A stretch of 64,000 bases of DNA from the NCBI RefSeq assembly GCF_004345615.1, contig NZ_SLWK01000001.1:186001-250000 (forward strand), in the 5' to 3' direction. The DNA is from Natronoflexus pectinivorans (GTDB taxonomy: Bacteria; Bacteroidota; Bacteroidia; Bacteroidales; Marinilabiliaceae). A program made the position numbers and the translations under genes. Below, piece after piece: positions 1 through 64,000 of the stretch. The notes beneath the pieces were generated by a model. That model searched no databases. It saw nothing but the letters and a program-made list of their open reading frames with translations, and was not told where the DNA came from. Each line of letters begins with the position of its first letter. The first letter of the stretch is position 1.

Positions 1-597
1 ATCATTGGTTTGAAACGTAACAGGTGTATGCACCGTATCCATTCTGCTGATGGGCGTTTCTTCATAAAGATACTCATACCTGTGTTCCTGATATGCCCCA
101 ATCCACCATGCTCTATGATCGCCGGTCATGGCAAATTCAGTCAACTCATCCATGATCACAAATTCACCAATGTTTTCCTGCTCAGGTATGATGTAGCGAA
201 AAGCTACTCCATTATCGAAAACCCGGAAGACAATGCTCATGATTCGCTCTTCGCCCCCATCTTCCTGAAGATCAATCCACAATTCGTTGTGATGATCACG
301 AATAAACTGCTTCTCTCCCCACACCTGCTCCCAAACTTCATCTTGAGTTGAAAAGCGTGTATCTACAATTTTAAAATTGTCTTTTAGCGGAGCCTGATCA
401 CGAAGTATAAACCCCATGGCAGATGGCTCAATGGCCTTACGGCCATTATATGTTACGCTATAAAAAGGTTCTCCATCAACCAATTCGAACTTAACCTGCA
501 CATTTCGATCGGGTGATGAAACAGTTGCTGTATCTTTGTCACCACAAGCATTCAGCAACAATCCTACAAATAATGAAATAAAAAAGAGTCTCTTCAT
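1..597 (-). CDS. Glycoside hydrolase family 97 (SusB-like alpha-glucosidase/galactosidase), N-terminal part
   Basis: This is a partial gene: it starts at 597 and runs off the left edge with 199 codons and no stop. The protein begins with a lipoprotein signal (MKRLFFISLFVGLLLNAC), so Cys18 is the likely lipidated residue. The following sequence (SSPDRNVQVKFEL, GEPFYSVTYNGRKAIEPSAMGF, LWIDLQE, VAFRYIIPEQ in fragments) matches the N-terminal beta-sandwich of GH97 enzymes, which act on alpha-glucosides or alpha-galactosides in the periplasm. The catalytic barrel lies outside the window, so inverting and retaining types cannot be told apart. pssA lies upstream on the same strand, 190 bp away. Family assignment is confident; substrate is not known. 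Confidence 0.85.
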   Translation of the reverse strand, partial: MKRLFFISLFVGLLLNACGDKDTATVSSPDRNVQVKFELVDGEPFYSVTYNGRKAIEPSAMGFILRDQAPLKDNFKIVDTRFSTQDEVWEQVWGEKQFIRDHHNELWIDLQEDGGEERIMSIVFRVFDNGVAFRYIIPEQENIGEFVIMDELTEFAMTGDHRAWWIGAYQEHRYEYLYEETPISRMDTVHTPVTFQTND

Positions 598-646
598 AAT
601 AATATATTCAAATTAACATTAGCATTCCTAACGGAATACAAATTAA

Positions 647-654
647 CAAATATA
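647..654 (-). promoter_or_regulatory. Candidate -7 box for the GH97 gene
   Basis: Read on the minus strand this is TATATTTG, an exact match to the Bacteroidota -7 consensus TAnnTTTG, about 50 bp before the GH97 start. No clear TTTG -33 element sits at the right distance, so this is a weak call. Confidence 0.35.
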
Positions 655-787
655 TCAGAATTCTGACAGGGTAAGAATGTATTACGGTTATGGATAAAAT
701 GTAATATTAACTCGTGAAACAGGGGTGCAAATGTTTACTAAACCTGCAATTTATATAGAAAAGATGATTCCCTCCCTTTGTGTGATA

Positions 788-1519
788 CTACGAACTTTTG
801 TTCATGGTTAAGAACAACGACAAGACTATATATAAAGGAATTATAAACGCAAAAGCGCCAACTCCCGTAAATATAATAGCCAATAATGAAAGTGCCATAA
901 GAAGGAAACGGGGCTTATTTCCTTTCCATTTAAAATGAGAGAACTTAAGTGAAAACATTGGCATCTCACTCACTAAAAGTGCAGAAAAAACCAGTACAAT
1001 AAAAATCACCACCAAAGGATTTGTAAGTTGAAGCCAGGCACCTTCTCGTACTACGATGAGATACGCCAGAGAAACTGCAAACATCCCGGTTGCTGTGGTG
1101 GTTAATCCCAAAAATGTATCGCTCTGTCGATCATCGTTGTTAAATTTCGCCAAACGAAGAGCGGCAAAAACTGCCAACACAAAAGGTGTAAGCACCATCA
1201 ACATTTGCAGAAAAGGGAGAGAAAGAAATGCCCCACCCCAGGTGCCTGTGTAATGAAAATGAATCAATGACGAGAAAACGGCAGCAGGAGCAACCCCAAA
1301 ACTGATCAGATCAGCAAGCGAATCCAGATCTTTTCCTATATCGCTGTATGCATTGAGCATTCTGGCTGCAAATCCATCCATAAAATCAAGCAGTGCAGCA
1401 GCTAAAATGCACCAGGCTGTTAAATCCGGCCTACCGGCAATTGCAAGGTAAATTCCTACCGTTCCAAAAAAAAGATTTAAACTTGTTATTGCGTTTGGAA
1501 TATGCTGTTTTAGCTTCAT
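788..1519 (-). CDS. pssA: CDP-diacylglycerol--serine O-phosphatidyltransferase
   Basis: This 243-residue integral membrane enzyme makes phosphatidylserine from CDP-diacylglycerol and serine, the step before phosphatidylethanolamine. The CDP-alcohol phosphotransferase signature is complete near residues 48-70: DG-x2-AR-x8-G-x3-D-x3-D, seen as DGFAAR, then G, D and D in GKDLDSLAD. Several hydrophobic helices follow, as expected. The next enzyme of the route, psd (50594-51253), and its substrate maker cdsA (49749-50567) are elsewhere in this window. The start follows the ATG of MKLKQHIPNAITSLNLFFG, which is typical for the family. It is transcribed alone, with a candidate -7 box about 85 bp upstream. 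Confidence 0.9.
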   Translation of the reverse strand: MKLKQHIPNAITSLNLFFGTVGIYLAIAGRPDLTAWCILAAALLDFMDGFAARMLNAYSDIGKDLDSLADLISFGVAPAAVFSSLIHFHYTGTWGGAFLSLPFLQMLMVLTPFVLAVFAALRLAKFNNDDRQSDTFLGLTTTATGMFAVSLAYLIVVREGAWLQLTNPLVVIFIVLVFSALLVSEMPMFSLKFSHFKWKGNKPRFLLMALSLLAIIFTGVGAFAFIIPLYIVLSLFLTMNKSS

Positions 1520-1603
1520 AGCTTCATCAATTTAAAATGATCATGAAACAGATCCGATTTTCAATCATTCAGATTCATTCTGCGTACACAAAATGAATCG
1601 TGA

Positions 1604-1611
1604 CAAAGCTA
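1604..1611 (-). promoter_or_regulatory. Candidate -7 box for pssA
   Basis: Minus-strand TAGCTTTG matches TAnnTTTG. It lies 85 bp before the pssA start in the gap between the chemoreceptor and pssA. The nearest TTTG upstream is too far away (31 bp) to be a normal -33 element. Confidence 0.3.
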
Positions 1612-1671
1612 ATGCATAAAATCTAAATATTGGAAATCATAACAAAAAAAATGGCTTGTTGCAGCGCTGCG

Positions 1672-3249
1672 TCAACTCGACTTAAATTTGAAAAAACTTA
1701 CAGCATCCTTCAAACTTTCTGCCTGAGCTGCTAATTCTTCGGAACTTGAAGCCAACTCCTCTGAAGAAGCAGAGTTCTGGTTGGTCACATTAACCATTGA
1801 TTGCACAGCAGCATTGATCATATCGGCTCCAGTTCTTTGTTCTCCACTGGATGCAGAAATCTCCTTAACCAAAATTGCTGTTTGCTGAAACTCCGGAATC
1901 AGTTTTTCAAGTAATTCCCAGGCATGTTTAGCCACAGCCAGACTATTCTTGCTTAATTGCGAAATATCATTGGCGGCACGTTGGGTATTTTCCGACAACT
2001 TTTTAACCTCGCCGGCTACCACACTGAATCCTCTTCCGGCATCTCCGGCTCGTGCGGCTTCAACCGCAGCATTAAGCGCAAGCAAATTGGTTTGCGTACT
2101 GATTTCCTTGATAATGGTAATTCGGGAGGTGATTTGCTCCATGGCCTCCAGAGTTTCTTTAAATGCTTCGGTTAACTGTGCCATACTCTGCTCAGACTCA
2201 TTTACAACAGAATCCGCCTTATTAGCGTTATCGGTGTTCTGCATTATACTCGAAACCATTTCCTCCATTGAAGTCCCAATCTCCTCGGTTGAAGCTGCTT
2301 GTTCCGTTGCTCCATCAGCAATTATTTGGGAGGCACTGCTCATTTGTTGAGAAGCAACCACCACATTAGATGCTCCTTCTGAAATTTCCATTACAATCTG
2401 CTGCAACTTTTTTATCATATTTGCCAATGAACGTGACAAATCTCCCACCTCATCATTCAATCTTGATTCCACCTCAACTGAGAGATTTCCTCCGGCAACT
2501 TCCCTGGTTTTATTTGACAAATCTGATATTGGATTGGATATTTTTAAACCAACATAATAGGCAAAACCCAATCCCAAAAGCACAATTATCAATGCCATTG
2601 TGACTACCCAAACTATGGTTCTTCTCAGATCCTCCTGACGTTGAACGCGTATGGCTTGAACCGCTTCTTCAATATCGTCATAATAAAGACCGGTACCTAT
2701 AACCCAGCCAAAAGGCTCAAACAATAAAGAGTATCCTCTTTTAGGCAAAGCCTCAGTCTCCCCTAATTTTGGAAACCAATACTCGGCAAATCCCCCTCCG
2801 GAAATCCCTGCGTTTAAGATATCTTTTATGAATTCATTCCCGTGGGAATCAACCAGGTCAATTCGATTAAAACCTTCCACCCCTGTACTTCCCGGTAATA
2901 CAACATTGGTCCCATCTTTGGTATCGGCCCAAAAATAGCCTTCTTCACCAAATCTCAATTCTCTCAAAACATCTGCCGCTAAACGGGTTCCTTCTTCATA
3001 TCCAAGCTCTCCCGATATAATTTTATCATTAAAACCCTTCAACATTGAAACAGCTGTTTCCACTTCACTAATTAATAACAGGTCAAGATTGTCCATCAAC
3101 CTAACCTCAAGATCTTCTATTTGCCGCACTCCATTGCGGTATGTAATGTAAGAAAATGTTGATGTAATTAGTGCCGCTAAAATTAACATAGCTACACCGG
3201 TAAAAAGTGCAATCTTATTTTTCAGCTTTGAAAAGAACCTTTTGATCAT
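1672..3249 (-). CDS. Methyl-accepting chemotaxis protein with Cache sensor
   Basis: The 525-residue protein has a first membrane helix near residues 13-35 and a periplasmic single-Cache-type domain (about 40-205, with [14 protein letters not shown] and [13 protein letters not shown]). A second helix (about 212-235) precedes a HAMP domain (about 232-288), and the cytoplasmic signalling domain is about 300-510. The signalling hairpin [20 protein letters not shown] with [16 protein letters not shown] is intact. No C-terminal CheB/CheR-binding pentapeptide is seen; the protein ends FFKFKSS. The ligand is unknown; Cache domains often bind small organic acids or amino acids. The next genes, on the opposite strand, are three hemerythrins. 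Hemerythrin domains occur in aerotaxis proteins, so an oxygen-related role is possible but only inferred from position. Confidence 0.88.
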
Positions 3250-3539
3250 TGTTATGGTTTTAATGGGATGTCTGACAAGTTCATAATAATGAGCATAATT
3301 ACGAGGAGTAAAAAAAGAGGTTTCATATTTAACTTAATTATAGCTTTTTTAAAATATCAGATGAACGAAAGCTTGAAAACATAATGGTAAAAACAAAAAA
3401 TGAACACTTTAATCACTATTCCTTATTATGAACTACAATTAAATTCAGTTTGATTAAAAAGTCATTAACAAATAGAACTTAATAACGATCCTACTCGTAT
3501 TAAGAAATGACTATATAAACTTTACTAAAACGTTGTATT

Positions 3540-3935
3540 ATGCAAGTAAAATGGACGCCGGATTTATCTGTATCAAACGAAGGACTGGATAAAGAACACC
3601 AAAAATGGATAGAAATCCTGAACAACTTCTACCAGGGAATTCTAGATGGTAGTCCTAAAGAAAAACTGGAACAACTTGTTCTTGCAATGCTTGATTACAC
3701 CAAATATCACTTTGCCAGCGAAGAAGAGTTTATGAAATCGGTAAACTATCCTGATTTGAAAGAGCATCAGGAAAAACATGCATTTTATGTTGACAAAATC
3801 ACCGGCTTTTATGAAAAAATAAAGGACGGAAAACTAATCCTTTCCCTTGAGGTAACCAACTTCCTTAAAACTTGGCTCATCAATCACATAAAAGGAACCG
3901 ATCAGCAATATGCAAGATATGTGGATGGCCAGTAG
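3540..3935 (+). CDS. Bacteriohemerythrin 1
   Basis: This 131-residue single-domain protein has all seven di-iron ligands of the hemerythrin fold: His20, His57, Glu61, His76, His80, His116 and Asp121 (motifs DKEH, HFASEE, HQEKH, HIKGTD). Such proteins reversibly bind O2 and may store, carry or sense oxygen; some also react with NO or peroxide. It is cytoplasmic, with no signal peptide. It is the first of three tandem paralogues, and the gap to the second is 98 bp. It is the most divergent of the three, so the duplication that made genes 2 and 3 is probably younger. Confidence 0.9.
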   Translation: MQVKWTPDLSVSNEGLDKEHQKWIEILNNFYQGILDGSPKEKLEQLVLAMLDYTKYHFASEEEFMKSVNYPDLKEHQEKHAFYVDKITGFYEKIKDGKLILSLEVTNFLKTWLINHIKGTDQQYARYVDGQ

Positions 3936-4033
3936 CCATCCATAAACATTTGATTTTAGCCAGACATTTTTTATTTTCACATTCTTAAACCAATTAAGCA
4001 CCTAATTAATTTAACCTAAGAAGTATTCAAACA

Positions 4034-4423
4034 ATGATTAAATGGAATGACAATTTTAGCGTCAACAATCAAACAATTGACAATGAACACCAATCTCTTT
4101 TTAAAGCGCTGAATGATTTTTATGAAGGACTGAGAAATAAGGCCTCTAATGAAAATATGAGTCGATTGATTGAAAATCTGATCAACTACACAAAGACTCA
4201 CTTTACCAATGAAGAAGATTTTATGCGTTCTATCAATTATCCGAAAATCGAAGACCACATAAAAGAACATCGTGAATTCATTGCCAAAACAGAGGATTTT
4301 TACACCAAATTTAAAAGCGGGAAGCTGTTGGTATCCTTTGAAGTTACCAACTTCATTAAGGATTGGATTACCAATCACATCATGACTGAAGACAAACAAT
4401 ATGCAGCTTTCGCAGAAAAATAG
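4034..4423 (+). CDS. Bacteriohemerythrin 2
   Basis: This 129-residue protein has ligands His19, His56, Glu60, His75, His79, His115 and Asp120, all present. It shares the stretches FYEGLR, VSFEVTNFIKDWI and SINYPKIED with the third copy, and less with the first. Role as for its neighbours: non-haem oxygen binding in the cytoplasm. It is 26 bp before the third copy, so the two are probably co-transcribed. Confidence 0.9.
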   Translation: MIKWNDNFSVNNQTIDNEHQSLFKALNDFYEGLRNKASNENMSRLIENLINYTKTHFTNEEDFMRSINYPKIEDHIKEHREFIAKTEDFYTKFKSGKLLVSFEVTNFIKDWITNHIMTEDKQYAAFAEK

Positions 4424-4449
4424 GTATGCACTGAAAACTTCAATGATTT

Positions 4450-4827
4450 ATGATTGAATGGAAAAAAGAATACAGCATTGATGTGCCACAAATAGATGAA
4501 GAGCACAAAACTCTCATAAAGTCACTCAATGAGTTTTATGAAGGTTTAAGGATAAATTCATCAAAAGAAAATCTTGATATACTCATTCAAAGGCTACTAA
4601 AATATGCAGAATCCCATTTCTCCAATGAGGAGAAATATATGCAAAGCATAAATTATCAGAACATAGAAGAACACTCAAAAGAGCATAAGGAATTTATGTC
4701 TAAAGCAAACGACTTCTATGAAAAATTCAGGAGTGGGAAGATGATGGTCTCCTTTGAAGTTACTAATTTTATTAAGGATTGGATTGTTCATCATATCCTC
4801 AATGAGGATATGAAGCTAAAAAACTGA
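4450..4827 (+). CDS. Bacteriohemerythrin 3
   Basis: This 125-residue protein keeps all seven iron ligands (His19, His56, Glu60, His75, His79, His115, Asp120). It ends only five residues after the last ligand (DMKLKN), shorter than its siblings, which carry about eight more C-terminal residues. The ligand set suggests it is functional. A strong terminator follows at 4851-4883, which closes the hemerythrin cluster. Confidence 0.9.
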   Translation: MIEWKKEYSIDVPQIDEEHKTLIKSLNEFYEGLRINSSKENLDILIQRLLKYAESHFSNEEKYMQSINYQNIEEHSKEHKEFMSKANDFYEKFRSGKMMVSFEVTNFIKDWIVHHILNEDMKLKN

Positions 4828-4850
4828 ACTCATTATAATCTTAATACAAA

Positions 4851-4883
4851 AAACAGGGGTTGCCGTAGTGGCAACCCCTGTTT
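4851..4883. terminator. Bidirectional terminator between hemerythrins and mutB
   Basis: A perfect 14-bp stem (AAACAGGGGTTGCC with its complement) and a GTAGT loop are followed by T-runs on both strands. It sits between the convergent hemerythrin cluster (ends 4827) and mutB (ends 4908). Confidence 0.9.
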
Positions 4884-4907
4884 TTGTTTATCATTTTACC
4901 TGAATGA

Positions 4908-7058
4908 TTACTTACGTACTTCCAGCAACAAATTAAGAATATCGATGGCTGCTTTAGCAACGGAGGTTCCGGGGCCAAAAATACCAACAACTCCCGAATC
5001 ATATAGGAATTGGTAATCCTGACTAGGAATTACACCACCGGCAATCACCATAATGTCTTCACGGCCAAGTTTCTTAAGCTCCTCAATAACTTGTGGAACA
5101 AGCGTTTTGTGTCCGGCGGCAAGGGAAGAAACTCCCATTACATGCACATCGTTTTCTACGGCTTGCTTGGCAGCCTCGGCTGGAGTTTGGAACAAAGGCC
5201 CCATATCCACATCAAAACCGATGTCGGCATAACCGGTTGCTACAACTTTTGCCCCGCGGTCGTGGCCATCCTGTCCCATTTTAGCCACCATAATACGTGG
5301 CTGACGACCTTCGATTTCTGCAAAATTGCGTGCCAGTTCCTGAGCTTTGGCAAAGTCGTTGTCATCACCGGCCTCTGAGGAGTAAACTCCATGAATTGAA
5401 CGTATCACAGCTTTATATCTTCCTACTATGGTTTCACATGCATAAGAAATTTCACCCAATGATGCGCGTTTTTGAGCTGCATCAACAGCAAGTTCCAACA
5501 GGTTACCTTTACCGGTTTCCACACATTTGGTAATGGCTTTTAAAGCTGCCTGTACCTCCACTTCGTTTCTTTCTGCTCTTAACTTCTGCAAACGCTCAAT
5601 TTGAGACTTACGTACTGCAGTATTGTCAATGTCGAGAATGTCAATGGGATCTTCTTTCTCAAGACGGAAACGATTGGTTCCAACAATCACCTGTTTGCCA
5701 CTGTCAATTTTTGCCTGTGTACGTGCTGCCGCTTCTTCAATTCTCATTTTGGGTAATCCGGTCTCAATGGCTTTTGCCATTCCTCCCATCTCCTCAACCT
5801 CCTGAATCAGAGTCCAAGCTTTTTCAGCCAGTTCGTTGGTAAGTGCTTCCACGTAATAAGAACCGGCCCATGGGTCGATGGCGCGACAAATTTGTGTCTC
5901 CTCCTGGATAAACAACTGGGTGTTACGTGCAATACGTGCAGAGAAATCAGTTGGCAAGGCGATGGCTTCATCCAATGCATTGGTGTGTAATGATTGAGTG
6001 TGACCCAAAGCAGCTGCCATGGCTTCGATACAGGTACGACCAACATTGTTGTACGGATCCTGTTCGGTTAGTGACCATCCTGAAGTTTGAGAGTGAGTTC
6101 TCAAAGCCAGAGATTTTGGATTTTTAGGATCGAACTGCTTTACAATCTTCGACCACAACATGCGCGCAGCACGCATTTTGGCGATTTCCATAAAATGGTT
6201 CATCCCTACTGCCCAGAAGAATGATAGACGCGGTGCAAAAGCATCAACGCTCAGCCCGGCATCTACTCCGGTACGAAGATATTCCAATCCATCGGCCAAT
6301 GTATAAGCCAACTCGATATCGGCGGTGGCACCAGCTTCCTGCATGTGGTATCCCGAGATGGAGATGCTGTTGAATTTAGGCATATACTTCGAGGTATATT
6401 CAAAAATGTCAGCAATCACCTTCATTGAAAACTCCGGTGGATAAATATATGTGTTACGTACCATGAACTCCTTCAAAATATCGTTCTGAATGGTTCCTGA
6501 CAGGTCTTCAAGCTTACAACCCTGTTCAAGTCCGGCTACAATATAAAAAGCCATTACCGGCAATACAGCACCATTCATGGTCATTGATACCGACATCTTA
6601 TCCAATGGAATTCCATCAAACAACACCTTCATGTCCAGAATGGAATCAATGGCTACACCTGCTTTTCCTACATCTCCAACTACTCGTTCGTGATCGGAAT
6701 CGTAGCCACGGTGTGTAGCCAGGTCAAATGCTACCGATAGACCTTTCTGTCCGGCAGCCAGGTTTCTGCGGTAAAATGCGTTAGATTCCTCAGCTGTGGA
6801 AAATCCGGCATACTGACGAATTGTCCATGGACGCATGGCGTACATACCGGAGTATGGCCCACGAAGGAAAGGAGGCAGTCCGGCAGCATAGTTCAGATGC
6901 TCCATTCCGGCCAGGTCTTCCTTGGTATAGACACGTTTAACGGGAATGCGTTCCGGTGTAACCCAGTCCTTTTTAATCCCGTTTTTTTGAGCCCATCCGG
7001 CAGCACTGGCTCCGCATGGCTCTTTTTGAAATGATATTTTTGAAAAATCTGGTTTCAT
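4908..7058 (-). CDS. mutB: Methylmalonyl-CoA mutase large (catalytic) subunit
   Basis: This 716-residue enzyme interconverts succinyl-CoA and (R)-methylmalonyl-CoA with adenosylcobalamin, a step in propionate formation or use. The N-terminal barrel contains the substrate-site stretch [18 protein letters not shown]. The C-terminal B12 domain carries the base-off motif DxHxxG as DGHDRG (about residues 597-602), with His599 the cobalt ligand. The length is typical of the alpha subunit. It is the second mutase gene: mutA lies upstream on the same strand, but a repeat-bounded cassette (7073-7540) fills the gap where the two genes are normally adjacent. That insertion may change how mutB is transcribed or translated. 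Confidence 0.96.
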
Positions 7059-7072
7059 TTTATTTCATTTTT

Positions 7073-7097
7073 AACGCAAAGACACAGAGTCACAAAG
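7073..7097 (+). repeat. Left copy of the CGCARAGACRC repeat
   Basis: It reads AACGCAAAGACACAGAG followed by TCACAAAG. It is related to the copies at 7516-7540 (inverted) and 27140-27158. Confidence 0.7.
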
Positions 7098-7112
7098 ATT
7101 TTAATTTATTGT

Positions 7113-7501
7113 CTAAAAGTTATTCACTTTTCGGTAGATCCCCTTCTGTAGTACCGGAACATTGAAATTTATTAATAAACCCAAACGCTTCCCGGCCAAT
7201 TTCAAATAAGTGACCAACTGAACCTCGTGAACAGGATGGATCTCTTCAACAGCCTTTAGTTCTATAATTATCTCCTTCTCTATTAAAAAATCAAGATAAA
7301 ACATTTTACTCAATACTTCACCTTTATAAATTTTAAAGGCAACCCGACTTGCTCTTCAACAAGAAGGCCATTATTCCTCAGTTCTTTTGCAAGACATTCG
7401 GCATAAACAGACTCAAGTAATCCCGGACCCAATTCCTTGTGAACATCAATGGCTCCGCCAATTATTTGAGATGAAATATGGTTGAGTAAATCCCTTTGCA
7501 T
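7113..7501 (-). pseudogene. GxxExxY family protein, frameshifted
   Basis: Two overlapping reading frames together make one family-length protein of about 129 residues. The first (7501 to 7310) has the family signature GPGLLESVY, that is G-x-x-E-x-x-Y, and stops after LPLKFIKVKY. The second (7313 to 7113) continues with YLDFLIEKEIIIELKAVEEIHPVHE and LGLLINFNVPVLQKGI, the usual C-terminal half with its D...ExK nuclease-like motif. The frames are offset by one base at about 7310-7313 (TATTGAGTAAAATG on minus). The family is related to PD-(D/E)XK nucleases and its role is unknown. A one-base indel is the simplest explanation; a programmed -1 shift or a sequencing error cannot be excluded. Confidence 0.8.
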
Positions 7502-7515
7502 ATTCTCTGAAAAAA

Positions 7516-7540
7516 CTCAGCGTCTTAGCGTCTCTGCGTT
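7516..7540 (-). repeat. Right copy of the CGCARAGACRC repeat
   Basis: On the minus strand it reads AACGCAGAGACGCTAAGACG then CTGAG. Its end touches the mutA stop codon (7540-7542). Confidence 0.7.
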
Positions 7541-9405
7541 TAGAAATTAATATTCAACAGTTTATTAAACCCTTGCAAAGTTTCAAGCACGTTGCTGCGA
7601 ACATTTATAAAATGTTCAATGCCTTTGGCTTTCAATTCATCCATGCAAGCAGGTGCCCCGGCAACAACGAACTGTGCCTTTCCGTCCAATTTTTCAAATG
7701 CAAGAGGAGCAGCTTCGGTATATTCATCATCGGATGAGCAAAGAACTACAATATCTGCATTTGCTTTAATGGCAGCATCAACACCCTCTTCAACAGTAGC
7801 AAAGCCTAAGTTGTCGATGATTTCATATCCGGCACATCCAAAGAAATTACCAGAGAACTGAGAACGAGCTAGTCGCATGGCCAGATTTCCGTAGGTCAAC
7901 ATAAAGACCTTAGGTCTTTTGGCGGCTTTTTCGGTGGCGAATCGCAATGCTTCAAACTCTTCGGCACAACGGAACAAGCGTATTGGTTCAATATCGCCTC
8001 CTTCAACGCCGGCTTTGTTAACCAATGCCTCATCTATTGACTCTGCCACTTTTTCTGATGTATTGGGGTACTGGTTGGTTCCAACCATTACAGATCTGCG
8101 TTGAGCCAGAGTTTTGCGTTGCGTATCGGCAGCTTCTTTAATCTGGTTTTGAATAAAGCCCTCTTTCAGAGCAGAGATATATCCGCCTTTTTCTTCCACA
8201 GCAAGAAACAAGCTCCATGCTTCTTTAGCAATGCTGTCGGTAAGTGCTTCAATGTAATAACTTCCGGCAGAAGGATCGGTAATCATGCTGAAATATGACT
8301 CCTCTTTTAGCAGCAATTGCTGATTTCTTGCAATCCGCTCACTGATTTCTCCCGGAGTTCTGAACACCTTATCAAAAGGCTGAACGGTAAGAGAGTGACA
8401 ACCGCCTATTGATGCAGACATGGCCTCAGTTTGAGTACGCAGCATGTTAACATAAGGATCGTAAACTGTTTTATTGAATTCTGAGGTTTCAGAATGAACA
8501 ATCATTTTGCACACATCATTGCCCGATGGCTTATATTCCCGAACGATGGTCGACCACAATAAACGACCAGCTCGAAGTTTGGCAATTTCCATAAAGTAAT
8601 TTGAGCCTACGCTCAAATTAAAACGAATGGATTTTGCGGCATCATTAATATTTATGCCACGCTCGGTTAATTGAGCCAAGTATTCATTCCCCATTGATAA
8701 GGCAAAAGCCAGCTCCTGTACAATGGTTGAACCGGCATTGCCAAAATAGCGCCCATTTACAGTTATGGTTTGAAAAGCTGGCAAATTCTTTGCTTCGCTG
8801 ACCACTTCAGCGACGTGAACCATTGTTTTTTCAATGGTTTCACAAGATTTTCCGGAAATAGTCAGTTGCCCTATCGGATCAAAATTAATAGATCCGGCAA
8901 CCTTCTCCATGTCGCGGTTTTGAGAACCGAATTCAGCGATCACCAATTGCAGCAGTTTTTTGTTGCCATGGCGGGTACTGAAATTGAGTTCCACATCATT
9001 TGACACCAAATTCTTCAGAAGTTGCGACACACTCTCCTTAGAGATAAGGTTCTCATCCTCAAAAAAGAACCCAAGAGAGCTCACTCCTTTGGTTAGCAGA
9101 GCAAGTGCTTTTTCGTTGGCTGTTTTTGGGTCATTCACCACAATGTCCTGACGAACGAACCATTTGTTGGTGTTCTTGGTTCCGCGCACATAAGGAAATT
9201 CTCCAGGAAGAGAGTTCAGATAACTGAATTGCTCCAGGTCTTCCTCACGGTAGAATGGTTTCACACTAAAACCCTCGTTGGTTTTCCAAACGAGTTTTTT
9301 CTCAAAGTCAGCACCTTTGAGATCCGCTGTTATTTTATCCATCCACTCCTGTGTGGAAACAGGAGGGAAATCTGCAAACAACGGTTGATTTGATTTATCT
9401 GCCAT
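7540..9405 (-). CDS. mutA: Methylmalonyl-CoA mutase small (beta) subunit
   Basis: This 621-residue protein is homologous to MutB along its whole length (for example SNYFMEIAKLRAGRLLWS and DPSAGSYYIEALTDSIA). It lacks the cobalamin motif: where MutB has DGHDRG, this protein has MRLARSQFSGNFFG. That is normal for the non-catalytic subunit of the heterodimer. It is the upstream gene of the pair. A GntP permease gene ends 100 bp before it on the same strand. Confidence 0.95.
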   Translation of the reverse strand: MADKSNQPLFADFPPVSTQEWMDKITADLKGADFEKKLVWKTNEGFSVKPFYREEDLEQFSYLNSLPGEFPYVRGTKNTNKWFVRQDIVVNDPKTANEKALALLTKGVSSLGFFFEDENLISKESVSQLLKNLVSNDVELNFSTRHGNKKLLQLVIAEFGSQNRDMEKVAGSINFDPIGQLTISGKSCETIEKTMVHVAEVVSEAKNLPAFQTITVNGRYFGNAGSTIVQELAFALSMGNEYLAQLTERGININDAAKSIRFNLSVGSNYFMEIAKLRAGRLLWSTIVREYKPSGNDVCKMIVHSETSEFNKTVYDPYVNMLRTQTEAMSASIGGCHSLTVQPFDKVFRTPGEISERIARNQQLLLKEESYFSMITDPSAGSYYIEALTDSIAKEAWSLFLAVEEKGGYISALKEGFIQNQIKEAADTQRKTLAQRRSVMVGTNQYPNTSEKVAESIDEALVNKAGVEGGDIEPIRLFRCAEEFEALRFATEKAAKRPKVFMLTYGNLAMRLARSQFSGNFFGCAGYEIIDNLGFATVEEGVDAAIKANADIVVLCSSDDEYTEAAPLAFEKLDGKAQFVVAGAPACMDELKAKGIEHFINVRSNVLETLQGFNKLLNINF

Positions 9406-9505
9406 AATGTAACTGTTTTATAATGCGAGTTTACAGGCCGCAAAAGTACTTCTTTTGTTCCAGATTCGAAAGAATTATTAAAGTGTTTAAAAGCAGTCAA
9501 TCAGA

Positions 9506-10861
9506 TTAAACGAAAAAACTAACCAGTAGAGTGAGAGCAAGACCTGAAACTGCTATGATGGTTTCCATAACAGTCCATGATTGGAGTGTTTGTTTTTCGT
9601 CCAATCCAAGATACTTGCCAACCAACCAAAAACCGCTGTCGTTTACATGAGATAATATGGTTGCTCCTGAACTGATGGCCAATACGATAAGAGCTCTGTG
9701 CATTTCGCTCAAATCGAAAGCAACCAACAGAGGAGCCATAATTCCGGCTGCCGTAATCATAGCAACCGTTGCAGAGCCCTGGGTTATTCTTACCAAGGCG
9801 GCCAATGCCCATGCCAGGAGCACCGGAGGCCACGCCGATTTAGCCAAAGCACCTGCTAGAACATCACCAATACCACTGTCAACCAAGACCTCCTTCAATG
9901 CACCTCCTGCCCCCGTTACCAAAATAATGATTCCGGCCGGACCTAATGCTTTGGTGCTTAAATCCAGAATTTCCTTTTTCTTAAATCCCCGCCGAAGCCC
10001 TAGAAAGTATATGGCAACCAGCGTAGCAATGATTAAGGCAGAAAAAGGATGCCCTATAAACATCAACAGATCCGGGAATACCCCTTTTTCAATCACTTCC
10101 CTTGTCACCATTACATTTGTAATGGTGGCCAGTAAAATTAATATGAGTGGGATCAGTATTATCCAGATAATCTGACCGAAAGGAGGTAGTTTCTCTTCAG
10201 AAGTATTGGCTTCCTCAAAAAAATCCGGCGGAGAAACCATTATCTTCTTACTGATGTATCGCCCAAAAACAGGACCTGCGAGAATAGCCACAGGAATTCC
10301 GAGCAAAAAACCAAACAGAATGACATACCCTAACTGTGCACTAATGATTTCAGCCACAGCGACTGGACCCGGCGTGGGTGGAATAAAGGAATGAGTCACG
10401 GCAAGTCCGGCCAACAAAGGAATACCGTAATACAGCAAAGAGAGTTTGGTATCCCGCGCTAAAGCATATACTATGGGAATTAAGATGATAAAACCAACAT
10501 CGAAAAACACCGGAATCCCAATAAAAAAACCGGAAAGCACCATCGCATATGGTGCTTTTTTCTGTCCAAACTTTTTAACCAGATACCTTGCGAGAGCTTC
10601 CGCCCCTCCTGAACTTTCCAACATCTGGCCAAATATAGCACCCAACCCCACAACAGTTGCTACGAAACCAAGAGTCCCTCCCATGCCCTTCTGAATGCTG
10701 TCAAGTACTGTTTGAAATGGCAATCCACTTGCGATGCCAACAAACATAGCAGTTATTATCAATGCTATAAAAGCATTGATCTTAAGTCTTAATACCAATA
10801 AAAGCAACAGGACTACTGCTGCAACCACCACCAATGCAAGAAAAATACCGGACATAGGCAA
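9506..10861 (-). CDS. GntP-family gluconate/organic acid:H+ symporter
   Basis: This 451-residue, very hydrophobic protein has about 12 membrane helices. Typical GntP features are GLGAIFGQMLESSGGAEALA, SGFFIGIPVFFDVGFIILIP and the HSFIPPTPGPVAVAE motif. The family imports gluconate, other sugar acids or small hydroxy acids across the inner membrane. The neighbouring glucuronoxylan genes make a sugar-acid substrate attractive, but that is inference. It begins 6 bp after the stop of the thioredoxin-like gene upstream, so the two form an operon. Confidence 0.9.
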   Translation of the reverse strand: MPMSGIFLALVVVAAVVLLLLLVLRLKINAFIALIITAMFVGIASGLPFQTVLDSIQKGMGGTLGFVATVVGLGAIFGQMLESSGGAEALARYLVKKFGQKKAPYAMVLSGFFIGIPVFFDVGFIILIPIVYALARDTKLSLLYYGIPLLAGLAVTHSFIPPTPGPVAVAEIISAQLGYVILFGFLLGIPVAILAGPVFGRYISKKIMVSPPDFFEEANTSEEKLPPFGQIIWIILIPLILILLATITNVMVTREVIEKGVFPDLLMFIGHPFSALIIATLVAIYFLGLRRGFKKKEILDLSTKALGPAGIIILVTGAGGALKEVLVDSGIGDVLAGALAKSAWPPVLLAWALAALVRITQGSATVAMITAAGIMAPLLVAFDLSEMHRALIVLAISSGATILSHVNDSGFWLVGKYLGLDEKQTLQSWTVMETIIAVSGLALTLLVSFFV

Positions 10862-10867
10862 AAGGTT

Positions 10868-12328
10868 TTATCTGAATATTGACCTGCGCTCTGGAGGATT
10901 ACGCCGAAGCTGCTCTCTTTGCCATGATCTGTAACGGTCGGCAAACCGTGCTCTGAAATTTTCGTCTGGTGTAGGCGCCGGCGACAAAGAGAGAACCCCT
11001 TCAGGATTTATTAAATAATAGGCAGGAACTGCCATGATATTGTAATCAAACAATACAGTTGGGGCAGAAGCAAAGTGTAAAAACGTCCAATCATAAGATG
11101 GATGCCGATCCAAAAACCTTGTCATTGCTTCAAAATCCTCATCCACAATGATGGTCACAACATGTAATTGCTCACGAAAAACTTCCTGAATCCTGACCAA
11201 TGACTGCATATCCCGCAATGCCGAAAAGTTTGCAGTATGCATAAAATTTAAATAGACAAATTTACCCCTGAAATCTTCCAGGCTCCTATAATTTCCCTCT
11301 CGATCCAACAAGGTAAAACCCGGAGCTTCGGTACCTGTGCGAAGCATTGAAAGTTTTCGGTGAAACTGACGCGCCATTTCCCGGGTTTCAGGTGTTGATG
11401 CTGTATGTACAGCATCAGATGTTATGGCAAATACGGTTTCAGGTGCTAGATTTTCCTGGTAAAAGGCTTCGTAAAGAGAATATAACAACATCACTTCCGC
11501 AAATTCACGATTTTTGAAGATTGTGTCCTGAACAGCAATGTCTGCAATCGAATTAAAACTTTCCCTGCGGGAAATGCTTCGCAATATTGGTTGTTGAACC
11601 TCTTCTGCCAGATTGTTTGGAAAAAAACCTTTAAACACATCATTGAATACCTCCCAATACACTGGCAAATGATAATCAACAGCTTGATTTGACATGTAGC
11701 GATGAATCAACGTCCTGTTTTGTCTTCGTACAGTCATGCGCCATAATTTCATATAAATGAACTGTTTATGGCGATTAAAAACAGGATGATCAAAGGTAAA
11801 TCTCTCCTCCAGCATTTCTTCAATTTCTGTTGCTCTGGCAACGTTTCCATTCACAAACAGATCGGTTGCATACCTGCTGAAATTAAACTCAAACATGGCA
11901 TCGAATTCAACAATATTTCTGTTCAACGCACGTGCTTCTTCGTTTGCAATTCCGAGCAACACCTCTTCCGGCTGGAAAAAGGGATTAAGCCTTTCAGCTT
12001 GATTTTTAGGTTCAAACGGAGGAAGAACCAATTGATAGCTCAAACCGGGTTCCAGATAAATGGACGCTCTGTATCTGCCCAGGTCAACGAATGCGTGGAG
12101 GGTTTCATTCAGAGGAAAAGTAAAGTCAAACTCGCCATCGTCATCAATGGCTAGCGTCACCAAAGGCTCAGTTTGAGGAATTATAAAATTTGAATAACGC
12201 TCAAAAACGAGATTAAATCCGGCATACTCAGGATTCTTTCCAAAAAATCTAACTTCATCGTTGTTGGTTTGTCCAAAAGCGGCACCATTTATACCCCAAA
12301 GAACAAGACAGACTATATAAACCCTCAT
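10868..12328 (-). CDS. Exported thioredoxin-fold (TlpA-like) protein without CxxC
   Basis: This 486-residue protein has a signal peptide (residues 1-19, ending AAFGQ). A helical central region of unknown type is followed by a C-terminal TlpA/AhpC-like thioredoxin fold from about residue 330 (GTEAPGFTLLDREGNYRSL, then FRGKFVYLNFM). The redox motif that should come next is replaced by HTANFSALRD, so no catalytic cysteines are present. The cis-proline loop (IMAVPAYYLI) is kept. It therefore probably acts as a binding or scaffold protein, or is a relic. It is the first gene of a two-gene operon with gntP. Confidence 0.75.
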   Translation of the reverse strand: MRVYIVCLVLWGINGAAFGQTNNDEVRFFGKNPEYAGFNLVFERYSNFIIPQTEPLVTLAIDDDGEFDFTFPLNETLHAFVDLGRYRASIYLEPGLSYQLVLPPFEPKNQAERLNPFFQPEEVLLGIANEEARALNRNIVEFDAMFEFNFSRYATDLFVNGNVARATEIEEMLEERFTFDHPVFNRHKQFIYMKLWRMTVRRQNRTLIHRYMSNQAVDYHLPVYWEVFNDVFKGFFPNNLAEEVQQPILRSISRRESFNSIADIAVQDTIFKNREFAEVMLLYSLYEAFYQENLAPETVFAITSDAVHTASTPETREMARQFHRKLSMLRTGTEAPGFTLLDREGNYRSLEDFRGKFVYLNFMHTANFSALRDMQSLVRIQEVFREQLHVVTIIVDEDFEAMTRFLDRHPSYDWTFLHFASAPTVLFDYNIMAVPAYYLINPEGVLSLSPAPTPDENFRARFADRYRSWQREQLRRNPPERRSIFR

Positions 12329-12399
12329 TTAAACATGTTTATGATGTATTTAAAAAAACTTCCATCGCTCTAATGACAAAGCAAACTTCCGGCCATTTT

Positions 12400-12891
12400 T
12401 CAAACTTTAACCTTCCCTGCTCTGATGTCCTGAATCATTCGATATGTTATTACAGGAATAAACTTTGATGCATCACCATTGTGTTTAAGGATGTCTCTAA
12501 CAATGGACGAATTTACGGGCGTATGTTCCGGCGTGGTTAACAAAAACACTGAATCGATTCCGGTCATCAGTTTATTAACCTGGGCAATGGCTCGTTCATA
12601 TTCAAAATCGGCAGCTGTTCTGATGCCTCGAAGAATAAAGTCTGCCTGTTTTTCGTGAGCAAACTCCACGGTAAGGTTTTCATATCTCTCAACCAATATA
12701 CGCGGCTCGTCTTCAAACTGAGCTTTAATGAACGCCACGCGTTCATTAATTGTGAAATAATAACTCTTTGTGGTATTATAACCAACCGCTACAATTATTT
12801 TATCAAAAAGTTTTAGCCCACGACGAACGATGTTCTCGTGACCAACCGTAAAGGGATCAAATGATCCGGGGAAAATTGCTATTCTTTCCAT
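12400..12891 (-). CDS. coaD: Phosphopantetheine adenylyltransferase
   Basis: This 163-residue enzyme transfers AMP to 4'-phosphopantetheine, the fourth step of coenzyme A synthesis. The nucleotidyltransferase motif is GSFDPFTVGH (TxGH at residues 15-18). Downstream landmarks RGIRTAADFEYE and EHTPVNSSIVRDI (ISSTxVR-like) are present. The length is typical. It lies just upstream of the TlpA-like gene on the same strand with a 71-bp gap, and the functions are unrelated. Confidence 0.95.
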   Translation of the reverse strand: MERIAIFPGSFDPFTVGHENIVRRGLKLFDKIIVAVGYNTTKSYYFTINERVAFIKAQFEDEPRILVERYENLTVEFAHEKQADFILRGIRTAADFEYERAIAQVNKLMTGIDSVFLLTTPEHTPVNSSIVRDILKHNGDASKFIPVITYRMIQDIRAGKVKV

Positions 12892-13163
12892 TCAAACATA
12901 GATTTATTGAAAAGGTAAAATTTGGAAAAATAAGTTGAAACAGCAAACCTTTAATTCTTGATTAACGTGGAAAGTTAATAATCAATAACTTTAACTGCAA
13001 AAATAAAACTTAAAACACCTTTAAAAGCAACCATTTGAAGTGTCTGCATCAACTAAAATATATGAGTTATTGATACTTTTAATAACTGAAAATTAAAGAG
13101 TATTTTTAAAACCTGTAAAAACACGGCTTCTCTTTTCCAGCCATTTGCAATAAACAAAGAAAA

Positions 13164-16100
13164 ATGATATTTAAGAAAGAAAAAACGATCACATTTACTC
13201 AATTCATTTTTAATCAGAATCTCTTACGCAAAAAACTACTAGCTGCTTTAATTGTTGCACCGGCATTTTTTTTATTTAACCTTTCAGCTCAGCATATCCG
13301 GATAAATGAAGTCATGGCTTCAAACTCTTCTACCATTTCCGATGAGGATGGTTCATTTGAAGATTGGATTGAGATTATTAACATTGGTGATGAAATCATT
13401 AATCTGAAAGGCTATGGTCTTTCAGATGATTATAACGATATTCGAATGTGGATTTTCCCCGACTACCTAATAGAACCAGGGGAAAAGCTTATTGTTTGGG
13501 CATCCGGCAAAGACCGGAAACCCATAAAAAATGAAATGCAAAATGGAATTAAAAGACGTTTTTACGATAACATCCCCGGCTCCCAGGTAAGCGATCTGAC
13601 AAGCCACCATAGTTTTCCCAATCACCCAACATTAAGTCACATAATTACCAGTTTCTTCGAAGCTCCTCTAAATATTGGGGACAATTATGGGCAGCACATG
13701 TTTGCCTGGATAAAGCCACCTTTAAGTGGGGAATATAGGTTTTGGATTGCCAGCGATGACAATTCTGAACTGTATCTTAGTACAGACTCATCTCCGGAAA
13801 ATCAATCACTGATTGCGAGTGTATCTGGCTGGACAAATCCACGACAATGGGATAAATATCCCTCTCAGGCTTCCCTACCGATTTTCCTTGAAGAAGGGAA
13901 TTACTATTATCTTTCAACTTTAATGAAAGAAGCAATTGGTGGAGATCATCTTTCCGTGAGATGGAGAATGCCAGCTGGAGTCATAGACGAACCAATTAGC
14001 GCTGAATACTGTTTCGTGCCTGGAGGCTACTTACACACTAATTTCAGGATTGACTCAAAAGGAGAAGAGATCATTTTGACTAATCCAGAGGGGTTCATTA
14101 TTGATCAGGTGGTTCCAACTCGTATTCCGACCGACATTTCATATGGCCGTTATCCTAATGGAACGGGAAAGTGGGTCTATTTTGAGAATCCAACACCCGG
14201 CAAACCAAACCCGGACAACTACGTGTCCGGGATCGCAACAACTCCAACCATTTATCCCAATGGAGGAATTTTTAGAGAAAATACAATTGTGAGTTTATCC
14301 TCTAATAATGGGGCAACCATACGTTATACCACAAACGGAAGTAAACCTACTGCTGATAGCCCTATTTATGAAAATCCTCTTATTATATCTCAAACCACTC
14401 AGCTAAGGGCTGCTGCATTCGAGGAAGGAAAACTGAGAAGTGAAATAGTTTCAGCCAACTTTTCTTTTATTCATAAGAGTCTGGAGGGGTTCAGTTCCAA
14501 CTTACCTGTGATGACCATTTTTGGATACAATACCCCGATTACACCAGGAAGCAGAACCCCAGCTTACATGGTCATATCCAACAATGAACACGAAGGAAGA
14601 AATGAAATTACTGATATTCCTGAATTCCAAAGTAGAATCATCATCAACAAAAGGGGATCAAGTTCTTTAAGTTTCCCAAAAAACAATTACGGTTTTCATA
14701 TCCAGGAAGAAGATGGTAGCAACGGTAAGGTTTCTCTTCTGGGATTACCGGAAGAGCATAACTGGGTTTTACATGGCCCCTATTCTGACAAAACCCTTAT
14801 GCGCAATGCCTTTTCTTACGGTTTAAGCAATGAAATTGGACAATACTCTCCATACACCAGATTTGTTGAGCTTTTCATACACACCGGAACAGGAACGCTT
14901 AACGAATTACATTATCATGGTGTTTACCTGCTGACGCAACGCATAAAAGTTGCACCGGGAAATGTAAACATTCAAGATCTGGAGACATGGCATAACAACC
15001 ACCCGGAAATTACCGGCGGATACATTTTTAAAAATGACCGCCTAAACCCGGGAGAATCCGGATTCCATACCAGCAGAAACAGTCACTTTGCCTTTGTAAG
15101 ACCCAATGAAGCCACCATCACACCACAACAAAGAGATTATCTTGTTGGGTACATCGACTCTCTGGAAACAGCCTTGTTTGGTGACGATTTCAAGGATCCG
15201 AAAGTTGGATATCGCGCCTTTCTGGATGTTCCGTCATTCGTTGATATGCATCTGATAACAGAAGTCACCAAAGAGATTGACGGATATCGGCTAAGTACTT
15301 TTTTCACCAAAGAAAGAGGAGAAAAAATTAAATCGGGTCCCCTATGGGATTTCAATTTATCTCTTGGAAATGCAAATTATAATGAAGGATGGAGTCCCGA
15401 AGGCTGGTATTATATCCTTCTTAATCAGGAACAATACCTTAAAGGGTGGTACACCCGACTATTCGAGGATGAGGAATTTAGAAGAAAGTACAATAAAAGA
15501 TACCGAAGTTTACGCACAGGAAAGTTCTCAAACGCATTTCTTAAAAACAAGATACTTGATTACTATGATCTTTTATGTGAAGCTCAGGTTCGTAATTTTG
15601 AACGATGGAGGATTCTGGGAAATTATATATGGCCCAACTGGTTCATAGGCAACACTTACGAAGAAGAGGTTTTCTGGATGATTGACTGGCTCGAAAGAAG
15701 GCTGGATTGGATCGACGGACAGTTGGGAGAACCATTTTCTGTCATTCACTACTGGAACTTCAACAATGAGGATAATCTTTTCGCTCCAACTTATACAATC
15801 GGAGGAGGTTCTTTGGCTGTCGTTCCCGGAGGTTCAAGTGAAGCAATATCTGGAACCGGACAAGGCTTTGTGGCCATTAATGCAAAGAACAATGATCCGG
15901 CAGGTTCCCATTTGCGTGTTAACAACCCATCTGGCTCCGCGGTCGTTTTCAAAGTTCCATCAACCGGATATCAGGATTTGCTTTTTGCATATGAAACAAG
16001 GAGATCCGGAAGCGGAGCTAATCGTCAATACATCTCCTACTCTACAGATGGAATTGAGTTTATTCCTTTTGATACAATAATCGTAACAGACATTCCGGTG

Positions 16101-17420
16101 TACCATAGTTTTGATCTGGCTCTGCTTCCAGAAACTGACAACAATGAAAACTTAGCCATCAAAATCTCAATGGATTTTGATGAATCTGATGAGGGAGGTA
16201 CCACAGGAAACAATAGAATTGACAATGTCTCTCTTGAAGGAGAACCTTTTAATGGAACTGTTCAGCCTCCTATAAAAATCAATTATTTCAGAGATCCGTT
16301 AAAACTAATTGAGAACTCGGGACCATATATAATAGATTTGTCTGATTTTTTCAGCCAACCACAAGGTCTACTTCTGACCTATTCGGTCGAAATCAGTAAC
16401 GAAAACGTTCTTGATTATGATTTAACCAATTCCAGGCTAACAATTATGCCGATAAACAGGGGTGGTGCAACAATTCTAATTTCAGCATCAGATGGACAGA
16501 ACCCACCATTTGAGCGCTCTTTTTACACCATTGTTTATCCTGAAGCTGTAGACCCTGACAACACTGAATTACACTTCAATTATTGGGATGCGAACGCTCC
16601 TGAAGGAACGTTCCCTAACCATATAATATTTATGCAGAGCGATACGGACGACCCGTTACCATCAGCAAAGTTCCACAGTGTTTATCAAATCCCTGAACAG
16701 GATTTTGCTGCAGGAGATGTCGGCAATATTGGTTTTCCATACAGGAATGAAAGCAGAACCCGGATCAATGGACTTGGAGAAAATGGCATATCTTTTATAA
16801 ATACCGGAAGAGGAAGGGATTTGGGAGCATTAGTGCTTGCCGTTAACACACAAAATTCCGATAATATCGTTTTAAACTGGAGTGCTTCAACACTCAGAGC
16901 CAATTCGAGAGCCTACAGAATAAGACTTCAATTTCGCACTGAAATTGGCGCAGAGTGGAAAAACTGGAAAGACATCCATGGTAACAAAATAGAATACCAC
17001 CGTTCTTCTGTTGAAAACGAAATAGAGACATTCGAAAATATCATCTTTCCTAAGGAGGTGTTAAATAAAGACTATTTACAGCTGAGGTGGCTCTTTTATT
17101 ACACAGGAGAAAGAGTTGATCAAACCAGTGGGGCACGTGACATGCTTGCCATTCATTCCATTAACATATCCGGTTCAACCGGTATTCCTGGTGAATATGA
17201 CGAGAACAATCTTCCTGAATTAAGAGTATACCCAAACCCTGTTAATGAAACTTTTATTAACTTTAGTGAGCGAACAACAGGCCGTATTTTTAACATGGCG
17301 GGAGTTGAAGTCGGACGAATGTTTAACAAAAATGTAGCAAGGGTGGGGCATCTTCCGGGAGGAATATATATCTATCAGGAAGCCAACACCGGACGAGTGG
17401 TAAAATTCATCATTCAATAA
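13164..17420 (+). CDS. Multidomain T9SS-exported CotH kinase-like protein
   Basis: This is a 1418-residue surface or secreted protein. Domains in order are a signal peptide (to about residue 43, FNLSAQ), a lamin-tail domain (about 45-100, INEVMASNSST, DWIEIINIGDE), and a PA14-like region (about 165-275). A chitobiase C-terminal-like Ig domain (about 360-430, TIRYTTNGSKPT) and a CotH kinase fold (about 450-790, NKRGSSSLSFPKNNYGF, LWDFNLSLGN) follow. Further beta-rich modules run to about 1340. The C-terminus (LRVYPNPVNETF to KFIIQ) is a type A T9SS sorting signal. CotH proteins in this setting may phosphorylate or bind surface proteins or glycans; the substrate is unknown. It stands alone, upstream of the CE1 esterase. 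Confidence 0.85.
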   Translation: MIFKKEKTITFTQFIFNQNLLRKKLLAALIVAPAFFLFNLSAQHIRINEVMASNSSTISDEDGSFEDWIEIINIGDEIINLKGYGLSDDYNDIRMWIFPDYLIEPGEKLIVWASGKDRKPIKNEMQNGIKRRFYDNIPGSQVSDLTSHHSFPNHPTLSHIITSFFEAPLNIGDNYGQHMFAWIKPPLSGEYRFWIASDDNSELYLSTDSSPENQSLIASVSGWTNPRQWDKYPSQASLPIFLEEGNYYYLSTLMKEAIGGDHLSVRWRMPAGVIDEPISAEYCFVPGGYLHTNFRIDSKGEEIILTNPEGFIIDQVVPTRIPTDISYGRYPNGTGKWVYFENPTPGKPNPDNYVSGIATTPTIYPNGGIFRENTIVSLSSNNGATIRYTTNGSKPTADSPIYENPLIISQTTQLRAAAFEEGKLRSEIVSANFSFIHKSLEGFSSNLPVMTIFGYNTPITPGSRTPAYMVISNNEHEGRNEITDIPEFQSRIIINKRGSSSLSFPKNNYGFHIQEEDGSNGKVSLLGLPEEHNWVLHGPYSDKTLMRNAFSYGLSNEIGQYSPYTRFVELFIHTGTGTLNELHYHGVYLLTQRIKVAPGNVNIQDLETWHNNHPEITGGYIFKNDRLNPGESGFHTSRNSHFAFVRPNEATITPQQRDYLVGYIDSLETALFGDDFKDPKVGYRAFLDVPSFVDMHLITEVTKEIDGYRLSTFFTKERGEKIKSGPLWDFNLSLGNANYNEGWSPEGWYYILLNQEQYLKGWYTRLFEDEEFRRKYNKRYRSLRTGKFSNAFLKNKILDYYDLLCEAQVRNFERWRILGNYIWPNWFIGNTYEEEVFWMIDWLERRLDWIDGQLGEPFSVIHYWNFNNEDNLFAPTYTIGGGSLAVVPGGSSEAISGTGQGFVAINAKNNDPAGSHLRVNNPSGSAVVFKVPSTGYQDLLFAYETRRSGSGANRQYISYSTDGIEFIPFDTIIVTDIPVYHSFDLALLPETDNNENLAIKISMDFDESDEGGTTGNNRIDNVSLEGEPFNGTVQPPIKINYFRDPLKLIENSGPYIIDLSDFFSQPQGLLLTYSVEISNENVLDYDLTNSRLTIMPINRGGATILISASDGQNPPFERSFYTIVYPEAVDPDNTELHFNYWDANAPEGTFPNHIIFMQSDTDDPLPSAKFHSVYQIPEQDFAAGDVGNIGFPYRNESRTRINGLGENGISFINTGRGRDLGALVLAVNTQNSDNIVLNWSASTLRANSRAYRIRLQFRTEIGAEWKNWKDIHGNKIEYHRSSVENEIETFENIIFPKEVLNKDYLQLRWLFYYTGERVDQTSGARDMLAIHSINISGSTGIPGEYDENNLPELRVYPNPVNETFINFSERTTGRIFNMAGVEVGRMFNKNVARVGHLPGGIYIYQEANTGRVVKFIIQ

Positions 17421-17791
17421 ATTCATTTTTATCCTGTTTTATTGACATAGGTCGAACTTCGTTTCATGAATTGTCGTTATGAGATTATTAAATACCAATA
17501 AATACGGACAACCGCAAAGAAAATTGATGAAGGTAATAATTGATTATTTTCAAGTCAATTTTATTGAGGACGTCAGTATTTAGCAGGTAGTTGATCATCG
17601 TAATAGATAATTTGTGAATAATACAGGTTATATAAAACAAGTCCCGAAGAAATTTAAAAATAAATTATATGAAACAAGCCATGATAAAACCTTCTCAAAC
17701 AGTCGATTTACTGAGCCCAGTCGAAATAAGTATGACTGGATTGGCGAGTTCCATCCCGAGTACTCGGGATTAAAATACAAACTATAGACAC
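17421..17791. other. Gene-free gap between the CotH gene and the esterase
   Basis: These 371 bp have no credible reading frame. The only structure found is the 16-bp palindrome at 17754-17769 close to the esterase start. Confidence 0.6.
17754..17769. repeat. Short dispersed palindrome TCCCGAG..CTCGGGA
   Basis: A perfect 16-bp palindrome, TCCCGAGTACTCGGGA, 22 bp before the esterase ATG. A 17-bp relative is at 29907-29923 and a decayed one at 40629-40644. Confidence 0.55.
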
Positions 17792-18961
17792 ATGAAAAAA
17801 AACTTATTATTCTTAGCTCTAATGCATCTTATTTCTATCCATACAATGGCACAACAAGCACTTTGGGGTGGATCTGAAATTGTTTCACCGGAAATAAACG
17901 ATGACAATTCCGTCACTTTTCGTTTGCATGCTCCCCATGCAAATCAGGTTCAACTTACAGGCGACTGGATCCCTTCAGAAGGGTGGAATCCGGGACTTGT
18001 TGAGATGGAAAAAACTGAAGATGACTTATGGATTTATACTACCGAACCATTGGAGTCCAATCTTTATGGCTACTCATTTTTTGTTGATAAAATGAGAATG
18101 AACGACCCATCCAATGTATACCTTATAAGGGATGTGGCAACCTTAACCAACGTTTTTATAATAAGTTGTGGTCAAGGAGATTATTATAAAGTCAATGATG
18201 TTCCTCACGGAACCATCACACGCCAATGGTATCATTCGCCGGAAAATGATAAGAACCGTCGAATCACCATTTACACCCCACCCAGATATGAAACAAGCCA
18301 TGAAGAATATCCTGTTTTGTATCTGTTACATGGCATGGGTGGCGATGAAGAGGCATGGATGGCTTTGGGCCGCACCTCCCAAATTCTGGATAATTTAATA
18401 GCTCAGGGAAAAGCTGAACCAATGATAGTTGTGATGCCAAATGGAAATGTTTATCAGGAAGCAGCTCCGGGAGAATCCAGCCTTGGGTTTGTTAAACCAA
18501 CCATGCAACTTCCGAACACCATGGATGGTAAAATGGAAGAAACTTTTATGGATGTTATCAACTTTGTTGAAAGTAACTACCGAGTAAAACAATCCCCCGG
18601 AGCAAGAGCCATTGCCGGTTTATCGATGGGAGGATTCCATTCCCTTCATATTTCACGCTATTATCCAAATACTTTTCATTACATTGGGTTGTTTTCAGGT
18701 GCTGTTTTTCCCTCAGGAGATGCCACTTCTCCCGTATACAAAAACCTCGAAGAGACTCTTATAAATCAAAAAGATAACGGATACCAGCTTTACTGGATAG
18801 CCATGGGGAAGACAGACTTTCTTTACGAACAGTGTGTTGAGTTGAGAAAAATAATGGACAGAATTAACATGCCATACACTTATCGAGAAAGTGAGGGAGG
18901 TCATACATGGGATAACTGGCGTTTATATTTAACTGAATTTGTTCCGATGCTGTTTAAATAA
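17792..18961 (+). CDS. Exported CE1-type esterase (feruloyl/acetylxylan esterase) with E-set domain
   Basis: This 389-residue protein has a signal peptide (residues 1-21, THTMAQQ-like end). An N-terminal glycogen-branching-type E-set/CBM48 domain spans about 25-115 (VTFRLHAPHANQVQLTGDW). An esterase D-like alpha/beta-hydrolase occupies about 140-388. Motifs are YLLHGMGGDEEAW (oxyanion region), GLSMGG with nucleophile Ser278, and a C-terminal EGGHTWDNWR that supplies the histidine. Proteins of this build remove feruloyl or acetyl groups from xylan. A GH115 glucuronidase is encoded convergently next door, which supports a xylan role. The exact ester cleaved is unknown. Confidence 0.85.
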   Translation: MKKNLLFLALMHLISIHTMAQQALWGGSEIVSPEINDDNSVTFRLHAPHANQVQLTGDWIPSEGWNPGLVEMEKTEDDLWIYTTEPLESNLYGYSFFVDKMRMNDPSNVYLIRDVATLTNVFIISCGQGDYYKVNDVPHGTITRQWYHSPENDKNRRITIYTPPRYETSHEEYPVLYLLHGMGGDEEAWMALGRTSQILDNLIAQGKAEPMIVVMPNGNVYQEAAPGESSLGFVKPTMQLPNTMDGKMEETFMDVINFVESNYRVKQSPGARAIAGLSMGGFHSLHISRYYPNTFHYIGLFSGAVFPSGDATSPVYKNLEETLINQKDNGYQLYWIAMGKTDFLYEQCVELRKIMDRINMPYTYRESEGGHTWDNWRLYLTEFVPMLFK

Positions 18962-19019
18962 AAAACAGAAGATATGCGGAAAAGATGACCATTGGTCATT
19001 CCTCTGTCAAAAGTAAATA

Positions 19020-19050
19020 AAAACACCCCGTGAAATTCACGGGGTGTTTT
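19020..19050. terminator. Bidirectional terminator, esterase/GH115
   Basis: A perfect 15-bp stem (AAAACACCCCGTGAA with its complement) around one central A ends in T-runs on both strands. It lies between the convergent esterase and GH115 genes. Confidence 0.9.
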
Positions 19051-19073
19051 TATTAAAAAATCATTTCTCCAAT

Positions 19074-22034
19074 CTATTTATTAAAAAAGCTTTGCGGTGG
19101 CCCTAAGTAAGTCTCACCCATATCTCCCGTTTGCACAACTATTTTTTGGATAACTACATTTGGGTTCTTCATCCAGATTTTAAGAGTATGCTTACCTGGT
19201 TTATCAATTGTATGGGTTGTTCTACGTACATTGATATTATTTGACACCCAACTGGCCCAAACACCATATTCTGGAGCACCGTAACTGTAATCTCCCCAGT
19301 TTAATATTTCGGTATGAATATTCTCAATCTGTGGTTCTTCGTCGTTAAAAGAGATGCCATATTTCAAACCTGTTCGTTCATGTTTAAAATTTTTGGTAGG
19401 AGCCAAGTATACATGAACAGTTACTTCGCCTTCCGAGAAAAGGTGCATATCATATTCCAACCTTGGAGCATCCTGATCTCCTGGGGTCTGAATATCAGCC
19501 AATACAGGGAAAGACACCATAGAAGCATAGGTTCTTCCTAAATCAGGAACATACTTCCACCATGCATTTTCTGAATCAACCTTTCGGGTGAAATTCGGCG
19601 CTTCAATGGATACATAACCATTGGCCTCAACAAATCCCTGAACATTCTCACGAGCCGGATATGAAGGATTGAACACCTCGGCATAAACAGTAATAATTCT
19701 ATTGTCGGGACCGCTTATCCTTATGGGTTGACGATGCGTACCATCTGGAACCTGATTCCAGTCTACACTGACTAATAAGCGCTCTTGTTTCTCTACTGTA
19801 CCGGCAGGTTTGTCAATCAATAACCAGGGCACATCTGTATCTGTAGAATACTCAAATGAAAATCTTCCCCGGTTAAACACGTCTATATAGAATGATTGTT
19901 GATTAAACTTATCAAACTTAGGCAACACGGCTTCTTGTCTGTTACGACCAGCTTGTGGCCATGCATATCCTGAGCCTTCAATTGCTACCCTCATATCGGC
20001 AGGGTCATGTGGTGTGGCAACAGTTACATTGGGCATAACGTCCCATGGAGGCTGATTCCAGTACGTATAACCAATACGCGTTTGGGACATCATATGCATC
20101 CATTTACCATCAGCTATGCTGTGGTACTTATCATTAAGCTTGGCATCCATATCAAAATGATAACGTACCTTGTCCGCCATTTCCGTTGTACTTGAGCGCA
20201 ATTGCCTGGCATACAGACGATTTTTTGCCACAGAAACATACATTTCATTTAAATTGGCTGATGCTTTTACCGGATAAAGAACCAATTGAAAAAATGCATC
20301 CCGGTACTCTTCTGAAATTTTTCCGTTAATTCGTTCAGCTTTCTTCAACAAATTATTATACTCCTCAACCACTCTTTGACCTTCACGGAAATGAATGATA
20401 CTATATGTATCTTCATTTAATAATTCAGGTTTTCTTCTGGAGTTTATTCTTGTGTATTCATTTAACAGGTGTGCAATTTCTTCTGCAAACTCTTTCCCAA
20501 ACTGTTGTTGAGCCCACCATTTTGGATATTGTCCCATCACATCAGCTGGGATAGCGTCAGGATTCCAGGCAAAATCCAGGAAGAAAGAAATAGGAAACTC
20601 CATTGGCTTTAGGTCTCCAACATTTACCAACCACAATTTATCAATGTTGTGACGATAAGTAATGTTCATCTGTTCCCATATTCTCGAAATTTGTATGGTG
20701 TTAATCCACTTGTAACTTCTCGGGCCACCAACATAATCAAAATGATAATACATCCCCCATCCTCCGGAACGCTTTGCAGCAGCTTCAGGATCTGGAAGGT
20801 AACGAATATTGCCCCAGTTGTCATTGGTGAGCAGGATTAACACATCATCAGGAACTTCCATGCCTCTGTTGTAATAATCCATTACCTCTTTATAGAGAGC
20901 CCAAATCTGAATTACATCATCCGGATTTTTTGCGTGGTTTTGAATAATCTCTCTTTGATCATTCACAACTCTTTCAATAAGCTCAATGTTCGCCTCTTCA
21001 CTCAAAGGTTCATCTCCATCTCCTCGCATCGCAAGAGTAACAGTACTCTCATAGTCCTTCATTCTTTCTATTCCTTCAATCCAGAATTTCCTCAGCCCTT
21101 CTTCATTGGTTTGGTAATCCCAATCACCTTCTCCATATCTTTCCCATTCAATATGAGCTCTCATCATTGGTTCATGGTGAGTATAACCAATCACCACACC
21201 ATACATATCAGCCAAAGGAGCGTTATGTGGGCAATCGTCGTGAAAAGCTTTACCCCACATTGCAGGCCATAAGTAATTTCCTCTGAGTCTTAAAATCAAC
21301 TCAAAAACTTTTTCATAAAATTGATGATTAAACCCTCCAAAAGAGTGTCTGACCCAATTCCCTAATGCAGGTTCATCGTTATTAAGGAATATTCCCCTGT
21401 ATTGTACCTTTGGTTCTCCAAGTGTGAATCGTTCTGGCGACACATAAAGATTTGGCTGATGAGCAACAGGAACATCAGCCCACCAGTACCATGGAGAAAC
21501 TCCTATTTGTCTTGAAATTTCATAAATTCCAAAAATGGTTCCCCGTTTGTCGCTACCGGCAATAACCAATGCCTGATCTACACCTTTAACGGGATTATCA
21601 ACAACCTGAATAATAAATTTCTCCCACTTTCCGTCTAACTCCTCTGCATTTATTTTTCCTTCTTCTGCAAGCTTGTCAATAACCTGATTATTGCCAAGGG
21701 TACCGGCAATCACAATCCTTTTGGATTTTGGAACTGACTTTGTTGAAAGTTTCGGCTTGTTCCTGGTAACAAGCTCAAAATCACTCTGCAGATCCTTCAA
21801 AGCACGTATGACTCCCTGGTAATCATCCGAATGAGTATATAAAGGCACAGGCTTTCCACTTACGGCCAAAGGAAAATAGCCGTCCACAGAAGTGAAACTT
21901 ATGATACTGGACGAATGCGAACCGACACTTGCATCGGACGCTAATAATTGATTGTTATTACTCACCAATTCTCCAGCTACTGCTAAAAAGAACAGAGAAA
22001 GTAAACTTCTGATAACTAAACACTTTTTTTTCAT
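19074..22034 (-). CDS. GH115 xylan alpha-1,2-(4-O-methyl)glucuronidase
   Basis: This 986-residue exported protein (signal peptide about 1-25) matches GH115 over its length. Landmarks include GTIFGIYEISRQIGVSPWYWW, KVQYRGIFLNNDEPALGNW, RLRGNYLWPAMWGKAFH, GVVIGYTHHEPMMRAH and MYYHFDYVGGPRSYKW. A beta-sandwich extension covers about 830-980. The family removes glucuronic acid or its 4-O-methyl ether from glucuronoxylan in the periplasm or outside the cell. It is convergent with the CE1-like esterase, giving a small xylan-debranching locus. No SusC/SusD pair accompanies it, so it is not a classic polysaccharide utilisation locus. Confidence 0.93.
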   Translation of the reverse strand: MKKKCLVIRSLLSLFFLAVAGELVSNNNQLLASDASVGSHSSSIISFTSVDGYFPLAVSGKPVPLYTHSDDYQGVIRALKDLQSDFELVTRNKPKLSTKSVPKSKRIVIAGTLGNNQVIDKLAEEGKINAEELDGKWEKFIIQVVDNPVKGVDQALVIAGSDKRGTIFGIYEISRQIGVSPWYWWADVPVAHQPNLYVSPERFTLGEPKVQYRGIFLNNDEPALGNWVRHSFGGFNHQFYEKVFELILRLRGNYLWPAMWGKAFHDDCPHNAPLADMYGVVIGYTHHEPMMRAHIEWERYGEGDWDYQTNEEGLRKFWIEGIERMKDYESTVTLAMRGDGDEPLSEEANIELIERVVNDQREIIQNHAKNPDDVIQIWALYKEVMDYYNRGMEVPDDVLILLTNDNWGNIRYLPDPEAAAKRSGGWGMYYHFDYVGGPRSYKWINTIQISRIWEQMNITYRHNIDKLWLVNVGDLKPMEFPISFFLDFAWNPDAIPADVMGQYPKWWAQQQFGKEFAEEIAHLLNEYTRINSRRKPELLNEDTYSIIHFREGQRVVEEYNNLLKKAERINGKISEEYRDAFFQLVLYPVKASANLNEMYVSVAKNRLYARQLRSSTTEMADKVRYHFDMDAKLNDKYHSIADGKWMHMMSQTRIGYTYWNQPPWDVMPNVTVATPHDPADMRVAIEGSGYAWPQAGRNRQEAVLPKFDKFNQQSFYIDVFNRGRFSFEYSTDTDVPWLLIDKPAGTVEKQERLLVSVDWNQVPDGTHRQPIRISGPDNRIITVYAEVFNPSYPARENVQGFVEANGYVSIEAPNFTRKVDSENAWWKYVPDLGRTYASMVSFPVLADIQTPGDQDAPRLEYDMHLFSEGEVTVHVYLAPTKNFKHERTGLKYGISFNDEEPQIENIHTEILNWGDYSYGAPEYGVWASWVSNNINVRRTTHTIDKPGKHTLKIWMKNPNVVIQKIVVQTGDMGETYLGPPQSFFNK

Positions 22035-22599
22035 GTTTTTTTCTTTTGTTTATAATATGTCGATAAATCGATTCTCATATGACTATAGACAGCAATCAGG
22101 ATAGAGTTAAACGCTGCCCTCTCACAGTCCTCAAAGCCAATGTCTTCATGAACCAAAACAACAGTTAAAGCAAGACATTAAAACGACCCCAGTAAGTTGA
22201 AAATTTAGGAGGACGATATGATAAAACCGGGAATTTTCTTTTGAGATGCTTCCTCTGAAAAATCCTAATTACAAAATAAGTTAAAAACACCGTGCAGAAT
22301 GTGGATAAAATCATTATAAAGGAGGACATTAATGAAATAACTAAGATTAAAAAGAACACAATACATAAATTCACAAAACGCAGGGAGTGTCTATTGACTC
22401 AAATCTTAGAGAATACTATTCAGAAGTTTTGAAAAACCTGTGAGATTATCATTTTTCAATTATCAAATCAGTATATTTGATAGATCAAATTTCAAAAGAG
22501 ACGACCTTTTTCTTTTAAGAAAGAAAAAGAGATGGATACAAACAAGCGTCCAGCAATGTCCCGGAGTTTCATTTTTAATCATGCTTAAAACAGAATAAA
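22035..22599. other. Gene-poor, AT-rich gap upstream of GH115 and the aldo/keto reductase
   Basis: These 565 bp between two divergent genes must contain the promoters of both. A 69-codon hydrophobic reading frame at 22165-22374 (minus) has no recognisable domain and is not called. An AT-rich 10-bp hairpin at 22506-22529 lacks a T-run on the plus strand and is not called as a terminator. Confidence 0.5.
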
Positions 22600-23586
22600 A
22601 TGCAATACCGTCAACTAGGAAAAACAGGATTTAACATCTCAGAAATTTCTCTTGGCACGTGGCAGGTAGGAGGAAAATGGGGCTCAGGTTTTGATGACAA
22701 ACTGGCCGATGAGATTATTAACACCGCCATAGATAATGGGGTAAACTTTATCGACACGGCCGATGTTTATGAAAACGGTCTCAGCGAAACCGCTGTTGGA
22801 CGAGTGGTGCGCAGCCGATCGGAACGAATATATGTTGCCTCAAAATGTGGGCGACAGATCAATCCGCATGTGAGCAAAGGCTACCAGCCGAATGTGCTTC
22901 AAAAATACGTTGAGGACACTTTAAAACGCACTGGGTTAGAACAACTGGATTTAATTCAGTTGCATTGTCCCCCTACCGAAGTCTATTACCGGCCTGAAAT
23001 ATTTGAACGATTTGAGCGGCTAAAAGAGCAAGGGAAAATTGCCAATTTGGGAGTCAGCGTAGAAAAAGTTGAGGAAGCTTTAAAAGCCATTGAATATCCA
23101 AATGTAACCACGGTTCAAATCATCTTTAATCTTTTAAGGCAAAGACCTTCAGAACTGTTTTTTAAAGAAGCAAAGAAACGGAACATTGGGATCATTGTGC
23201 GCGTCCCTCTCGCTAGTGGGTTGTTAACTGGAAAGTTTAAAGCCGACACGCAGTTCACATCAGATGATCATCGAAATTTTAATCGCAATGGTGGGGCTTT
23301 TGATAAAGGCGAAACTTTTTCCGGAATTGATTACAACCTGGGATTAAAGGTTGTTGAAGAGCTCAAAGAGGTATTCCCCGGCGTTGAAAATCTTGCACCG
23401 GCAGCCTTAAAGTGGATATTGCAATTTAAAGAAGTGAGCTGCATCATTCCGGGCGCATCAAAAAAAGAGCATGTAACGTCTAATCTTTCAGTATACGACT
23501 TCCCGGATCTGACACCTGAGCAGGTGTCTCAAATGAATGAGATTTACAAAAATCATATAAAGAAAGAAGTTCATCACTTATGGTAA
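22600..23586 (+). CDS. Aldo/keto reductase
   Basis: This 328-residue cytoplasmic NAD(P)H-dependent oxidoreductase has the AKR catalytic tetrad in the expected order: Asp and Tyr in DTADVYENGLSE, Lys in ASKCG, and His in LIQLHCPP. The C-terminal cofactor-binding part is IIPGASKKEHV. The family reduces sugar aldehydes and other carbonyls; the substrate here is not evident. The DUF2721 gene follows after 13 bp and is probably co-transcribed. Confidence 0.9.
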   Translation: MQYRQLGKTGFNISEISLGTWQVGGKWGSGFDDKLADEIINTAIDNGVNFIDTADVYENGLSETAVGRVVRSRSERIYVASKCGRQINPHVSKGYQPNVLQKYVEDTLKRTGLEQLDLIQLHCPPTEVYYRPEIFERFERLKEQGKIANLGVSVEKVEEALKAIEYPNVTTVQIIFNLLRQRPSELFFKEAKKRNIGIIVRVPLASGLLTGKFKADTQFTSDDHRNFNRNGGAFDKGETFSGIDYNLGLKVVEELKEVFPGVENLAPAALKWILQFKEVSCIIPGASKKEHVTSNLSVYDFPDLTPEQVSQMNEIYKNHIKKEVHHLW

Positions 23587-23599
23587 ACGCACTTGGATT

Positions 23600-24001
23600 A
23601 TGGAGCAACTCACACTGACCACACCGGCACTGCTATTTTCTGCAATATCTCTGATATTGCTGGCCTACACCAATCGGTTTCTGGCCTATGCCTCGGTGGT
23701 TAGGGCTTTGCACGATAAGTTCATACAATCTCCCAACGACATATTGTATGGGCAAATACAAAACATGAGGAAACGGTTAATATTAACCCGCTCCATGCAA
23801 ATCATGGGCATAGCCAGCTTGTTGCTTTGTGTGCTGTGTATGTTTTTGATTTATATTGGATGGCAAACTGCAGCCGAAATCATTTTTGGCGTTGCGTTGG
23901 TTTTACTGATTCTTTCACTCGGTACATCTATAAAAGAAATCCAGATCTCGGTAAAAGCTCTCGATTTACATTTGAGTGATATGGAAAAAAAGGAGTGCTA
24001 A
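23600..24001 (+). CDS. DUF2721 membrane protein
   Basis: This 133-residue protein has three predicted membrane helices (about 8-28, 70-92 and 95-115) and the family opening [23 protein letters not shown]. The function of DUF2721 is unknown. It follows the aldo/keto reductase after 13 bp. Its last codons form half of a terminator shared with hisB, and the two stop codons overlap. Confidence 0.8.
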
Positions 24002-24013
24002 AGCACTCCTTTT
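23988..24013. terminator. Terminator built from the last codons of DUF2721 and hisB
   Basis: A 12-bp stem (AAAAGGAGTGCT / AGCACTCCTTTT) has an AA loop. Both convergent genes end inside it, with stops at 23998-24000 (minus) and 23999-24001 (plus). Confidence 0.85.
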
Positions 24014-25128
24014 GTACTTGGCAGCTGATCGCTGAAAATATCTTTACGAATGGCATTTTTAATGGCTTTCGCGAAAGCCTTAAAAATTCCTTCTATTTTG
24101 TGGTGTTCATTTCCACCTTCAGCTTTAATATTCAAGTTGCTGAGTGATGTATCGCTAAAACTTTTAAAGAAGTGGTGAAACATCTCAGTAGGCATATCTC
24201 CTACCTTTTCGCGTTTAAATTCTGCATTCCACACCAACCATGGACGGCCGCCAAAATCAATGGCAACCTGTGCCAGCACATCATCCATAGGTAAACAAAA
24301 ACCGTATCTCTCAATCCCCCTTTTATCACCCAAGGCTTTTCTGAAAGCCTCGCCTAAAGCAAGCCCGGCATCTTCAATCGTGTGGTGCTCATCCACATGC
24401 AAATCGCCATCTACTTTAATGGTCAAATCGCACCCGGAATGGCGTCCAATCTGCTCCAGCATGTGATCGAAGAAATGGAGGCCGGTTGAAATATCACATT
24501 TTCCGGTTCCATCCAAATCGAGTTCGATGTGTATTTTGGTTTCGGCTGTGGCTCTGTCGACCACAGCAGTTCGCTCCGATGAAAATAAGAAAGCGGCAAT
24601 TTCATCCCAATCAGCAGATACAAAAACCGCATACTCACTAAGATTTTGATCTTCAAGCATGACTGAACCCTTTTCCTGTTCCTGTACAAAAATGGCCTTA
24701 CAGCCAAGGTTTTTTGCCAATTGTACATCAGTCAGCCTGTCGCCGATAACATAAGATCCGGCCAGGTCATACTCCTCGGAGAAGTATTCAGTAAGCATTC
24801 CCGTTCCAGGTTTGCGGTTCGGGGAGTTGTCCTGCGGCATTGACGGATCAATATGCACTTTCGAAAACTCAATGCCCTCACCTTCCAAAGTACTCATCAT
24901 TTTATTTTGAGCAGGCCAAAAAGTCTCCTCCGGAAAGGATGCTGTTCCCAATCCATCCTGATTGGTTACCATAACCAGTTCAAAATCCAATTTGGATGCG
25001 ATAAGATGCAAATTCCTGATTACTTTTGGGAAAAACTCCAGTTTTTCCAAGCTATCCACCTGGTAATCCACAGGTGGCTCTTTTATGATTGTTCCATCGC
25101 GATCGATAAAGAGAACTTTCTTCTTCAT
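23998..25128 (-). CDS. hisB: Bifunctional histidinol-phosphatase / imidazoleglycerol-phosphate dehydratase
   Basis: This 376-residue protein carries two histidine-pathway activities. The N-terminal HAD phosphatase (about 1-165) has DRDGT with Asp9 and Asp11, plus [15 protein letters not shown]. The four-cysteine zinc site of enterobacterial HisB is absent ([18 protein letters not shown]). The C-terminal IGP dehydratase (about 185-376) has the metal-binding sequences [34 protein letters not shown] and [18 protein letters not shown]. It is the last gene of the his operon, 13 bp after an unrelated esterase gene. Confidence 0.95.
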
Positions 25129-25141
25129 TTATAGTAAAGTG

Positions 25142-26047
25142 TTAATCTATTTTATTCTTTAACCAAACATCCAGAAGCTCTATCCAGTATTCAACTCCTG
25201 AGTTTTCCCGAAATCCGTATCCATGTCCTCCAAAAGGAAGAATCAACTGAGTAACATCCACTCCTTTTTCAGACAAAGCGTCTGCATAGCGAAGTGAATT
25301 TTCCACCGGCACTGCTCTATCGTCCATCGAATGGACTAATAAAGTGACTGGAACTTCCGGAGAAGCCTGCTTTTCAAGAGAAAACAACTCCACAAACTCA
25401 CTCAACGGATCTTCACCCAATAAGTTGACTTTACTTCCGCGATGGGTGATTTCATCATCCATCGAAATAACAGGATATACCAGAATCGAAAAATCAGGTC
25501 GGACATCTTCCTCCTTTAATTCTTTATTTACCGGAACATCGAACATCACTGATGCCGAACCGGCCAAATGACCGCCGGCAGAAAAGCCGATGACCCCAAT
25601 TCTATCAGCGTCAACACCATACTTATCTGCATTACTACGAACATGATGAATGGCCTGCTGCAAATCAATTAATGGAGTGAAGGCCGGAGTTGTAACAATT
25701 TCTTCGTCCGGCAAACGGTATTTCAGCACAAAAGCTTCGTAACCACGTGAAGCAAACCACTTAGCCACCATAACGCCTTCATGATTTGTAGCCTGACGAG
25801 CGTATCCTCCACCCGGAACTATAATAATAGCCGGCTTCTGTTTTACAGCCATTTCACATGCAGCAAAGCGGAATATACCAGGAACAGAAACACGTGAAAC
25901 CCGGTGATTTTCGTTTATTTCCTTTACAGCAAGCCCATCCCTGTTAAATGGGATGCTTTCATCCCACAAAGGAATCATCTCTTGACTAAATAATAATTGA
26001 GAATTCACTATCAGATAAAATATTATCAGCACCCTGTAGAGTCTCAT
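25142..26047 (-). CDS. Exported alpha/beta-hydrolase (esterase/acetylxylan esterase-like) inside the his operon
   Basis: This 301-residue protein has a signal peptide (about 1-21, NSQLLFSQ). The hydrolase fold shows the oxyanion stretch IIVPGGGYARQATNHEG, the nucleophile motif GFSAGG, and a C-terminal Asp/His pair in MDDRAVPVENS and FGGHGYGF. Relatives (BD-FAE/Axe-type) deacetylate xylan or cleave small esters. It lies 18 bp after hisC and 13 bp before hisB on the same strand, so it should be co-transcribed with histidine genes although it acts outside the cytoplasm. It looks like a later insertion into the operon. Confidence 0.85.
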   Translation of the reverse strand: MRLYRVLIIFYLIVNSQLLFSQEMIPLWDESIPFNRDGLAVKEINENHRVSRVSVPGIFRFAACEMAVKQKPAIIIVPGGGYARQATNHEGVMVAKWFASRGYEAFVLKYRLPDEEIVTTPAFTPLIDLQQAIHHVRSNADKYGVDADRIGVIGFSAGGHLAGSASVMFDVPVNKELKEEDVRPDFSILVYPVISMDDEITHRGSKVNLLGEDPLSEFVELFSLEKQASPEVPVTLLVHSMDDRAVPVENSLRYADALSEKGVDVTQLILPFGGHGYGFRENSGVEYWIELLDVWLKNKID

Positions 26048-26065
26048 AACACCTAATTTTTACAT

Positions 26066-27103
26066 TTACACAAATAAGCGCAACGCATCCATTAATATCC
26101 TGTTCTCCTCGGGAGATCCTACTGTTATTCTCAAGCACCCTTCACAAAGAGTGACTGTAGAACGGTCGCGAATAATGATCTTCTTGTCCACCAGAAAATT
26201 ATAAATCCTTTTGGGTTCAGTGGTTCTGACCAGCAAAAAGTTAGCATCAGAAGGATAAATGTGATGAACAAACGGTAGTTTTTTCAGCTCAGAAGCCAAT
26301 TTTATTCGCTCATCCAGCAAAAGTTTTATCCACTGCTCTGTTTTCTCCTTGTTTTGAGATATCAGCTCCATGGCCTTTTTCTGAGTGAGAATATTCAGGT
26401 TGTATGGATACTTTATGCGACTTAAAATCTTGATGATTTCAGGCTGAGCAAATGCCATTCCCAAACGAATACCTGCCATCCCCCATGCTTTGGAGAATGT
26501 TTGCATCACAACCAGATTGGGAAAATTATTCAATTTTCCCAGCATTGAACGTCCCGGAGCAAAATCAACATAAGCCTCATCCAGAACAACTATACCATCG
26601 AATTTCCTCAAGATCGTTTCTACATCAGTCTCTCTGAAACAATTACCGGTGGGGTTATTGGGTGAACATATCCACAACATCTTGGTATTGGCATCAACCA
26701 CATCAAGCAAGGCAGCCACATCCAATTCAAAGTCGGAAGTTAGTTTCACTTTTTTGACCTTAACATCGTTGGTTTCGGCAGCTACCTGGTACATCCCGTA
26801 TGTTGGGTCAATGGATACCACATTATCAATACCCGGTTCGCAAAAGGCGCGATAGACCAAATCAATGGCTTCATCCGAGCCGTTACCCAAAAATATCTGG
26901 GCAGCATCAACCTCCTTTAATTCAGCTATAATAGCTTTCAGCTTTCGCTGATAAGGGTCGGGATAACGATTGTAAGGTTCATTGAAAGGATTTTCGTTGG
27001 CATCAAGGAAAACTCCTTCTTCACCTGTATATTCATCGCGTGCCGATGAATAGGGTTTAAGGTTTTGTATATTGGTTCTTAATAGTTGAGTGAGTGACCT
27101 CAT
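26066..27103 (-). CDS. hisC: Histidinol-phosphate aminotransferase
   Basis: This 345-residue PLP-dependent fold-type I enzyme converts imidazole-acetol phosphate to histidinol phosphate. Landmarks are LDANENPFNEPYNRYPDP (substrate region), LWICSPNNPTGN, VVLDEAYVDF and the PLP lysine in TFSKAWGMAGIRLG. It is the third gene of the operon. The 115-bp gap to hisD upstream contains a lone copy of the CGCAGAGACG repeat. Confidence 0.95.
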   Translation of the reverse strand: MRSLTQLLRTNIQNLKPYSSARDEYTGEEGVFLDANENPFNEPYNRYPDPYQRKLKAIIAELKEVDAAQIFLGNGSDEAIDLVYRAFCEPGIDNVVSIDPTYGMYQVAAETNDVKVKKVKLTSDFELDVAALLDVVDANTKMLWICSPNNPTGNCFRETDVETILRKFDGIVVLDEAYVDFAPGRSMLGKLNNFPNLVVMQTFSKAWGMAGIRLGMAFAQPEIIKILSRIKYPYNLNILTQKKAMELISQNKEKTEQWIKLLLDERIKLASELKKLPFVHHIYPSDANFLLVRTTEPKRIYNFLVDKKIIIRDRSTVTLCEGCLRITVGSPEENRILMDALRLFV

Positions 27104-27139
27104 GTTTTTATTATAAGATTCTTAGTACTATTGAATAGG

Positions 27140-27158
27140 CGCAGAGACGTAAAGACGC
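27140..27158 (+). repeat. Lone CGCAGAGACG repeat between hisD and hisC
   Basis: The 19 bp CGCAGAGACGTAAAGACGC agree at 17 positions with the repeat that bounds the GxxExxY cassette on its right side (7516-7540). No GxxExxY gene and no second copy are nearby. Confidence 0.65.
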
Positions 27159-27218
27159 ATAACAAAAGCCTGGCAATCATGCGCACAGAAACCATTCAGT
27201 TTCTCCGAGTATTCACGC

Positions 27219-28505
27219 TTAATCTCCAATTTCGTTTAATCTGATGGTGACAGCATTTTTGTGTGCCTCCAGCATTTCTGCTGCAGCCATTTCCTGGATT
27301 ACAGGTCCCAGTTGTTTTAACCCTTCCGGCGTAATTTGCTGAAATGTAACCTTACGGATGTAGCTGTCGATGTTCACTCCGGAATAGGTTCTGGCATGAC
27401 CATAAGTTGGTAATGTGTGGTTTGTTCCAGATGCGTAATCACCTGCACTTTCGGGAGTATAATGTCCAATAAAAACCGAACCGGCATTAATAATCCTGTC
27501 TGCCACCTCTTCTGCATCATTAACCGCCAAAATAAGATGTTCCGGGGCGTAGAGGTCGCTCATTTCTATCATCTCATCGATGGATGTCAGCAAAAAAGCT
27601 CTGCTATCGTTCAACGCACCTCTTGCTCCCTCTTCCCGTGGAAGTGATTTTACCTGCTTTTCAACTTCGGCCATTACAGCATCCAGAAGTTCCGGAACTG
27701 TGGTGAGCAGAATGACCTGACTTCCTGCGCCATGCTCAGCCTGTGACAACAGATCTGCTGCTACAAATGCAGGGTTGGCCGATTCATCGGCCATGACCAA
27801 CACTTCTGATGGCCCCGCCGGCATGTCAATGGCCGTATTTTTAAGACTTATCAACTGCTTGGCTGCAGTGACATACTTATTACCGGGCCCAAATATTTTA
27901 TAAACTTTAGGAACAGTTTCTGTACCGAAAGTCATTGCCCCAATGGCCTGAATTCCACCTATCTTGTAAATCTTATCAATTCCTGCCACACTGGCTGCAT
28001 AAAGAATGGCCGGATGAATTTTTCCATCTTTTCCGGGAGGGGTACAAAGTATAATCTCCCGACAACCGGCAATTTTGGCAGGGACACCCAACATGAGCAC
28101 CGTGGAGAATAATGGTGCAGTACCACCAGGAACATACAATCCCACCTTCTCAATGGGAACGCTCTTTTGCCAACAGATTACTCCCGGTTGGGTTTCAACT
28201 TTCTCCATTAATTGCCATTGGGTGGCATGAAACGTTTTGATATTTTGTGCTGCGGTTTCAATGGCTTTTTTAAGTTCTTCACTTATTTTTGATGAAGCAG
28301 CGGCAATCTCCTCCTCGCTCACTTGCAATTCAGCTCTTTCATAGCCATCAAACATCCGGCTGTATTTTAAAACTGCCTGATCCCCGCCAACCTCTATTTC
28401 ATCCAGCACAGATTGTACCTGCTCATATAATCCGGAGACATCTAACTGAGGCCGCTGTAGCAACTCGTCCCACTGATTACGTGGCGGATTAACATACGTC
28501 TGCAT
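27219..28505 (-). CDS. hisD: Histidinol dehydrogenase
   Basis: This 428-residue zinc enzyme oxidises histidinol to histidine in two NAD steps. Landmarks are GLYVPGGTAPLFSTVLMLG, FGPGNKYVTAAKQ, DMPAGPSEVLV, DLLSQAEHGAGSQ and SYIRKVTFQQ. I chose the ATG at 28505 (MQTYVNPPRN); an in-frame ATG three codons earlier is possible. It is the second gene of the operon, 20 bp after hisG. Confidence 0.96.
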   Translation of the reverse strand: MQTYVNPPRNQWDELLQRPQLDVSGLYEQVQSVLDEIEVGGDQAVLKYSRMFDGYERAELQVSEEEIAAASSKISEELKKAIETAAQNIKTFHATQWQLMEKVETQPGVICWQKSVPIEKVGLYVPGGTAPLFSTVLMLGVPAKIAGCREIILCTPPGKDGKIHPAILYAASVAGIDKIYKIGGIQAIGAMTFGTETVPKVYKIFGPGNKYVTAAKQLISLKNTAIDMPAGPSEVLVMADESANPAFVAADLLSQAEHGAGSQVILLTTVPELLDAVMAEVEKQVKSLPREEGARGALNDSRAFLLTSIDEMIEMSDLYAPEHLILAVNDAEEVADRIINAGSVFIGHYTPESAGDYASGTNHTLPTYGHARTYSGVNIDSYIRKVTFQQITPEGLKQLGPVIQEMAAAEMLEAHKNAVTIRLNEIGD

Positions 28506-28525
28506 AATAACCAACTTTAATAGTG

Positions 28526-29398
28526 TTACAGAATCATCTTCTCAATCGGAATAATCAATATTCCCTGTGCTCCGTTCTCTTTTAACTGGTCAATCACTTC
28601 CCAGAACTTATCTTCGTTAATTACCGAATGAATTGAACTCCAACCCGCTTCGGCAAGTGGAAGAACCGTAGGACTCTTCATGCCCGGTAAAATATCAACG
28701 ATATTTTTAACCTTTTCATTTGGAGCATTTAAAAGCACATATTTGTTTGAGTTTGCTGCCTGTACGGCATCAAAACGGAAAAGCATCTGCTCCAGAAGTG
28801 CCCGTTTTTCTTCATCAAGATTTTTATTGGCCACTAAAAGCGCTTCAGATTTCATAACCACTGCCACCTCCTTCAGACTGTTGGCAACCAATGTACTGCC
28901 GGAACTAACAATATCAAAAATAGCATCTGCCAAACCAATTCCCGGAGCTATTTCAACAGACCCCGCTATCTCATGTATGTCGGCCTGAATTTTCTTTTCG
29001 GCAAAAAATTTCTTTAGTATTTCAGGATATGAAGTGGCTATTTTCTTTCCATTAAACCAGCCTACTCCGGTGTAATGTTCACTTTTAGGAATGGCAAGGG
29101 ACAAGCGGCATTTACTAAACCCCAGACGCTTAACGATATCCAGCTCGTATCCTTTCTCGGCATATTCATTTTCTCCAACTACTCCCAGGTCTGCCACTCC
29201 GTCAAAAACCGATTGAGGAATATCATCGTCTCTTAAGAAAAGTGCTTCGATGGGAAAACCAGTTGACTGTGCAACCAAACGGCCATTGCCAATATTAAAC
29301 TTAATACCGGATTCCTTCATGAGCCCCATGCTGTCGTCATGAAGTCTTCCCTTTTTCTGAAGTGCAATTCTTAAAGTTGTTTCAATATTCGTTTCCAT
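28526..29398 (-). CDS. hisG: ATP phosphoribosyltransferase, long form
   Basis: This 290-residue enzyme condenses ATP and PRPP, the first and feedback-controlled step of histidine synthesis. It is the long form: a catalytic part (LRIALQKKGRLHDDSM, GVADLGVVGENEY, DIVSSGSTLVANSL) is followed by a C-terminal ACT-like regulatory domain from about residue 215. Long HisG works without HisZ. I chose the ATG at 29398 (METNIETTLR); an upstream ATG at 29428 adds ten residues and would place the start very close to the attenuator hairpin. It is the first gene of the operon, 36 bp after the hairpin. Confidence 0.95.
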   Translation of the reverse strand: METNIETTLRIALQKKGRLHDDSMGLMKESGIKFNIGNGRLVAQSTGFPIEALFLRDDDIPQSVFDGVADLGVVGENEYAEKGYELDIVKRLGFSKCRLSLAIPKSEHYTGVGWFNGKKIATSYPEILKKFFAEKKIQADIHEIAGSVEIAPGIGLADAIFDIVSSGSTLVANSLKEVAVVMKSEALLVANKNLDEEKRALLEQMLFRFDAVQAANSNKYVLLNAPNEKVKNIVDILPGMKSPTVLPLAEAGWSSIHSVINEDKFWEVIDQLKENGAQGILIIPIEKMIL

Positions 29399-29434
29399 AA
29401 CTATATTGTTAGAATTTATATTATACAAAACGCA

Positions 29435-29464
29435 AAAAGGCTTACCACACAGGGTAAGCCTTTT
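29435..29464 (-). terminator. Attenuator terminator of the his operon
   Basis: On the minus strand a 12-bp stem, AAAAGGCTTACC with GGTAAGCCTTTT, has a 6-nt loop and is followed by T. It lies between the leader peptide and hisG. Its 5' arm can pair instead with 29484-29496. Confidence 0.85.
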
Positions 29465-29494
29465 GTTATATTATGCACACAACAAGCCCACCCC

Positions 29495-29542
29495 TTATGA
29501 AAGGAGATGATGATGAGCATTGCTGTGATGAATAAAAATCAT
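29495..29542 (-). CDS. hisL: His operon leader peptide
   Basis: A 15-codon reading frame encodes MIFIHHSNAHHHLLS, with five histidines including HHH at codons 10-12. It starts about 17 nt after the predicted transcription start and ends just before the antiterminator segment. The frame is too short to be found by length filters. It is not homologous in detail to the enterobacterial HisL, but has the same logic. The symbol is used for function, not for proven homology. Confidence 0.85.
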   Translation of the reverse strand: MIFIHHSNAHHHLLS

Positions 29543-29565
29543 ATGGTAAAAGATTATTTACATGA

Positions 29566-29597
29566 CAAAACTATGATATTTTTCTGGTTGATTCAAA
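29566..29597 (-). promoter_or_regulatory. His operon promoter
   Basis: Minus-strand TTTG (29594-29597) and TAGTTTTG (29566-29573) match the Bacteroidota -33 and -7 elements, 20 bp apart. Transcription would begin near 29559, just before the leader peptide ATG. Confidence 0.75.
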
Positions 29598-30013
29598 ATT
29601 TTCACGAAAAAAAAGAGTTTTGTCATAAATTTATCTGTTCAAAAATTTCTTTAGCCCATTGAATGTATTCAGGTCTTTGCTTCATAAGCTTATTAAGTAA
29701 TCAACAGACAAATTGCTATATCTTTTTTTGTATATTCGTATAGACTACCAGACCATTGAGCATTCAAATTCAGTCCTGATTTTAACAGTAATAGTTCGTT
29801 AATCTTTTTTATTAACTTAATTATCAAACGTTTATAAATTTATTGTTGTATTGTTCAATCAGCTGGTAACAAGAAGCTTACTCACATCTAATGTCTAATA
29901 ATCTAATCCCGAGATATTCGGGACTAACGATCTATTGTAACAGGATCCATTCGATGAAGCAAATTCACAAAACCCCTTATCACTATAGGAACAACTAAAT
30001 CATCAAAAAAATC
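29598..30013. other. Gene-free gap between the his promoter and the nucleoside hydrolase
   Basis: These 416 bp are AT-rich. They contain a palindrome at 29907-29923 and short open stretches on the minus strand without start codons or recognisable similarity. No RNA gene was seen. Confidence 0.5.
29907..29923. repeat. Short dispersed palindrome TCCCGAG..TTCGGGA
   Basis: TCCCGAGATATTCGGGA is related to the copy at 17754-17769; both are followed by an A/T-rich YTAR-like context. Confidence 0.5.
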
Positions 30014-31039
30014 ATGGCAAAGAACAAAATAAAAACAATCGTACTTCTGGTTCTTATCTTAGGATTTATTACCGTGAGCCCGGCACAAGTTAAAATCATC
30101 TTTGACACCGATATCGGCGGTGATGCCGACGATCTTGGTGCCCTCGCGATGCTTCACGGATTTGTAAAAAATGGAGAATGCGAGCTACTGGCAGTTATGA
30201 TCTGGAACACGGAAAAATACGCCGTACCAATGGTTGACGCCGTAAACAGGTTTTACGGAAATTCGAACATTCCTATCGGGGTAAGGTCGGGAGGAACGCA
30301 TACCTTAGATTTTAACCATGGTAAAATCATTTCAGAAAACCTGCCACATAAACTTAATTATGAAGATGTGCCGGAAACAACCGACTTATACAGAAAAGTC
30401 CTTGCAGACCAACCAGATTCAAGCATCGTTATAGTTTGTGTTGGCCCTTTAAAAAACATCAAGAGAGTACTTGAATCAACTCCTTGTGAACATTCAGGAC
30501 TAAATGGGAAAGAACTTCTCCATAAAAAAGTAAAAAAGATGGTCATCATGGGAGGTCAATATCCTGAAGGTGAATGGGAATGGAATTTTTGTGGAGGGAT
30601 GCCCGGAGTAACAAAGTTTGTATTAGAGAACCTGGGAATGCCTGTTATTTTTTCCGGGTACGAACTTGGTTTGCAGATTCAAACCGGATATGCCTTCAAC
30701 AATATTGACCAAAACCACCCTCTCTATTTGGGATTTAAGCATTTTAGCAAGCATGCCCCCTGGATGAAAGAGAACTTTCAGGGTAGAATTCTTAATAACG
30801 CAACCTATGATCAAACTGCAGTGCTTTATGCAGTGCGTGGCGGCGTTGGCTTGTGGTGGGATAAAATTAAGGGAGGATATAACAAAGCTGATGAAAATGG
30901 TGGCAACAGGTGGATTGAGGCGACAGTAACAAATCATTCATACCTCCGTCTTCTTGAGGATTCTTCGAAATTGGGATCTTTAATTGAGGATTTGATGTTA
31001 TTTGATATTTGCAATAACCAATCAGGGATTAATCAATAG
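30014..31039 (+). CDS. Exported inosine-uridine nucleoside hydrolase-family protein
   Basis: This 341-residue protein has a signal peptide (about 1-24, TVSPAQ). The calcium-binding start of the nucleoside hydrolase fold follows as FDTDIGGDADDLGALAML, which fits DTDxxxDxDD. The later part has VCVGPLKNIKRVLES and KMVIMGGQYPEG, both typical. The family cleaves the N-glycosidic bond of ribonucleosides; exported Bacteroidota members may serve nucleoside scavenging, and some relatives act on other sugars. It is a separate transcription unit. Confidence 0.85.
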   Translation: MAKNKIKTIVLLVLILGFITVSPAQVKIIFDTDIGGDADDLGALAMLHGFVKNGECELLAVMIWNTEKYAVPMVDAVNRFYGNSNIPIGVRSGGTHTLDFNHGKIISENLPHKLNYEDVPETTDLYRKVLADQPDSSIVIVCVGPLKNIKRVLESTPCEHSGLNGKELLHKKVKKMVIMGGQYPEGEWEWNFCGGMPGVTKFVLENLGMPVIFSGYELGLQIQTGYAFNNIDQNHPLYLGFKHFSKHAPWMKENFQGRILNNATYDQTAVLYAVRGGVGLWWDKIKGGYNKADENGGNRWIEATVTNHSYLRLLEDSSKLGSLIEDLMLFDICNNQSGINQ

Positions 31040-31189
31040 CAGCAAATAAGTTTAAATTGATTAAATGTTGCTCTATAAAGCGATATTATTTTATCAAAAA
31101 TTTGTACTAATATATCATTCTAACAGACATCAAGTAAAAAAAACAGCAGAAATAAAATTTTATTATTACATTAACTCGATAAAAAACAT

Positions 31190-32374
31190 ATGGTTATGAA
31201 AATTAATATCTTTTTAAGAAACTGCGCCATTGCAGTAATGGCTTTTTCTGCTATTCAATCTTGCAAAGTTCCCTCCAGGGATGGTGACCTGTTCGAACCA
31301 AATCCAATTGTTCTGGAACGCATGGAAGTTGAGACACTTGAAACAGGATCAAAAATGCCTCCTTTCGAACTTCCTGACATGTATGGTCAAATGGTATCTC
31401 ATGAACAATTTTCCAATGCTGAAATATTGGTTATTGCATTCATCTCAAACCATTGTCCTACCTCCCAAGCCTACGAGGATAGAATCATTCGTTTTGTTGA
31501 AGATTATCAGGACAAAGGCGTTACCCTGGTAGCTATTAATCCAAATAGTCCATTTGGACTGCTTCCTGAGGAGTGCAGCTACTCCGATCTGGACGACACT
31601 TTTGAAACCATGTCCATCAGAGCCGAACACAAAGGTTACAATTTTACCTATCTTTATGATGGTGATAATCATGCAGTCTCTCTATTATTTGGTCCGGTTT
31701 CAACCCCTCATTTTTTTGTCTTCGACAGCGAGAGAAAACTTCGCTATAATGGCCGCATGGATGAAATTGAGCGTCCGGGAACAGCTAATGGGGAAGATTT
31801 GAGAAAAGCAGTTGACCAGATTTTGGCCGGAGAGGAAGTTTCCAACCCAAGAACTTCCGCTTTTGGGTGTTCTGTAAAATGGTCGTGGCTTGATGAGTGG
31901 GTGAGTCGAATAAACCGTGAATGGAAAGAACAAGAAATCAACATTGATTTCATTGATAAAAATGGGGTTAAAGAGATCATGGCAAACGACACTGAAAATC
32001 TGAGACTGGTGAATGTTTGGGCAAGCTGGTGTGGCCCATGCGTTCAGGAGCTACCTGATTTATTAGAAATTAACCGATACTATAGAAACCGCCGTTTTGA
32101 AATGGTCATGATTTCAGCGGACAGTCCCGACAAAAAAGATGACGCATTGCGTATTCTCAGAAACAATCATATGGCTGTCAGCAATTTCATTTTCAACGAC
32201 ACCAAGAGAGACGATCTGATTAATGCCATCGACCCCGACTGGCGAGGAGCCATTCCATATACTCTCTTGATTGAACCCGGAGGAAATATCATCTACAAAC
32301 ATCAGGGGGTGATAAACGACCTTGAACTCAAAAGAATCATTGTTGAGCATCCGCTTCTTGGCAGATACTATTAA
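31190..32374 (+). CDS. Exported double thioredoxin-fold protein (peroxiredoxin-like plus TlpA)
   Basis: This 394-residue protein has a hydrophobic N-terminus ending AIQSC, a possible lipoprotein signal. The first thioredoxin-fold domain (about 50-205) is peroxiredoxin-like, with a single-cysteine site NHCPTSQAYEDR and the phrase VSTPHFFVFDSE. The second (about 255-390) is TlpA-like with the classic WCGPC in NVWASWCGPCVQELP and cis-Pro in GAIPYTLLIEPG. Likely an oxidoreductase of periplasmic thiols. A 20-bp terminator stem closes the gene, so it is probably not in the ThuA operon. Confidence 0.85.
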   Translation: MVMKINIFLRNCAIAVMAFSAIQSCKVPSRDGDLFEPNPIVLERMEVETLETGSKMPPFELPDMYGQMVSHEQFSNAEILVIAFISNHCPTSQAYEDRIIRFVEDYQDKGVTLVAINPNSPFGLLPEECSYSDLDDTFETMSIRAEHKGYNFTYLYDGDNHAVSLLFGPVSTPHFFVFDSERKLRYNGRMDEIERPGTANGEDLRKAVDQILAGEEVSNPRTSAFGCSVKWSWLDEWVSRINREWKEQEINIDFIDKNGVKEIMANDTENLRLVNVWASWCGPCVQELPDLLEINRYYRNRRFEMVMISADSPDKKDDALRILRNNHMAVSNFIFNDTKRDDLINAIDPDWRGAIPYTLLIEPGGNIIYKHQGVINDLELKRIIVEHPLLGRYY

Positions 32375-32375
32375 C

Positions 32376-32420
32376 AAAATAGGTTTCCATCATGGGGTAA
32401 CCATGATGGAAACCTATTTT
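32376..32420. terminator. Terminator after the double redoxin gene
   Basis: A perfect 20-bp stem begins AAAATAGGTTTCC, with a GGTAA loop. It fills almost the whole gap to the ThuA gene. Confidence 0.85.
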
Positions 32421-32440
32421 CTAAGTAAAAAGACCAATCC

Positions 32441-33199
32441 ATGAATTTAAAAGCAATTATTTTCATCTTTTCGTTGGCTATGCTGTCAGGCACACAATCC
32501 CACCAAGAAAAAACATCTATCCTGGTTTTCACCAAAACCAACGATTTTAGGCATGATGCCATCCCCGCAGGAAAAGAGGCTTTGAAAAAGCTTGGCAAGG
32601 ACAACAAATGGCATTTAAACTTCACCGAAGATTCACTTTTCTTCACTCCCGCAAATTTAAGCTACTTTGATGCTGTGGTATTTCTGCTTACTTCGGGAGA
32701 TATTCTGGGCTCCGATCAGCAAAATGCCTTGAGGCATTTTGTAGAATCGGGAGGCGGATTGGTGACCATCCACACCGGCACGGTAACCGAAAACAATTGG
32801 CCATGGTTTGTAGAAGCTGTTGGAGCTATGTTTACCGGGCATCCACCGGTGCAAGAAGGGAAACTCATCATTGAAGACCCAACACATCCGGCTACCTCAT
32901 TTTTACCCGATTCTATTTGGATTCTTGAAGACGAATGGTATAGCTTCGACCGAAACCCCAGAGGTGATGTACATGTTTTGATCTCCATAGATGAGGATTC
33001 ATATGACGTGGATGATAATCGCTGGTTCCCGGAAGCCCACCAAAGAATGGGAGACCACCCGCTGGTATGGTATAAGATTGTTGGCGAGGGACGCGTTTTT
33101 CAAACCGCGTTGGGTCATGTGCCACAAATGTATGCTGACTCACTCTTTCTCCAACATTTGAAGGGTGCTATAGAATGGGGAATAAAAAAATCTCACTAG
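32441..33199 (+). CDS. ThuA domain protein
   Basis: This 252-residue protein has a signal peptide (about 1-20) and a ThuA/class I amidotransferase-like fold. Typical stretches are VFTKTNDFRHDAIPAGKEAL, GGGLVTIHTGTVTEN and HPLVWYKIVGEGRVFQTALGH. ThuA domains are linked to sugar use (trehalose/sucrose dehydrogenation routes) but their chemistry is unsettled. It lies directly upstream of, and probably in one operon with, a beta-mannosidase; the true start of that gene is 44 bp after the ThuA stop. Confidence 0.85.
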   Translation: MNLKAIIFIFSLAMLSGTQSHQEKTSILVFTKTNDFRHDAIPAGKEALKKLGKDNKWHLNFTEDSLFFTPANLSYFDAVVFLLTSGDILGSDQQNALRHFVESGGGLVTIHTGTVTENNWPWFVEAVGAMFTGHPPVQEGKLIIEDPTHPATSFLPDSIWILEDEWYSFDRNPRGDVHVLISIDEDSYDVDDNRWFPEAHQRMGDHPLVWYKIVGEGRVFQTALGHVPQMYADSLFLQHLKGAIEWGIKKSH

Positions 33200-33243
33200 C
33201 TAACCAAATAACACACTTTAAAAAACAAAAACACCTACAATTT

Positions 33244-35826
33244 ATGATTAGAAAAATTACCCTGGCAATAACAACTGCCCTTGGTGCGCTAATTCTTCTC
33301 AGTTGCGAAACATCAGAAAAAAAACTTCCAATGGTTATTGAAATTTCTCAGAATTGGACTTTTACTCAAAACGGACAGAACAACTGGATGCCTGCCGTAG
33401 TTCCCGGAACTGTTCATGCCGATTTAATGAACAACGGAATCATTGAAGACCCCCACTACAGACTATACGAAAACGATGTACAGTGGATCGAGAATGAGGA
33501 CTGGATATATCAGACTACGTTCAATGTCGACTCAGAAATCCTTGACTCGGATGTAATAGAGATGAATTTTAAGGGGCTGGACACTTATGCAGATGTTTTC
33601 CTGAACAACAACAAGATATTGTCTGCCAACAACATGTTTGTCGGATACAGTGTTGATGTAAAAGAGCATTTGGTTGAAGGAGTAAACACTTTACGCATTT
33701 ACTTTCATTCCCCTGTTAGGGTGGGAATGAAAAAACTGCAACAAATTGATTACATCATTCCATCCATAAATGAACAAGCACCGGAAGATAAAAGAACCAG
33801 CGTTTTTACCCGCAAAGCACCATTTCATTACGGTTGGGATTGGGGGCCGCGTTTGGTTACATCGGGTATTTGGCGACCTATTTATTTAAAAGCCTGGAAT
33901 CAGGCAAAAATTGAAGATGTATATTTTCATACCACATCGGCAAACAGTGATCTGGCGAAAATCACCGGTCATGTAAATCTTCATGTACTTAACCAGGGGA
34001 CACACCAGGTACAACTATTCGTCAACGGACAGAAAACCGGAGTTGACTTACAGTTGAAACTGGAAGAAGGTGAACACCAAATCCCCTTCGATTTTGAGAT
34101 TAAAAACCCAAAACTTTGGTGGACAAACGGATTGGGAGAGCCTCATTTATACAACTTTGAATTGAGGTTGGCTCAAAACAATGTGATCATTGACAAATAT
34201 GAACTGAATTATGGTGTACGTACCTTGCGTCTGATCCAAGAGCCTGATGAAGTGGGACGTTCTTTCTATTTTGAATTAAACGGGGTTCCGGTTTTCATGA
34301 AAGGCGCCAACGTCATTCCATCGGAAACACTTACCCCCTCAGTAACTACTGAGGTATATGAACGGTTGCTTAAAAACACTGTTGATGCCAATATGAATAT
34401 GCTTCGTGTATGGGGAGGAGCCATATATGAAGAAGATCTGTTTTATGAACTATGCGACCAAAACGGAATTCTGATCTGGCAGGACTTTATGTTTGCATGC
34501 AATCTCCAACCCGGAGATGAAGCTCATCTTGAGAACATCCGCAAAGAGGCCGTGTACAATGTTAAACGGTTACGAAATCACGCTTGTATTGCTCTATGGT
34601 GTGGCAACAACGAAAACCTGCACGGATGGCACGAATGGGGTTGGAAAGAGATGTACACCCCTGAAGAGAGGGATTTCATGTGGAGAACCTATGAACGAAT
34701 CTGGGATGAAATACTCCCTGAAGTTGTGGCAAAGTATGATCCCAAAAACTCCTACTGGGCCTCTTCACCAATGGCCTATGGAAATCAGAAGGCCGACAGA
34801 AAATCGGGTGATGAACATGACTGGACCATCTGGTTTGGGCAAGAGCCTTTCACCAGTTATGGAAAAAACGTCCCACGATTTGTCAGCGAATATGGAATGC
34901 AGGCTTTCCCGGGCATGCATACCATCAGCGATTTTTCAGAGGAAGGGGATTGGGACATTCACTCGGAAGTGATGCGCCATCGACAAAGAGGAACCATGGA
35001 GTACATCGAACCGGGATTCGACGGCAACGATATGATTAAAAGATATATGGAACGCTATTATAACGTGCCGGACAACTTCGAAGATTTTGTATATGTGAGC
35101 CAAATAATGCACGCCAAATGCTATCGCACTGCTTTGGAAGCACACCGCCGCAACATGCCCCATTGTATGGGGTCACTCTATTGGCAAATTAACGACAGCT
35201 GGCCTACCATTTCATGGGCAACAGTTGATTACTACGGACGCTGGAAAGCAGCTCACTATGCCGTAAGGAAAGCCAATAAAGAGATTATTATTTCGGCAGA
35301 AGTGGATGGCAATGCAGGACGTATTTATGTGGTTAGTGACCGACTTACACCTGTTGAAAATGCTCGATTGCATATAAAAGTTATGGATTTCTCTGGAAGG
35401 GAGATTTTTTCAACTTCGCAAAACGTAACAGTAAAAGCCAACTCATCTATGATGGTTATGGAAAATGACATCCGTGAGTTACAACAGCATGCCAACTTAG
35501 CCTCAACAGTTGTCAGCATGAAGTTAACCGATGGCCCCACTACTCTGGCAGATAACATTTTCTATTTCCACAAACCTAAAGACCTACTTTTACCGGAAGC
35601 CAACATCACATGGAGTTCTGAAAAAACTACTGACGGTTACACCATTACAGTAACAACAGATAATTTGGCAAAAAATCTGTTTTTTGACACTCCTTATGGA
35701 GATGTCTTCTTTACCGATAACTTTTTTGATTTGTTGCCGGGTGAAAGCAAAACCATTAAATTGATTACAAAGCGTGACATAAATCTGAGTGAAGAACTCG
35801 ATATCAAACACTTGAACGGACTTTAG
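33244..35826 (+). CDS. GH2 beta-mannosidase, lipoprotein
   Basis: This 860-residue enzyme is built from a jelly-roll, an Ig-like domain and a TIM barrel, as in GH2. I start it at 33244 because that ATG is followed by a lipoprotein signal (MIRKITLAITTALGALILLSC); an earlier in-frame ATG at 33175 overlaps thuA and would bury the signal. Catalytic residues are the acid/base Glu in LWCGNNENLHGW and the nucleophile in VSEYGMQAFP. WDWGPRLVTSGIWRP is a typical beta-mannosidase motif. It should release mannose from manno-oligosaccharides or glycoprotein glycans in the periplasm. A terminator follows at 35926. Confidence 0.92.
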   Translation: MIRKITLAITTALGALILLSCETSEKKLPMVIEISQNWTFTQNGQNNWMPAVVPGTVHADLMNNGIIEDPHYRLYENDVQWIENEDWIYQTTFNVDSEILDSDVIEMNFKGLDTYADVFLNNNKILSANNMFVGYSVDVKEHLVEGVNTLRIYFHSPVRVGMKKLQQIDYIIPSINEQAPEDKRTSVFTRKAPFHYGWDWGPRLVTSGIWRPIYLKAWNQAKIEDVYFHTTSANSDLAKITGHVNLHVLNQGTHQVQLFVNGQKTGVDLQLKLEEGEHQIPFDFEIKNPKLWWTNGLGEPHLYNFELRLAQNNVIIDKYELNYGVRTLRLIQEPDEVGRSFYFELNGVPVFMKGANVIPSETLTPSVTTEVYERLLKNTVDANMNMLRVWGGAIYEEDLFYELCDQNGILIWQDFMFACNLQPGDEAHLENIRKEAVYNVKRLRNHACIALWCGNNENLHGWHEWGWKEMYTPEERDFMWRTYERIWDEILPEVVAKYDPKNSYWASSPMAYGNQKADRKSGDEHDWTIWFGQEPFTSYGKNVPRFVSEYGMQAFPGMHTISDFSEEGDWDIHSEVMRHRQRGTMEYIEPGFDGNDMIKRYMERYYNVPDNFEDFVYVSQIMHAKCYRTALEAHRRNMPHCMGSLYWQINDSWPTISWATVDYYGRWKAAHYAVRKANKEIIISAEVDGNAGRIYVVSDRLTPVENARLHIKVMDFSGREIFSTSQNVTVKANSSMMVMENDIRELQQHANLASTVVSMKLTDGPTTLADNIFYFHKPKDLLLPEANITWSSEKTTDGYTITVTTDNLAKNLFFDTPYGDVFFTDNFFDLLPGESKTIKLITKRDINLSEELDIKHLNGL

Positions 35827-35925
35827 TCAAACTTATGCAAAAAAGAGATTTTTTTCAGGTTAATATTTAAGTTGGCTTGGTGCATTTTTTATGCTTTACA
35901 GCATTATTTTTTTTATTGACTTTTT

Positions 35926-35955
35926 AAAAAAGAGGTAATTCATTACCTCTTTTTT
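35926..35955. terminator. Terminator after beta-mannosidase
   Basis: A perfect 14-bp stem (AAAAAAGAGGTAAT) has a TC loop and T-runs, about 100 bp after the stop codon. Confidence 0.85.
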
Positions 35956-36100
35956 AGTTCAATCCCAACACAGAACACTCTAACTGACTGCAAAATAACC
36001 ATCAAACACTCTTTCTCTACTTGTAATTCATACCAAAACTGCCTGACAAACAGCTTTAACATTTATTGAACTTCAATAAAAAACGAAACACTCTTTTTGC

Positions 36101-36108
36101 TATATTTG
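36101..36108 (+). promoter_or_regulatory. Candidate -7 box of the cyd operon
   Basis: TATATTTG matches TAnnTTTG exactly, 36 bp before the DUF4492 start. No good -33 TTTG is seen. Confidence 0.45.
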
Positions 36109-36143
36109 AAATTCGTTAACGATTGTTATATATTGCAAAAGTC

Positions 36144-36377
36144 ATGAAGGAATTTTTCCTGTATATCTATAAAAAGGTAAAAGAATCAAGCCTTGCGAAG
36201 ATTCTGCTGCTAATCATTTTTCTAAAGTTTGCAATGTTCTATGGCTTTTTAAAAGGCTATCTCTACCCTACTTTTCTAAAACCCAAATACGAAAATGAAG
36301 ACCACCGAAGCGAAGAGGTGATAAAGAAATTACTTGACAACCATAATAAAACCCTTAAAGATGATAGAGAACATTGA
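36144..36377 (+). CDS. DUF4492 small membrane protein, cyd-associated
   Basis: This 77-residue protein starts at the ATG 36144 (MKEFFLYIYKKVKE); a TTG further upstream is less likely. It has one or two hydrophobic stretches (about 18-42) between charged ends. DUF4492 genes are commonly found just before cydA in Bacteroidota, which suggests a role in bd oxidase assembly or function, not proven. Its end overlaps the cydA start by 17 bp, so translation is probably coupled. Confidence 0.8.
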   Translation: MKEFFLYIYKKVKESSLAKILLLIIFLKFAMFYGFLKGYLYPTFLKPKYENEDHRSEEVIKKLLDNHNKTLKDDREH

Positions 36378-37923
36378 TTTTACGTTGGTGAACTGGTCAA
36401 GGGGACAGTTTGCCATGATTGCCTTTTATCATTGGCTGTTTATTCCAATCACCATTGGAACAACTTACATCATAGCCATTGCGCAAACCATACATGTAAA
36501 AACCGGTGACCCGGAATGGGAACGGCTGGCTCGATTCTGGGCTAAGCTATTCGGGATAAACTTCGCCATTGGAGTTGGAACCGGGATTATTTTAGGGCTT
36601 GAATTTGGAACCAACTGGGCCAATTATTCGTGGATTGCCGGAGATATTTTTGGGGCACCACTGGCAGCAGAAGGTATAATGGCCTTCTTTCTCGAATCCA
36701 CATTCATTGCAGTGATGTTTTTTGGATGGGGAAAAGTTGGCAAAAAGTTTCACCTGCTCTCCTGCTGGCTTGTGGCTTTCGGAGCCAGCTTGTCGGCTCT
36801 TTGGATTCTGGTTGCAAACGGATGGATGAACTATCCGGTAGGAATGGTGTTCAACCCCGACACCGCGAGACATGAGATGGTTGATTTTTGGGCAGTTTTA
36901 TTTTCTCCCTACGCCATGAATAAATTTCTTCATACCATCACATCCTGTCTTGTCATATCAGCATTCTTTGTAATAGCCATCAGCAGCTGGTATTTGCTCA
37001 AAAAGCGAAGCATCCTTTTGGCCAAGCGAAGCATTGTACTGGCGGCTACTTTCGGACTTCTGTCCAGCGTTTATCTGGCTATGACCGGTGACGGATCTGC
37101 TTATTATGTGGCACAAAAACAGCCAGCAAAGCTGGCCACCATGGAAGGCCTATTTGATGGAGAAGAAGGCGCAGGGCTGGTTATGATGGGAATTCTCAAT
37201 CCAAACAAAAAACTTGGCGATGACAAAAAGGATTTCCTATTTAAAATGGAGATTCCCAAAATGCTATCCATTTTAGGTTACCGCGACGCCAATGCTTTCG
37301 TTCCGGGTATGAACGATCTGGTTTATGGTAACGAAGAGTTTGGAATCATGTCGGCCGAAGAAAAAATGGAAAAAGGACGCATTGCACTTGGTGCATTAGC
37401 CGACTATAAGGAAGCACAAAAAAACAATGACCCACAAGGCATGGAGGAAGCCGAATTACTGTTTAATGAATATTATCAATACATGGGATATGGAAATCTT
37501 CACTCCCCGGAGATGATTATTCCACGGAAGATCCCATTGATTTTTTACAGTTTCAGGATCATGGTGATTTCCGGAATGTTGTTCATTGGGGTTCTTCTAC
37601 TGTTTGTGTACCTTTCGGTTAAGAACCGCATCGAGAATCAGAAATGGTTGCTTTATGTAGGCATTTGGTGCTTCCCACTCTCCTTTATAGCATCCATGTG
37701 CGGATGGATTGTGGCCGAAGTTGGGCGCCAACCATGGACCATTCAGGGACTATTGCCAACCATGATTTCCACGTCCAACATCAGCGCCAATGCGGTAATT
37801 GCCACATTCTGGCTCTTTGCTACCATGCTTACGGTACTTGTCATTGCAGAATACAGAATCATGATCGGAGCCATTCGCAAAGGTCCGGATAATTTATCTA
37901 CGAAAGGAGGTCCAAATGTTTGA
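36361..37923 (+). CDS. cydA: Cytochrome bd quinol oxidase subunit I
   Basis: This 520-residue protein binds the haems and the quinol of the high-affinity bd oxidase in the inner membrane. I start it at the ATG 36361 (MIENIDFTLVNWSRGQ). Haem-region landmarks are FAMIAFYHWLFIPITIG, GTGIILGLEFGTNW and AEGIMAFFLESTFIAVMFFG. The quinol side has GWIVAEVGRQPWTIQGLLPT. The operon supports microaerobic respiration, which fits an organism that also encodes hemerythrins. It overlaps cydB by 8 bp. Confidence 0.95.
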   Translation: MIENIDFTLVNWSRGQFAMIAFYHWLFIPITIGTTYIIAIAQTIHVKTGDPEWERLARFWAKLFGINFAIGVGTGIILGLEFGTNWANYSWIAGDIFGAPLAAEGIMAFFLESTFIAVMFFGWGKVGKKFHLLSCWLVAFGASLSALWILVANGWMNYPVGMVFNPDTARHEMVDFWAVLFSPYAMNKFLHTITSCLVISAFFVIAISSWYLLKKRSILLAKRSIVLAATFGLLSSVYLAMTGDGSAYYVAQKQPAKLATMEGLFDGEEGAGLVMMGILNPNKKLGDDKKDFLFKMEIPKMLSILGYRDANAFVPGMNDLVYGNEEFGIMSAEEKMEKGRIALGALADYKEAQKNNDPQGMEEAELLFNEYYQYMGYGNLHSPEMIIPRKIPLIFYSFRIMVISGMLFIGVLLLFVYLSVKNRIENQKWLLYVGIWCFPLSFIASMCGWIVAEVGRQPWTIQGLLPTMISTSNISANAVIATFWLFATMLTVLVIAEYRIMIGAIRKGPDNLSTKGGPNV

Positions 37924-39049
37924 AGCATTATCTCATTTACAACTACAGCAATACTGGTGGTTTATCATGTCGGTGGTTAGTTCCGTTCTTGTGTTTTTGT
38001 TATTTGTGCAGGGCGGGCAAACACTGGTGGGTGTATTAGGAAAAACCGACAACGAAAAAAACATGATTGTAAACTCCATTGGCCGAAAATGGGAGTTCAC
38101 ATTTACCACACTCATTGTATTTGCCGCAGGCATGTTTGCCGCGTTTCCGCTATGGTATTCCGTTTCGCTGGGAGGGGCATATTACGCGTGGAAAATTTTT
38201 CTTGTATGTTTTGTCCTCCAGGCAGTTTCTTTCGAGTTCCGAAGAAAAAAGGGGAACATATTTGGCCAAAAAACATACGACTGGTTTTTAACCATCAATG
38301 GATTTCTTGGTACCATCCTCCTTGGAGTGGTGGTTGCCACTTTTTTTACCGGTAGCGATTTCATTCGCAACGAATACAACTTGTCGCAATGGGGTTCAAG
38401 CTGGTACGGACTGGACATACTGGTAAGCTTCACAAACTTATCGCTTGGTTTTGCGGTGCTGTTTTTGGCTCGTACGCTTGGTGCCATGTACATCATAACC
38501 AACATTGAGTCAGACGACATCATTCGAAGAGCTCGTAAACAAACACTTATCAATGGTGCTATTTTCACCGTGTTCTTTCTCTATTTTCTGGTTAGAATTC
38601 TGATTAAGGACGGATATGCTTACAACCCTGAGACCGGAGCTGTTTTTATGGAATCGTACAAATACCTCAACAACTACCTTCAGATGCCGGTTGCTCTCAT
38701 ACTGTTTCTGGTTGGAGTTCCTCTGGTTTTGTATGGCATATTTATCACCTGGGCGAAAGAGAGCAATCGCGGAATTTGGTTTTCAGGTTTCGGAACCTTT
38801 GCCACCGTTATGTCTATATTCTGGATACTGGGTTATAATAACACCGCATTTTATCCGTCGTATGACTTACAAAGTTCTTTAACCATACAGAATGCTTCAT
38901 CAAGCCATTACACACTTACGGCCATGAGTTATATTTCATTGTTTGTGCCTGTGGTAATTGCCTACATTTATTTTGCATGGCGAGCTGTAGATAAAACCAA
39001 AATAAGTGAAGAACATATGAACAAAGAGAGCGAACATCACGTTTATTAA
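37916..39049 (+). CDS. cydB: Cytochrome bd quinol oxidase subunit II
   Basis: This 377-residue membrane protein has about nine helices. It carries the subunit II start (QQYWWFIMSVVSSVLVFLLFVQGGQTL) and the usual middle stretch (GLDILVSFTNLSLGFAVLFLARTLG). It pairs with CydA. An additional small gene (39068-39196) follows 18 bp later. Confidence 0.93.
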   Translation: MFEALSHLQLQQYWWFIMSVVSSVLVFLLFVQGGQTLVGVLGKTDNEKNMIVNSIGRKWEFTFTTLIVFAAGMFAAFPLWYSVSLGGAYYAWKIFLVCFVLQAVSFEFRRKKGNIFGQKTYDWFLTINGFLGTILLGVVVATFFTGSDFIRNEYNLSQWGSSWYGLDILVSFTNLSLGFAVLFLARTLGAMYIITNIESDDIIRRARKQTLINGAIFTVFFLYFLVRILIKDGYAYNPETGAVFMESYKYLNNYLQMPVALILFLVGVPLVLYGIFITWAKESNRGIWFSGFGTFATVMSIFWILGYNNTAFYPSYDLQSSLTIQNASSSHYTLTAMSYISLFVPVVIAYIYFAWRAVDKTKISEEHMNKESEHHVY

Positions 39050-39067
39050 TCATTCAAAACTTAAAAG

Positions 39068-39196
39068 ATGGAACATCTCACACAAATACTTTGGTTAGCA
39101 AGTTTTCCGGTTCTAATATATGTAGGATACAAACTAAGTTTGTATGCCTTGAAAATATTCCATAAAAACTACGAAAAAGACAATGAAACCGAATAA
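39068..39196 (+). CDS. 42-residue single-helix protein after cydB (CydX-like)
   Basis: The frame ATG-GAA-CAT-CTC to TAA encodes MEHLTQILWLASFPVLIYVG followed by YKLSLYALKIFHKNYEKDNETE. One membrane helix (about residues 7-29) near the N-terminus is followed by a charged tail. Proteobacterial CydX has the same size, topology and gene position and is needed for stable bd oxidase. Sequence similarity to CydX is not evident by eye, so the name is analogy. No gene is called here by a length-limited ORF search. Confidence 0.75.
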   Translation: MEHLTQILWLASFPVLIYVGYKLSLYALKIFHKNYEKDNETE

Positions 39197-39261
39197 GGTC
39201 TAACAAGAACAATTGAAAAAAACACTATGCCTTTATAAAAAGGCATAGAGCGGAATACGTT

Positions 39262-39290
39262 CAAAAGAACCGGCAATGCCGGTTCTTTTG
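39262..39290. terminator. Terminator of the cyd operon
   Basis: A 13-bp stem CAAAAGAACCGGC with its complement, loop AAT, is followed by a T-rich run. A weaker hairpin (TATGCCTTT/AAAGGCATA) precedes it. Confidence 0.85.
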
Positions 39291-39354
39291 TTTTATTTCA
39301 CAGTTTCTTTACCAGATATAAACCACCTCATTCATGATTAGAATTCATTTTTTA

Positions 39355-39362
39355 TATCTTTG
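39355..39362 (+). promoter_or_regulatory. Candidate -7 box of the phosphoesterase gene
   Basis: TATCTTTG matches TAnnTTTG. Its position rules out the in-frame TTG at 39360 as start and supports the ATG at 39381. Confidence 0.45.
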
Positions 39363-39380
39363 CTATTATTACACAAATGT

Positions 39381-40238
39381 ATGAGTGAAAAACATGTAAC
39401 GAAACGACAGGTAAAAGCGGTGGTCATCTCCGATGCCCACCTGGGCACATACGGCAGCAAAGCCGAACAGTTACATGCTTATCTAAAAACCATTCAACCC
39501 GAAACGCTTGTACTAAATGGGGACATCATTGATGCCTGGAGATTTTCGCCCAGCTACTTTCCCACATCGCACCTGAAAGTTATTCGCTATTTTTTCAAAT
39601 TGGCCGAAGAGGGCACCAAAATCATATTTATCCCCGGTAATCACGATGAAATAGCCCGACGATTTACCGGCATAGATTTTGGACGGTTAAAGATAGACAA
39701 CAAGGTTGTTCTCAATCTTGATGGAAAATCCACATGGATTTTTCATGGCGATGTGTTCGATGTGGTGATGCATCACTCAAAATGGTTGGCAAAAATGGGT
39801 TCAGTGGGATATGGTATTCTTACCGGCATCAACAAAATGGTTAATGGCATATTGACCCTGTTTGGAAAGAAAAAAATATCACTGGCAGGAAAAATAAAAG
39901 ACAAAGTAAAAGGAGGGCAAAAGGAGGCCGTTTCAAAATTTGAAGCCATGGTAGCAAGACTGGGTATTCGAAAAGGATATCATTATGTTATCTGTGGTCA
40001 CATTCACCGACCCGCAAAAAAACGCATCAGAACCCCGGTTGGAGCCATCACCTACATCAACTCAGGCGACTGGGTGGATAACATGACGGCATTAGAATAT
40101 GAAAATGGCGATTGGCATCTGAAACACTGGAATTTTGAAACTGATGAAATAGTTGAAGACCCATTGGTTGAGGAAATTGTTTCGGAAACCATTGAGGATG
40201 TTTTTGCCAGGGCATTTAAAGAAATTTTAAAAAGTTAG
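39381..40238 (+). CDS. LpxH-like UDP-2,3-diacylglucosamine diphosphatase-family phosphoesterase
   Basis: This 285-residue calcineurin-like metallophosphoesterase has all metal motifs: SDAHLG, NGDIIDAW, PGNHDE, FHGDVFD and CGHIHRP. Close relatives are annotated as lipid A UDP-2,3-diacylglucosamine hydrolases, but Bacteroidota have several such paralogues with unproven substrates. I chose the ATG at 39381 because a candidate -7 box covers the alternative start. It precedes a small conserved gene by 3 bp. Confidence 0.82.
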   Translation: MSEKHVTKRQVKAVVISDAHLGTYGSKAEQLHAYLKTIQPETLVLNGDIIDAWRFSPSYFPTSHLKVIRYFFKLAEEGTKIIFIPGNHDEIARRFTGIDFGRLKIDNKVVLNLDGKSTWIFHGDVFDVVMHHSKWLAKMGSVGYGILTGINKMVNGILTLFGKKKISLAGKIKDKVKGGQKEAVSKFEAMVARLGIRKGYHYVICGHIHRPAKKRIRTPVGAITYINSGDWVDNMTALEYENGDWHLKHWNFETDEIVEDPLVEEIVSETIEDVFARAFKEILKS

Positions 40239-40241
40239 CGC

Positions 40242-40577
40242 ATGGAAAGCATAGATTATACGTGGGATGAATTGGTGTTGATGGTTAGCCGTCACTTTAA
40301 AGTGACGGCAGATTATGACTTCATGCTGTTCATCATAGGAATTCAGGAAAGGGGAACAGGAATGACCCACTATCCAAGAGAAGAAAAAATGGATTTAATC
40401 AATCTGGGGAAATGCAAACTTTTATCGCATCTGGGGTATCTTGAAGAGATTGAGGAAGATCAGGAAGGGTGGCCAAGATTCAAGGAGATTAAAAGTGTCA
40501 AAGGATTAAGTCCTTCATTCCAAAAGCATCTGTTAAAAAAAGCAATGATGGAGTACTTTAAAGACAAATTAAATTAA
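40242..40577 (+). CDS. Small conserved hypothetical protein
   Basis: This 111-residue protein has no recognised domain, no signal peptide and no membrane helix. It follows the phosphoesterase after 3 bp and is probably co-transcribed. It is rich in charged residues, with a helical C-terminus (SFQKHLLKKAMMEYFKDKLN). Its stop codon TAA is also the left target duplication of the element at 40578-40774. Confidence 0.65.
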   Translation: MESIDYTWDELVLMVSRHFKVTADYDFMLFIIGIQERGTGMTHYPREEKMDLINLGKCKLLSHLGYLEEIEEDQEGWPRFKEIKSVKGLSPSFQKHLLKKAMMEYFKDKLN

Positions 40578-40774
40578 GAGACTGTTTAAATTTAATTTAT
40601 AAAGAATTTTATAGATTATAGATCTTTATCCAGAGGCTTCGGGATTAGACAAATTAGAATAGATTTGAGAGATGATTAGCCATCACTGGTTTTCTATCTT
40701 GTCTTGTCTATCGGTCTAAAAATCTAATATCTAAAGATCTTTATAATCAATTCGATATAAATTTAAACAGTCTC
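40578..40774. mobile_element. 197-bp MITE-like element
   Basis: Perfect 17-bp terminal inverted repeats, GAGACTGTTTAAATTTA, bound a non-coding 197-bp segment. TAA lies directly outside both ends (40575-40577 and 40775-40777), a 3-bp target duplication. GAG ends with a TNA duplication match the IS1031 subgroup of IS5, so the element is probably a non-autonomous derivative. The inner ends also share AGATCTTTA-like inverted sequence, and the whole may fold into a long hairpin. No transposase is present. Confidence 0.75.
40629..40644. repeat. Decayed copy of the TCCCGAG palindrome
   Basis: TCCAGAGGCTTCGGGA, inside the MITE-like element, resembles the palindromes at 17754 and 29907 with one arm changed. 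Confidence 0.35.
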
Positions 40775-40849
40775 TAAGTGTTCGCATTTTTTCAAAGTAA
40801 CATATTTCAAATCAAACAATACTTTTTAATATTAACGACAACAAACATC

Positions 40850-41662
40850 ATGAAAAAAATTCTCTTTTCAATATCACTTTTAGCATTGTTGCAATTCTTT
40901 GCTTTTTGTCAAACTTCTGAAGGTACTCATGTTATACTAGAAACAGAATACGGAAATTTGGTTATTAAACTATACGATGAAACCCCGGTTCATCGCGATA
41001 ACTTTTTAAAACTGGTTGAAGAAGGCTATTATGAAGGCTTATTGTTCCACAGGGTTATTAATGAATTTATGATTCAAGCCGGGGATCCGGGATCACGCGA
41101 CGCAATGCCTAACGCTATGCTTGGTGGTGGCGGTGTGGATTACAAACTGGACGCAGAAATTATGTACCCACAATTATTTCATAAAAAAGGCGCACTAGCT
41201 GCCGCCAGACAGGGAGACCAGGTAAATCCGGAAAAAAAATCTTCCGGATCGCAATTCTATATTGTACATGGTAAAGTATACTCAAATGAAGAGCTTGACG
41301 AAATGGAACATTTCATGAACGAAAGGAAAAGTCAACAGGTTTTCATGAAATACGCCGAGCCATATCGGAATGAAATAATGCAGTTTCAACAAACAGGCGA
41401 CCGGGAAGGATTTGAGAGGTTAATGATGGAGATATCTGAAGAAGCAGGTCCTGAAATTGAGGCATTACCTAGAATTGAAATTCCTCAGGAATTACGTGAA
41501 GCATATACCACTATTGGAGGGGTGCCACATCTTGACGGTGAATATACTGTATTTGGAGAAGTTGTTAAAGGGCTTGAAATTATAGACAAAATTGCAAAAG
41601 TGGAAGTCAATCAACACGACAGACCTGTTGAGGACATAAAATTGAACATCCGGATAAAATAA
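40850..41662 (+). CDS. Exported cyclophilin-type peptidyl-prolyl isomerase 1
   Basis: This 270-residue protein catalyses cis-trans isomerisation at proline in exported proteins. Start ATG 40850 gives a signal peptide (about 1-21, FFAFCQ). The cyclophilin core has NLVIKLYDETPVHRDNF, FHRVINEFMIQAGD and SGSQFYIVHG with the active-site Arg, Phe and Gln. A charged helical insert (about 140-215) interrupts the fold before YTTIGGVPHLDGEYTVFGEV, as in many Bacteroidota members. It is the first of three neighbouring paralogues. Confidence 0.9.
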   Translation: MKKILFSISLLALLQFFAFCQTSEGTHVILETEYGNLVIKLYDETPVHRDNFLKLVEEGYYEGLLFHRVINEFMIQAGDPGSRDAMPNAMLGGGGVDYKLDAEIMYPQLFHKKGALAAARQGDQVNPEKKSSGSQFYIVHGKVYSNEELDEMEHFMNERKSQQVFMKYAEPYRNEIMQFQQTGDREGFERLMMEISEEAGPEIEALPRIEIPQELREAYTTIGGVPHLDGEYTVFGEVVKGLEIIDKIAKVEVNQHDRPVEDIKLNIRIK

Positions 41663-41693
41663 AAAACAAATAAACCCCAAAGGATATCAAACG

Positions 41694-42527
41694 ATGGGTC
41701 AAACACATCACAATTCAAACATATTAAGAAAGTGGCTGGTAATTAGTATAATAACACTAATTACCAGCCATATTAATTCTCAAAACGAGTCAGTTCATCA
41801 CGTCCTTATTGAAACCAATATGGGCAACATGAAAATAAAGCTTTACAACGATACACCAAATCATCGCGACAACTTTTTGAACCTGGTAAGTCAGAAACAC
41901 TTTGATGGGACACTCTTTTATCGTGTTATTGAGAATTTTGTAATACAGGGAGGCTCATCTGATTCCCGAAATGCAGCTCCCGGAAGGCGCATTGGGTACG
42001 GAAGTTCAACAAAAATCATAAGTTCAGAGTTTGTCCCTGGTCGATTCCATAAGAGAGGAGCGCTTTGCGCTCCACGCCAGCCTGAGGACGTAAATCATTT
42101 TAGAATGTCGGATGTATCTCAGTTTTACATCGTTCATGGAAGGGTTTTCACGCATGAAGAGCTTGATATGCTGGAGCGAAGGGTTAACAACCCGATTCGT
42201 CGCAAGCTGCGTGAAAAATATTACGATCCGCATAAAGAAGAACTTGATCGATTGCGAGAAGAAAACCCTAGAGGTTTCAATGAATTGCTGAGAGAGATCA
42301 GATCAAACATTGATATTGAATTCAATTTATCGGATCATCTTATTTATACAGAGAAACAACGTGAAATCTACACCACCATAGGTGGATTACCTGATCTGGA
42401 TGGAGATTACACCGTTTTCGGTGAAGTAATAGAAGGTCTTGACGTGATTGAGAGAATTGCTAAACTGGCGACTGACGATCATGACAGACCTATGCAGGAT
42501 GTGAGGATTACCATTAAAAAACTATAG
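41694..42527 (+). CDS. Exported cyclophilin-type peptidyl-prolyl isomerase 2
   Basis: This 277-residue paralogue has an N-terminal hydrophobic signal region (about 14-30). The core motifs are NMKIKLYNDTPNHRDNF, FYRVIENFVIQGGSSDSR and SQFYIVHGRVF; Tyr replaces the usual His before the Arg. The helical insert (about 150-225) is longer than in copy 1. It follows copy 1 after 31 bp and precedes copy 3 by 2 bp, so the three form an operon. Confidence 0.88.
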   Translation: MGQTHHNSNILRKWLVISIITLITSHINSQNESVHHVLIETNMGNMKIKLYNDTPNHRDNFLNLVSQKHFDGTLFYRVIENFVIQGGSSDSRNAAPGRRIGYGSSTKIISSEFVPGRFHKRGALCAPRQPEDVNHFRMSDVSQFYIVHGRVFTHEELDMLERRVNNPIRRKLREKYYDPHKEELDRLREENPRGFNELLREIRSNIDIEFNLSDHLIYTEKQREIYTTIGGLPDLDGDYTVFGEVIEGLDVIERIAKLATDDHDRPMQDVRITIKKL

Positions 42528-42529
42528 AC

Positions 42530-43840
42530 ATGTATAGAAGGATCAAAACATATCTTTATCTCCTTCTAATAATAATTGCAAGCAGTTGTAGAAGTGGCGG
42601 AGGGGAATCTCAACCAACTACGGAAGCCGAGAAACCTGTTTCCAGAGGTTCGTTTAGCTATAATATTGGAGCCATGGTGGATATTCATACTTTCGACCAT
42701 TACACCAGGAACATGCAGCGTGGTTTCGGATTTTACGTAGGGCCACATACCATCGTCACCAATCTGGATCTGGTACAGGGTGCTTATCGAGTACGCTTTG
42801 CTCCCACCGGAACCCAGCAATTCTTTAATGTGAACGGTTACACAGCATATTCTCTGGAGAAAAATCTGGTACTTCTTAATGTGCAAAGAACCAACAACAA
42901 CTACCTGGAAGCTGTTGACCCCATTTCCCAAACCGACACGCTTTATACGCTTCTCAGACCTCAAAGCCAATTAATGGTTCAAAGGGCAGCTGTTAATAAA
43001 ACATCAGCAAAAGACTCTGCAGAGTATTTCATTTTGCATGCCGGACTTGACAATGGAAGACCTGCATTTTTTGACGATCATGGTCTGGCCGGAATTGTTC
43101 AAACCATAACCGAGGACGACGATACCAAACAACAAGTCGTATTGCGCGGAAGTTCGATTAACAAAATGCTGGCAGACCAGCATGAGTCTCGACCGGTAAT
43201 CGACCTAAGCAGAAAAAGCAACCGCGTTTACCCTTCTCATACAACAATAAGAGGTTTCAGAATAGTAACAGATATGGGTAACATCGAAATAAAACTCTAC
43301 GATGAAACGCCAAATTATCGCGACAATTTCATACGGCTTGTTACCGATCAGTATTACGACAATTTATTAATCCACAGAGTACTTAGAGGGTTTCTCATTC
43401 AAACCGGTGCTGCTGACACCAGAGAAGCAACCGCCGGGGAGGTGGTGGGCTGGCAAGGCCCGGGATATACCATCCCCATGGACATTGTACCCGGGAAATT
43501 CCATAAACGTGGTGCCATTGCTGCTTCCAAACTGCCACATGCAAGCAACCCGAGAGATGAATCAGATGGATCCCAGTTTTATATAGTGGCAGGACGTAGG
43601 TTTGGAGAAACAGAACTGAATGAATTGGAAATGAGGTACGGAATAACCTACACAGAAGAACAGCGACACATCTACGGTACCATTGGAGGTGCTCCTCACC
43701 TCGACAATCAATACACTGTTTTTGGTGAAGTAACCTCTGGGATGGATGTTGTTGATAAAATTAGTTTGGTGGAAACCAGACGAGGCGACAGGCCTAAAGA
43801 AGACATCTGGATGAAAAGAATAGAGATTATTTACAGATAA
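42530..43840 (+). CDS. Cyclophilin fused to a degenerate trypsin-like domain, lipoprotein
   Basis: This 436-residue protein has a lipoprotein signal (LLLIIIASSC, Cys20). Residues about 40-225 resemble a DegP/trypsin-like fold: GFGFYVGPHTIVTNLDLVQGA aligns with GxGFFVGPxxIVTNxHVVxGA. The catalytic His position is Asp, the Asp position reads EKNLVLLNV, and the GNSGGP serine site is NGRPAFF, so it cannot be an active serine protease. Residues about 240-436 are a cyclophilin (NIEIKLYDETPNYRDNF, HRVLRGFLIQTGA, SQFYIVAG). The first domain may bind substrate. It overlaps the convergent NUDIX gene by 14 bp. Confidence 0.8.
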   Translation: MYRRIKTYLYLLLIIIASSCRSGGGESQPTTEAEKPVSRGSFSYNIGAMVDIHTFDHYTRNMQRGFGFYVGPHTIVTNLDLVQGAYRVRFAPTGTQQFFNVNGYTAYSLEKNLVLLNVQRTNNNYLEAVDPISQTDTLYTLLRPQSQLMVQRAAVNKTSAKDSAEYFILHAGLDNGRPAFFDDHGLAGIVQTITEDDDTKQQVVLRGSSINKMLADQHESRPVIDLSRKSNRVYPSHTTIRGFRIVTDMGNIEIKLYDETPNYRDNFIRLVTDQYYDNLLIHRVLRGFLIQTGAADTREATAGEVVGWQGPGYTIPMDIVPGKFHKRGAIAASKLPHASNPRDESDGSQFYIVAGRRFGETELNELEMRYGITYTEEQRHIYGTIGGAPHLDNQYTVFGEVTSGMDVVDKISLVETRRGDRPKEDIWMKRIEIIYR

Positions 43841-44456
43841 TACCCCCTGCTTTCATCACTTCCAATATTGATGAGTAGGTTTGGCCTTGCACAGTATCAA
43901 CATCGCCCGGGTCTATCCAGAAAACTGACTCAATATCTTCAGTTGTTTGCGGAGTTGGTAGTTCATTTCCAAGGTAAAACATATCATACCAGCGGGTTTC
44001 CTTAAATATATGTTTATTCCCAATCTTGTATGTATGATAGGTTGAGACCAAGAACTTAGATGGCTGAACACCAATAATTCCACACTCCTCCTCTACCTCC
44101 CTAATGGCTGCCTCCTCAAAAGTTTCATCCCTTTCAACCTTCCCTTTTGGCAAGTCAAAACACCCTCTTCGTTTCATCCCTAGAAACAGGCTTCTCTCAC
44201 CGTTCCATACCAACCCCCCAGCAGCAGGGAGATTGACAAAACAGGCACGGAAATTTTGTAATAAATCGTAAGCATTGTGATGGTATATGATGGCCGTTTT
44301 TAATCTTTTATCCGCATCAAATCGATTTATAAAATCCTTCAGTTCTCCCTGGTTGCCATACTTTAACACAGCGTCAAAATCGATTGACATCAATGGAGCA
44401 ACCTCCCTGGTCAAAAAAACGACCCGCTCCTTAAAAAAGATTTTATACATTTGCAT
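43827..44456 (-). CDS. NUDIX hydrolase
   Basis: About 209 residues from the ATG at 44456 (or 207 from 44450). The NUDIX box is exact: G-x5-E-x7-REU-x-EE-x-GU, seen as GKVERDETFEEAAIREVEEECGI. An N-terminal part of about 90 residues (RVVFLTREVAPLMSIDFDAV) precedes it and is not recognised. The family hydrolyses nucleoside diphosphates linked to another group; the substrate is unknown. It is divergent from pyrE with about 26 bp between starts, which is why a longer frame reaching 44588 is rejected. Confidence 0.88.
   Translation of the reverse strand: MQMYKIFFKERVVFLTREVAPLMSIDFDAVLKYGNQGELKDFINRFDADKRLKTAIIYHHNAYDLLQNFRACFVNLPAAGGLVWNGERSLFLGMKRRGCFDLPKGKVERDETFEEAAIREVEEECGIIGVQPSKFLVSTYHTYKIGNKHIFKETRWYDMFYLGNELPTPQTTEDIESVFWIDPGDVDTVQGQTYSSILEVMKAGGIICK
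44446..44453 (+). promoter_or_regulatory. Candidate -7 box of pyrE
   Basis: TACATTTG matches TAnnTTTG, 29 bp before the pyrE ATG. It lies in the 5' end of the NUDIX gene. No -33 TTTG is seen. Confidence 0.45.
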
Positions 44457-44481
44457 AATCAAACAGGTAAACAAAACCAAA

Positions 44482-45114
44482 ATGAAAAAAACGGAAGAGA
44501 CAATCGCGTCACATTTATTACAAATAAAAGCAATAAAATTGCAACCGGCAAACCCATTTACCTGGGCATCCGGATGGATATCCCCCATTTATTGCGATAA
44601 CAGAAAAACACTCTCTTATCCCGAGGTAAGAGATTACATAAAAAATGCATTTGCTGAAATCATAAAGGAAAAATTTGCTGATGCAGATGTCATTGCAGGA
44701 GTTGCCACCGGAGCAATCGCGCAGGGGGCTTTGGTAGCCGACATTCTGAAGAAACCATTCATATATGTTCGATCATCCCCGAAGGGGCATGGCCTGGAAA
44801 ACCTGATAGAAGGTGACCTAAAACCAGGACAGAAAGTAGTCATCATCGAAGATTTAATTTCAACCGGTGGCAGCAGCCTTAAAGCTGCCGAGGCTGTTCG
44901 TAATGGAGGTGGTGATATACTGGGGATGCTGGCAATATTTTCTTACGGCTTTAGCGTTGCAGAAGAGAATTTCAGAAAAGAAAACGTAGAGCTTCAAACC
45001 CTGAGCAACTACCAAACCCTATTAAAAGTTGCAGTAAGCAACGGAAATGTGACGGCCGACCATCTGGAAACTCTGGATGCATGGAGAAAAGATCCGGCAA
45101 ACTGGAACAAATAA
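44482..45114 (+). CDS. pyrE: Orotate phosphoribosyltransferase
   Basis: This 210-residue enzyme converts orotate and PRPP to OMP in pyrimidine synthesis. Landmarks are FTWASGWISPIYCDNRKTL, VIAGVATGAIAQGALVAD, VRSSPKGHGLENLIEG and the PRPP-binding loop VVIIEDLISTGGSSLKAAE. The start ATG 44482 follows the divergent promoter. The SRPBCC gene begins 12 bp after its stop. Confidence 0.96.
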   Translation: MKKTEETIASHLLQIKAIKLQPANPFTWASGWISPIYCDNRKTLSYPEVRDYIKNAFAEIIKEKFADADVIAGVATGAIAQGALVADILKKPFIYVRSSPKGHGLENLIEGDLKPGQKVVIIEDLISTGGSSLKAAEAVRNGGGDILGMLAIFSYGFSVAEENFRKENVELQTLSNYQTLLKVAVSNGNVTADHLETLDAWRKDPANWNK

Positions 45115-45126
45115 TTATTTTTTGTG

Positions 45127-45537
45127 ATGACAAAATTTGAAGGTCCCATACGTACAATACCACATTCTTCGAATGTGGTATTTAATTTTCTTTCCAACTT
45201 CGACCATTTTGAGTCTCTTCTTCCTCCCGAAAAAGTAACAAATTGGCACAGTGCCGGTGACACATGCCGTTTTACCATTGAAGGCATTGGTGACATTGGG
45301 TTGAAAATCATTGAAAAAGAGCAGGGAAAAACCATCAAATATACAGCCGACGGAAAAACCCCGTTCAACTTTTTTCTATGGGTTCAACTAAAAGAGATTA
45401 CGGAAAACGAAACTAAAGTAAAACTTACCATAAAGGCTGATCTAAATCCCATGCTAAAGATGATGGTGAGCAGTCATGTGGAAAAGTTTCTCGACGTGGT
45501 TACCGATGCCATTGTAAAATATCCGTATCAGATTTAA
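45127..45537 (+). CDS. SRPBCC (START-like) domain protein
   Basis: This 136-residue protein has the polyketide-cyclase/START-like fold: a lone N-terminal helix, beta strands and a long C-terminal helix (MLKMMVSSHVEKFLDVVTDAIVK). Such domains bind hydrophobic ligands; the ligand is unknown. It starts at the ATG 45127, just after pyrE, and its stop overlaps birA's by 4 bp. A 11-bp hairpin at 45157-45181 lies in its first codons. Confidence 0.8.
   Translation: MTKFEGPIRTIPHSSNVVFNFLSNFDHFESLLPPEKVTNWHSAGDTCRFTIEGIGDIGLKIIEKEQGKTIKYTADGKTPFNFFLWVQLKEITENETKVKLTIKADLNPMLKMMVSSHVEKFLDVVTDAIVKYPYQI
45157..45181. other. Hairpin within the start of the SRPBCC gene
   Basis: A perfect 11-bp stem, ATACCACATTC with its complement, loop TTC, is followed by TTTAATTTTCTTT. 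It is 43 bp after the pyrE stop and could end part of the pyrE transcripts. Confidence 0.45.
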
Positions 45538-46298
45538 CGAAGAAATTCCACCTCTTTAAAAGCAAATCGTTTCATTCCGGAGGAAGTTTCAAGAACCAGA
45601 TGACCATCTGGTTCGATCTCTCTGATTTGTGCAGAAAACTCTCCGGTATTGTCGCGAAATAGAAACACTCCGTTGTTTCTATATAAGTTTTGAAAATATT
45701 GCCTGTGCAATATTTCATCATCTCCATTTTCAAGCCAATGCAGATAGCGGCTCATGATGTGCTGCATGCACTCCTGAAAAACCTCTTCAACATCATACTC
45801 TTTACCGGTTATCATTTTTAGCGAAATGGGATTCGGAGCGCCCGAAATGAATTTCTCCTGATTCAAGTTCAATCCTATGCCAACCACAGAAGTTACAACC
45901 TCCTTGCCTGCCAAACTGTTCTCAATCAACATGCCTACCATTTTTAAATCACCAGCGTAGATATCGTTCGGCCATTTGATTGAAGCATTTTTAATATGAG
46001 CATTTAGCCAATCTATTATAGCAAGTGATACAACTTGTGTTATGCGGAAGTGGTTTGGAACCTCCAGCCCATGGGGTTTCAATACCAGTGAAAACGTCAG
46101 GTTTTTACCTTTCTCGCTCTCCCATCTGTTTTCACCCTGGCCTCTGCCTGCTGTCTGGTACCCTGCAATAACTGCCGAAAACTCAGGCAAATTTCTTGCG
46201 CTATCTAACTCCTTAATTTTCTGACTTGTTGAAACCAACTCATCATAGTAAAATACCTCGGGTGTTTTATACATATCGCAACAATTTCCACATGTCAT
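45534..46298 (-). CDS. birA: Biotin--[acetyl-CoA-carboxylase] ligase
   Basis: This 254-residue enzyme attaches biotin to carboxylases. Landmarks are the biotin-binding GRGQGENRWESEKGKNLTFS and KWPNDIYAGDLKMVGMLIE. No N-terminal helix-turn-helix is present, so it does not act as a DNA-binding repressor (monofunctional type). The start may be 46298 or the ATG at 46274 (MYKTPEVFYYDEL), which seems as likely. It is divergent from rsfS. Confidence 0.93.
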   Translation of the reverse strand: MTCGNCCDMYKTPEVFYYDELVSTSQKIKELDSARNLPEFSAVIAGYQTAGRGQGENRWESEKGKNLTFSLVLKPHGLEVPNHFRITQVVSLAIIDWLNAHIKNASIKWPNDIYAGDLKMVGMLIENSLAGKEVVTSVVGIGLNLNQEKFISGAPNPISLKMITGKEYDVEEVFQECMQHIMSRYLHWLENGDDEILHRQYFQNLYRNNGVFLFRDNTGEFSAQIREIEPDGHLVLETSSGMKRFAFKEVEFLR

Positions 46299-46345
46299 TA
46301 AACAATTCGCCTCTCAATTTAGGTAATTAAATCTTTTGAAAGTGT

Positions 46346-46353
46346 TATCTTTG
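46346..46353 (+). promoter_or_regulatory. Candidate -7 box of rsfS-ftsH
   Basis: TATCTTTG matches TAnnTTTG, 59 bp before the rsfS start, in the birA/rsfS divergent gap. Confidence 0.4.
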
Positions 46354-46412
46354 AAAAAAATTGAATATTTAAAATTAATTAATCCCAAACAAAGCAAGAT
46401 AAACGATTTGGA

Positions 46413-46790
46413 ATGACAAAAAACCAGGAAAACCAAGCCACACTAAACCTTGTTAACGCCATAGTAGAAGGCATGCAGGAAAAGAAAGGCGCTAACATCA
46501 CCATACTGGATTTAACTTCGATAGAGAACACCATCACCAGTTTTTTTGTTATATGTAACGGGGACAGCAATGTTCACGTTGATGCCATTGCCGATTCAAC
46601 AGAAGAACATGTCAGAGAACATGTAAGTGAAAAGCCCTTTCATGTTGAAGGAAAACAAAATGCACAATGGATATTGCTGGATTATCTGGACGTTGTTGTT
46701 CATATTTTTCAACGATCGACGAGAGAATTCTACAATTTGGAAAACCTTTGGGCCGATGCTGAAAGAAAAGATGTTCCTGATTTGTTTTAA
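46413..46790 (+). CDS. rsfS: Ribosome silencing factor
   Basis: This 125-residue protein of the RsfS/Iojap family binds ribosomal protein L14 and blocks joining of subunits in starved cells. Landmarks are NAIVEGMQEKKGANITILDL, ENTITSFFVICNGDS and the C-terminal WILLDYLDVVVHIFQRSTREFYNLENLW. It lies 25 bp before ftsH and is probably co-transcribed, as in many Bacteroidota. Confidence 0.95.
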   Translation: MTKNQENQATLNLVNAIVEGMQEKKGANITILDLTSIENTITSFFVICNGDSNVHVDAIADSTEEHVREHVSEKPFHVEGKQNAQWILLDYLDVVVHIFQRSTREFYNLENLWADAERKDVPDLF

Positions 46791-46815
46791 TAAGTAAATA
46801 TAAGATCTCAAAATA

Positions 46816-48852
46816 ATGACAGAAGAAGAAAAAAAGAAACCCACCGGAGAACAGGGAGACAAGATGCCTCCTAAAATGCCGAAATTCAATGCATATTGGA
46901 TTTATGGAATCATTCTGATCTCTCTGGTTGCCATCAGCATTTTTAATGTCGGACAAAGTCCGGCATCCGTATCCTGGAGTGTATTCGAAAACGAAGTCCT
47001 TCCAAAAGGCGACATCAAACGTGTTGTATTGGTTACCAATGAAGGGAAAGCTGAAATCACTTTTAAGCCGGAAAGCCTCGACAAATACACCGACATTTTT
47101 AAAGACGTACAGAGTCTGCCCCGCACAGGGCCACACTTAACGGTAAAAATTCCTACCGTTGACAGGTTTGAAGATGCCAGAAAAGAGGCAGAAGAAAAAC
47201 ATGGAATAAGCATTCCCATTGAATATGAAGAGCGAACCAACCTGTTTCGCGATTTCTTTTTCATGATGTGGCCAATACTGCTGATCATTGCCATCTGGAT
47301 ATTCATTTTCAGAAGAATGAGTGGCGGTGGAGGTCCGGGTGGGGGCGGAAATATTTTTAACGTTGGTAAGTCCAAAGCACGTATGTTTGATAAAGAATCG
47401 GGCATAAAAGTGAATTTTGGCGATGTTGCAGGATTGGCTGAAGCCAAAACTGAGCTGGAAGAGATTGTTGAATTTCTGAAAAAACCGGAAAAATTCACCG
47501 AATTGGGAGGGAAAATCCCCAAAGGAGCATTGCTGGTTGGCCCTCCGGGTACCGGAAAAACCTTGTTGGCAAGAGCTGTTGCCGGTGAGGCCAATGTGCC
47601 ATTTTTCAGCATGTCAGGTTCCGACTTTGTTGAAATGTTTGTAGGTGTTGGAGCTTCTCGCGTTCGCGACCTCTTTAAAAAAGCAAAAGAGAAAGCACCC
47701 TGTATTGTTTTTATTGATGAAATTGACGCCATAGGCCGTGCCAGAGGAAAGAATGTTAATTTCAGTGGAAACGATGAGCGTGAAAACACGCTCAACCAGC
47801 TTCTTACCGAGATGGATGGCTTTGCCACCAACAGCGGTGTCATCATTTTAGCAGCCACCAACCGTGCCGACATTCTTGATCGTGCATTAATGCGTGCAGG
47901 GCGTTTTGACCGTCAGATCAGCGTTGAACTGCCGGATCTGAATGAGAGACAAGAGATATTTGAAGTGCACCTTCGCCCGCTCAGACTCAGCGAAGATGTT
48001 AAATCTGATTTTCTGGCCAGACAGACTCCAGGTTTTTCAGGAGCTGACATTGCCAACGTTTGTAATGAATCAGCGTTGATCGCTGCCCGCAAAAACAAGA
48101 AACTGGTAGAAAAAGAGGATTTCCTTGATGCCGTTGACCGCATTGTTGGAGGACTGGAAAAGAAGAACAAAATCATCAGCAAGGATGAAAAACGCGCGGT
48201 GGCTTACCACGAAGCAGGACATGCAGCAATCAGCTGGTTGTTGGAATATGCTCATCCGTTGGTTAAAGTAACCATTGTCCCTCGTGGCAAAGCGCTGGGT
48301 GCAGCCTGGTATTTGCCCGAAGAACGGTCACTAAACACATTCGAGCAGATGTTGGATGAAATGTGTGCCACCCTTGGCGGACGTGCAGCTGAAGATGTGG
48401 TATTTGGCCGCATCTCAACAGGCGCTCTTAATGATCTGGAAAAAGTAACCCGCCAGGCTTATGCCATGGTAAGCTATTTTGGAATGAGCAAAGAGATTGG
48501 GAACCTGAGTTACTTTGACTCTACCGGTCAAAATGAATATGGCTTTACAAAGCCATATAGTGAAAGGACCGCGGAGTTGATTGACAAAGAGGTTTCCAGA
48601 ATTGTTGAAGAACAGTACGAAAGAGCTAAAACAATTCTAAAGGAAAACTCAGATAAGCACCAGCAATTGGCAGAATTACTACTTGAAAAAGAAGTAATCT
48701 TTAGCGAAGACCTGGAACAGTTGTTTGGTAAGCGCAAACTTTCGCAGCATGTCATTCAGGAAGAGTCCAATGGCAAAAAAATTGAAGCCCCTGAAAACAG
48801 CTCTGCGAAAGAAGATTCCAAAGGGGATGAAACTCCAGAGCAGGAACTTTAG
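46816..48852 (+). CDS. ftsH: ATP-dependent zinc metalloprotease FtsH
   Basis: This 678-residue membrane-bound AAA+ protease degrades misfolded membrane proteins. Two membrane helices (about 24-44 and 146-166) flank a periplasmic domain. Walker A is GPPGTGKT, Walker B is [12 protein letters not shown], and the second region of homology ends with [15 protein letters not shown]. The zinc site HEAGH ([10 protein letters not shown]) is in the C-terminal protease domain. The C-terminus is acidic and variable. lutC follows after 11 bp. Confidence 0.97.
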
Positions 48853-48863
48853 TCCTGAAAACG

Positions 48864-49496
48864 ATGGCTGACAACAATGCCAAAGAAAATATACTTAGTC
48901 GACTCAGGTCGGCTCCATCTTTTAAGTGGTCCGTTTCGCCCGGCAAAACCGGCGAAACGGATCCTTTTCCCACCCCCGATAACCTCATCGAAGCTTTCCA
49001 GAAGGAACTAACCGAAGTCTCCGGAGAATTTAAACAGTTTAGTTCAATTGAAGACGCTGTAAAGGAAATTGTCAGCATAGCCAAAGAATTGAGCTATGAT
49101 TCCATTTGGTGTTCAATTGAAAACATCAGTCAGAAAATATCTCAACACGGGATAGAACTAAACAACAGCCCGGAAACACCATTGGCCGTTGCAGGATGCG
49201 AACATCTGATATCAACAACAGGATCGGTTTTTGCAAGCAGTTACACCGGCCCTGGGCGGCAAGTTTATGTATCGGCAGAAACGCTCATCATCATAGCCTA
49301 TGAGACACAATTGGTACCACAAATCAAGGATGCTCTGCAAAATCTCCAAAAAAACAACCATAAACCTTCCTGGACAGGGTTAATTACTGGACCAAGTCGC
49401 ACTGCAGACATTGAAAAAACGCTGGTTTTGGGAGCCCACGGACCACGTCATTTAATTGTTTTCCTGATCTCCAAAACAACTCAACCACAATCTTAA
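48864..49496 (+). CDS. LUD-domain protein (LutC/YkgG-like)
   Basis: This 210-residue protein has the LutC signature TGPSRTADIEKTLVLGAHGPR. LutC is a subunit of the LutABC L-lactate oxidation complex. lutA and lutB are not adjacent in this window, and its place behind ftsH is common in Bacteroidota, so its role in lactate use is uncertain. A hairpin at 48930-48961 lies in its first third. Confidence 0.85.
   Translation: MADNNAKENILSRLRSAPSFKWSVSPGKTGETDPFPTPDNLIEAFQKELTEVSGEFKQFSSIEDAVKEIVSIAKELSYDSIWCSIENISQKISQHGIELNNSPETPLAVAGCEHLISTTGSVFASSYTGPGRQVYVSAETLIIIAYETQLVPQIKDALQNLQKNNHKPSWTGLITGPSRTADIEKTLVLGAHGPRHLIVFLISKTTQPQS
48930..48961. other. Hairpin within the start of the LUD gene
   Basis: An 11-bp stem, TCCGTTTCGCC with its complement, lies 78 bp after the ftsH stop, with a 10-nt loop that can close by two more pairs. 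It is followed by TCCTTTT. Confidence 0.45.
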
Positions 49497-49569
49497 ACCA
49501 TATCACACTGACTTCCTGTAAATTGCATTATTTATCCGTTCTGCAATTTTATAAACTGAAAGTTTCTAT

Positions 49570-49577
49570 TAATTTTG
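49570..49577 (+). promoter_or_regulatory. Candidate -7 box upstream of cdsA
   Basis: TAATTTTG matches TAnnTTTG, about 170 bp before the cdsA ATG. No -33 TTTG is seen at the right distance. Confidence 0.3.
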
Positions 49578-49748
49578 CAGCAATTAGAAAGGTTGTTATA
49601 TTTATAGTGACGGAAAATTATTCCGGAATAAAAACAAAATCACGATTAGCATTTTCTGATTTATATCAGCAAATGTAAAAATGGTGGCTCAGTAATGCAT
49701 TGAATCATTAATGATAACAAACAACCAGGTATATACAATAAAAACCGC

Positions 49749-50567
49749 ATGAATAATTTCTGGCAGCGCCTTTTTACAGGAATCATATTTGTTATCGCCA
49801 TAATTGGTGGCATGTGGTGGCATCCATACTCATACCTGGCAATTTTCTTTATCGTTGTTATTCTTGGCCTTCTGGAATTCATTAAATTGGTTGAAGCTCG
49901 CCCGGTAAGCATAAACAGGATATGGCCGATCATACTTGGGGCTTATTGGTATCTGTCATCATTTTTTGTTTTGGGTGGATTTGTAAGCCCTCTGTGGCTA
50001 ATGCTTATTGTTCCTATGATAATGGGGGTGTTCATAACTGAACTGTTCCGAAACTCAACCACTCCTTTACTTAACATTGCATGCACCCTTATCATTCCAT
50101 TTTATGTAGCATTACCATTTTCTTTTCTTCATTTTTTGGTCTATTTAAATGGAGTGTATTGCTACATGCCTCTTTTAGGATTTTTTATTTTGATATGGGC
50201 AAACGACTCGGGCGCATATCTTGTTGGAGTAAACTTTGGAAAGAACAAGTTATTTGAAAGAATATCACCAAAAAAAACCTGGGAAGGCACCATCGGAGGA
50301 TTCGTGTTTACGGTTATATCCGCCTATGTGCTATCTTTGCTTATAAAGGATGTTTCCACCCTAAACTGGCTGATTATAGGCATCATTGTCTCAATAATGG
50401 GATCACTTGGTGATCTGGTAGAATCAATGCTGAAAAGGAGTGTAAACATTAAAGATTCCGGATCGCTATTACCCGGGCACGGAGGGATTCTGGACAGATT
50501 TGATGCAGTAATTTTTGCTGCACCATTGGTTTGCACTTATCTTTTTCTAACTCAAATATTGAATTAA
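49749..50567 (+). CDS. cdsA: Phosphatidate cytidylyltransferase
   Basis: This 272-residue membrane enzyme makes CDP-diacylglycerol from phosphatidate and CTP, the branch point for PE and cardiolipin. The family signature is complete at the C-terminus: SMLKRSVNIKDSGSLLPGHG followed by GILDRFD. About eight membrane helices precede it. psd follows after 26 bp, so the two are co-transcribed. Confidence 0.96.
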   Translation: MNNFWQRLFTGIIFVIAIIGGMWWHPYSYLAIFFIVVILGLLEFIKLVEARPVSINRIWPIILGAYWYLSSFFVLGGFVSPLWLMLIVPMIMGVFITELFRNSTTPLLNIACTLIIPFYVALPFSFLHFLVYLNGVYCYMPLLGFFILIWANDSGAYLVGVNFGKNKLFERISPKKTWEGTIGGFVFTVISAYVLSLLIKDVSTLNWLIIGIIVSIMGSLGDLVESMLKRSVNIKDSGSLLPGHGGILDRFDAVIFAAPLVCTYLFLTQILN

Positions 50568-50593
50568 AAAACCATTATTCATTTAAAAGCATC

Positions 50594-51253
50594 ATGACAA
50601 TTCACAAAGAGGGGTTTAAAATCCTTGGAGTAACTTTTCTAGGACTAGCCGCCATCAATATTTTGCTGGCATTTATACCCGGATCACCGGCGCAAACCTT
50701 AAAATGGTCGGTGCCTGTATCTTTGGTCGTTTTCTTTTTTGTTGTGAACTTCTTCAGAAGCCCGCGCAGAGAAGGTTATTACCACGAAAATGCAATTATA
50801 GCTCCTGCCGATGGCAAAATTGTTGTAGTGGAAGAGACCGAAGAAAATGAGATAATAAAAGGAAAAGCCATACAGGTTTCAATTTTCATGAACGTTTTTA
50901 ACGTTCATATCAACTGGTTTCCAATTAACGGAAAGATTAAAACTGCCGTTCATCACAGTGGCCGGTTCATGTCGGCCTATTTGCCCAAAGCATCCACCGA
51001 AAATGAAAGAACCACTGTGGCCATTGAACACGAAAACGGATCCACACTGGTAGTAAGACAGATTGCCGGTGCCATTGCCCGCAGAATTGTATGCTACGCA
51101 AAATCCGAAAACACCATTAAACAAGGTGATCAAATGGGTTTTATAAAGTTCGGATCCAGAGTTGACATTTATTTGCCACCCGGCACTAGAATTGATGTTC
51201 GTCCGGGACAAAAAGTTGTAGGAAAACAGACCATTCTAGGCTGGTTGGAATAA
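50594..51253 (+). CDS. psd: Phosphatidylserine decarboxylase (PSD-A type)
   Basis: This 219-residue proenzyme converts phosphatidylserine to phosphatidylethanolamine. I start at ATG 50594 (MTIHKEGFKILGVTF); two membrane segments follow. The self-cleavage site that makes the pyruvoyl group is Gly-Ser in FIKFGSRVDIYLP near residue 192. VFMNVFNVHINWFPINGKI is a typical middle motif. It shares the operon with cdsA and completes the pathway with pssA (788-1519). Confidence 0.95.
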   Translation: MTIHKEGFKILGVTFLGLAAINILLAFIPGSPAQTLKWSVPVSLVVFFFVVNFFRSPRREGYYHENAIIAPADGKIVVVEETEENEIIKGKAIQVSIFMNVFNVHINWFPINGKIKTAVHHSGRFMSAYLPKASTENERTTVAIEHENGSTLVVRQIAGAIARRIVCYAKSENTIKQGDQMGFIKFGSRVDIYLPPGTRIDVRPGQKVVGKQTILGWLE

Positions 51254-51277
51254 ACCATCAGTAAAAAAATGATAAAG

Positions 51278-51309
51278 CCACGATAAAGGTCAACCAACCT
51301 TTATCGTGG
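51278..51309. terminator. Terminator after psd
   Basis: A 13-bp stem CCACGATAAAGGT with its complement and a 6-nt loop is followed by TTTTG. Confidence 0.8.
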
Positions 51310-51347
51310 TTTTGCTATATGTAAAAATCATAAAAACCAAAAACATC

Positions 51348-52469
51348 ATGCTATCTGAAGTCTGCCTCAAGCATCAGGAGGAGGTTTTCGAAACACCTAT
51401 TATTCAACAAACCGCATTCTGGTCGGAGGTGAAAAAGCGAATGGGAGTTGATACCAAAGCCTTTAATTTTAAAAGCAGGACTGAGAAACTTTACAGCAAA
51501 TCTGATGTAAAGAAAACTCTGTTATCAGATCTTTTGATCATAGATCAAAAGATTGACAGTAACTACTCAATAGCCTATGTTCCATACGGGCCTGAGCTGG
51601 AGCCCGCAATGGAAAATCAGGGCGTATTTCTTGAGGAGTTATCAGAATCGCTCCGCTCCTATCTTCCTAAAAACTGCATTATGATAAGGTATGACTTACT
51701 CTGGCAATCGCACTGGGCGGCAGAAGATGATTACTATGACTTAGAAGGTAACTGGATTGGACCTCCGGCAAAAAACATACAGGAAATGAGGCTCAACTAC
51801 AATACCATAAACTGGAATCTTCGCAAATCATTAACCAATTTACTGCCTTCAAATACCGTTTTTCTAAATCTGAGAAAATCAGAAGAACAGATTTTGGCTT
51901 CAATGAAGCCAAAAACACGATATAACATCCGGTTGGCTGAAAGAAATGGTGTAAATGTTAAAGAGCATGGCATGGAAAACCTGCAAATCTGGTACAACCT
52001 TTACAAGGAGACATCCATTCGAAATGGACTCTATCTCCACAACATAGAATATTTCAGGACTGTTTTAACAGCTAAAGCCAAAAACACCAACTCTCCTGCC
52101 GAGGTTCATTTATTGGTTGCCGAAGCCGGCAATGTGCCATTGTCCGCCATGTTTCTCGTAATAAGTGGAAATAGAGCCACATACTTGTATGGAGCTTCTG
52201 CATCAAACCATAAAAACTATATGGGCAGCTATGCCTTACAATGGAAAGCAATACAGATGGCAAAAGAGAAGGGATGCACCGATTATGACATGTTTGGAGT
52301 AGCTCCCAATCCAAATCCCGAGCATCCAATGTACGGGCTTTATCGTTTTAAAACAGGCTTTGGTGGCGAAATCTATCACAGCATGGGTAGTTGGGACTAC
52401 CCATTTAAAGAAGAAGCTTATAACTATTTTACAGCTAAAGAAATGAGCAGTCAAGGGTATTACTCTTAA
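51348..52469 (+). CDS. FemAB-like peptidyltransferase (GNAT fold)
   Basis: This 373-residue protein resembles the FemABX family, which adds amino acids to peptidoglycan precursors (or links amino acids to lipids in relatives). Typical stretches are SMKPKTRYNIRLAERNGV, YLYGASASNHKNYMGSYALQ and CTDYDMFGVAPNPN, near the C-terminus. I chose the ATG 51348. Bacteroidota peptidoglycan is generally directly cross-linked, so its real substrate is unclear. Confidence 0.8.
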   Translation: MLSEVCLKHQEEVFETPIIQQTAFWSEVKKRMGVDTKAFNFKSRTEKLYSKSDVKKTLLSDLLIIDQKIDSNYSIAYVPYGPELEPAMENQGVFLEELSESLRSYLPKNCIMIRYDLLWQSHWAAEDDYYDLEGNWIGPPAKNIQEMRLNYNTINWNLRKSLTNLLPSNTVFLNLRKSEEQILASMKPKTRYNIRLAERNGVNVKEHGMENLQIWYNLYKETSIRNGLYLHNIEYFRTVLTAKAKNTNSPAEVHLLVAEAGNVPLSAMFLVISGNRATYLYGASASNHKNYMGSYALQWKAIQMAKEKGCTDYDMFGVAPNPNPEHPMYGLYRFKTGFGGEIYHSMGSWDYPFKEEAYNYFTAKEMSSQGYYS

Positions 52470-52490
52470 CCATCGGCCTATGAAACATTT

Positions 52491-52522
52491 AATTCAACGC
52501 ATAATAAATTATGCGTTGAATT
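52491..52522. terminator. Convergent terminator, FemAB/outer-membrane gene
   Basis: A perfect 15-bp stem AATTCAACGCATAAT, loop AA, lies between convergent genes. Confidence 0.8.
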
Positions 52523-52534
52523 AACTTGGAGATG

Positions 52535-53140
52535 CTATCTGATATACTTATATCCCAATGCCAACCGCATGGTTGGAGTGATTACTTTTTCGGTGAAAGG
52601 ACGTTGAATGAACTCCTCTTTTTCGAAATTGTAATAGTATCTATTTTTATGCACCCAGGTTGGACCTAAACCTACTGCAAACTCATAATTAAATCGTTTG
52701 CCAATGTTTCGTCGTAAACCATACATAGGAATAACTCGAGAGGTTGGATAGGCTTTAATATCGGTATTTGAAAAAGCAAACTGAGTACCATAGCCAAAAT
52801 TGATGGAGAGATAATTACCACTGTTCCCGTCTATTCGGCGAAGTTTTGCCTGACGTTTGCGGAGATTATAATAATACCGGGGTTCAACGCTGATTTTAGG
52901 AATAAGAGCCCAGCCAAAAGAACCTTTGGGTGCATTGATGTATGGGTCGAAAGCAAAAGCAAACATCAACTCAGAGCGCAATGCTATTTGGTTCGTTAAT
53001 TTTGTTTCGTTATAAATTGCAAGGGGTAAAATCCCAGCTTGAAATCCCCACAAACTACCTTCAACATCTGAATCCTGAGATTTTATATGAGAGGCTATGG
53101 AGATACAAAAAAGCAGCAAGATAAATTTTATACAATACAT
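52535..53140 (-). CDS. Small outer-membrane beta-barrel protein
   Basis: This 201-residue protein has a signal peptide (about 1-21). Alternating hydrophobic strands and a C-terminal aromatic pattern (LALGYKYIR) fit a small eight-strand barrel. Strand-like pieces include LSINFGYGTQFAF and YEFAVGLGPTWVH. No family name is certain. The next upstream gene is a second small barrel-like gene on the same strand, 70 bp away. Confidence 0.65.
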   Translation of the reverse strand: MYCIKFILLLFCISIASHIKSQDSDVEGSLWGFQAGILPLAIYNETKLTNQIALRSELMFAFAFDPYINAPKGSFGWALIPKISVEPRYYYNLRKRQAKLRRIDGNSGNYLSINFGYGTQFAFSNTDIKAYPTSRVIPMYGLRRNIGKRFNYEFAVGLGPTWVHKNRYYYNFEKEEFIQRPFTEKVITPTMRLALGYKYIR

Positions 53141-53209
53141 AGAATAAGAAAAATGAGTTTTAAAACCTGTTCATAAATCAAACGACAGGTTTTTTATGAA
53201 TAAAATAAT

Positions 53210-53617
53210 CTAAAATCGATAACTGAGGCCAAATGATGGAATCAAAATATAGTCATCTCCAAATACATTCTCAAGTTCTAAGGTAAACCCAAAATTTGGC
53301 GTTTTATCAAAAGGGAAAACCCGTAATCCCAATGGGATGGATATCGTTTCAAACTCTTCAACTTCACGAAGTCCGACACCAAGGTAGAGCATTGTTGATT
53401 CGTTAATCTCCTTTAAATTCAAAAACAGCATGGGAGCAACTGAGTACCCATCCAGAACCCCTTGGTGTAAACGCAATACTCCGGCAACTTTATCATTAAA
53501 CCAATATTCAAAACCAAGGGTTCGTTCGCTATTAACATTCACTTCTAACCCCTCTTGCGAAAAGGAGTTACTGCTGATAAAAGCAGCAAACAGCATTAAA
53601 AGAATTACTTTTTTCAT
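53210..53617 (-). CDS. Small outer-membrane protein, hypothetical
   Basis: About 135 residues from the ATG at 53617, which starts a clear signal peptide (MKKVILLMLFAAFISSNSFSQ); a longer frame upstream would bury it. The mature part has beta-strand character and ends FGLSYRF, an aromatic-terminal signal of outer-membrane proteins. Function unknown. Confidence 0.65.
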   Translation of the reverse strand: MKKVILLMLFAAFISSNSFSQEGLEVNVNSERTLGFEYWFNDKVAGVLRLHQGVLDGYSVAPMLFLNLKEINESTMLYLGVGLREVEEFETISIPLGLRVFPFDKTPNFGFTLELENVFGDDYILIPSFGLSYRF

Positions 53618-53912
53618 CTTTAAAAATTTAAATTGATAGATAAATCTATGCGAAAGAGATCTACATTGACCATCCTTCAAAATCTCAATGTTTATCTGTT
53701 GAACAGACACAACTATGCGCTATTTTGATCAGGAATCGGTAAAATATAAGTAAAAAAAAGAAGCAGCCGTTTTTAGCTAATCGTAGAAGAAGCTCCAGAT
53801 GATGTATACGCAGAAATATAATCATGGGTCAAGATTTACAGTAAAACATTTATTGATTACAAGCCAATAAATAAGGTGAATCAAACTTTCTAAGTGCAAA
53901 TAAAACAAATAT

Positions 53913-53946
53913 TTTGAAAAAAACAGCATCAAAATATTTACATTTG
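53913..53946 (+). promoter_or_regulatory. Promoter of the GNAT gene
   Basis: TTTG (53913-53916) and TACATTTG (53939-53946) match the -33 and -7 elements, 22 bp apart. The ATG follows 22 bp later. Confidence 0.6.
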
Positions 53947-53968
53947 ATAAACATGCATTGTTAAAGCC

Positions 53969-54541
53969 ATGCCAATCAACAACATATCCATAAAACTATT
54001 TAACCACACTGAGGAAGATATTCTCAATGCGTTAGAAATGCTTACCGAAGGATTTGGCAATGATTTCATCACGAAAGATGATCTATACAGCTATTCCATG
54101 AACCTTCCACACAGGTTCATGATATCTGCTTATCTGAGTGGTGTGATGGCAGGAACAATGCTGATCAGGATGATAACCCTTAGCGACAATGATCAACTTA
54201 TTGAACGAATTGCAAAAGATGGGCTTCGAATACCTTCTGTGCCTACAGTTGTTCTACAGGCAGAAGTGGTAGATCAAAAATTCCGGAACATGGGCGTGGG
54301 TCATGCCCTTTTCTGCAATGCTTTGGAAGAGATCAAGGAGATGAACCCAAACTCTGTAATTGGCACCGCATGGCACTTCAAGGAAAGCCCCATGCACCAC
54401 ATTTTTAGAAAAGAAGGCTTTCGTAGCCTCGGAATTCTTAAGAATTACTGGTTGCAAGAGAGCATTTCAAAGCAATTTAAGTGCCCTGTTTGCGGCAATC
54501 CATGCTTTTGTAATGCCATATTGTACTGCAAAGAACTATAA
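53969..54541 (+). CDS. GNAT acetyltransferase with C-terminal cysteine cluster
   Basis: This 190-residue protein has a GNAT core with the acetyl-CoA loop region VVDQKFRNMGVGHALFCNAL (near residue 100) and GTAWHFKESPMHHIFRKEGF. The last 25 residues hold a Cys-rich motif, CPVCGNPCFCNA...C, likely a small zinc-binding tail. The substrate is unknown. Its end overlaps the convergent sensor gene by 6 bp. Confidence 0.75.
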   Translation: MPINNISIKLFNHTEEDILNALEMLTEGFGNDFITKDDLYSYSMNLPHRFMISAYLSGVMAGTMLIRMITLSDNDQLIERIAKDGLRIPSVPTVVLQAEVVDQKFRNMGVGHALFCNALEEIKEMNPNSVIGTAWHFKESPMHHIFRKEGFRSLGILKNYWLQESISKQFKCPVCGNPCFCNAILYCKEL

Positions 54542-57500
54542 CCTGACCCCCACGAATACCACGTCGTCTACCTGTTCTTCATCACCTTTCCAGTTAAAGA
54601 ACTCATTTCGGATTATTCCAAGCTGTTCTCTCATAGGTTTATCTTTGATTTCAACCAGCAAATCTTTGGCTCTGGATGTCATATACTTTTTTCCTTTAGG
54701 CCCACCAAACTGATCTGTAAAACCATCAGAAAACATATAAAATGTATCACCCTCTTTGGTTTGGTATTCAATATCTACAAACTCGGAGTCATCCTCCATC
54801 ATCAAATCCCCGATGCTGCGACGAATACCCTTATAAATATTGAGTTCTCCGTTGATAAAAATATAGACCGGACGTTTGGCTGATGCCAAACGTATTGTCC
54901 CGTTTTTAGGATCTACTTCAACAATTGAGATATCCATTCCATCCCGTGTATTATCCTTATCGTTCTTTTGGAGAAGTATTTTAATTTCGATATCCAGTCG
55001 ACTAAGAATATCAGCAGGACTCTTAACCTCTTTCCTCTTTACAATATCATTTAACAGAGTCGTTCCAATCATTGACATAAAAGCTCCCGGAACCCCATGA
55101 CCAGTACAGTCGGCAGCGCAAATCAAAAACTTACCGTTGAGTGGGTGGAACCAATAAAAATCACCGCTCACAATATCTCGTGGTGCAAAGAATATGAAAG
55201 ATTCTCTGAACTGATTTTCGATGACCTCAGGTGGCGGTAATATGGACGACTGTATGCGTTTAGCATAATTAATGCTGTCGGTAATGTCCCGGTTTTTCCG
55301 CTCAATTTCGGCCTTTTGCAAACGAAGAATCACTGTTTGGGAGTCAACTTCCCGCTGTAGAGCTTCCTTCTGCTTGCGTAGTTTTCTCTCTCTGAAAACA
55401 ATAATGAGATAAACCACGTAAGATAGAACAGATATCAAAACAAGATAGAACCAACCTTTTTTCCAAAAAGGACTGGCAATAACGATCTGAATTGTTAAAG
55501 GTTCTTCATTATATACCCCATCGGCATTAAAAGCTCTTATTTGAAGGGTATAACTACCATCCGGCAAATATTCGTATTCCCTGAAACTTGTGCTGCCTAA
55601 ATCAACCCACTCAGGAGTAGATGACTCCCCTCTGCGTAAAAGTCTGTATTGATAAGTCACACCCAGGGGATCCTTAAAGCTGATTCCAATAAAATCAAAA
55701 CGGAAACGATATCTGTCACCATAAGCATATGGAAGATTCAATTCTCTTACAGAACCAAACTCTTGTCCTGAAACTCTGACAGAGGTAAAGTTTAGCATTG
55801 GAGGCATCTTATTTATGACATCTTTATCAGGAAAATAGTTGATGGCTCCTTGTGTTGAACCAAACCAGATGGTTTGGTTTTCATCAACCATTGCATGATA
55901 AAAATCTGCACCAAGATTTTGCTCGTAATCAAATCTCCTTATCTCTCCAGTATTTAAGTCAATACTACTCAAACCCGGAAAATGTGTAACCCATAAACGG
56001 TTAGATGTGTCAATTACAACATTGTAGCAAAAATTACGAGCCAAACCAGATGTCATATCAATAAAGCGAAGCGAATCCTCAGAGTATTGCAACACACCTC
56101 GTCCCTGAGTAGCCAGCCATATGTTTCCTTCATGATCCTGTGTCATATCAAAAACATCCAACGGCGTATCTGTGATTCTGTGGATCTCAATGCTGTTGTT
56201 GACGATTCGTGACACCCCGCTGTTGCGAAGCCCCATCCAAAGAAACCCATCACGATCGAGGAAAACAAAATTCACATTGTTATGTGGTAATCCATTCTCT
56301 GTAGTGAGATGCTGGCTGCTACCCGATTCAATGTCAAGCTGATAATACCCGCCAATGGTTGCAAGGTGAAGAACCCCATTTGATCCGGTGATGTCATTGA
56401 TCATATTCCCCATCCTACTGCGAGTGAAATGATATCGGGAAAACCGAAACTCCCCGTCGCGACGGTAGTAGAGCCCGCTACCACCTGTGGCAACCCACAT
56501 AGTTCCCTCATCATCCCTGTAAAAAGCAGTAACATTATCCCTGGGTATGCCTAACTCATCATCATAAAATTCAAAATCAGTAAAACAGAATGGATCTGCG
56601 ATGATCAATCCATTCTCCAAACCGATCCACAATTCATTGTTTTGTTGAAAAACGGAAATTACTTTATTATTCTGGAAACCAATCTCATCAAGATCATAGA
56701 AAACCATACTCTCATCCACAAGAGAAGCTACTCCACCCCCATAAGTTGCGAACCAATAGTTCCCCTCATAATCGGCAAGTATGTCGCGGATGAAATTGTT
56801 GTTCATCCCATTCACGGTAGAGAAGGTAAAAGACTCGGTAAACTCTTGTGATACAGGATCAAAAAAGAGCTTTATGACGCCGTTTCCCCATGTTGCCAAG
56901 AGCAAATGTCCCTCTTCTTCTTCCTCAATGGCCTGAATATTTTCCCACTCCAGGTTGAATGTTAAGCACAAACTGTTGTCAATAATGTGAGAAGCTTGGC
57001 CCTCCTTTAGAGCAAAACTGTAAAAACCTTCGTCTTCAGTTGTAATCCAGAATTGATCCTGAATACCTTTGCGCGGAGTTATTGAAGTGATGGTTGTCAT
57101 GGGTATTTCTGAGTAACGCTCAAGACTTTCGATCTTTCCGTCTCCTGAAAGAGTTAATTTCATGAGTCCCTCAGAAGTTCCTAATAGAACCTGATTATTT
57201 CCCAGAGGATGAATGGAATAAAACAAGGTGAAACCCAAACTCCCGGTTTCAAACCAAGTGGTAACATTGTTGTAGCGATCAATACGCGCAAAACCACTGT
57301 TTTGAACCACTACCCAGATGTGACCATCCCTGTCTTCGGTTATATCTCTGACAGGGCTTGACGTTTCTTCCAGAACAATGGGTGTAAACCTGTTGTCATT
57401 AAAGACACTTACATCTCCATTGTTGTGTCCGATCCATAGTTTTCCGTCACGGGCCACTTTAAGGGACATAACAAAATCCCCGGCCAAAGAATCAGCTGTT

Positions 57501-57718
57501 GTGAATGATCTAAATCTGAGACCATCATATTTAACCAAACCTTCACCTGTACCGATCCACAAAAAACCATCATGTCCCTGCTCCAATGCATAGACAAAGT
57601 TCTGGGGAAGCCCCATATTGGAGTCATAGTTCCGAAACTGAAAGGTTTGCGCTTCTAGGGATGAAAACACCAACAACCCTAAACAGATCAGACAGCAAAT
57701 TTTCTTTTCAAACTTCAT
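54536..57718 (-). CDS. Propeller-type sensor with SpoIIE phosphatase output
   Basis: This 1060-residue protein has a signal peptide (about 1-23). A periplasmic two-component-type beta-propeller with repeats such as DGFLWIGTGEGLVKYDG, GKLWIGHNNGDVS and EGTMWVATGGSGL (about 30-640) is followed by a Y_Y_Y-like domain (about 645-745). One membrane helix (about 758-780) and a coiled coil (785-830) lead to a SpoIIE-type PP2C serine phosphatase (about 840-1060, SGDFYWFHPLNGKFLICAADCTGHGVPG in two parts, FYMFSDGFTDQF). It is the last gene of the surface operon. Targets of such phosphatases are phosphorylated anti-sigma or anti-anti-sigma proteins or similar; none is visible here. Confidence 0.88.
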   Translation of the reverse strand: MKFEKKICCLICLGLLVFSSLEAQTFQFRNYDSNMGLPQNFVYALEQGHDGFLWIGTGEGLVKYDGLRFRSFTTADSLAGDFVMSLKVARDGKLWIGHNNGDVSVFNDNRFTPIVLEETSSPVRDITEDRDGHIWVVVQNSGFARIDRYNNVTTWFETGSLGFTLFYSIHPLGNNQVLLGTSEGLMKLTLSGDGKIESLERYSEIPMTTITSITPRKGIQDQFWITTEDEGFYSFALKEGQASHIIDNSLCLTFNLEWENIQAIEEEEEGHLLLATWGNGVIKLFFDPVSQEFTESFTFSTVNGMNNNFIRDILADYEGNYWFATYGGGVASLVDESMVFYDLDEIGFQNNKVISVFQQNNELWIGLENGLIIADPFCFTDFEFYDDELGIPRDNVTAFYRDDEGTMWVATGGSGLYYRRDGEFRFSRYHFTRSRMGNMINDITGSNGVLHLATIGGYYQLDIESGSSQHLTTENGLPHNNVNFVFLDRDGFLWMGLRNSGVSRIVNNSIEIHRITDTPLDVFDMTQDHEGNIWLATQGRGVLQYSEDSLRFIDMTSGLARNFCYNVVIDTSNRLWVTHFPGLSSIDLNTGEIRRFDYEQNLGADFYHAMVDENQTIWFGSTQGAINYFPDKDVINKMPPMLNFTSVRVSGQEFGSVRELNLPYAYGDRYRFRFDFIGISFKDPLGVTYQYRLLRRGESSTPEWVDLGSTSFREYEYLPDGSYTLQIRAFNADGVYNEEPLTIQIVIASPFWKKGWFYLVLISVLSYVVYLIIVFRERKLRKQKEALQREVDSQTVILRLQKAEIERKNRDITDSINYAKRIQSSILPPPEVIENQFRESFIFFAPRDIVSGDFYWFHPLNGKFLICAADCTGHGVPGAFMSMIGTTLLNDIVKRKEVKSPADILSRLDIEIKILLQKNDKDNTRDGMDISIVEVDPKNGTIRLASAKRPVYIFINGELNIYKGIRRSIGDLMMEDDSEFVDIEYQTKEGDTFYMFSDGFTDQFGGPKGKKYMTSRAKDLLVEIKDKPMREQLGIIRNEFFNWKGDEEQVDDVVFVGVRL

Positions 57719-58701
57719 CGTGCAGGTGCTTTTGGTTTTATACCTATGCTGTACTTATATCTCGGAATACCTCCAATGGGGATACTGTAGAACGGCATGA
57801 GTTCTCCATACTGGTTTTCCAGGTAAATAACCACATTATTGTTCCTCATATTCCGGTTAGGATCCTTGATCATTTGAATGTCCAAGGAGCTGTTTATATC
57901 ATCTTCGGTTATCTGATGAGTACTGGTTGCCCATTCATCATCGCCGGAAACAGCCATTAACTCTCCATTTTTACTGGGGGAAATGATGCGAATGATGCCA
58001 TCATCATCCCAGTCAAAATTACTTTGTTTAATTGCAACCACCCTATCGTCAATATAGGGATAGATATGAGACACCTCTCTGGCATCATCATGCAGACGGA
58101 ATTTATATTTAAAGTAGAATGCAAATGCACCTTCAATGGGTCTGTTTTCATTTGGACTGGTACTCAAAAACAGTCGGTATAGATTTCCATCATCACCTTC
58201 CAATCCTTCAACCACCAGTTTGAATATATTCCCTCCATACTCCGGCAGTAGCTCTCCTTCACTCGGGTTAAATGGTCCAAAGGTAAACCATCGACCATCC
58301 CAACGACCATCATTGCCGAAGGTTCTGGAAGCAAGCATAGTACCACTTCTGAAATTTCCATCCCGACGAATTCTTCGTGCATCTTCATCAGAACATGCAC
58401 CCTGACCACCATATACAGCAAAATTAGTGCGGGTATTCCATTCCCCTTTTTGTTCATCCAGATAACCTCCAACATCCGGATCATAAACCCTTATAAATAT
58501 CGGATCCTGGAAGGTCTCAGGTATTGAGAAAAATATTACCTGAATAAAGTCGTCATCGCCCCAAGCGGTATCTCCGTCCTTACCAAAAGTAACCAAAGCC
58601 GGTATATTTTCATCTAAAGCCGGGACAGGCTGCGCAAAGGTGTTTCCCTTAATAAGACAGACAAACAAAAAGAAAATAAAAATCGATTTTAAATTCATCA
58701 T
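57715..58701 (-). CDS. Exported protein of unknown function
   Basis: This 328-residue protein has a signal peptide (about 1-24, GNTFAQ). The mature part is rich in Asp, Gly and aromatic residues and probably beta-stranded (DPIFIRVYDPDVGGYLDE, WDGRWFTFGPF). I recognise no domain. Its stop overlaps the start of the sensor by 4 bp, so it is translationally coupled to it, and it follows the PD40/PKD gene after 18 bp. This suggests a role with the T9SS unit. Confidence 0.7.
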   Translation of the reverse strand: MMNLKSIFIFFLFVCLIKGNTFAQPVPALDENIPALVTFGKDGDTAWGDDDFIQVIFFSIPETFQDPIFIRVYDPDVGGYLDEQKGEWNTRTNFAVYGGQGACSDEDARRIRRDGNFRSGTMLASRTFGNDGRWDGRWFTFGPFNPSEGELLPEYGGNIFKLVVEGLEGDDGNLYRLFLSTSPNENRPIEGAFAFYFKYKFRLHDDAREVSHIYPYIDDRVVAIKQSNFDWDDDGIIRIISPSKNGELMAVSGDDEWATSTHQITEDDINSSLDIQMIKDPNRNMRNNNVVIYLENQYGELMPFYSIPIGGIPRYKYSIGIKPKAPAR

Positions 58702-58719
58702 ATTATCCTACAATTTCCT

Positions 58720-60162
58720 TTATTCAACCACTATTGTCCGGTAAGAACAAACTTTATTATCACCCCAGTATGCTTCACAACGTATACGATATGTCCCACT
58801 TCTGGTAAAAACATGTTGAACTGATTCTCCTCTGAGTCTTTGATCATCTCCAAAATCCCAAAAATATTCAACATGACCTACCTCTCCATATCCATTTAGT
58901 TGCGCTATTACGTTTAACGGTTCATTTACCTTAATAGTTTCAGGTATTTCAAACCAAACCTGTTTTGTTAACTCCAGATCAAGCACGTAATTGGCAACAG
59001 AGTATTGCTCCTCGCCTGTTATGGAATCTATCACATTGAGGTAAATCTCATATCTGCCTGGACCGGGAAAGCAATGGTCAACTTCAGCTCCCATTGCTTC
59101 TGTGCCATCACTGATTGTCCATTTAAAAGCCAGTGGAATGGTGTCAGAATCAAGACCGCTGTCTTCGAACAGAGTAAAACAGAAGTTGTCGTCAACAACT
59201 TCTAATGCTCGTTCACAAAACACCAACTCATATTCAAATCTGTATATATTATCTATTCCATCCCTATTGGATGCGAAAAAGCCTACTGTTTCATCATTAA
59301 AGATGAAACAACTAAAATCATCATATGGCGAATTAATCGGAGATTCCAGAGCAATTGGTTCACTCCAGGTTCCATTTTCATAGATCGAATAGAAAATATC
59401 CAAACCTCCATATCCTCCATGGCCGTCAGATGAAAAATAAAGCTTCCCGGATGGATGAAAGAACGGGAAAAGTTCACGTCCCGGAGTATTAATAACTCCG
59501 CCCAAATTTTCAGGTGTGCTCCAGCCATTTTCGGAAAGAACACTCCGGTAAATGTCTGTTTCGCCGTATCCGCCAGATTTGTTAGAGACAAAATAGAGTT
59601 GACGTCCATCGGGCGACAGCGATGGTTGTCCTACCGAATAGCCTTCAATATTCAATGGCAGAGGAACAGGATTTTCCCAGCCTGAGGCCTGTCGTTCAAG
59701 CCTGAAAAGTCCCAGTTGATTGTAGCCCGAGCGGGATCGTGCTTCCCTTAAAGAACTTGACTTATTGAGAGTAGCGAGCATAAATTCCCCATCGGGAGAG
59801 ATGGTAACTGGCCCTGTAGTGAGCAAACTCCCAGCCAGACCTTCAAAAGGCGTTACACGCCCTATGCGCCCTCCGGGCAACAATGGAGCTTTGTAAAGTC
59901 GGTATAAATGTTCGTTGTCCTGATTAAAAACATTAATAAATATGGTGCTTTTGCGATTTGACACAAAATAGATTACAGAGTCATGAACGAAAGGAGCCAT
60001 TTCTCCGGAAGATACAGAATTAATCTTAAGACTTTCAACCTTTAGCTCCTGCCCTGAAGCGGGGATGATTGTAAAGAGAATAAACATAAAGAAACCCGCA
60101 AGTTTTATTTTAAAATAAAACTCACACTTTAGGCTAAAACTATATTTATTATCGTTGGTCAT
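58720..60162 (-). CDS. PD40 beta-propeller and PKD domain protein
   Basis: This 480-residue exported protein has a hydrophobic signal region (about 20-38, IPASGQ). PD40 propeller repeats (about 45-310) show FVSNRKST, ISPDGEFMLATL, LSPDGRQLYFVSNKSGGYGE and FHPSGKLYFSSDGHGGYGG. Two PKD-like domains follow (about 318-400 and 405-480, FDFGDDQRLRGESVQHVF-like sequence). Similar PD40 proteins accompany PorP/SprF in T9SS gene sets. The gap to PorP/SprF is 9 bp. Confidence 0.85.
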   Translation of the reverse strand: MTNDNKYSFSLKCEFYFKIKLAGFFMFILFTIIPASGQELKVESLKINSVSSGEMAPFVHDSVIYFVSNRKSTIFINVFNQDNEHLYRLYKAPLLPGGRIGRVTPFEGLAGSLLTTGPVTISPDGEFMLATLNKSSSLREARSRSGYNQLGLFRLERQASGWENPVPLPLNIEGYSVGQPSLSPDGRQLYFVSNKSGGYGETDIYRSVLSENGWSTPENLGGVINTPGRELFPFFHPSGKLYFSSDGHGGYGGLDIFYSIYENGTWSEPIALESPINSPYDDFSCFIFNDETVGFFASNRDGIDNIYRFEYELVFCERALEVVDDNFCFTLFEDSGLDSDTIPLAFKWTISDGTEAMGAEVDHCFPGPGRYEIYLNVIDSITGEEQYSVANYVLDLELTKQVWFEIPETIKVNEPLNVIAQLNGYGEVGHVEYFWDFGDDQRLRGESVQHVFTRSGTYRIRCEAYWGDNKVCSYRTIVVE

Positions 60163-60171
60163 GGTTTGATA

Positions 60172-61083
60172 TTAAAAGAACTTAGGACTAACTGTTGCAA
60201 TGCGATAACCAAAATCAAATTGTAAAGAAACTTCATGACTGCCACTGTTTAGGTTGCTTAAATCCCCTGTTGGATAGTCATAACTATAAGCCAACCGTAA
60301 CTGTGGAGTGACCTGCCACCCCAATAACCCTATCAATTCATTATTGCTGCGGTATGTAACCCCGGCCCAAATTAAATTATGCAAGATAACCGTTCCCGAA
60401 ACATCTAATGTAGTTGATAAATCGGGGTTATATCTTAAAAGTGCAGAGGGTTGTAATGACAGAGTCTGGCTTACATCATAAAGATACCCTGCTGTGATCA
60501 GGTAATCAGATTTTCCGGGCTCGAAAAAAGGAGAATCCTCATCGAACATATTTTTATAAAACAGATCGGCGATTGAAAACCCTACAAAATAGTTACTGCT
60601 ATACCATGCAACTCCAAACCTCAACTGAGGTTCGGATGCCGTTTCATTATATCCAAAAACCGGATCATCGGGTTGAAGAAGTGAGACGTTATCCCAACTG
60701 GCACTGGAAAACTCCATCCCTCCGCTAAGACTGAATGAAAGACGACTGCCATTGGTCATTCGAACCCGATAAGCGTATGCAAATGCAAATCCTGAATTAC
60801 GTACAACAGGAAACTGCTCGTTATAAAGCGAAAGCCCCAGAGCAACATTTTCGTTTTTCAATGGGGCATGAGCTGTAAAATATTGAGCGTATGGTGCACG
60901 TGGTGCACCAGTCCATTGCTGACGATAACCTCCGAAAGCAGTAAGTACCTCCCTCGAACCGGCAAAAGCAGGGTTTATGGCAAATTGGTTATGCATATAA
61001 TGGCTCATGAACAATTTCTGTTGCGCATTCATCTCTGATGCAACCATCATAAACATTAGTATAATCAATAACCACCTCATCAT
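60172..61083 (-). CDS. PorP/SprF-family T9SS outer-membrane protein
   Basis: This 303-residue protein has a signal peptide (about 1-21). The family opening MSHYMHNQFAINPAFAGSRE and repeated beta strands to a terminal YRIATVSPKFF are diagnostic. PorP/SprF proteins anchor type B (CHU_C) cargo on the cell surface; the gene just upstream encodes such a cargo. The pair is typical of gliding bacteria in the phylum. Confidence 0.92.
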   Translation of the reverse strand: MMRWLLIILMFMMVASEMNAQQKLFMSHYMHNQFAINPAFAGSREVLTAFGGYRQQWTGAPRAPYAQYFTAHAPLKNENVALGLSLYNEQFPVVRNSGFAFAYAYRVRMTNGSRLSFSLSGGMEFSSASWDNVSLLQPDDPVFGYNETASEPQLRFGVAWYSSNYFVGFSIADLFYKNMFDEDSPFFEPGKSDYLITAGYLYDVSQTLSLQPSALLRYNPDLSTTLDVSGTVILHNLIWAGVTYRSNNELIGLLGWQVTPQLRLAYSYDYPTGDLSNLNSGSHEVSLQFDFGYRIATVSPKFF

Positions 61084-61096
61084 AGCATATACTTAG

Positions 61097-63391
61097 TTAT
61101 CGTTTTATGACCAAATAATCTTTTACCGGATCTATTCCATCACCTGTAAAGACGAAATAGTAGGTTCCTTCAGGTACCGGATTGCCACTGGAGTCTCGTC
61201 CATCCCACCATTTGGGGTCGTCGTAATCTTCATCGTCGCCACCATAGTTTTGCTTTTGATAAACAATCTCACCTGTCTGGTTAAAAACCATTAAACGGTT
61301 GTTAGATATATGTGTGGCGCCTTTAATGACAAATCTGTCATTAAACCCATCCGGAATTTCGTTGGGAGAAAACCCTGTTGGATGTATTAATCCTTTTACC
61401 TCAATGCTTAAGTCATCCGAGATTTCCGGACAAATACCGTTCTTAACCGTCCATCTTAATGCAACCGAGCCAAAGGTCAAACCGGATATCTCGGACTTGG
61501 GATCATTAGAATTCAGCAAACTCCCTTCACCACTCAATATTTCCCAGGTACCAACACCAACAGGAGGAGTCATGGCATTGAGATTGATGGTGAATTGATG
61601 GTACGCTTCAATATCTTCTCCGGCATCAACATCCATTGGTTCCACCTCATGATAAAAAGTAACAGAAATCTCATCGTAGGCAGTGCAAACTCCGTTTACT
61701 TCAGTCCACCTTAAAGTATGAGCGGCCAATTCGTGAAATGGATCGGGATAGAACACAGTTGTAGGATCAGCTGCATAATTAAAAGATCCGCTCCCACTCC
61801 ACGTTCCGCTTCCGATGGAAGGTACTGCAGACATTTGAATTGACTCTCCACAGATTTCGCGATCGTTACCGGCATATGGGGAAGGCATCTCATCAACGCT
61901 TACTGAAAAAACAAGATCATCGAATGTGGTTTCACATCCATAAGTGTCGATGATGCTATGCAAATGGTAATTTTTGGTTTGTTCCGGAGAAAGTGACTGG
62001 TTAAATACTGCTGTACCAAAAGAGATGTCATCATCATTTAATCTGACAGTCCATGGCCCGCTGCCCTGGGCATTGAAGGTTAAGGTGGTTTCATCGCCTT
62101 CACATATACGATCTTCGGCAAGTTGTGCTATAAGATCAGGGAACTCAACAAAACGGATAGTAATCTGATCCGATGCTTCGCATCCCTCATTATCCATGCT
62201 CCAGGTAAAAACAAAGTCTCCATATTGAGATACTTCCACCTGACTATTTCCTGAATCGGGATCAGAAAAGGTAGCAAATGCAGATTGTGATGTCCAGGCT
62301 CCGTCTCCTGGCTCTCCCCAGGCATTCAATGAAAAAGTTGTTCCGCAAACAATTTCGTCTTCCCCCGCACTTAATTGCGGGGTCAATTCAGCAACGACTG
62401 CTTCACCTAGCAATTGAGACTCCGCGGCAAAACAACCATTAACATCCTCAATGGATATCAATTGAAACTCAGCTTTCCCCGATACGCTCTCATGCGGAAA
62501 CAAATAACTATTGCCGGGGTCTCCGGTGTGTATAAAGTTCTCTCCATTTAATTGATAGATGAACTCCATCGGCCCGTAACCCTGAAGCAGTTCTATTTCA
62601 ACCTCAGCATCTCCTCTGCCACAAACTTCTGAATTTGTTCGTATTTCTCCAGATGGTGAACCCTTTAAAATGACCTGAACTTCACTTTCAACCGGGGTAC
62701 ATGCCCCGTTTTCCTGAAGAAATTTAAGATCATAAGTTCCCTCTGTTTCTACAGTAAACAGTGCATTGGGATTTGCAAAATCAGAATTATTCTCTCCAAA
62801 AGATGCGCCATCAACAAGCTCCCACCAATAAGATGTGCTGACAGGATCTGGTTGTGCATTCAAAGCTGTGGAGTAGCCACATTGGTCAATAGGGTCACCA
62901 GCAAAAGGAGCAGGTCTTTGGTGGGATATTACCAACAGTTCTCCAATAATATTTTGCGATTCTCCCTGACCAATGATCCAGTCTCCATTCACTTCTCCAT
63001 GGAAAAACTCAACAATATTGATCTTTACTTCACGAGTTCTGTTCAACCACCCCTCGGCAAAGGTTGTATTATAAGTATATATACCATTGCTCATGTTGGA
63101 ATTGTCATCATAAATCCCACCCACGAGTCTTCGAGGAGGACCTGCGTCAACATTGCCATGAGCCGGACCTCTTTCTCCATTCCACTCTGACTCCTCATCA
63201 GCATCGGAAAATTCAATCCAGGCATTGAAAGGCTCTACGCCGGTAAATCGAATTCGAATCTGAAACTCTCCCGTTTCACACACTTCTATCACATCATCAA
63301 GCAATTCTGCCGATGGGGTTTGGGCTTCAATGTTGCCCACACTTCCCAAAAATAGAAGTAACCCTGTTATATAACTCAAACACCGCCCCAT
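61097..63391 (-). CDS. Large surface protein with CHU_C (type B T9SS) C-terminal domain
   Basis: About 764 residues from the ATG at 63391 (MGRCLSYITGLLLFLGSVGN, a signal peptide); an in-frame ATG at 63436 adds 15 residues. The body is a row of PKD/Ig-like repeats around residues 30-650 (for example GTTFSLNAWGEPGDGAWTS and CEGDETTLTFNAQGSGPWTV). The end (about 680-764, HPTGFSPNEIPDGFNDRFVI, VPEGTYYFVFTGDG, DYLVIKR) is a gliding motility-associated C-terminal domain. It is likely cargo for the PorP/SprF protein 13 bp downstream, and may act in adhesion or gliding. Confidence 0.88.
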   Translation of the reverse strand: MGRCLSYITGLLLFLGSVGNIEAQTPSAELLDDVIEVCETGEFQIRIRFTGVEPFNAWIEFSDADEESEWNGERGPAHGNVDAGPPRRLVGGIYDDNSNMSNGIYTYNTTFAEGWLNRTREVKINIVEFFHGEVNGDWIIGQGESQNIIGELLVISHQRPAPFAGDPIDQCGYSTALNAQPDPVSTSYWWELVDGASFGENNSDFANPNALFTVETEGTYDLKFLQENGACTPVESEVQVILKGSPSGEIRTNSEVCGRGDAEVEIELLQGYGPMEFIYQLNGENFIHTGDPGNSYLFPHESVSGKAEFQLISIEDVNGCFAAESQLLGEAVVAELTPQLSAGEDEIVCGTTFSLNAWGEPGDGAWTSQSAFATFSDPDSGNSQVEVSQYGDFVFTWSMDNEGCEASDQITIRFVEFPDLIAQLAEDRICEGDETTLTFNAQGSGPWTVRLNDDDISFGTAVFNQSLSPEQTKNYHLHSIIDTYGCETTFDDLVFSVSVDEMPSPYAGNDREICGESIQMSAVPSIGSGTWSGSGSFNYAADPTTVFYPDPFHELAAHTLRWTEVNGVCTAYDEISVTFYHEVEPMDVDAGEDIEAYHQFTINLNAMTPPVGVGTWEILSGEGSLLNSNDPKSEISGLTFGSVALRWTVKNGICPEISDDLSIEVKGLIHPTGFSPNEIPDGFNDRFVIKGATHISNNRLMVFNQTGEIVYQKQNYGGDDEDYDDPKWWDGRDSSGNPVPEGTYYFVFTGDGIDPVKDYLVIKR

Positions 63392-63436
63392 GTGTAATAT
63401 ATCTTTTGCTTTTAGAATAACTCTGAAAGAAAACAT

Positions 63437-63769
63437 TAATTTCTGTTTTACTCAAAATTTTTTGATGAATCGCTGCTTTTCTAATTGGAAATAGTGAATT
63501 TCTCAGACCAGGCAACTGTTATGCGGCCCCTCATTCGACAAAAAACCCATCAAAAAGGGATGTTCTAACAGGGATCTTTCGTTTACCATAACCAATTATG
63601 AGGCAGCAACTACTCGTTTGTCGACCACCGCTAAACAGGCGATTTAACAAACATGAATGTAATTTTAAATATTTTTACGCTAAAAAAAAAGTCAAGATGC
63701 ATAAATTCACATAATTAGGAGAATATTTTATACTCATTAAAGACAATTGGGCATCCTGACCAGATAAAA
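63437..63769. other. Gene-free gap, right of the surface operon
   Basis: These 333 bp hold the promoter of the surface operon and the 3' flank of the cardiolipin synthase gene. I see no convincing gene, repeat or hairpin. A 28-codon frame on the minus strand near 63510-63590 is too short to call. Confidence 0.5.
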
Positions 63770-64000
63770 CTATAGCAGAGGACTCATTAGCCGAGCAAAG
63801 GATTCTTTGGTTTTTTCAATGAGTGGTCGGTTACTCCACTCATCCGGATCAACGAGCCGACTTGCACGAATATCGTCCATAAAAGTCTCACGTAGTTCAA
63901 CAGCCGATTCTTCATCAAAAATAAAAGCAGTTATTTCAAAGTTCTGCTCAAAACTCCTAAAATCCATGTTTGCTGATCCTATAATTGCGATGGTATCATC
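63770..64000 (-). CDS. Cardiolipin synthase (PLD family), C-terminal end
   Basis: This partial gene enters from the right edge; 76 codons are visible, ending at TAG 63770. The visible part includes the second phospholipase D site downstream of HxK: DDTIAIIGSANMDFRSFEQN, with the GSANMD-RSF pattern of cardiolipin synthases. The C-terminal tail (AVELRETFMDDIRAS, PLIEKTKESFARLMSPLL) is typical. The enzyme joins phosphatidylglycerol molecules to cardiolipin in the inner membrane. Confidence 0.85.
   Translation of the reverse strand, partial: DDTIAIIGSANMDFRSFEQNFEITAFIFDEESAVELRETFMDDIRASRLVDPDEWSNRPLIEKTKESFARLMSPLL

Follow-up and report, generated by a model that had tools for sequence, protein, structure and literature searches.

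Genes and leader region of the his locus

The window, which refers here to the whole stretch of 64,000 nucleotides of Natronoflexus pectinivorans DNA that was analyzed, carries a row of histidine biosynthesis genes on its minus strand. The first structural gene is hisG (29398-28526), coding for ATP phosphoribosyltransferase (TIGR00070, 186.7 bits, above the cut-off); its product is 98% identical to HisG of Alkalitalea saponilacus. It is followed by hisD (28505-27219; histidinol dehydrogenase, TIGR00069, 529.1 bits), hisC (27103-26066; histidinol-phosphate transaminase, TIGR01141, 350.2 bits), an acetyl-esterase-like gene (26047-25142; best NCBIfam match PaeX, under the cut-off) and hisB (25128-23998; bifunctional phosphatase/dehydratase, NF003937, 538.1 bits), which gives the order hisG-hisD-hisC-esterase-hisB. 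The genes hisH and hisA are found elsewhere on the contig, together with a further His_biosynth gene that is presumably hisF, and the motif CAYCAYCAY is absent from this hisH-hisA stretch (C1:1800-5500, 3.7 kb). Since the upstream neighbor of hisG is divergent (30014, plus strand), the terminator described below ends no other gene on the minus strand.

The region ahead of hisG (29597-29434, minus strand) contains, in this order, a TTTG box, 20 nt, TAGTTTTG, a leader ORF, its stop codon, GGGGTGGGCTTGTTGTGT directly after it, and a terminator. The TTTG box (29597-29594) and TAGTTTTG (29573-29566), which has the form TAnnTTTG, correspond to the -33 and -7 elements of what we take to be a Bacteroidota sigma-type promoter, from which transcription would start near 29561-29558. 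The leader ORF (29542-29495) runs from an ATG at 29542-29540 to a TAA at 29497-29495 and encodes MIFIHHSNAHHHLLS, a peptide of 15 residues with 5 His, whose codons are arranged as 2 + 3. Both the promoter and the leader with five His in fifteen residues had been proposed in the original prediction, and both were recovered in the sequence upstream of hisG. When strict criteria were applied (8-35 aa, at least 5 His, at least 25% His), 3 ORFs were found on the two strands of the 64 kb window, among which the hisG leader is the only one starting with ATG.

The RNA downstream of the leader start can adopt three mutually exclusive pairings in addition to the terminator, all in the order that had been anticipated. 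Segment 1, the putative anti-antiterminator, reads CACAGCAA-U-GCUCA (29527-29514), lies within the leader codons and, in the ribosome-free fold, forms a helix with the UGGGC-UUGUUGUG stretch of segment 2. A local hairpin, CUCCUU-UCAU-AAGGGG (29506-29491), spans the end of the leader and part of the stop codon, and its predicted CTCCTT-AAGGGG pairing is indeed obtained by folding (29506-29501 with 29496-29491). Segment 2, the 5' arm of the antiterminator (29494-29477), starts right behind the leader stop codon, whereas segment 3, the 3' arm (29471-29464 and 29460-29451), shares bases with the 5' arm of the terminator. The pairing between the segment at the leader stop and the terminator 5' arm had been announced as 11 bp long; the pairing stands, but its length has to be corrected, as it consists of 10 contiguous pairs (29494-29485 with 29460-29451), including 4 G-U pairs, and, beyond a 3-nt bulge, of 8 more (29484-29477 with 29471-29464), i.e. 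18 in total. The intrinsic terminator (29464-29434) is composed of a 12-bp stem (29464-29435) with a 6-nt loop and a T-run (29438-29434) which overlaps the stem, AAAA being able to pair with four T. The T-run ends 35 nt ahead of the hisG ATG.

Predicted folds at different ribosome positions

The fold of the leader region is more stable than expected (z = -5.21, with 0 of 200 shuffles equally stable), and the folding that had been suggested, here run with the ribosome at successive codons, produced the anticipated switch. In the absence of a ribosome, the predicted structure combines the segment 1:2 pairing with the terminator (-39.7 kcal/mol). With a ribosome at the HHH codons, the free RNA is predicted to fold as antiterminator (-26.9 kcal/mol), even with the full terminator sequence included, and with a ribosome at or just past the stop codon it is predicted to fold as terminator. 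This was quantified in a codon scan as the mean probability with which upstream sequence of the nascent RNA sequesters the terminator 5' arm by pairing. In the window, this value is 0.03 without a ribosome, rises to 0.76-0.88 over the five His codons and falls to 0.00 when the stop codon is reached. After shuffling of the spacer between stop codon and terminator, 13/300 sequences reach 0.88 and 1/300 reaches the energy difference. The features expected of an attenuator are found together in the window: a leader ORF rich in the amino acid of the pathway, a terminator before hisG, an antiterminator according to the predicted folds, and an anti-antiterminator.

Conservation of the leader among relatives

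The comparison with related genomes that had been called for revealed conserved His codons as well as covariation in the alternative stem formed by the antiterminator. A hisG gene was found in 57 of 60 genomes of the same GTDB family, and a His-rich leader precedes it in 52/57 cases; in 50/57 cases a terminator was detected as well with a strict finder. The corresponding rate in dinucleotide shuffles is 0.037, and 3/57 reverse strands gave a leader. Strict His-rich ORFs were found in 42/57 of these upstream regions, compared with 0/57 reverse strands and 0/570 dinucleotide shuffles. All leaderless loci (L142, L144, L145, L147 and L150) belong to one genus, g6, in which five other members do carry the leader; the upstream stretches of L148 and L150 are shortened by contig ends. 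The two leaders for which the strict finder missed a terminator are those of L102 and L148, and a relaxed scan yielded, for 52/52 leaders, a hairpin at least as stable as -8 kcal/mol ahead of a T-rich stretch. The promoter box is conserved too: TAnnTTTG occurs within 75 nt upstream of 48/52 leaders (rate in mononucleotide shuffles 0.057), its distance to the leader start being 18-33 nt. A TTG-type box, loosely defined, was seen 15-24 nt before the -7 box in 47/52, although such a loose pattern is weak evidence alone. Within the family, the leader stop is separated from hisG by 82 to 322 nt.

Among the named genomes, a His-rich leader was present at 39 of the 79 loci at which HisG was found (36 by script and L016, L072 and L075 by eye); the leaderless loci include 15 titled Paludibacter. 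A particular type of leader, with a conserved MRxYRQHSV-type N-terminus, was observed at L019, L040, L057, L066, L067, L068, L070 and L071, where it is accompanied by a terminator. In the folding model, leaders of this type exhibit little or no classical antiterminator switch.

The behavior of the family leaders in the fold test resembles that of the window. For the 50 leaders with a terminator, the mean value is 0.36 without a ribosome; it rises to 0.77 for the best His codon and drops to 0.19 with the ribosome at the stop codon. The difference between His and stop is at least 0.3 in 45/50 leaders vs 33% of 1000 single shuffled spacers, and both the His-vs-stop and the His-vs-none comparisons are passed by 28/50 leaders vs 17% of shuffles. 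The anti-antiterminator is only partly kept, with a difference between His and none of at least 0.3 in 30/50 leaders and a mean in the no-ribosome state, 0.36, which is not close to 0. We prefer the single-shuffle figures for this control; the version using the mean of ten shuffles gives 13/50 in the family and 33/41 in the phylum. In the named genomes, the value at His exceeds that at stop by over 0.2 in 23/32 leaders, the test having been carried out on 32 of 40 leaders after leaving out 8 for which the finder gave no terminator below -9 kcal/mol.

Covariation of the antiterminator and of the terminator

Covariation was assessed on 30 leaders, 25 of them distinct, with L022 and L013 placed by eye; a first set had comprised 28 of the 29 leaders tried, L022 being off the pattern and L013 left out. 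L019, L040, L057, L066-L068, L070, L071, L074 and L075 were left out because of their different terminator sequence. As the rows were chosen by patterns that fix the core columns, the test is fair mainly at the outer pairs. In the 30 rows, the antiterminator helix is paired in 90.0% of cells vs 83.0% in shuffled alignments, its covariation score is 0.331 vs 0.220 (0/500), and 14 cells are changed on both sides vs 4.4 (0/500). At the two outer pairs, which lie outside the terminator, CG, GC, UA, AU, GU and UG are all seen. The number of antiterminator pairs with a double change is not significant (3 vs 2.0 shuffled, 53/500, in the 30 rows; 2 vs 1.8, 416/500, in the 28-row version), and sliding the partners by +1 likewise gives 3 such pairs. 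For the terminator, the share of paired cells is 99.5% (28 rows). In L074 and L075, which represent deeper lineages, the latter titled Melioribacteraceae, the sequence is unrelated, and segments 2, 3 and 4 were seen by eye to change together, the antiterminator and both terminator arms being GUCGG/CCGAC in one and GCCGG/CCGGC in the other.

His-rich leaders in the phylum

In a sample of the phylum, hisG was found in 138/158 genomes. We read 109 upstream regions, that of the window excluded; the 28/137 that were left out all belong to the group whose HisG identity is about 30%. A leader is present at 70/81 loci with a HisG identity of at least 41% and at 2/28 in the group with divergent HisG, and His-rich leaders before hisG extend to other classes of Bacteroidota. 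Leader and terminator occur together at at least 41/81 of the former loci; this is a lower bound, as the finder took the wrong overlapping ORF in L184 and L189, where both elements were recognized by eye. Outside the family, the spacer control discriminates poorly (39/41 real leaders vs 75% of shuffles), a likely reason being that the leader ORF frequently contains segment 2.

Family f46 (L201-L206, L208, L211-L215, L217, L221-L224, L229 and L230), which does not belong to the class of the window, has a His-rich leader at 19/19 sampled hisG genes, and the strict finder detected a terminator in 0/19. In the relaxed scan, in which the hairpin may overlap the leader, -8 kcal/mol or better was reached in 1/19 (L205), with L206 and L212 near, vs 52/52 in the window's family. 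At several f46 loci, e.g. L203 and L214, the scan gave at best a weak hairpin that covers the leader stop and is followed by a T-rich stretch. The relaxed scan therefore weakens the claim that f46 has no terminator, and weak termination may occur at its leaders. The spacer between leader and hisG is poor in G in f46 (0.088 vs 0.184 in 105 others) and has little structure. A helix between the leader start and a segment behind the stop is likely, as the first leader bases pair with that segment better than swapped ones do (permutation p 0.005, 13 representatives), an advantage that about five of 16 loci do not show (L206, L215, L221, L223 and L224). In 8/19 cases, a GTG leader start is located four bases past the TAnnTTTG box.

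Rfam searches and other leaders of the genome

No Rfam family reaches its gathering score in the window, and His_leader, presumably RF00514, the enterobacterial his leader, does not appear when matches on 29390-29700 are listed up to E 5. A weak full-length match to the threonine operon leader RF00506 was obtained (23.5 bits, E 0.022, vs a gathering score of 55 bits); the general shape of an attenuator is common to both, but the codons are His in the window and Thr/Ile in RF00506. A match to the Bacteroides sRNA BTnc231 (RF04180), with 20 bits vs a curated score of 80.4, was judged to be due to chance: this family gave 11 weak matches at E <=0.01 and 0 above the cut-off in 61 genomes, and is not listed for 15 leader loci.

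In the same genome, a short WWW ORF and, after it, a strong terminator (-18.0 kcal/mol) were observed in L282 (G000:C1:66400-68500, minus strand), at about 920-1080 of the reverse complement. The gene behind them is trpE-like, although the protein is partial and its best match, TIGR00564 with 96.6 bits, is under the full-length cut-off. From this arrangement, attenuation is probably used for tryptophan as well in this genome. No comparable leader was found in the stretches upstream of thrA and leuA, of which the leuA stretch begins within other genes and is no test for ilv/leu.

Discussion

The element upstream of hisG is very likely a ribosome-mediated transcription attenuator of hisG-hisD-hisC-hisB, a reading which relies on sequence comparison and modeled folds. 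It is favored because the His codons and the terminator are conserved, the antiterminator covaries, the distance from the promoter box is narrow, and the folds are as expected. RNA polymerase would start near 29560, and a ribosome would begin the leader peptide. When charged tRNA-His is scarce, the ribosome would stall at the His codons and cover segment 1, allowing segments 2 and 3 to pair, so that the terminator would not form and hisG would be transcribed. When tRNA-His is plentiful, the ribosome would reach the stop codon and cover segment 2, and the terminator would form; it would also form when the leader is not translated, through the pairing of segments 1 and 2. We infer that the genes constitute an operon, that the leader is translated, that ribosomes stall on it, that termination occurs in the cell and that expression responds to histidine.

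Three other explanations were considered. A coincidence, in which a His-rich ORF happens to adjoin an unrelated terminator, might be entertained given that CAYCAYCAY is frequent in this genome (466 + 469 matches), and this motif alone was indeed discarded as a leader marker for being unspecific; yet leader and terminator together recur in 50/57 relatives, against a shuffle rate of 0.037 and 3/57 reverse strands, which makes coincidence practically negligible. The conserved His codons (52/57) would also be left unexplained if the element resembled a T-box, with the UGGG of segment 2 reading the CCCA end of tRNA-His (which has C73) and no need for a peptide. In favor of this idea, UGGG is found in the antiterminator strand of the window and of most of its closest relatives. 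Elsewhere, the same columns read UGAG, UAAG, UAGG, UUGG or CGGG, the Rfam matches listed up to E 5 include no T-box, and there appears by eye to be scant space for a specifier stem. We rejected the T-box reading of UGGG, as UGGG is not conserved and no T-box match is listed, and consider such a mechanism highly improbable.

The hairpins could also govern the translation of hisG or the decay of its mRNA, the terminator-like hairpin being non-terminating. The T-run does end 35 nt ahead of the hisG ATG, and termination is a prediction here. Nevertheless, the hairpin has a 12-bp stem with a T-run, 50/57 relatives have such a terminator, and the variable distance between leader stop and hisG (82-322 nt) is better suited to termination than to occlusion of the start site. 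Translational control is thus improbable in our view, if somewhat less so than the two explanations above, and transcription attenuation is retained.

The enterobacterial hisL of E. coli and Salmonella combines a His-rich leader ORF with seven His codons in a run, 1:2, 2:3 and 3:4 alternatives, and a terminator before hisG. The window shares the His-rich ORF, the alternatives, the terminator and the logic; it differs in the His codons, which are split 2 + 3, and in the TTTG/TAnnTTTG promoter. Work by Vitreschak et al. from 2004 reportedly mentions attenuators in Bacteroidetes/Chlorobi. We found no description of a his attenuator in Bacteroidota in the open-licence literature searched. In a 2021 study of F. 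psychrophilum, which belongs to the same phylum, strong clues for leader-peptide attenuation before amino acid biosynthesis operons are presented (PMC9723704); those candidates were inferred from transcriptome and structure, and the word "histidine" is absent from the main text. A study of B. thetaiotaomicron describes sORFs reminiscent of attenuation leaders (PMC7366714), and an article on the his genes of this superphylum names attenuation a single time, in connection with S. enterica and E. coli (PMC8305728). His attenuators of Firmicutes, found by comparison, likewise have His leader peptides upstream of hairpins, although in another phylum, with three to five consecutive His codons just before the attenuator hairpins (PMC9413887).

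In view of the f46 leaders, the His-rich leader might be an ancient sensor, common to the whole phylum, that has changed its output: genomes of the window's class and of the f39 type would use an intrinsic terminator, and f46 would rely on Rho, translation, decay or a weak hairpin at the stop codon. We regard this scenario as rather unlikely.

The original prediction held that a clean attenuator in this phylum deserves attention. The element itself is real, but it represents the common state there, given its presence in 52/57 genomes of the family and at 70/81 loci with a HisG identity of at least 41%, and clues for attenuation had already been reported in F. psychrophilum. The evidence gives good support to an ordinary ribosome-mediated his attenuator, of a known kind, in a phylum that is under-annotated in this respect. 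As no Rfam family picks up the element in the window, a model derived from these leaders could probably serve to annotate many genomes. Our results suggest that a classical ribosome-coupled attenuation system usually precedes hisG in this part of Bacteroidota. These bacteria mostly do without Shine-Dalgarno initiation. If attenuation is usual in them, the leading ribosome would trail RNA polymerase closely enough to steer termination.
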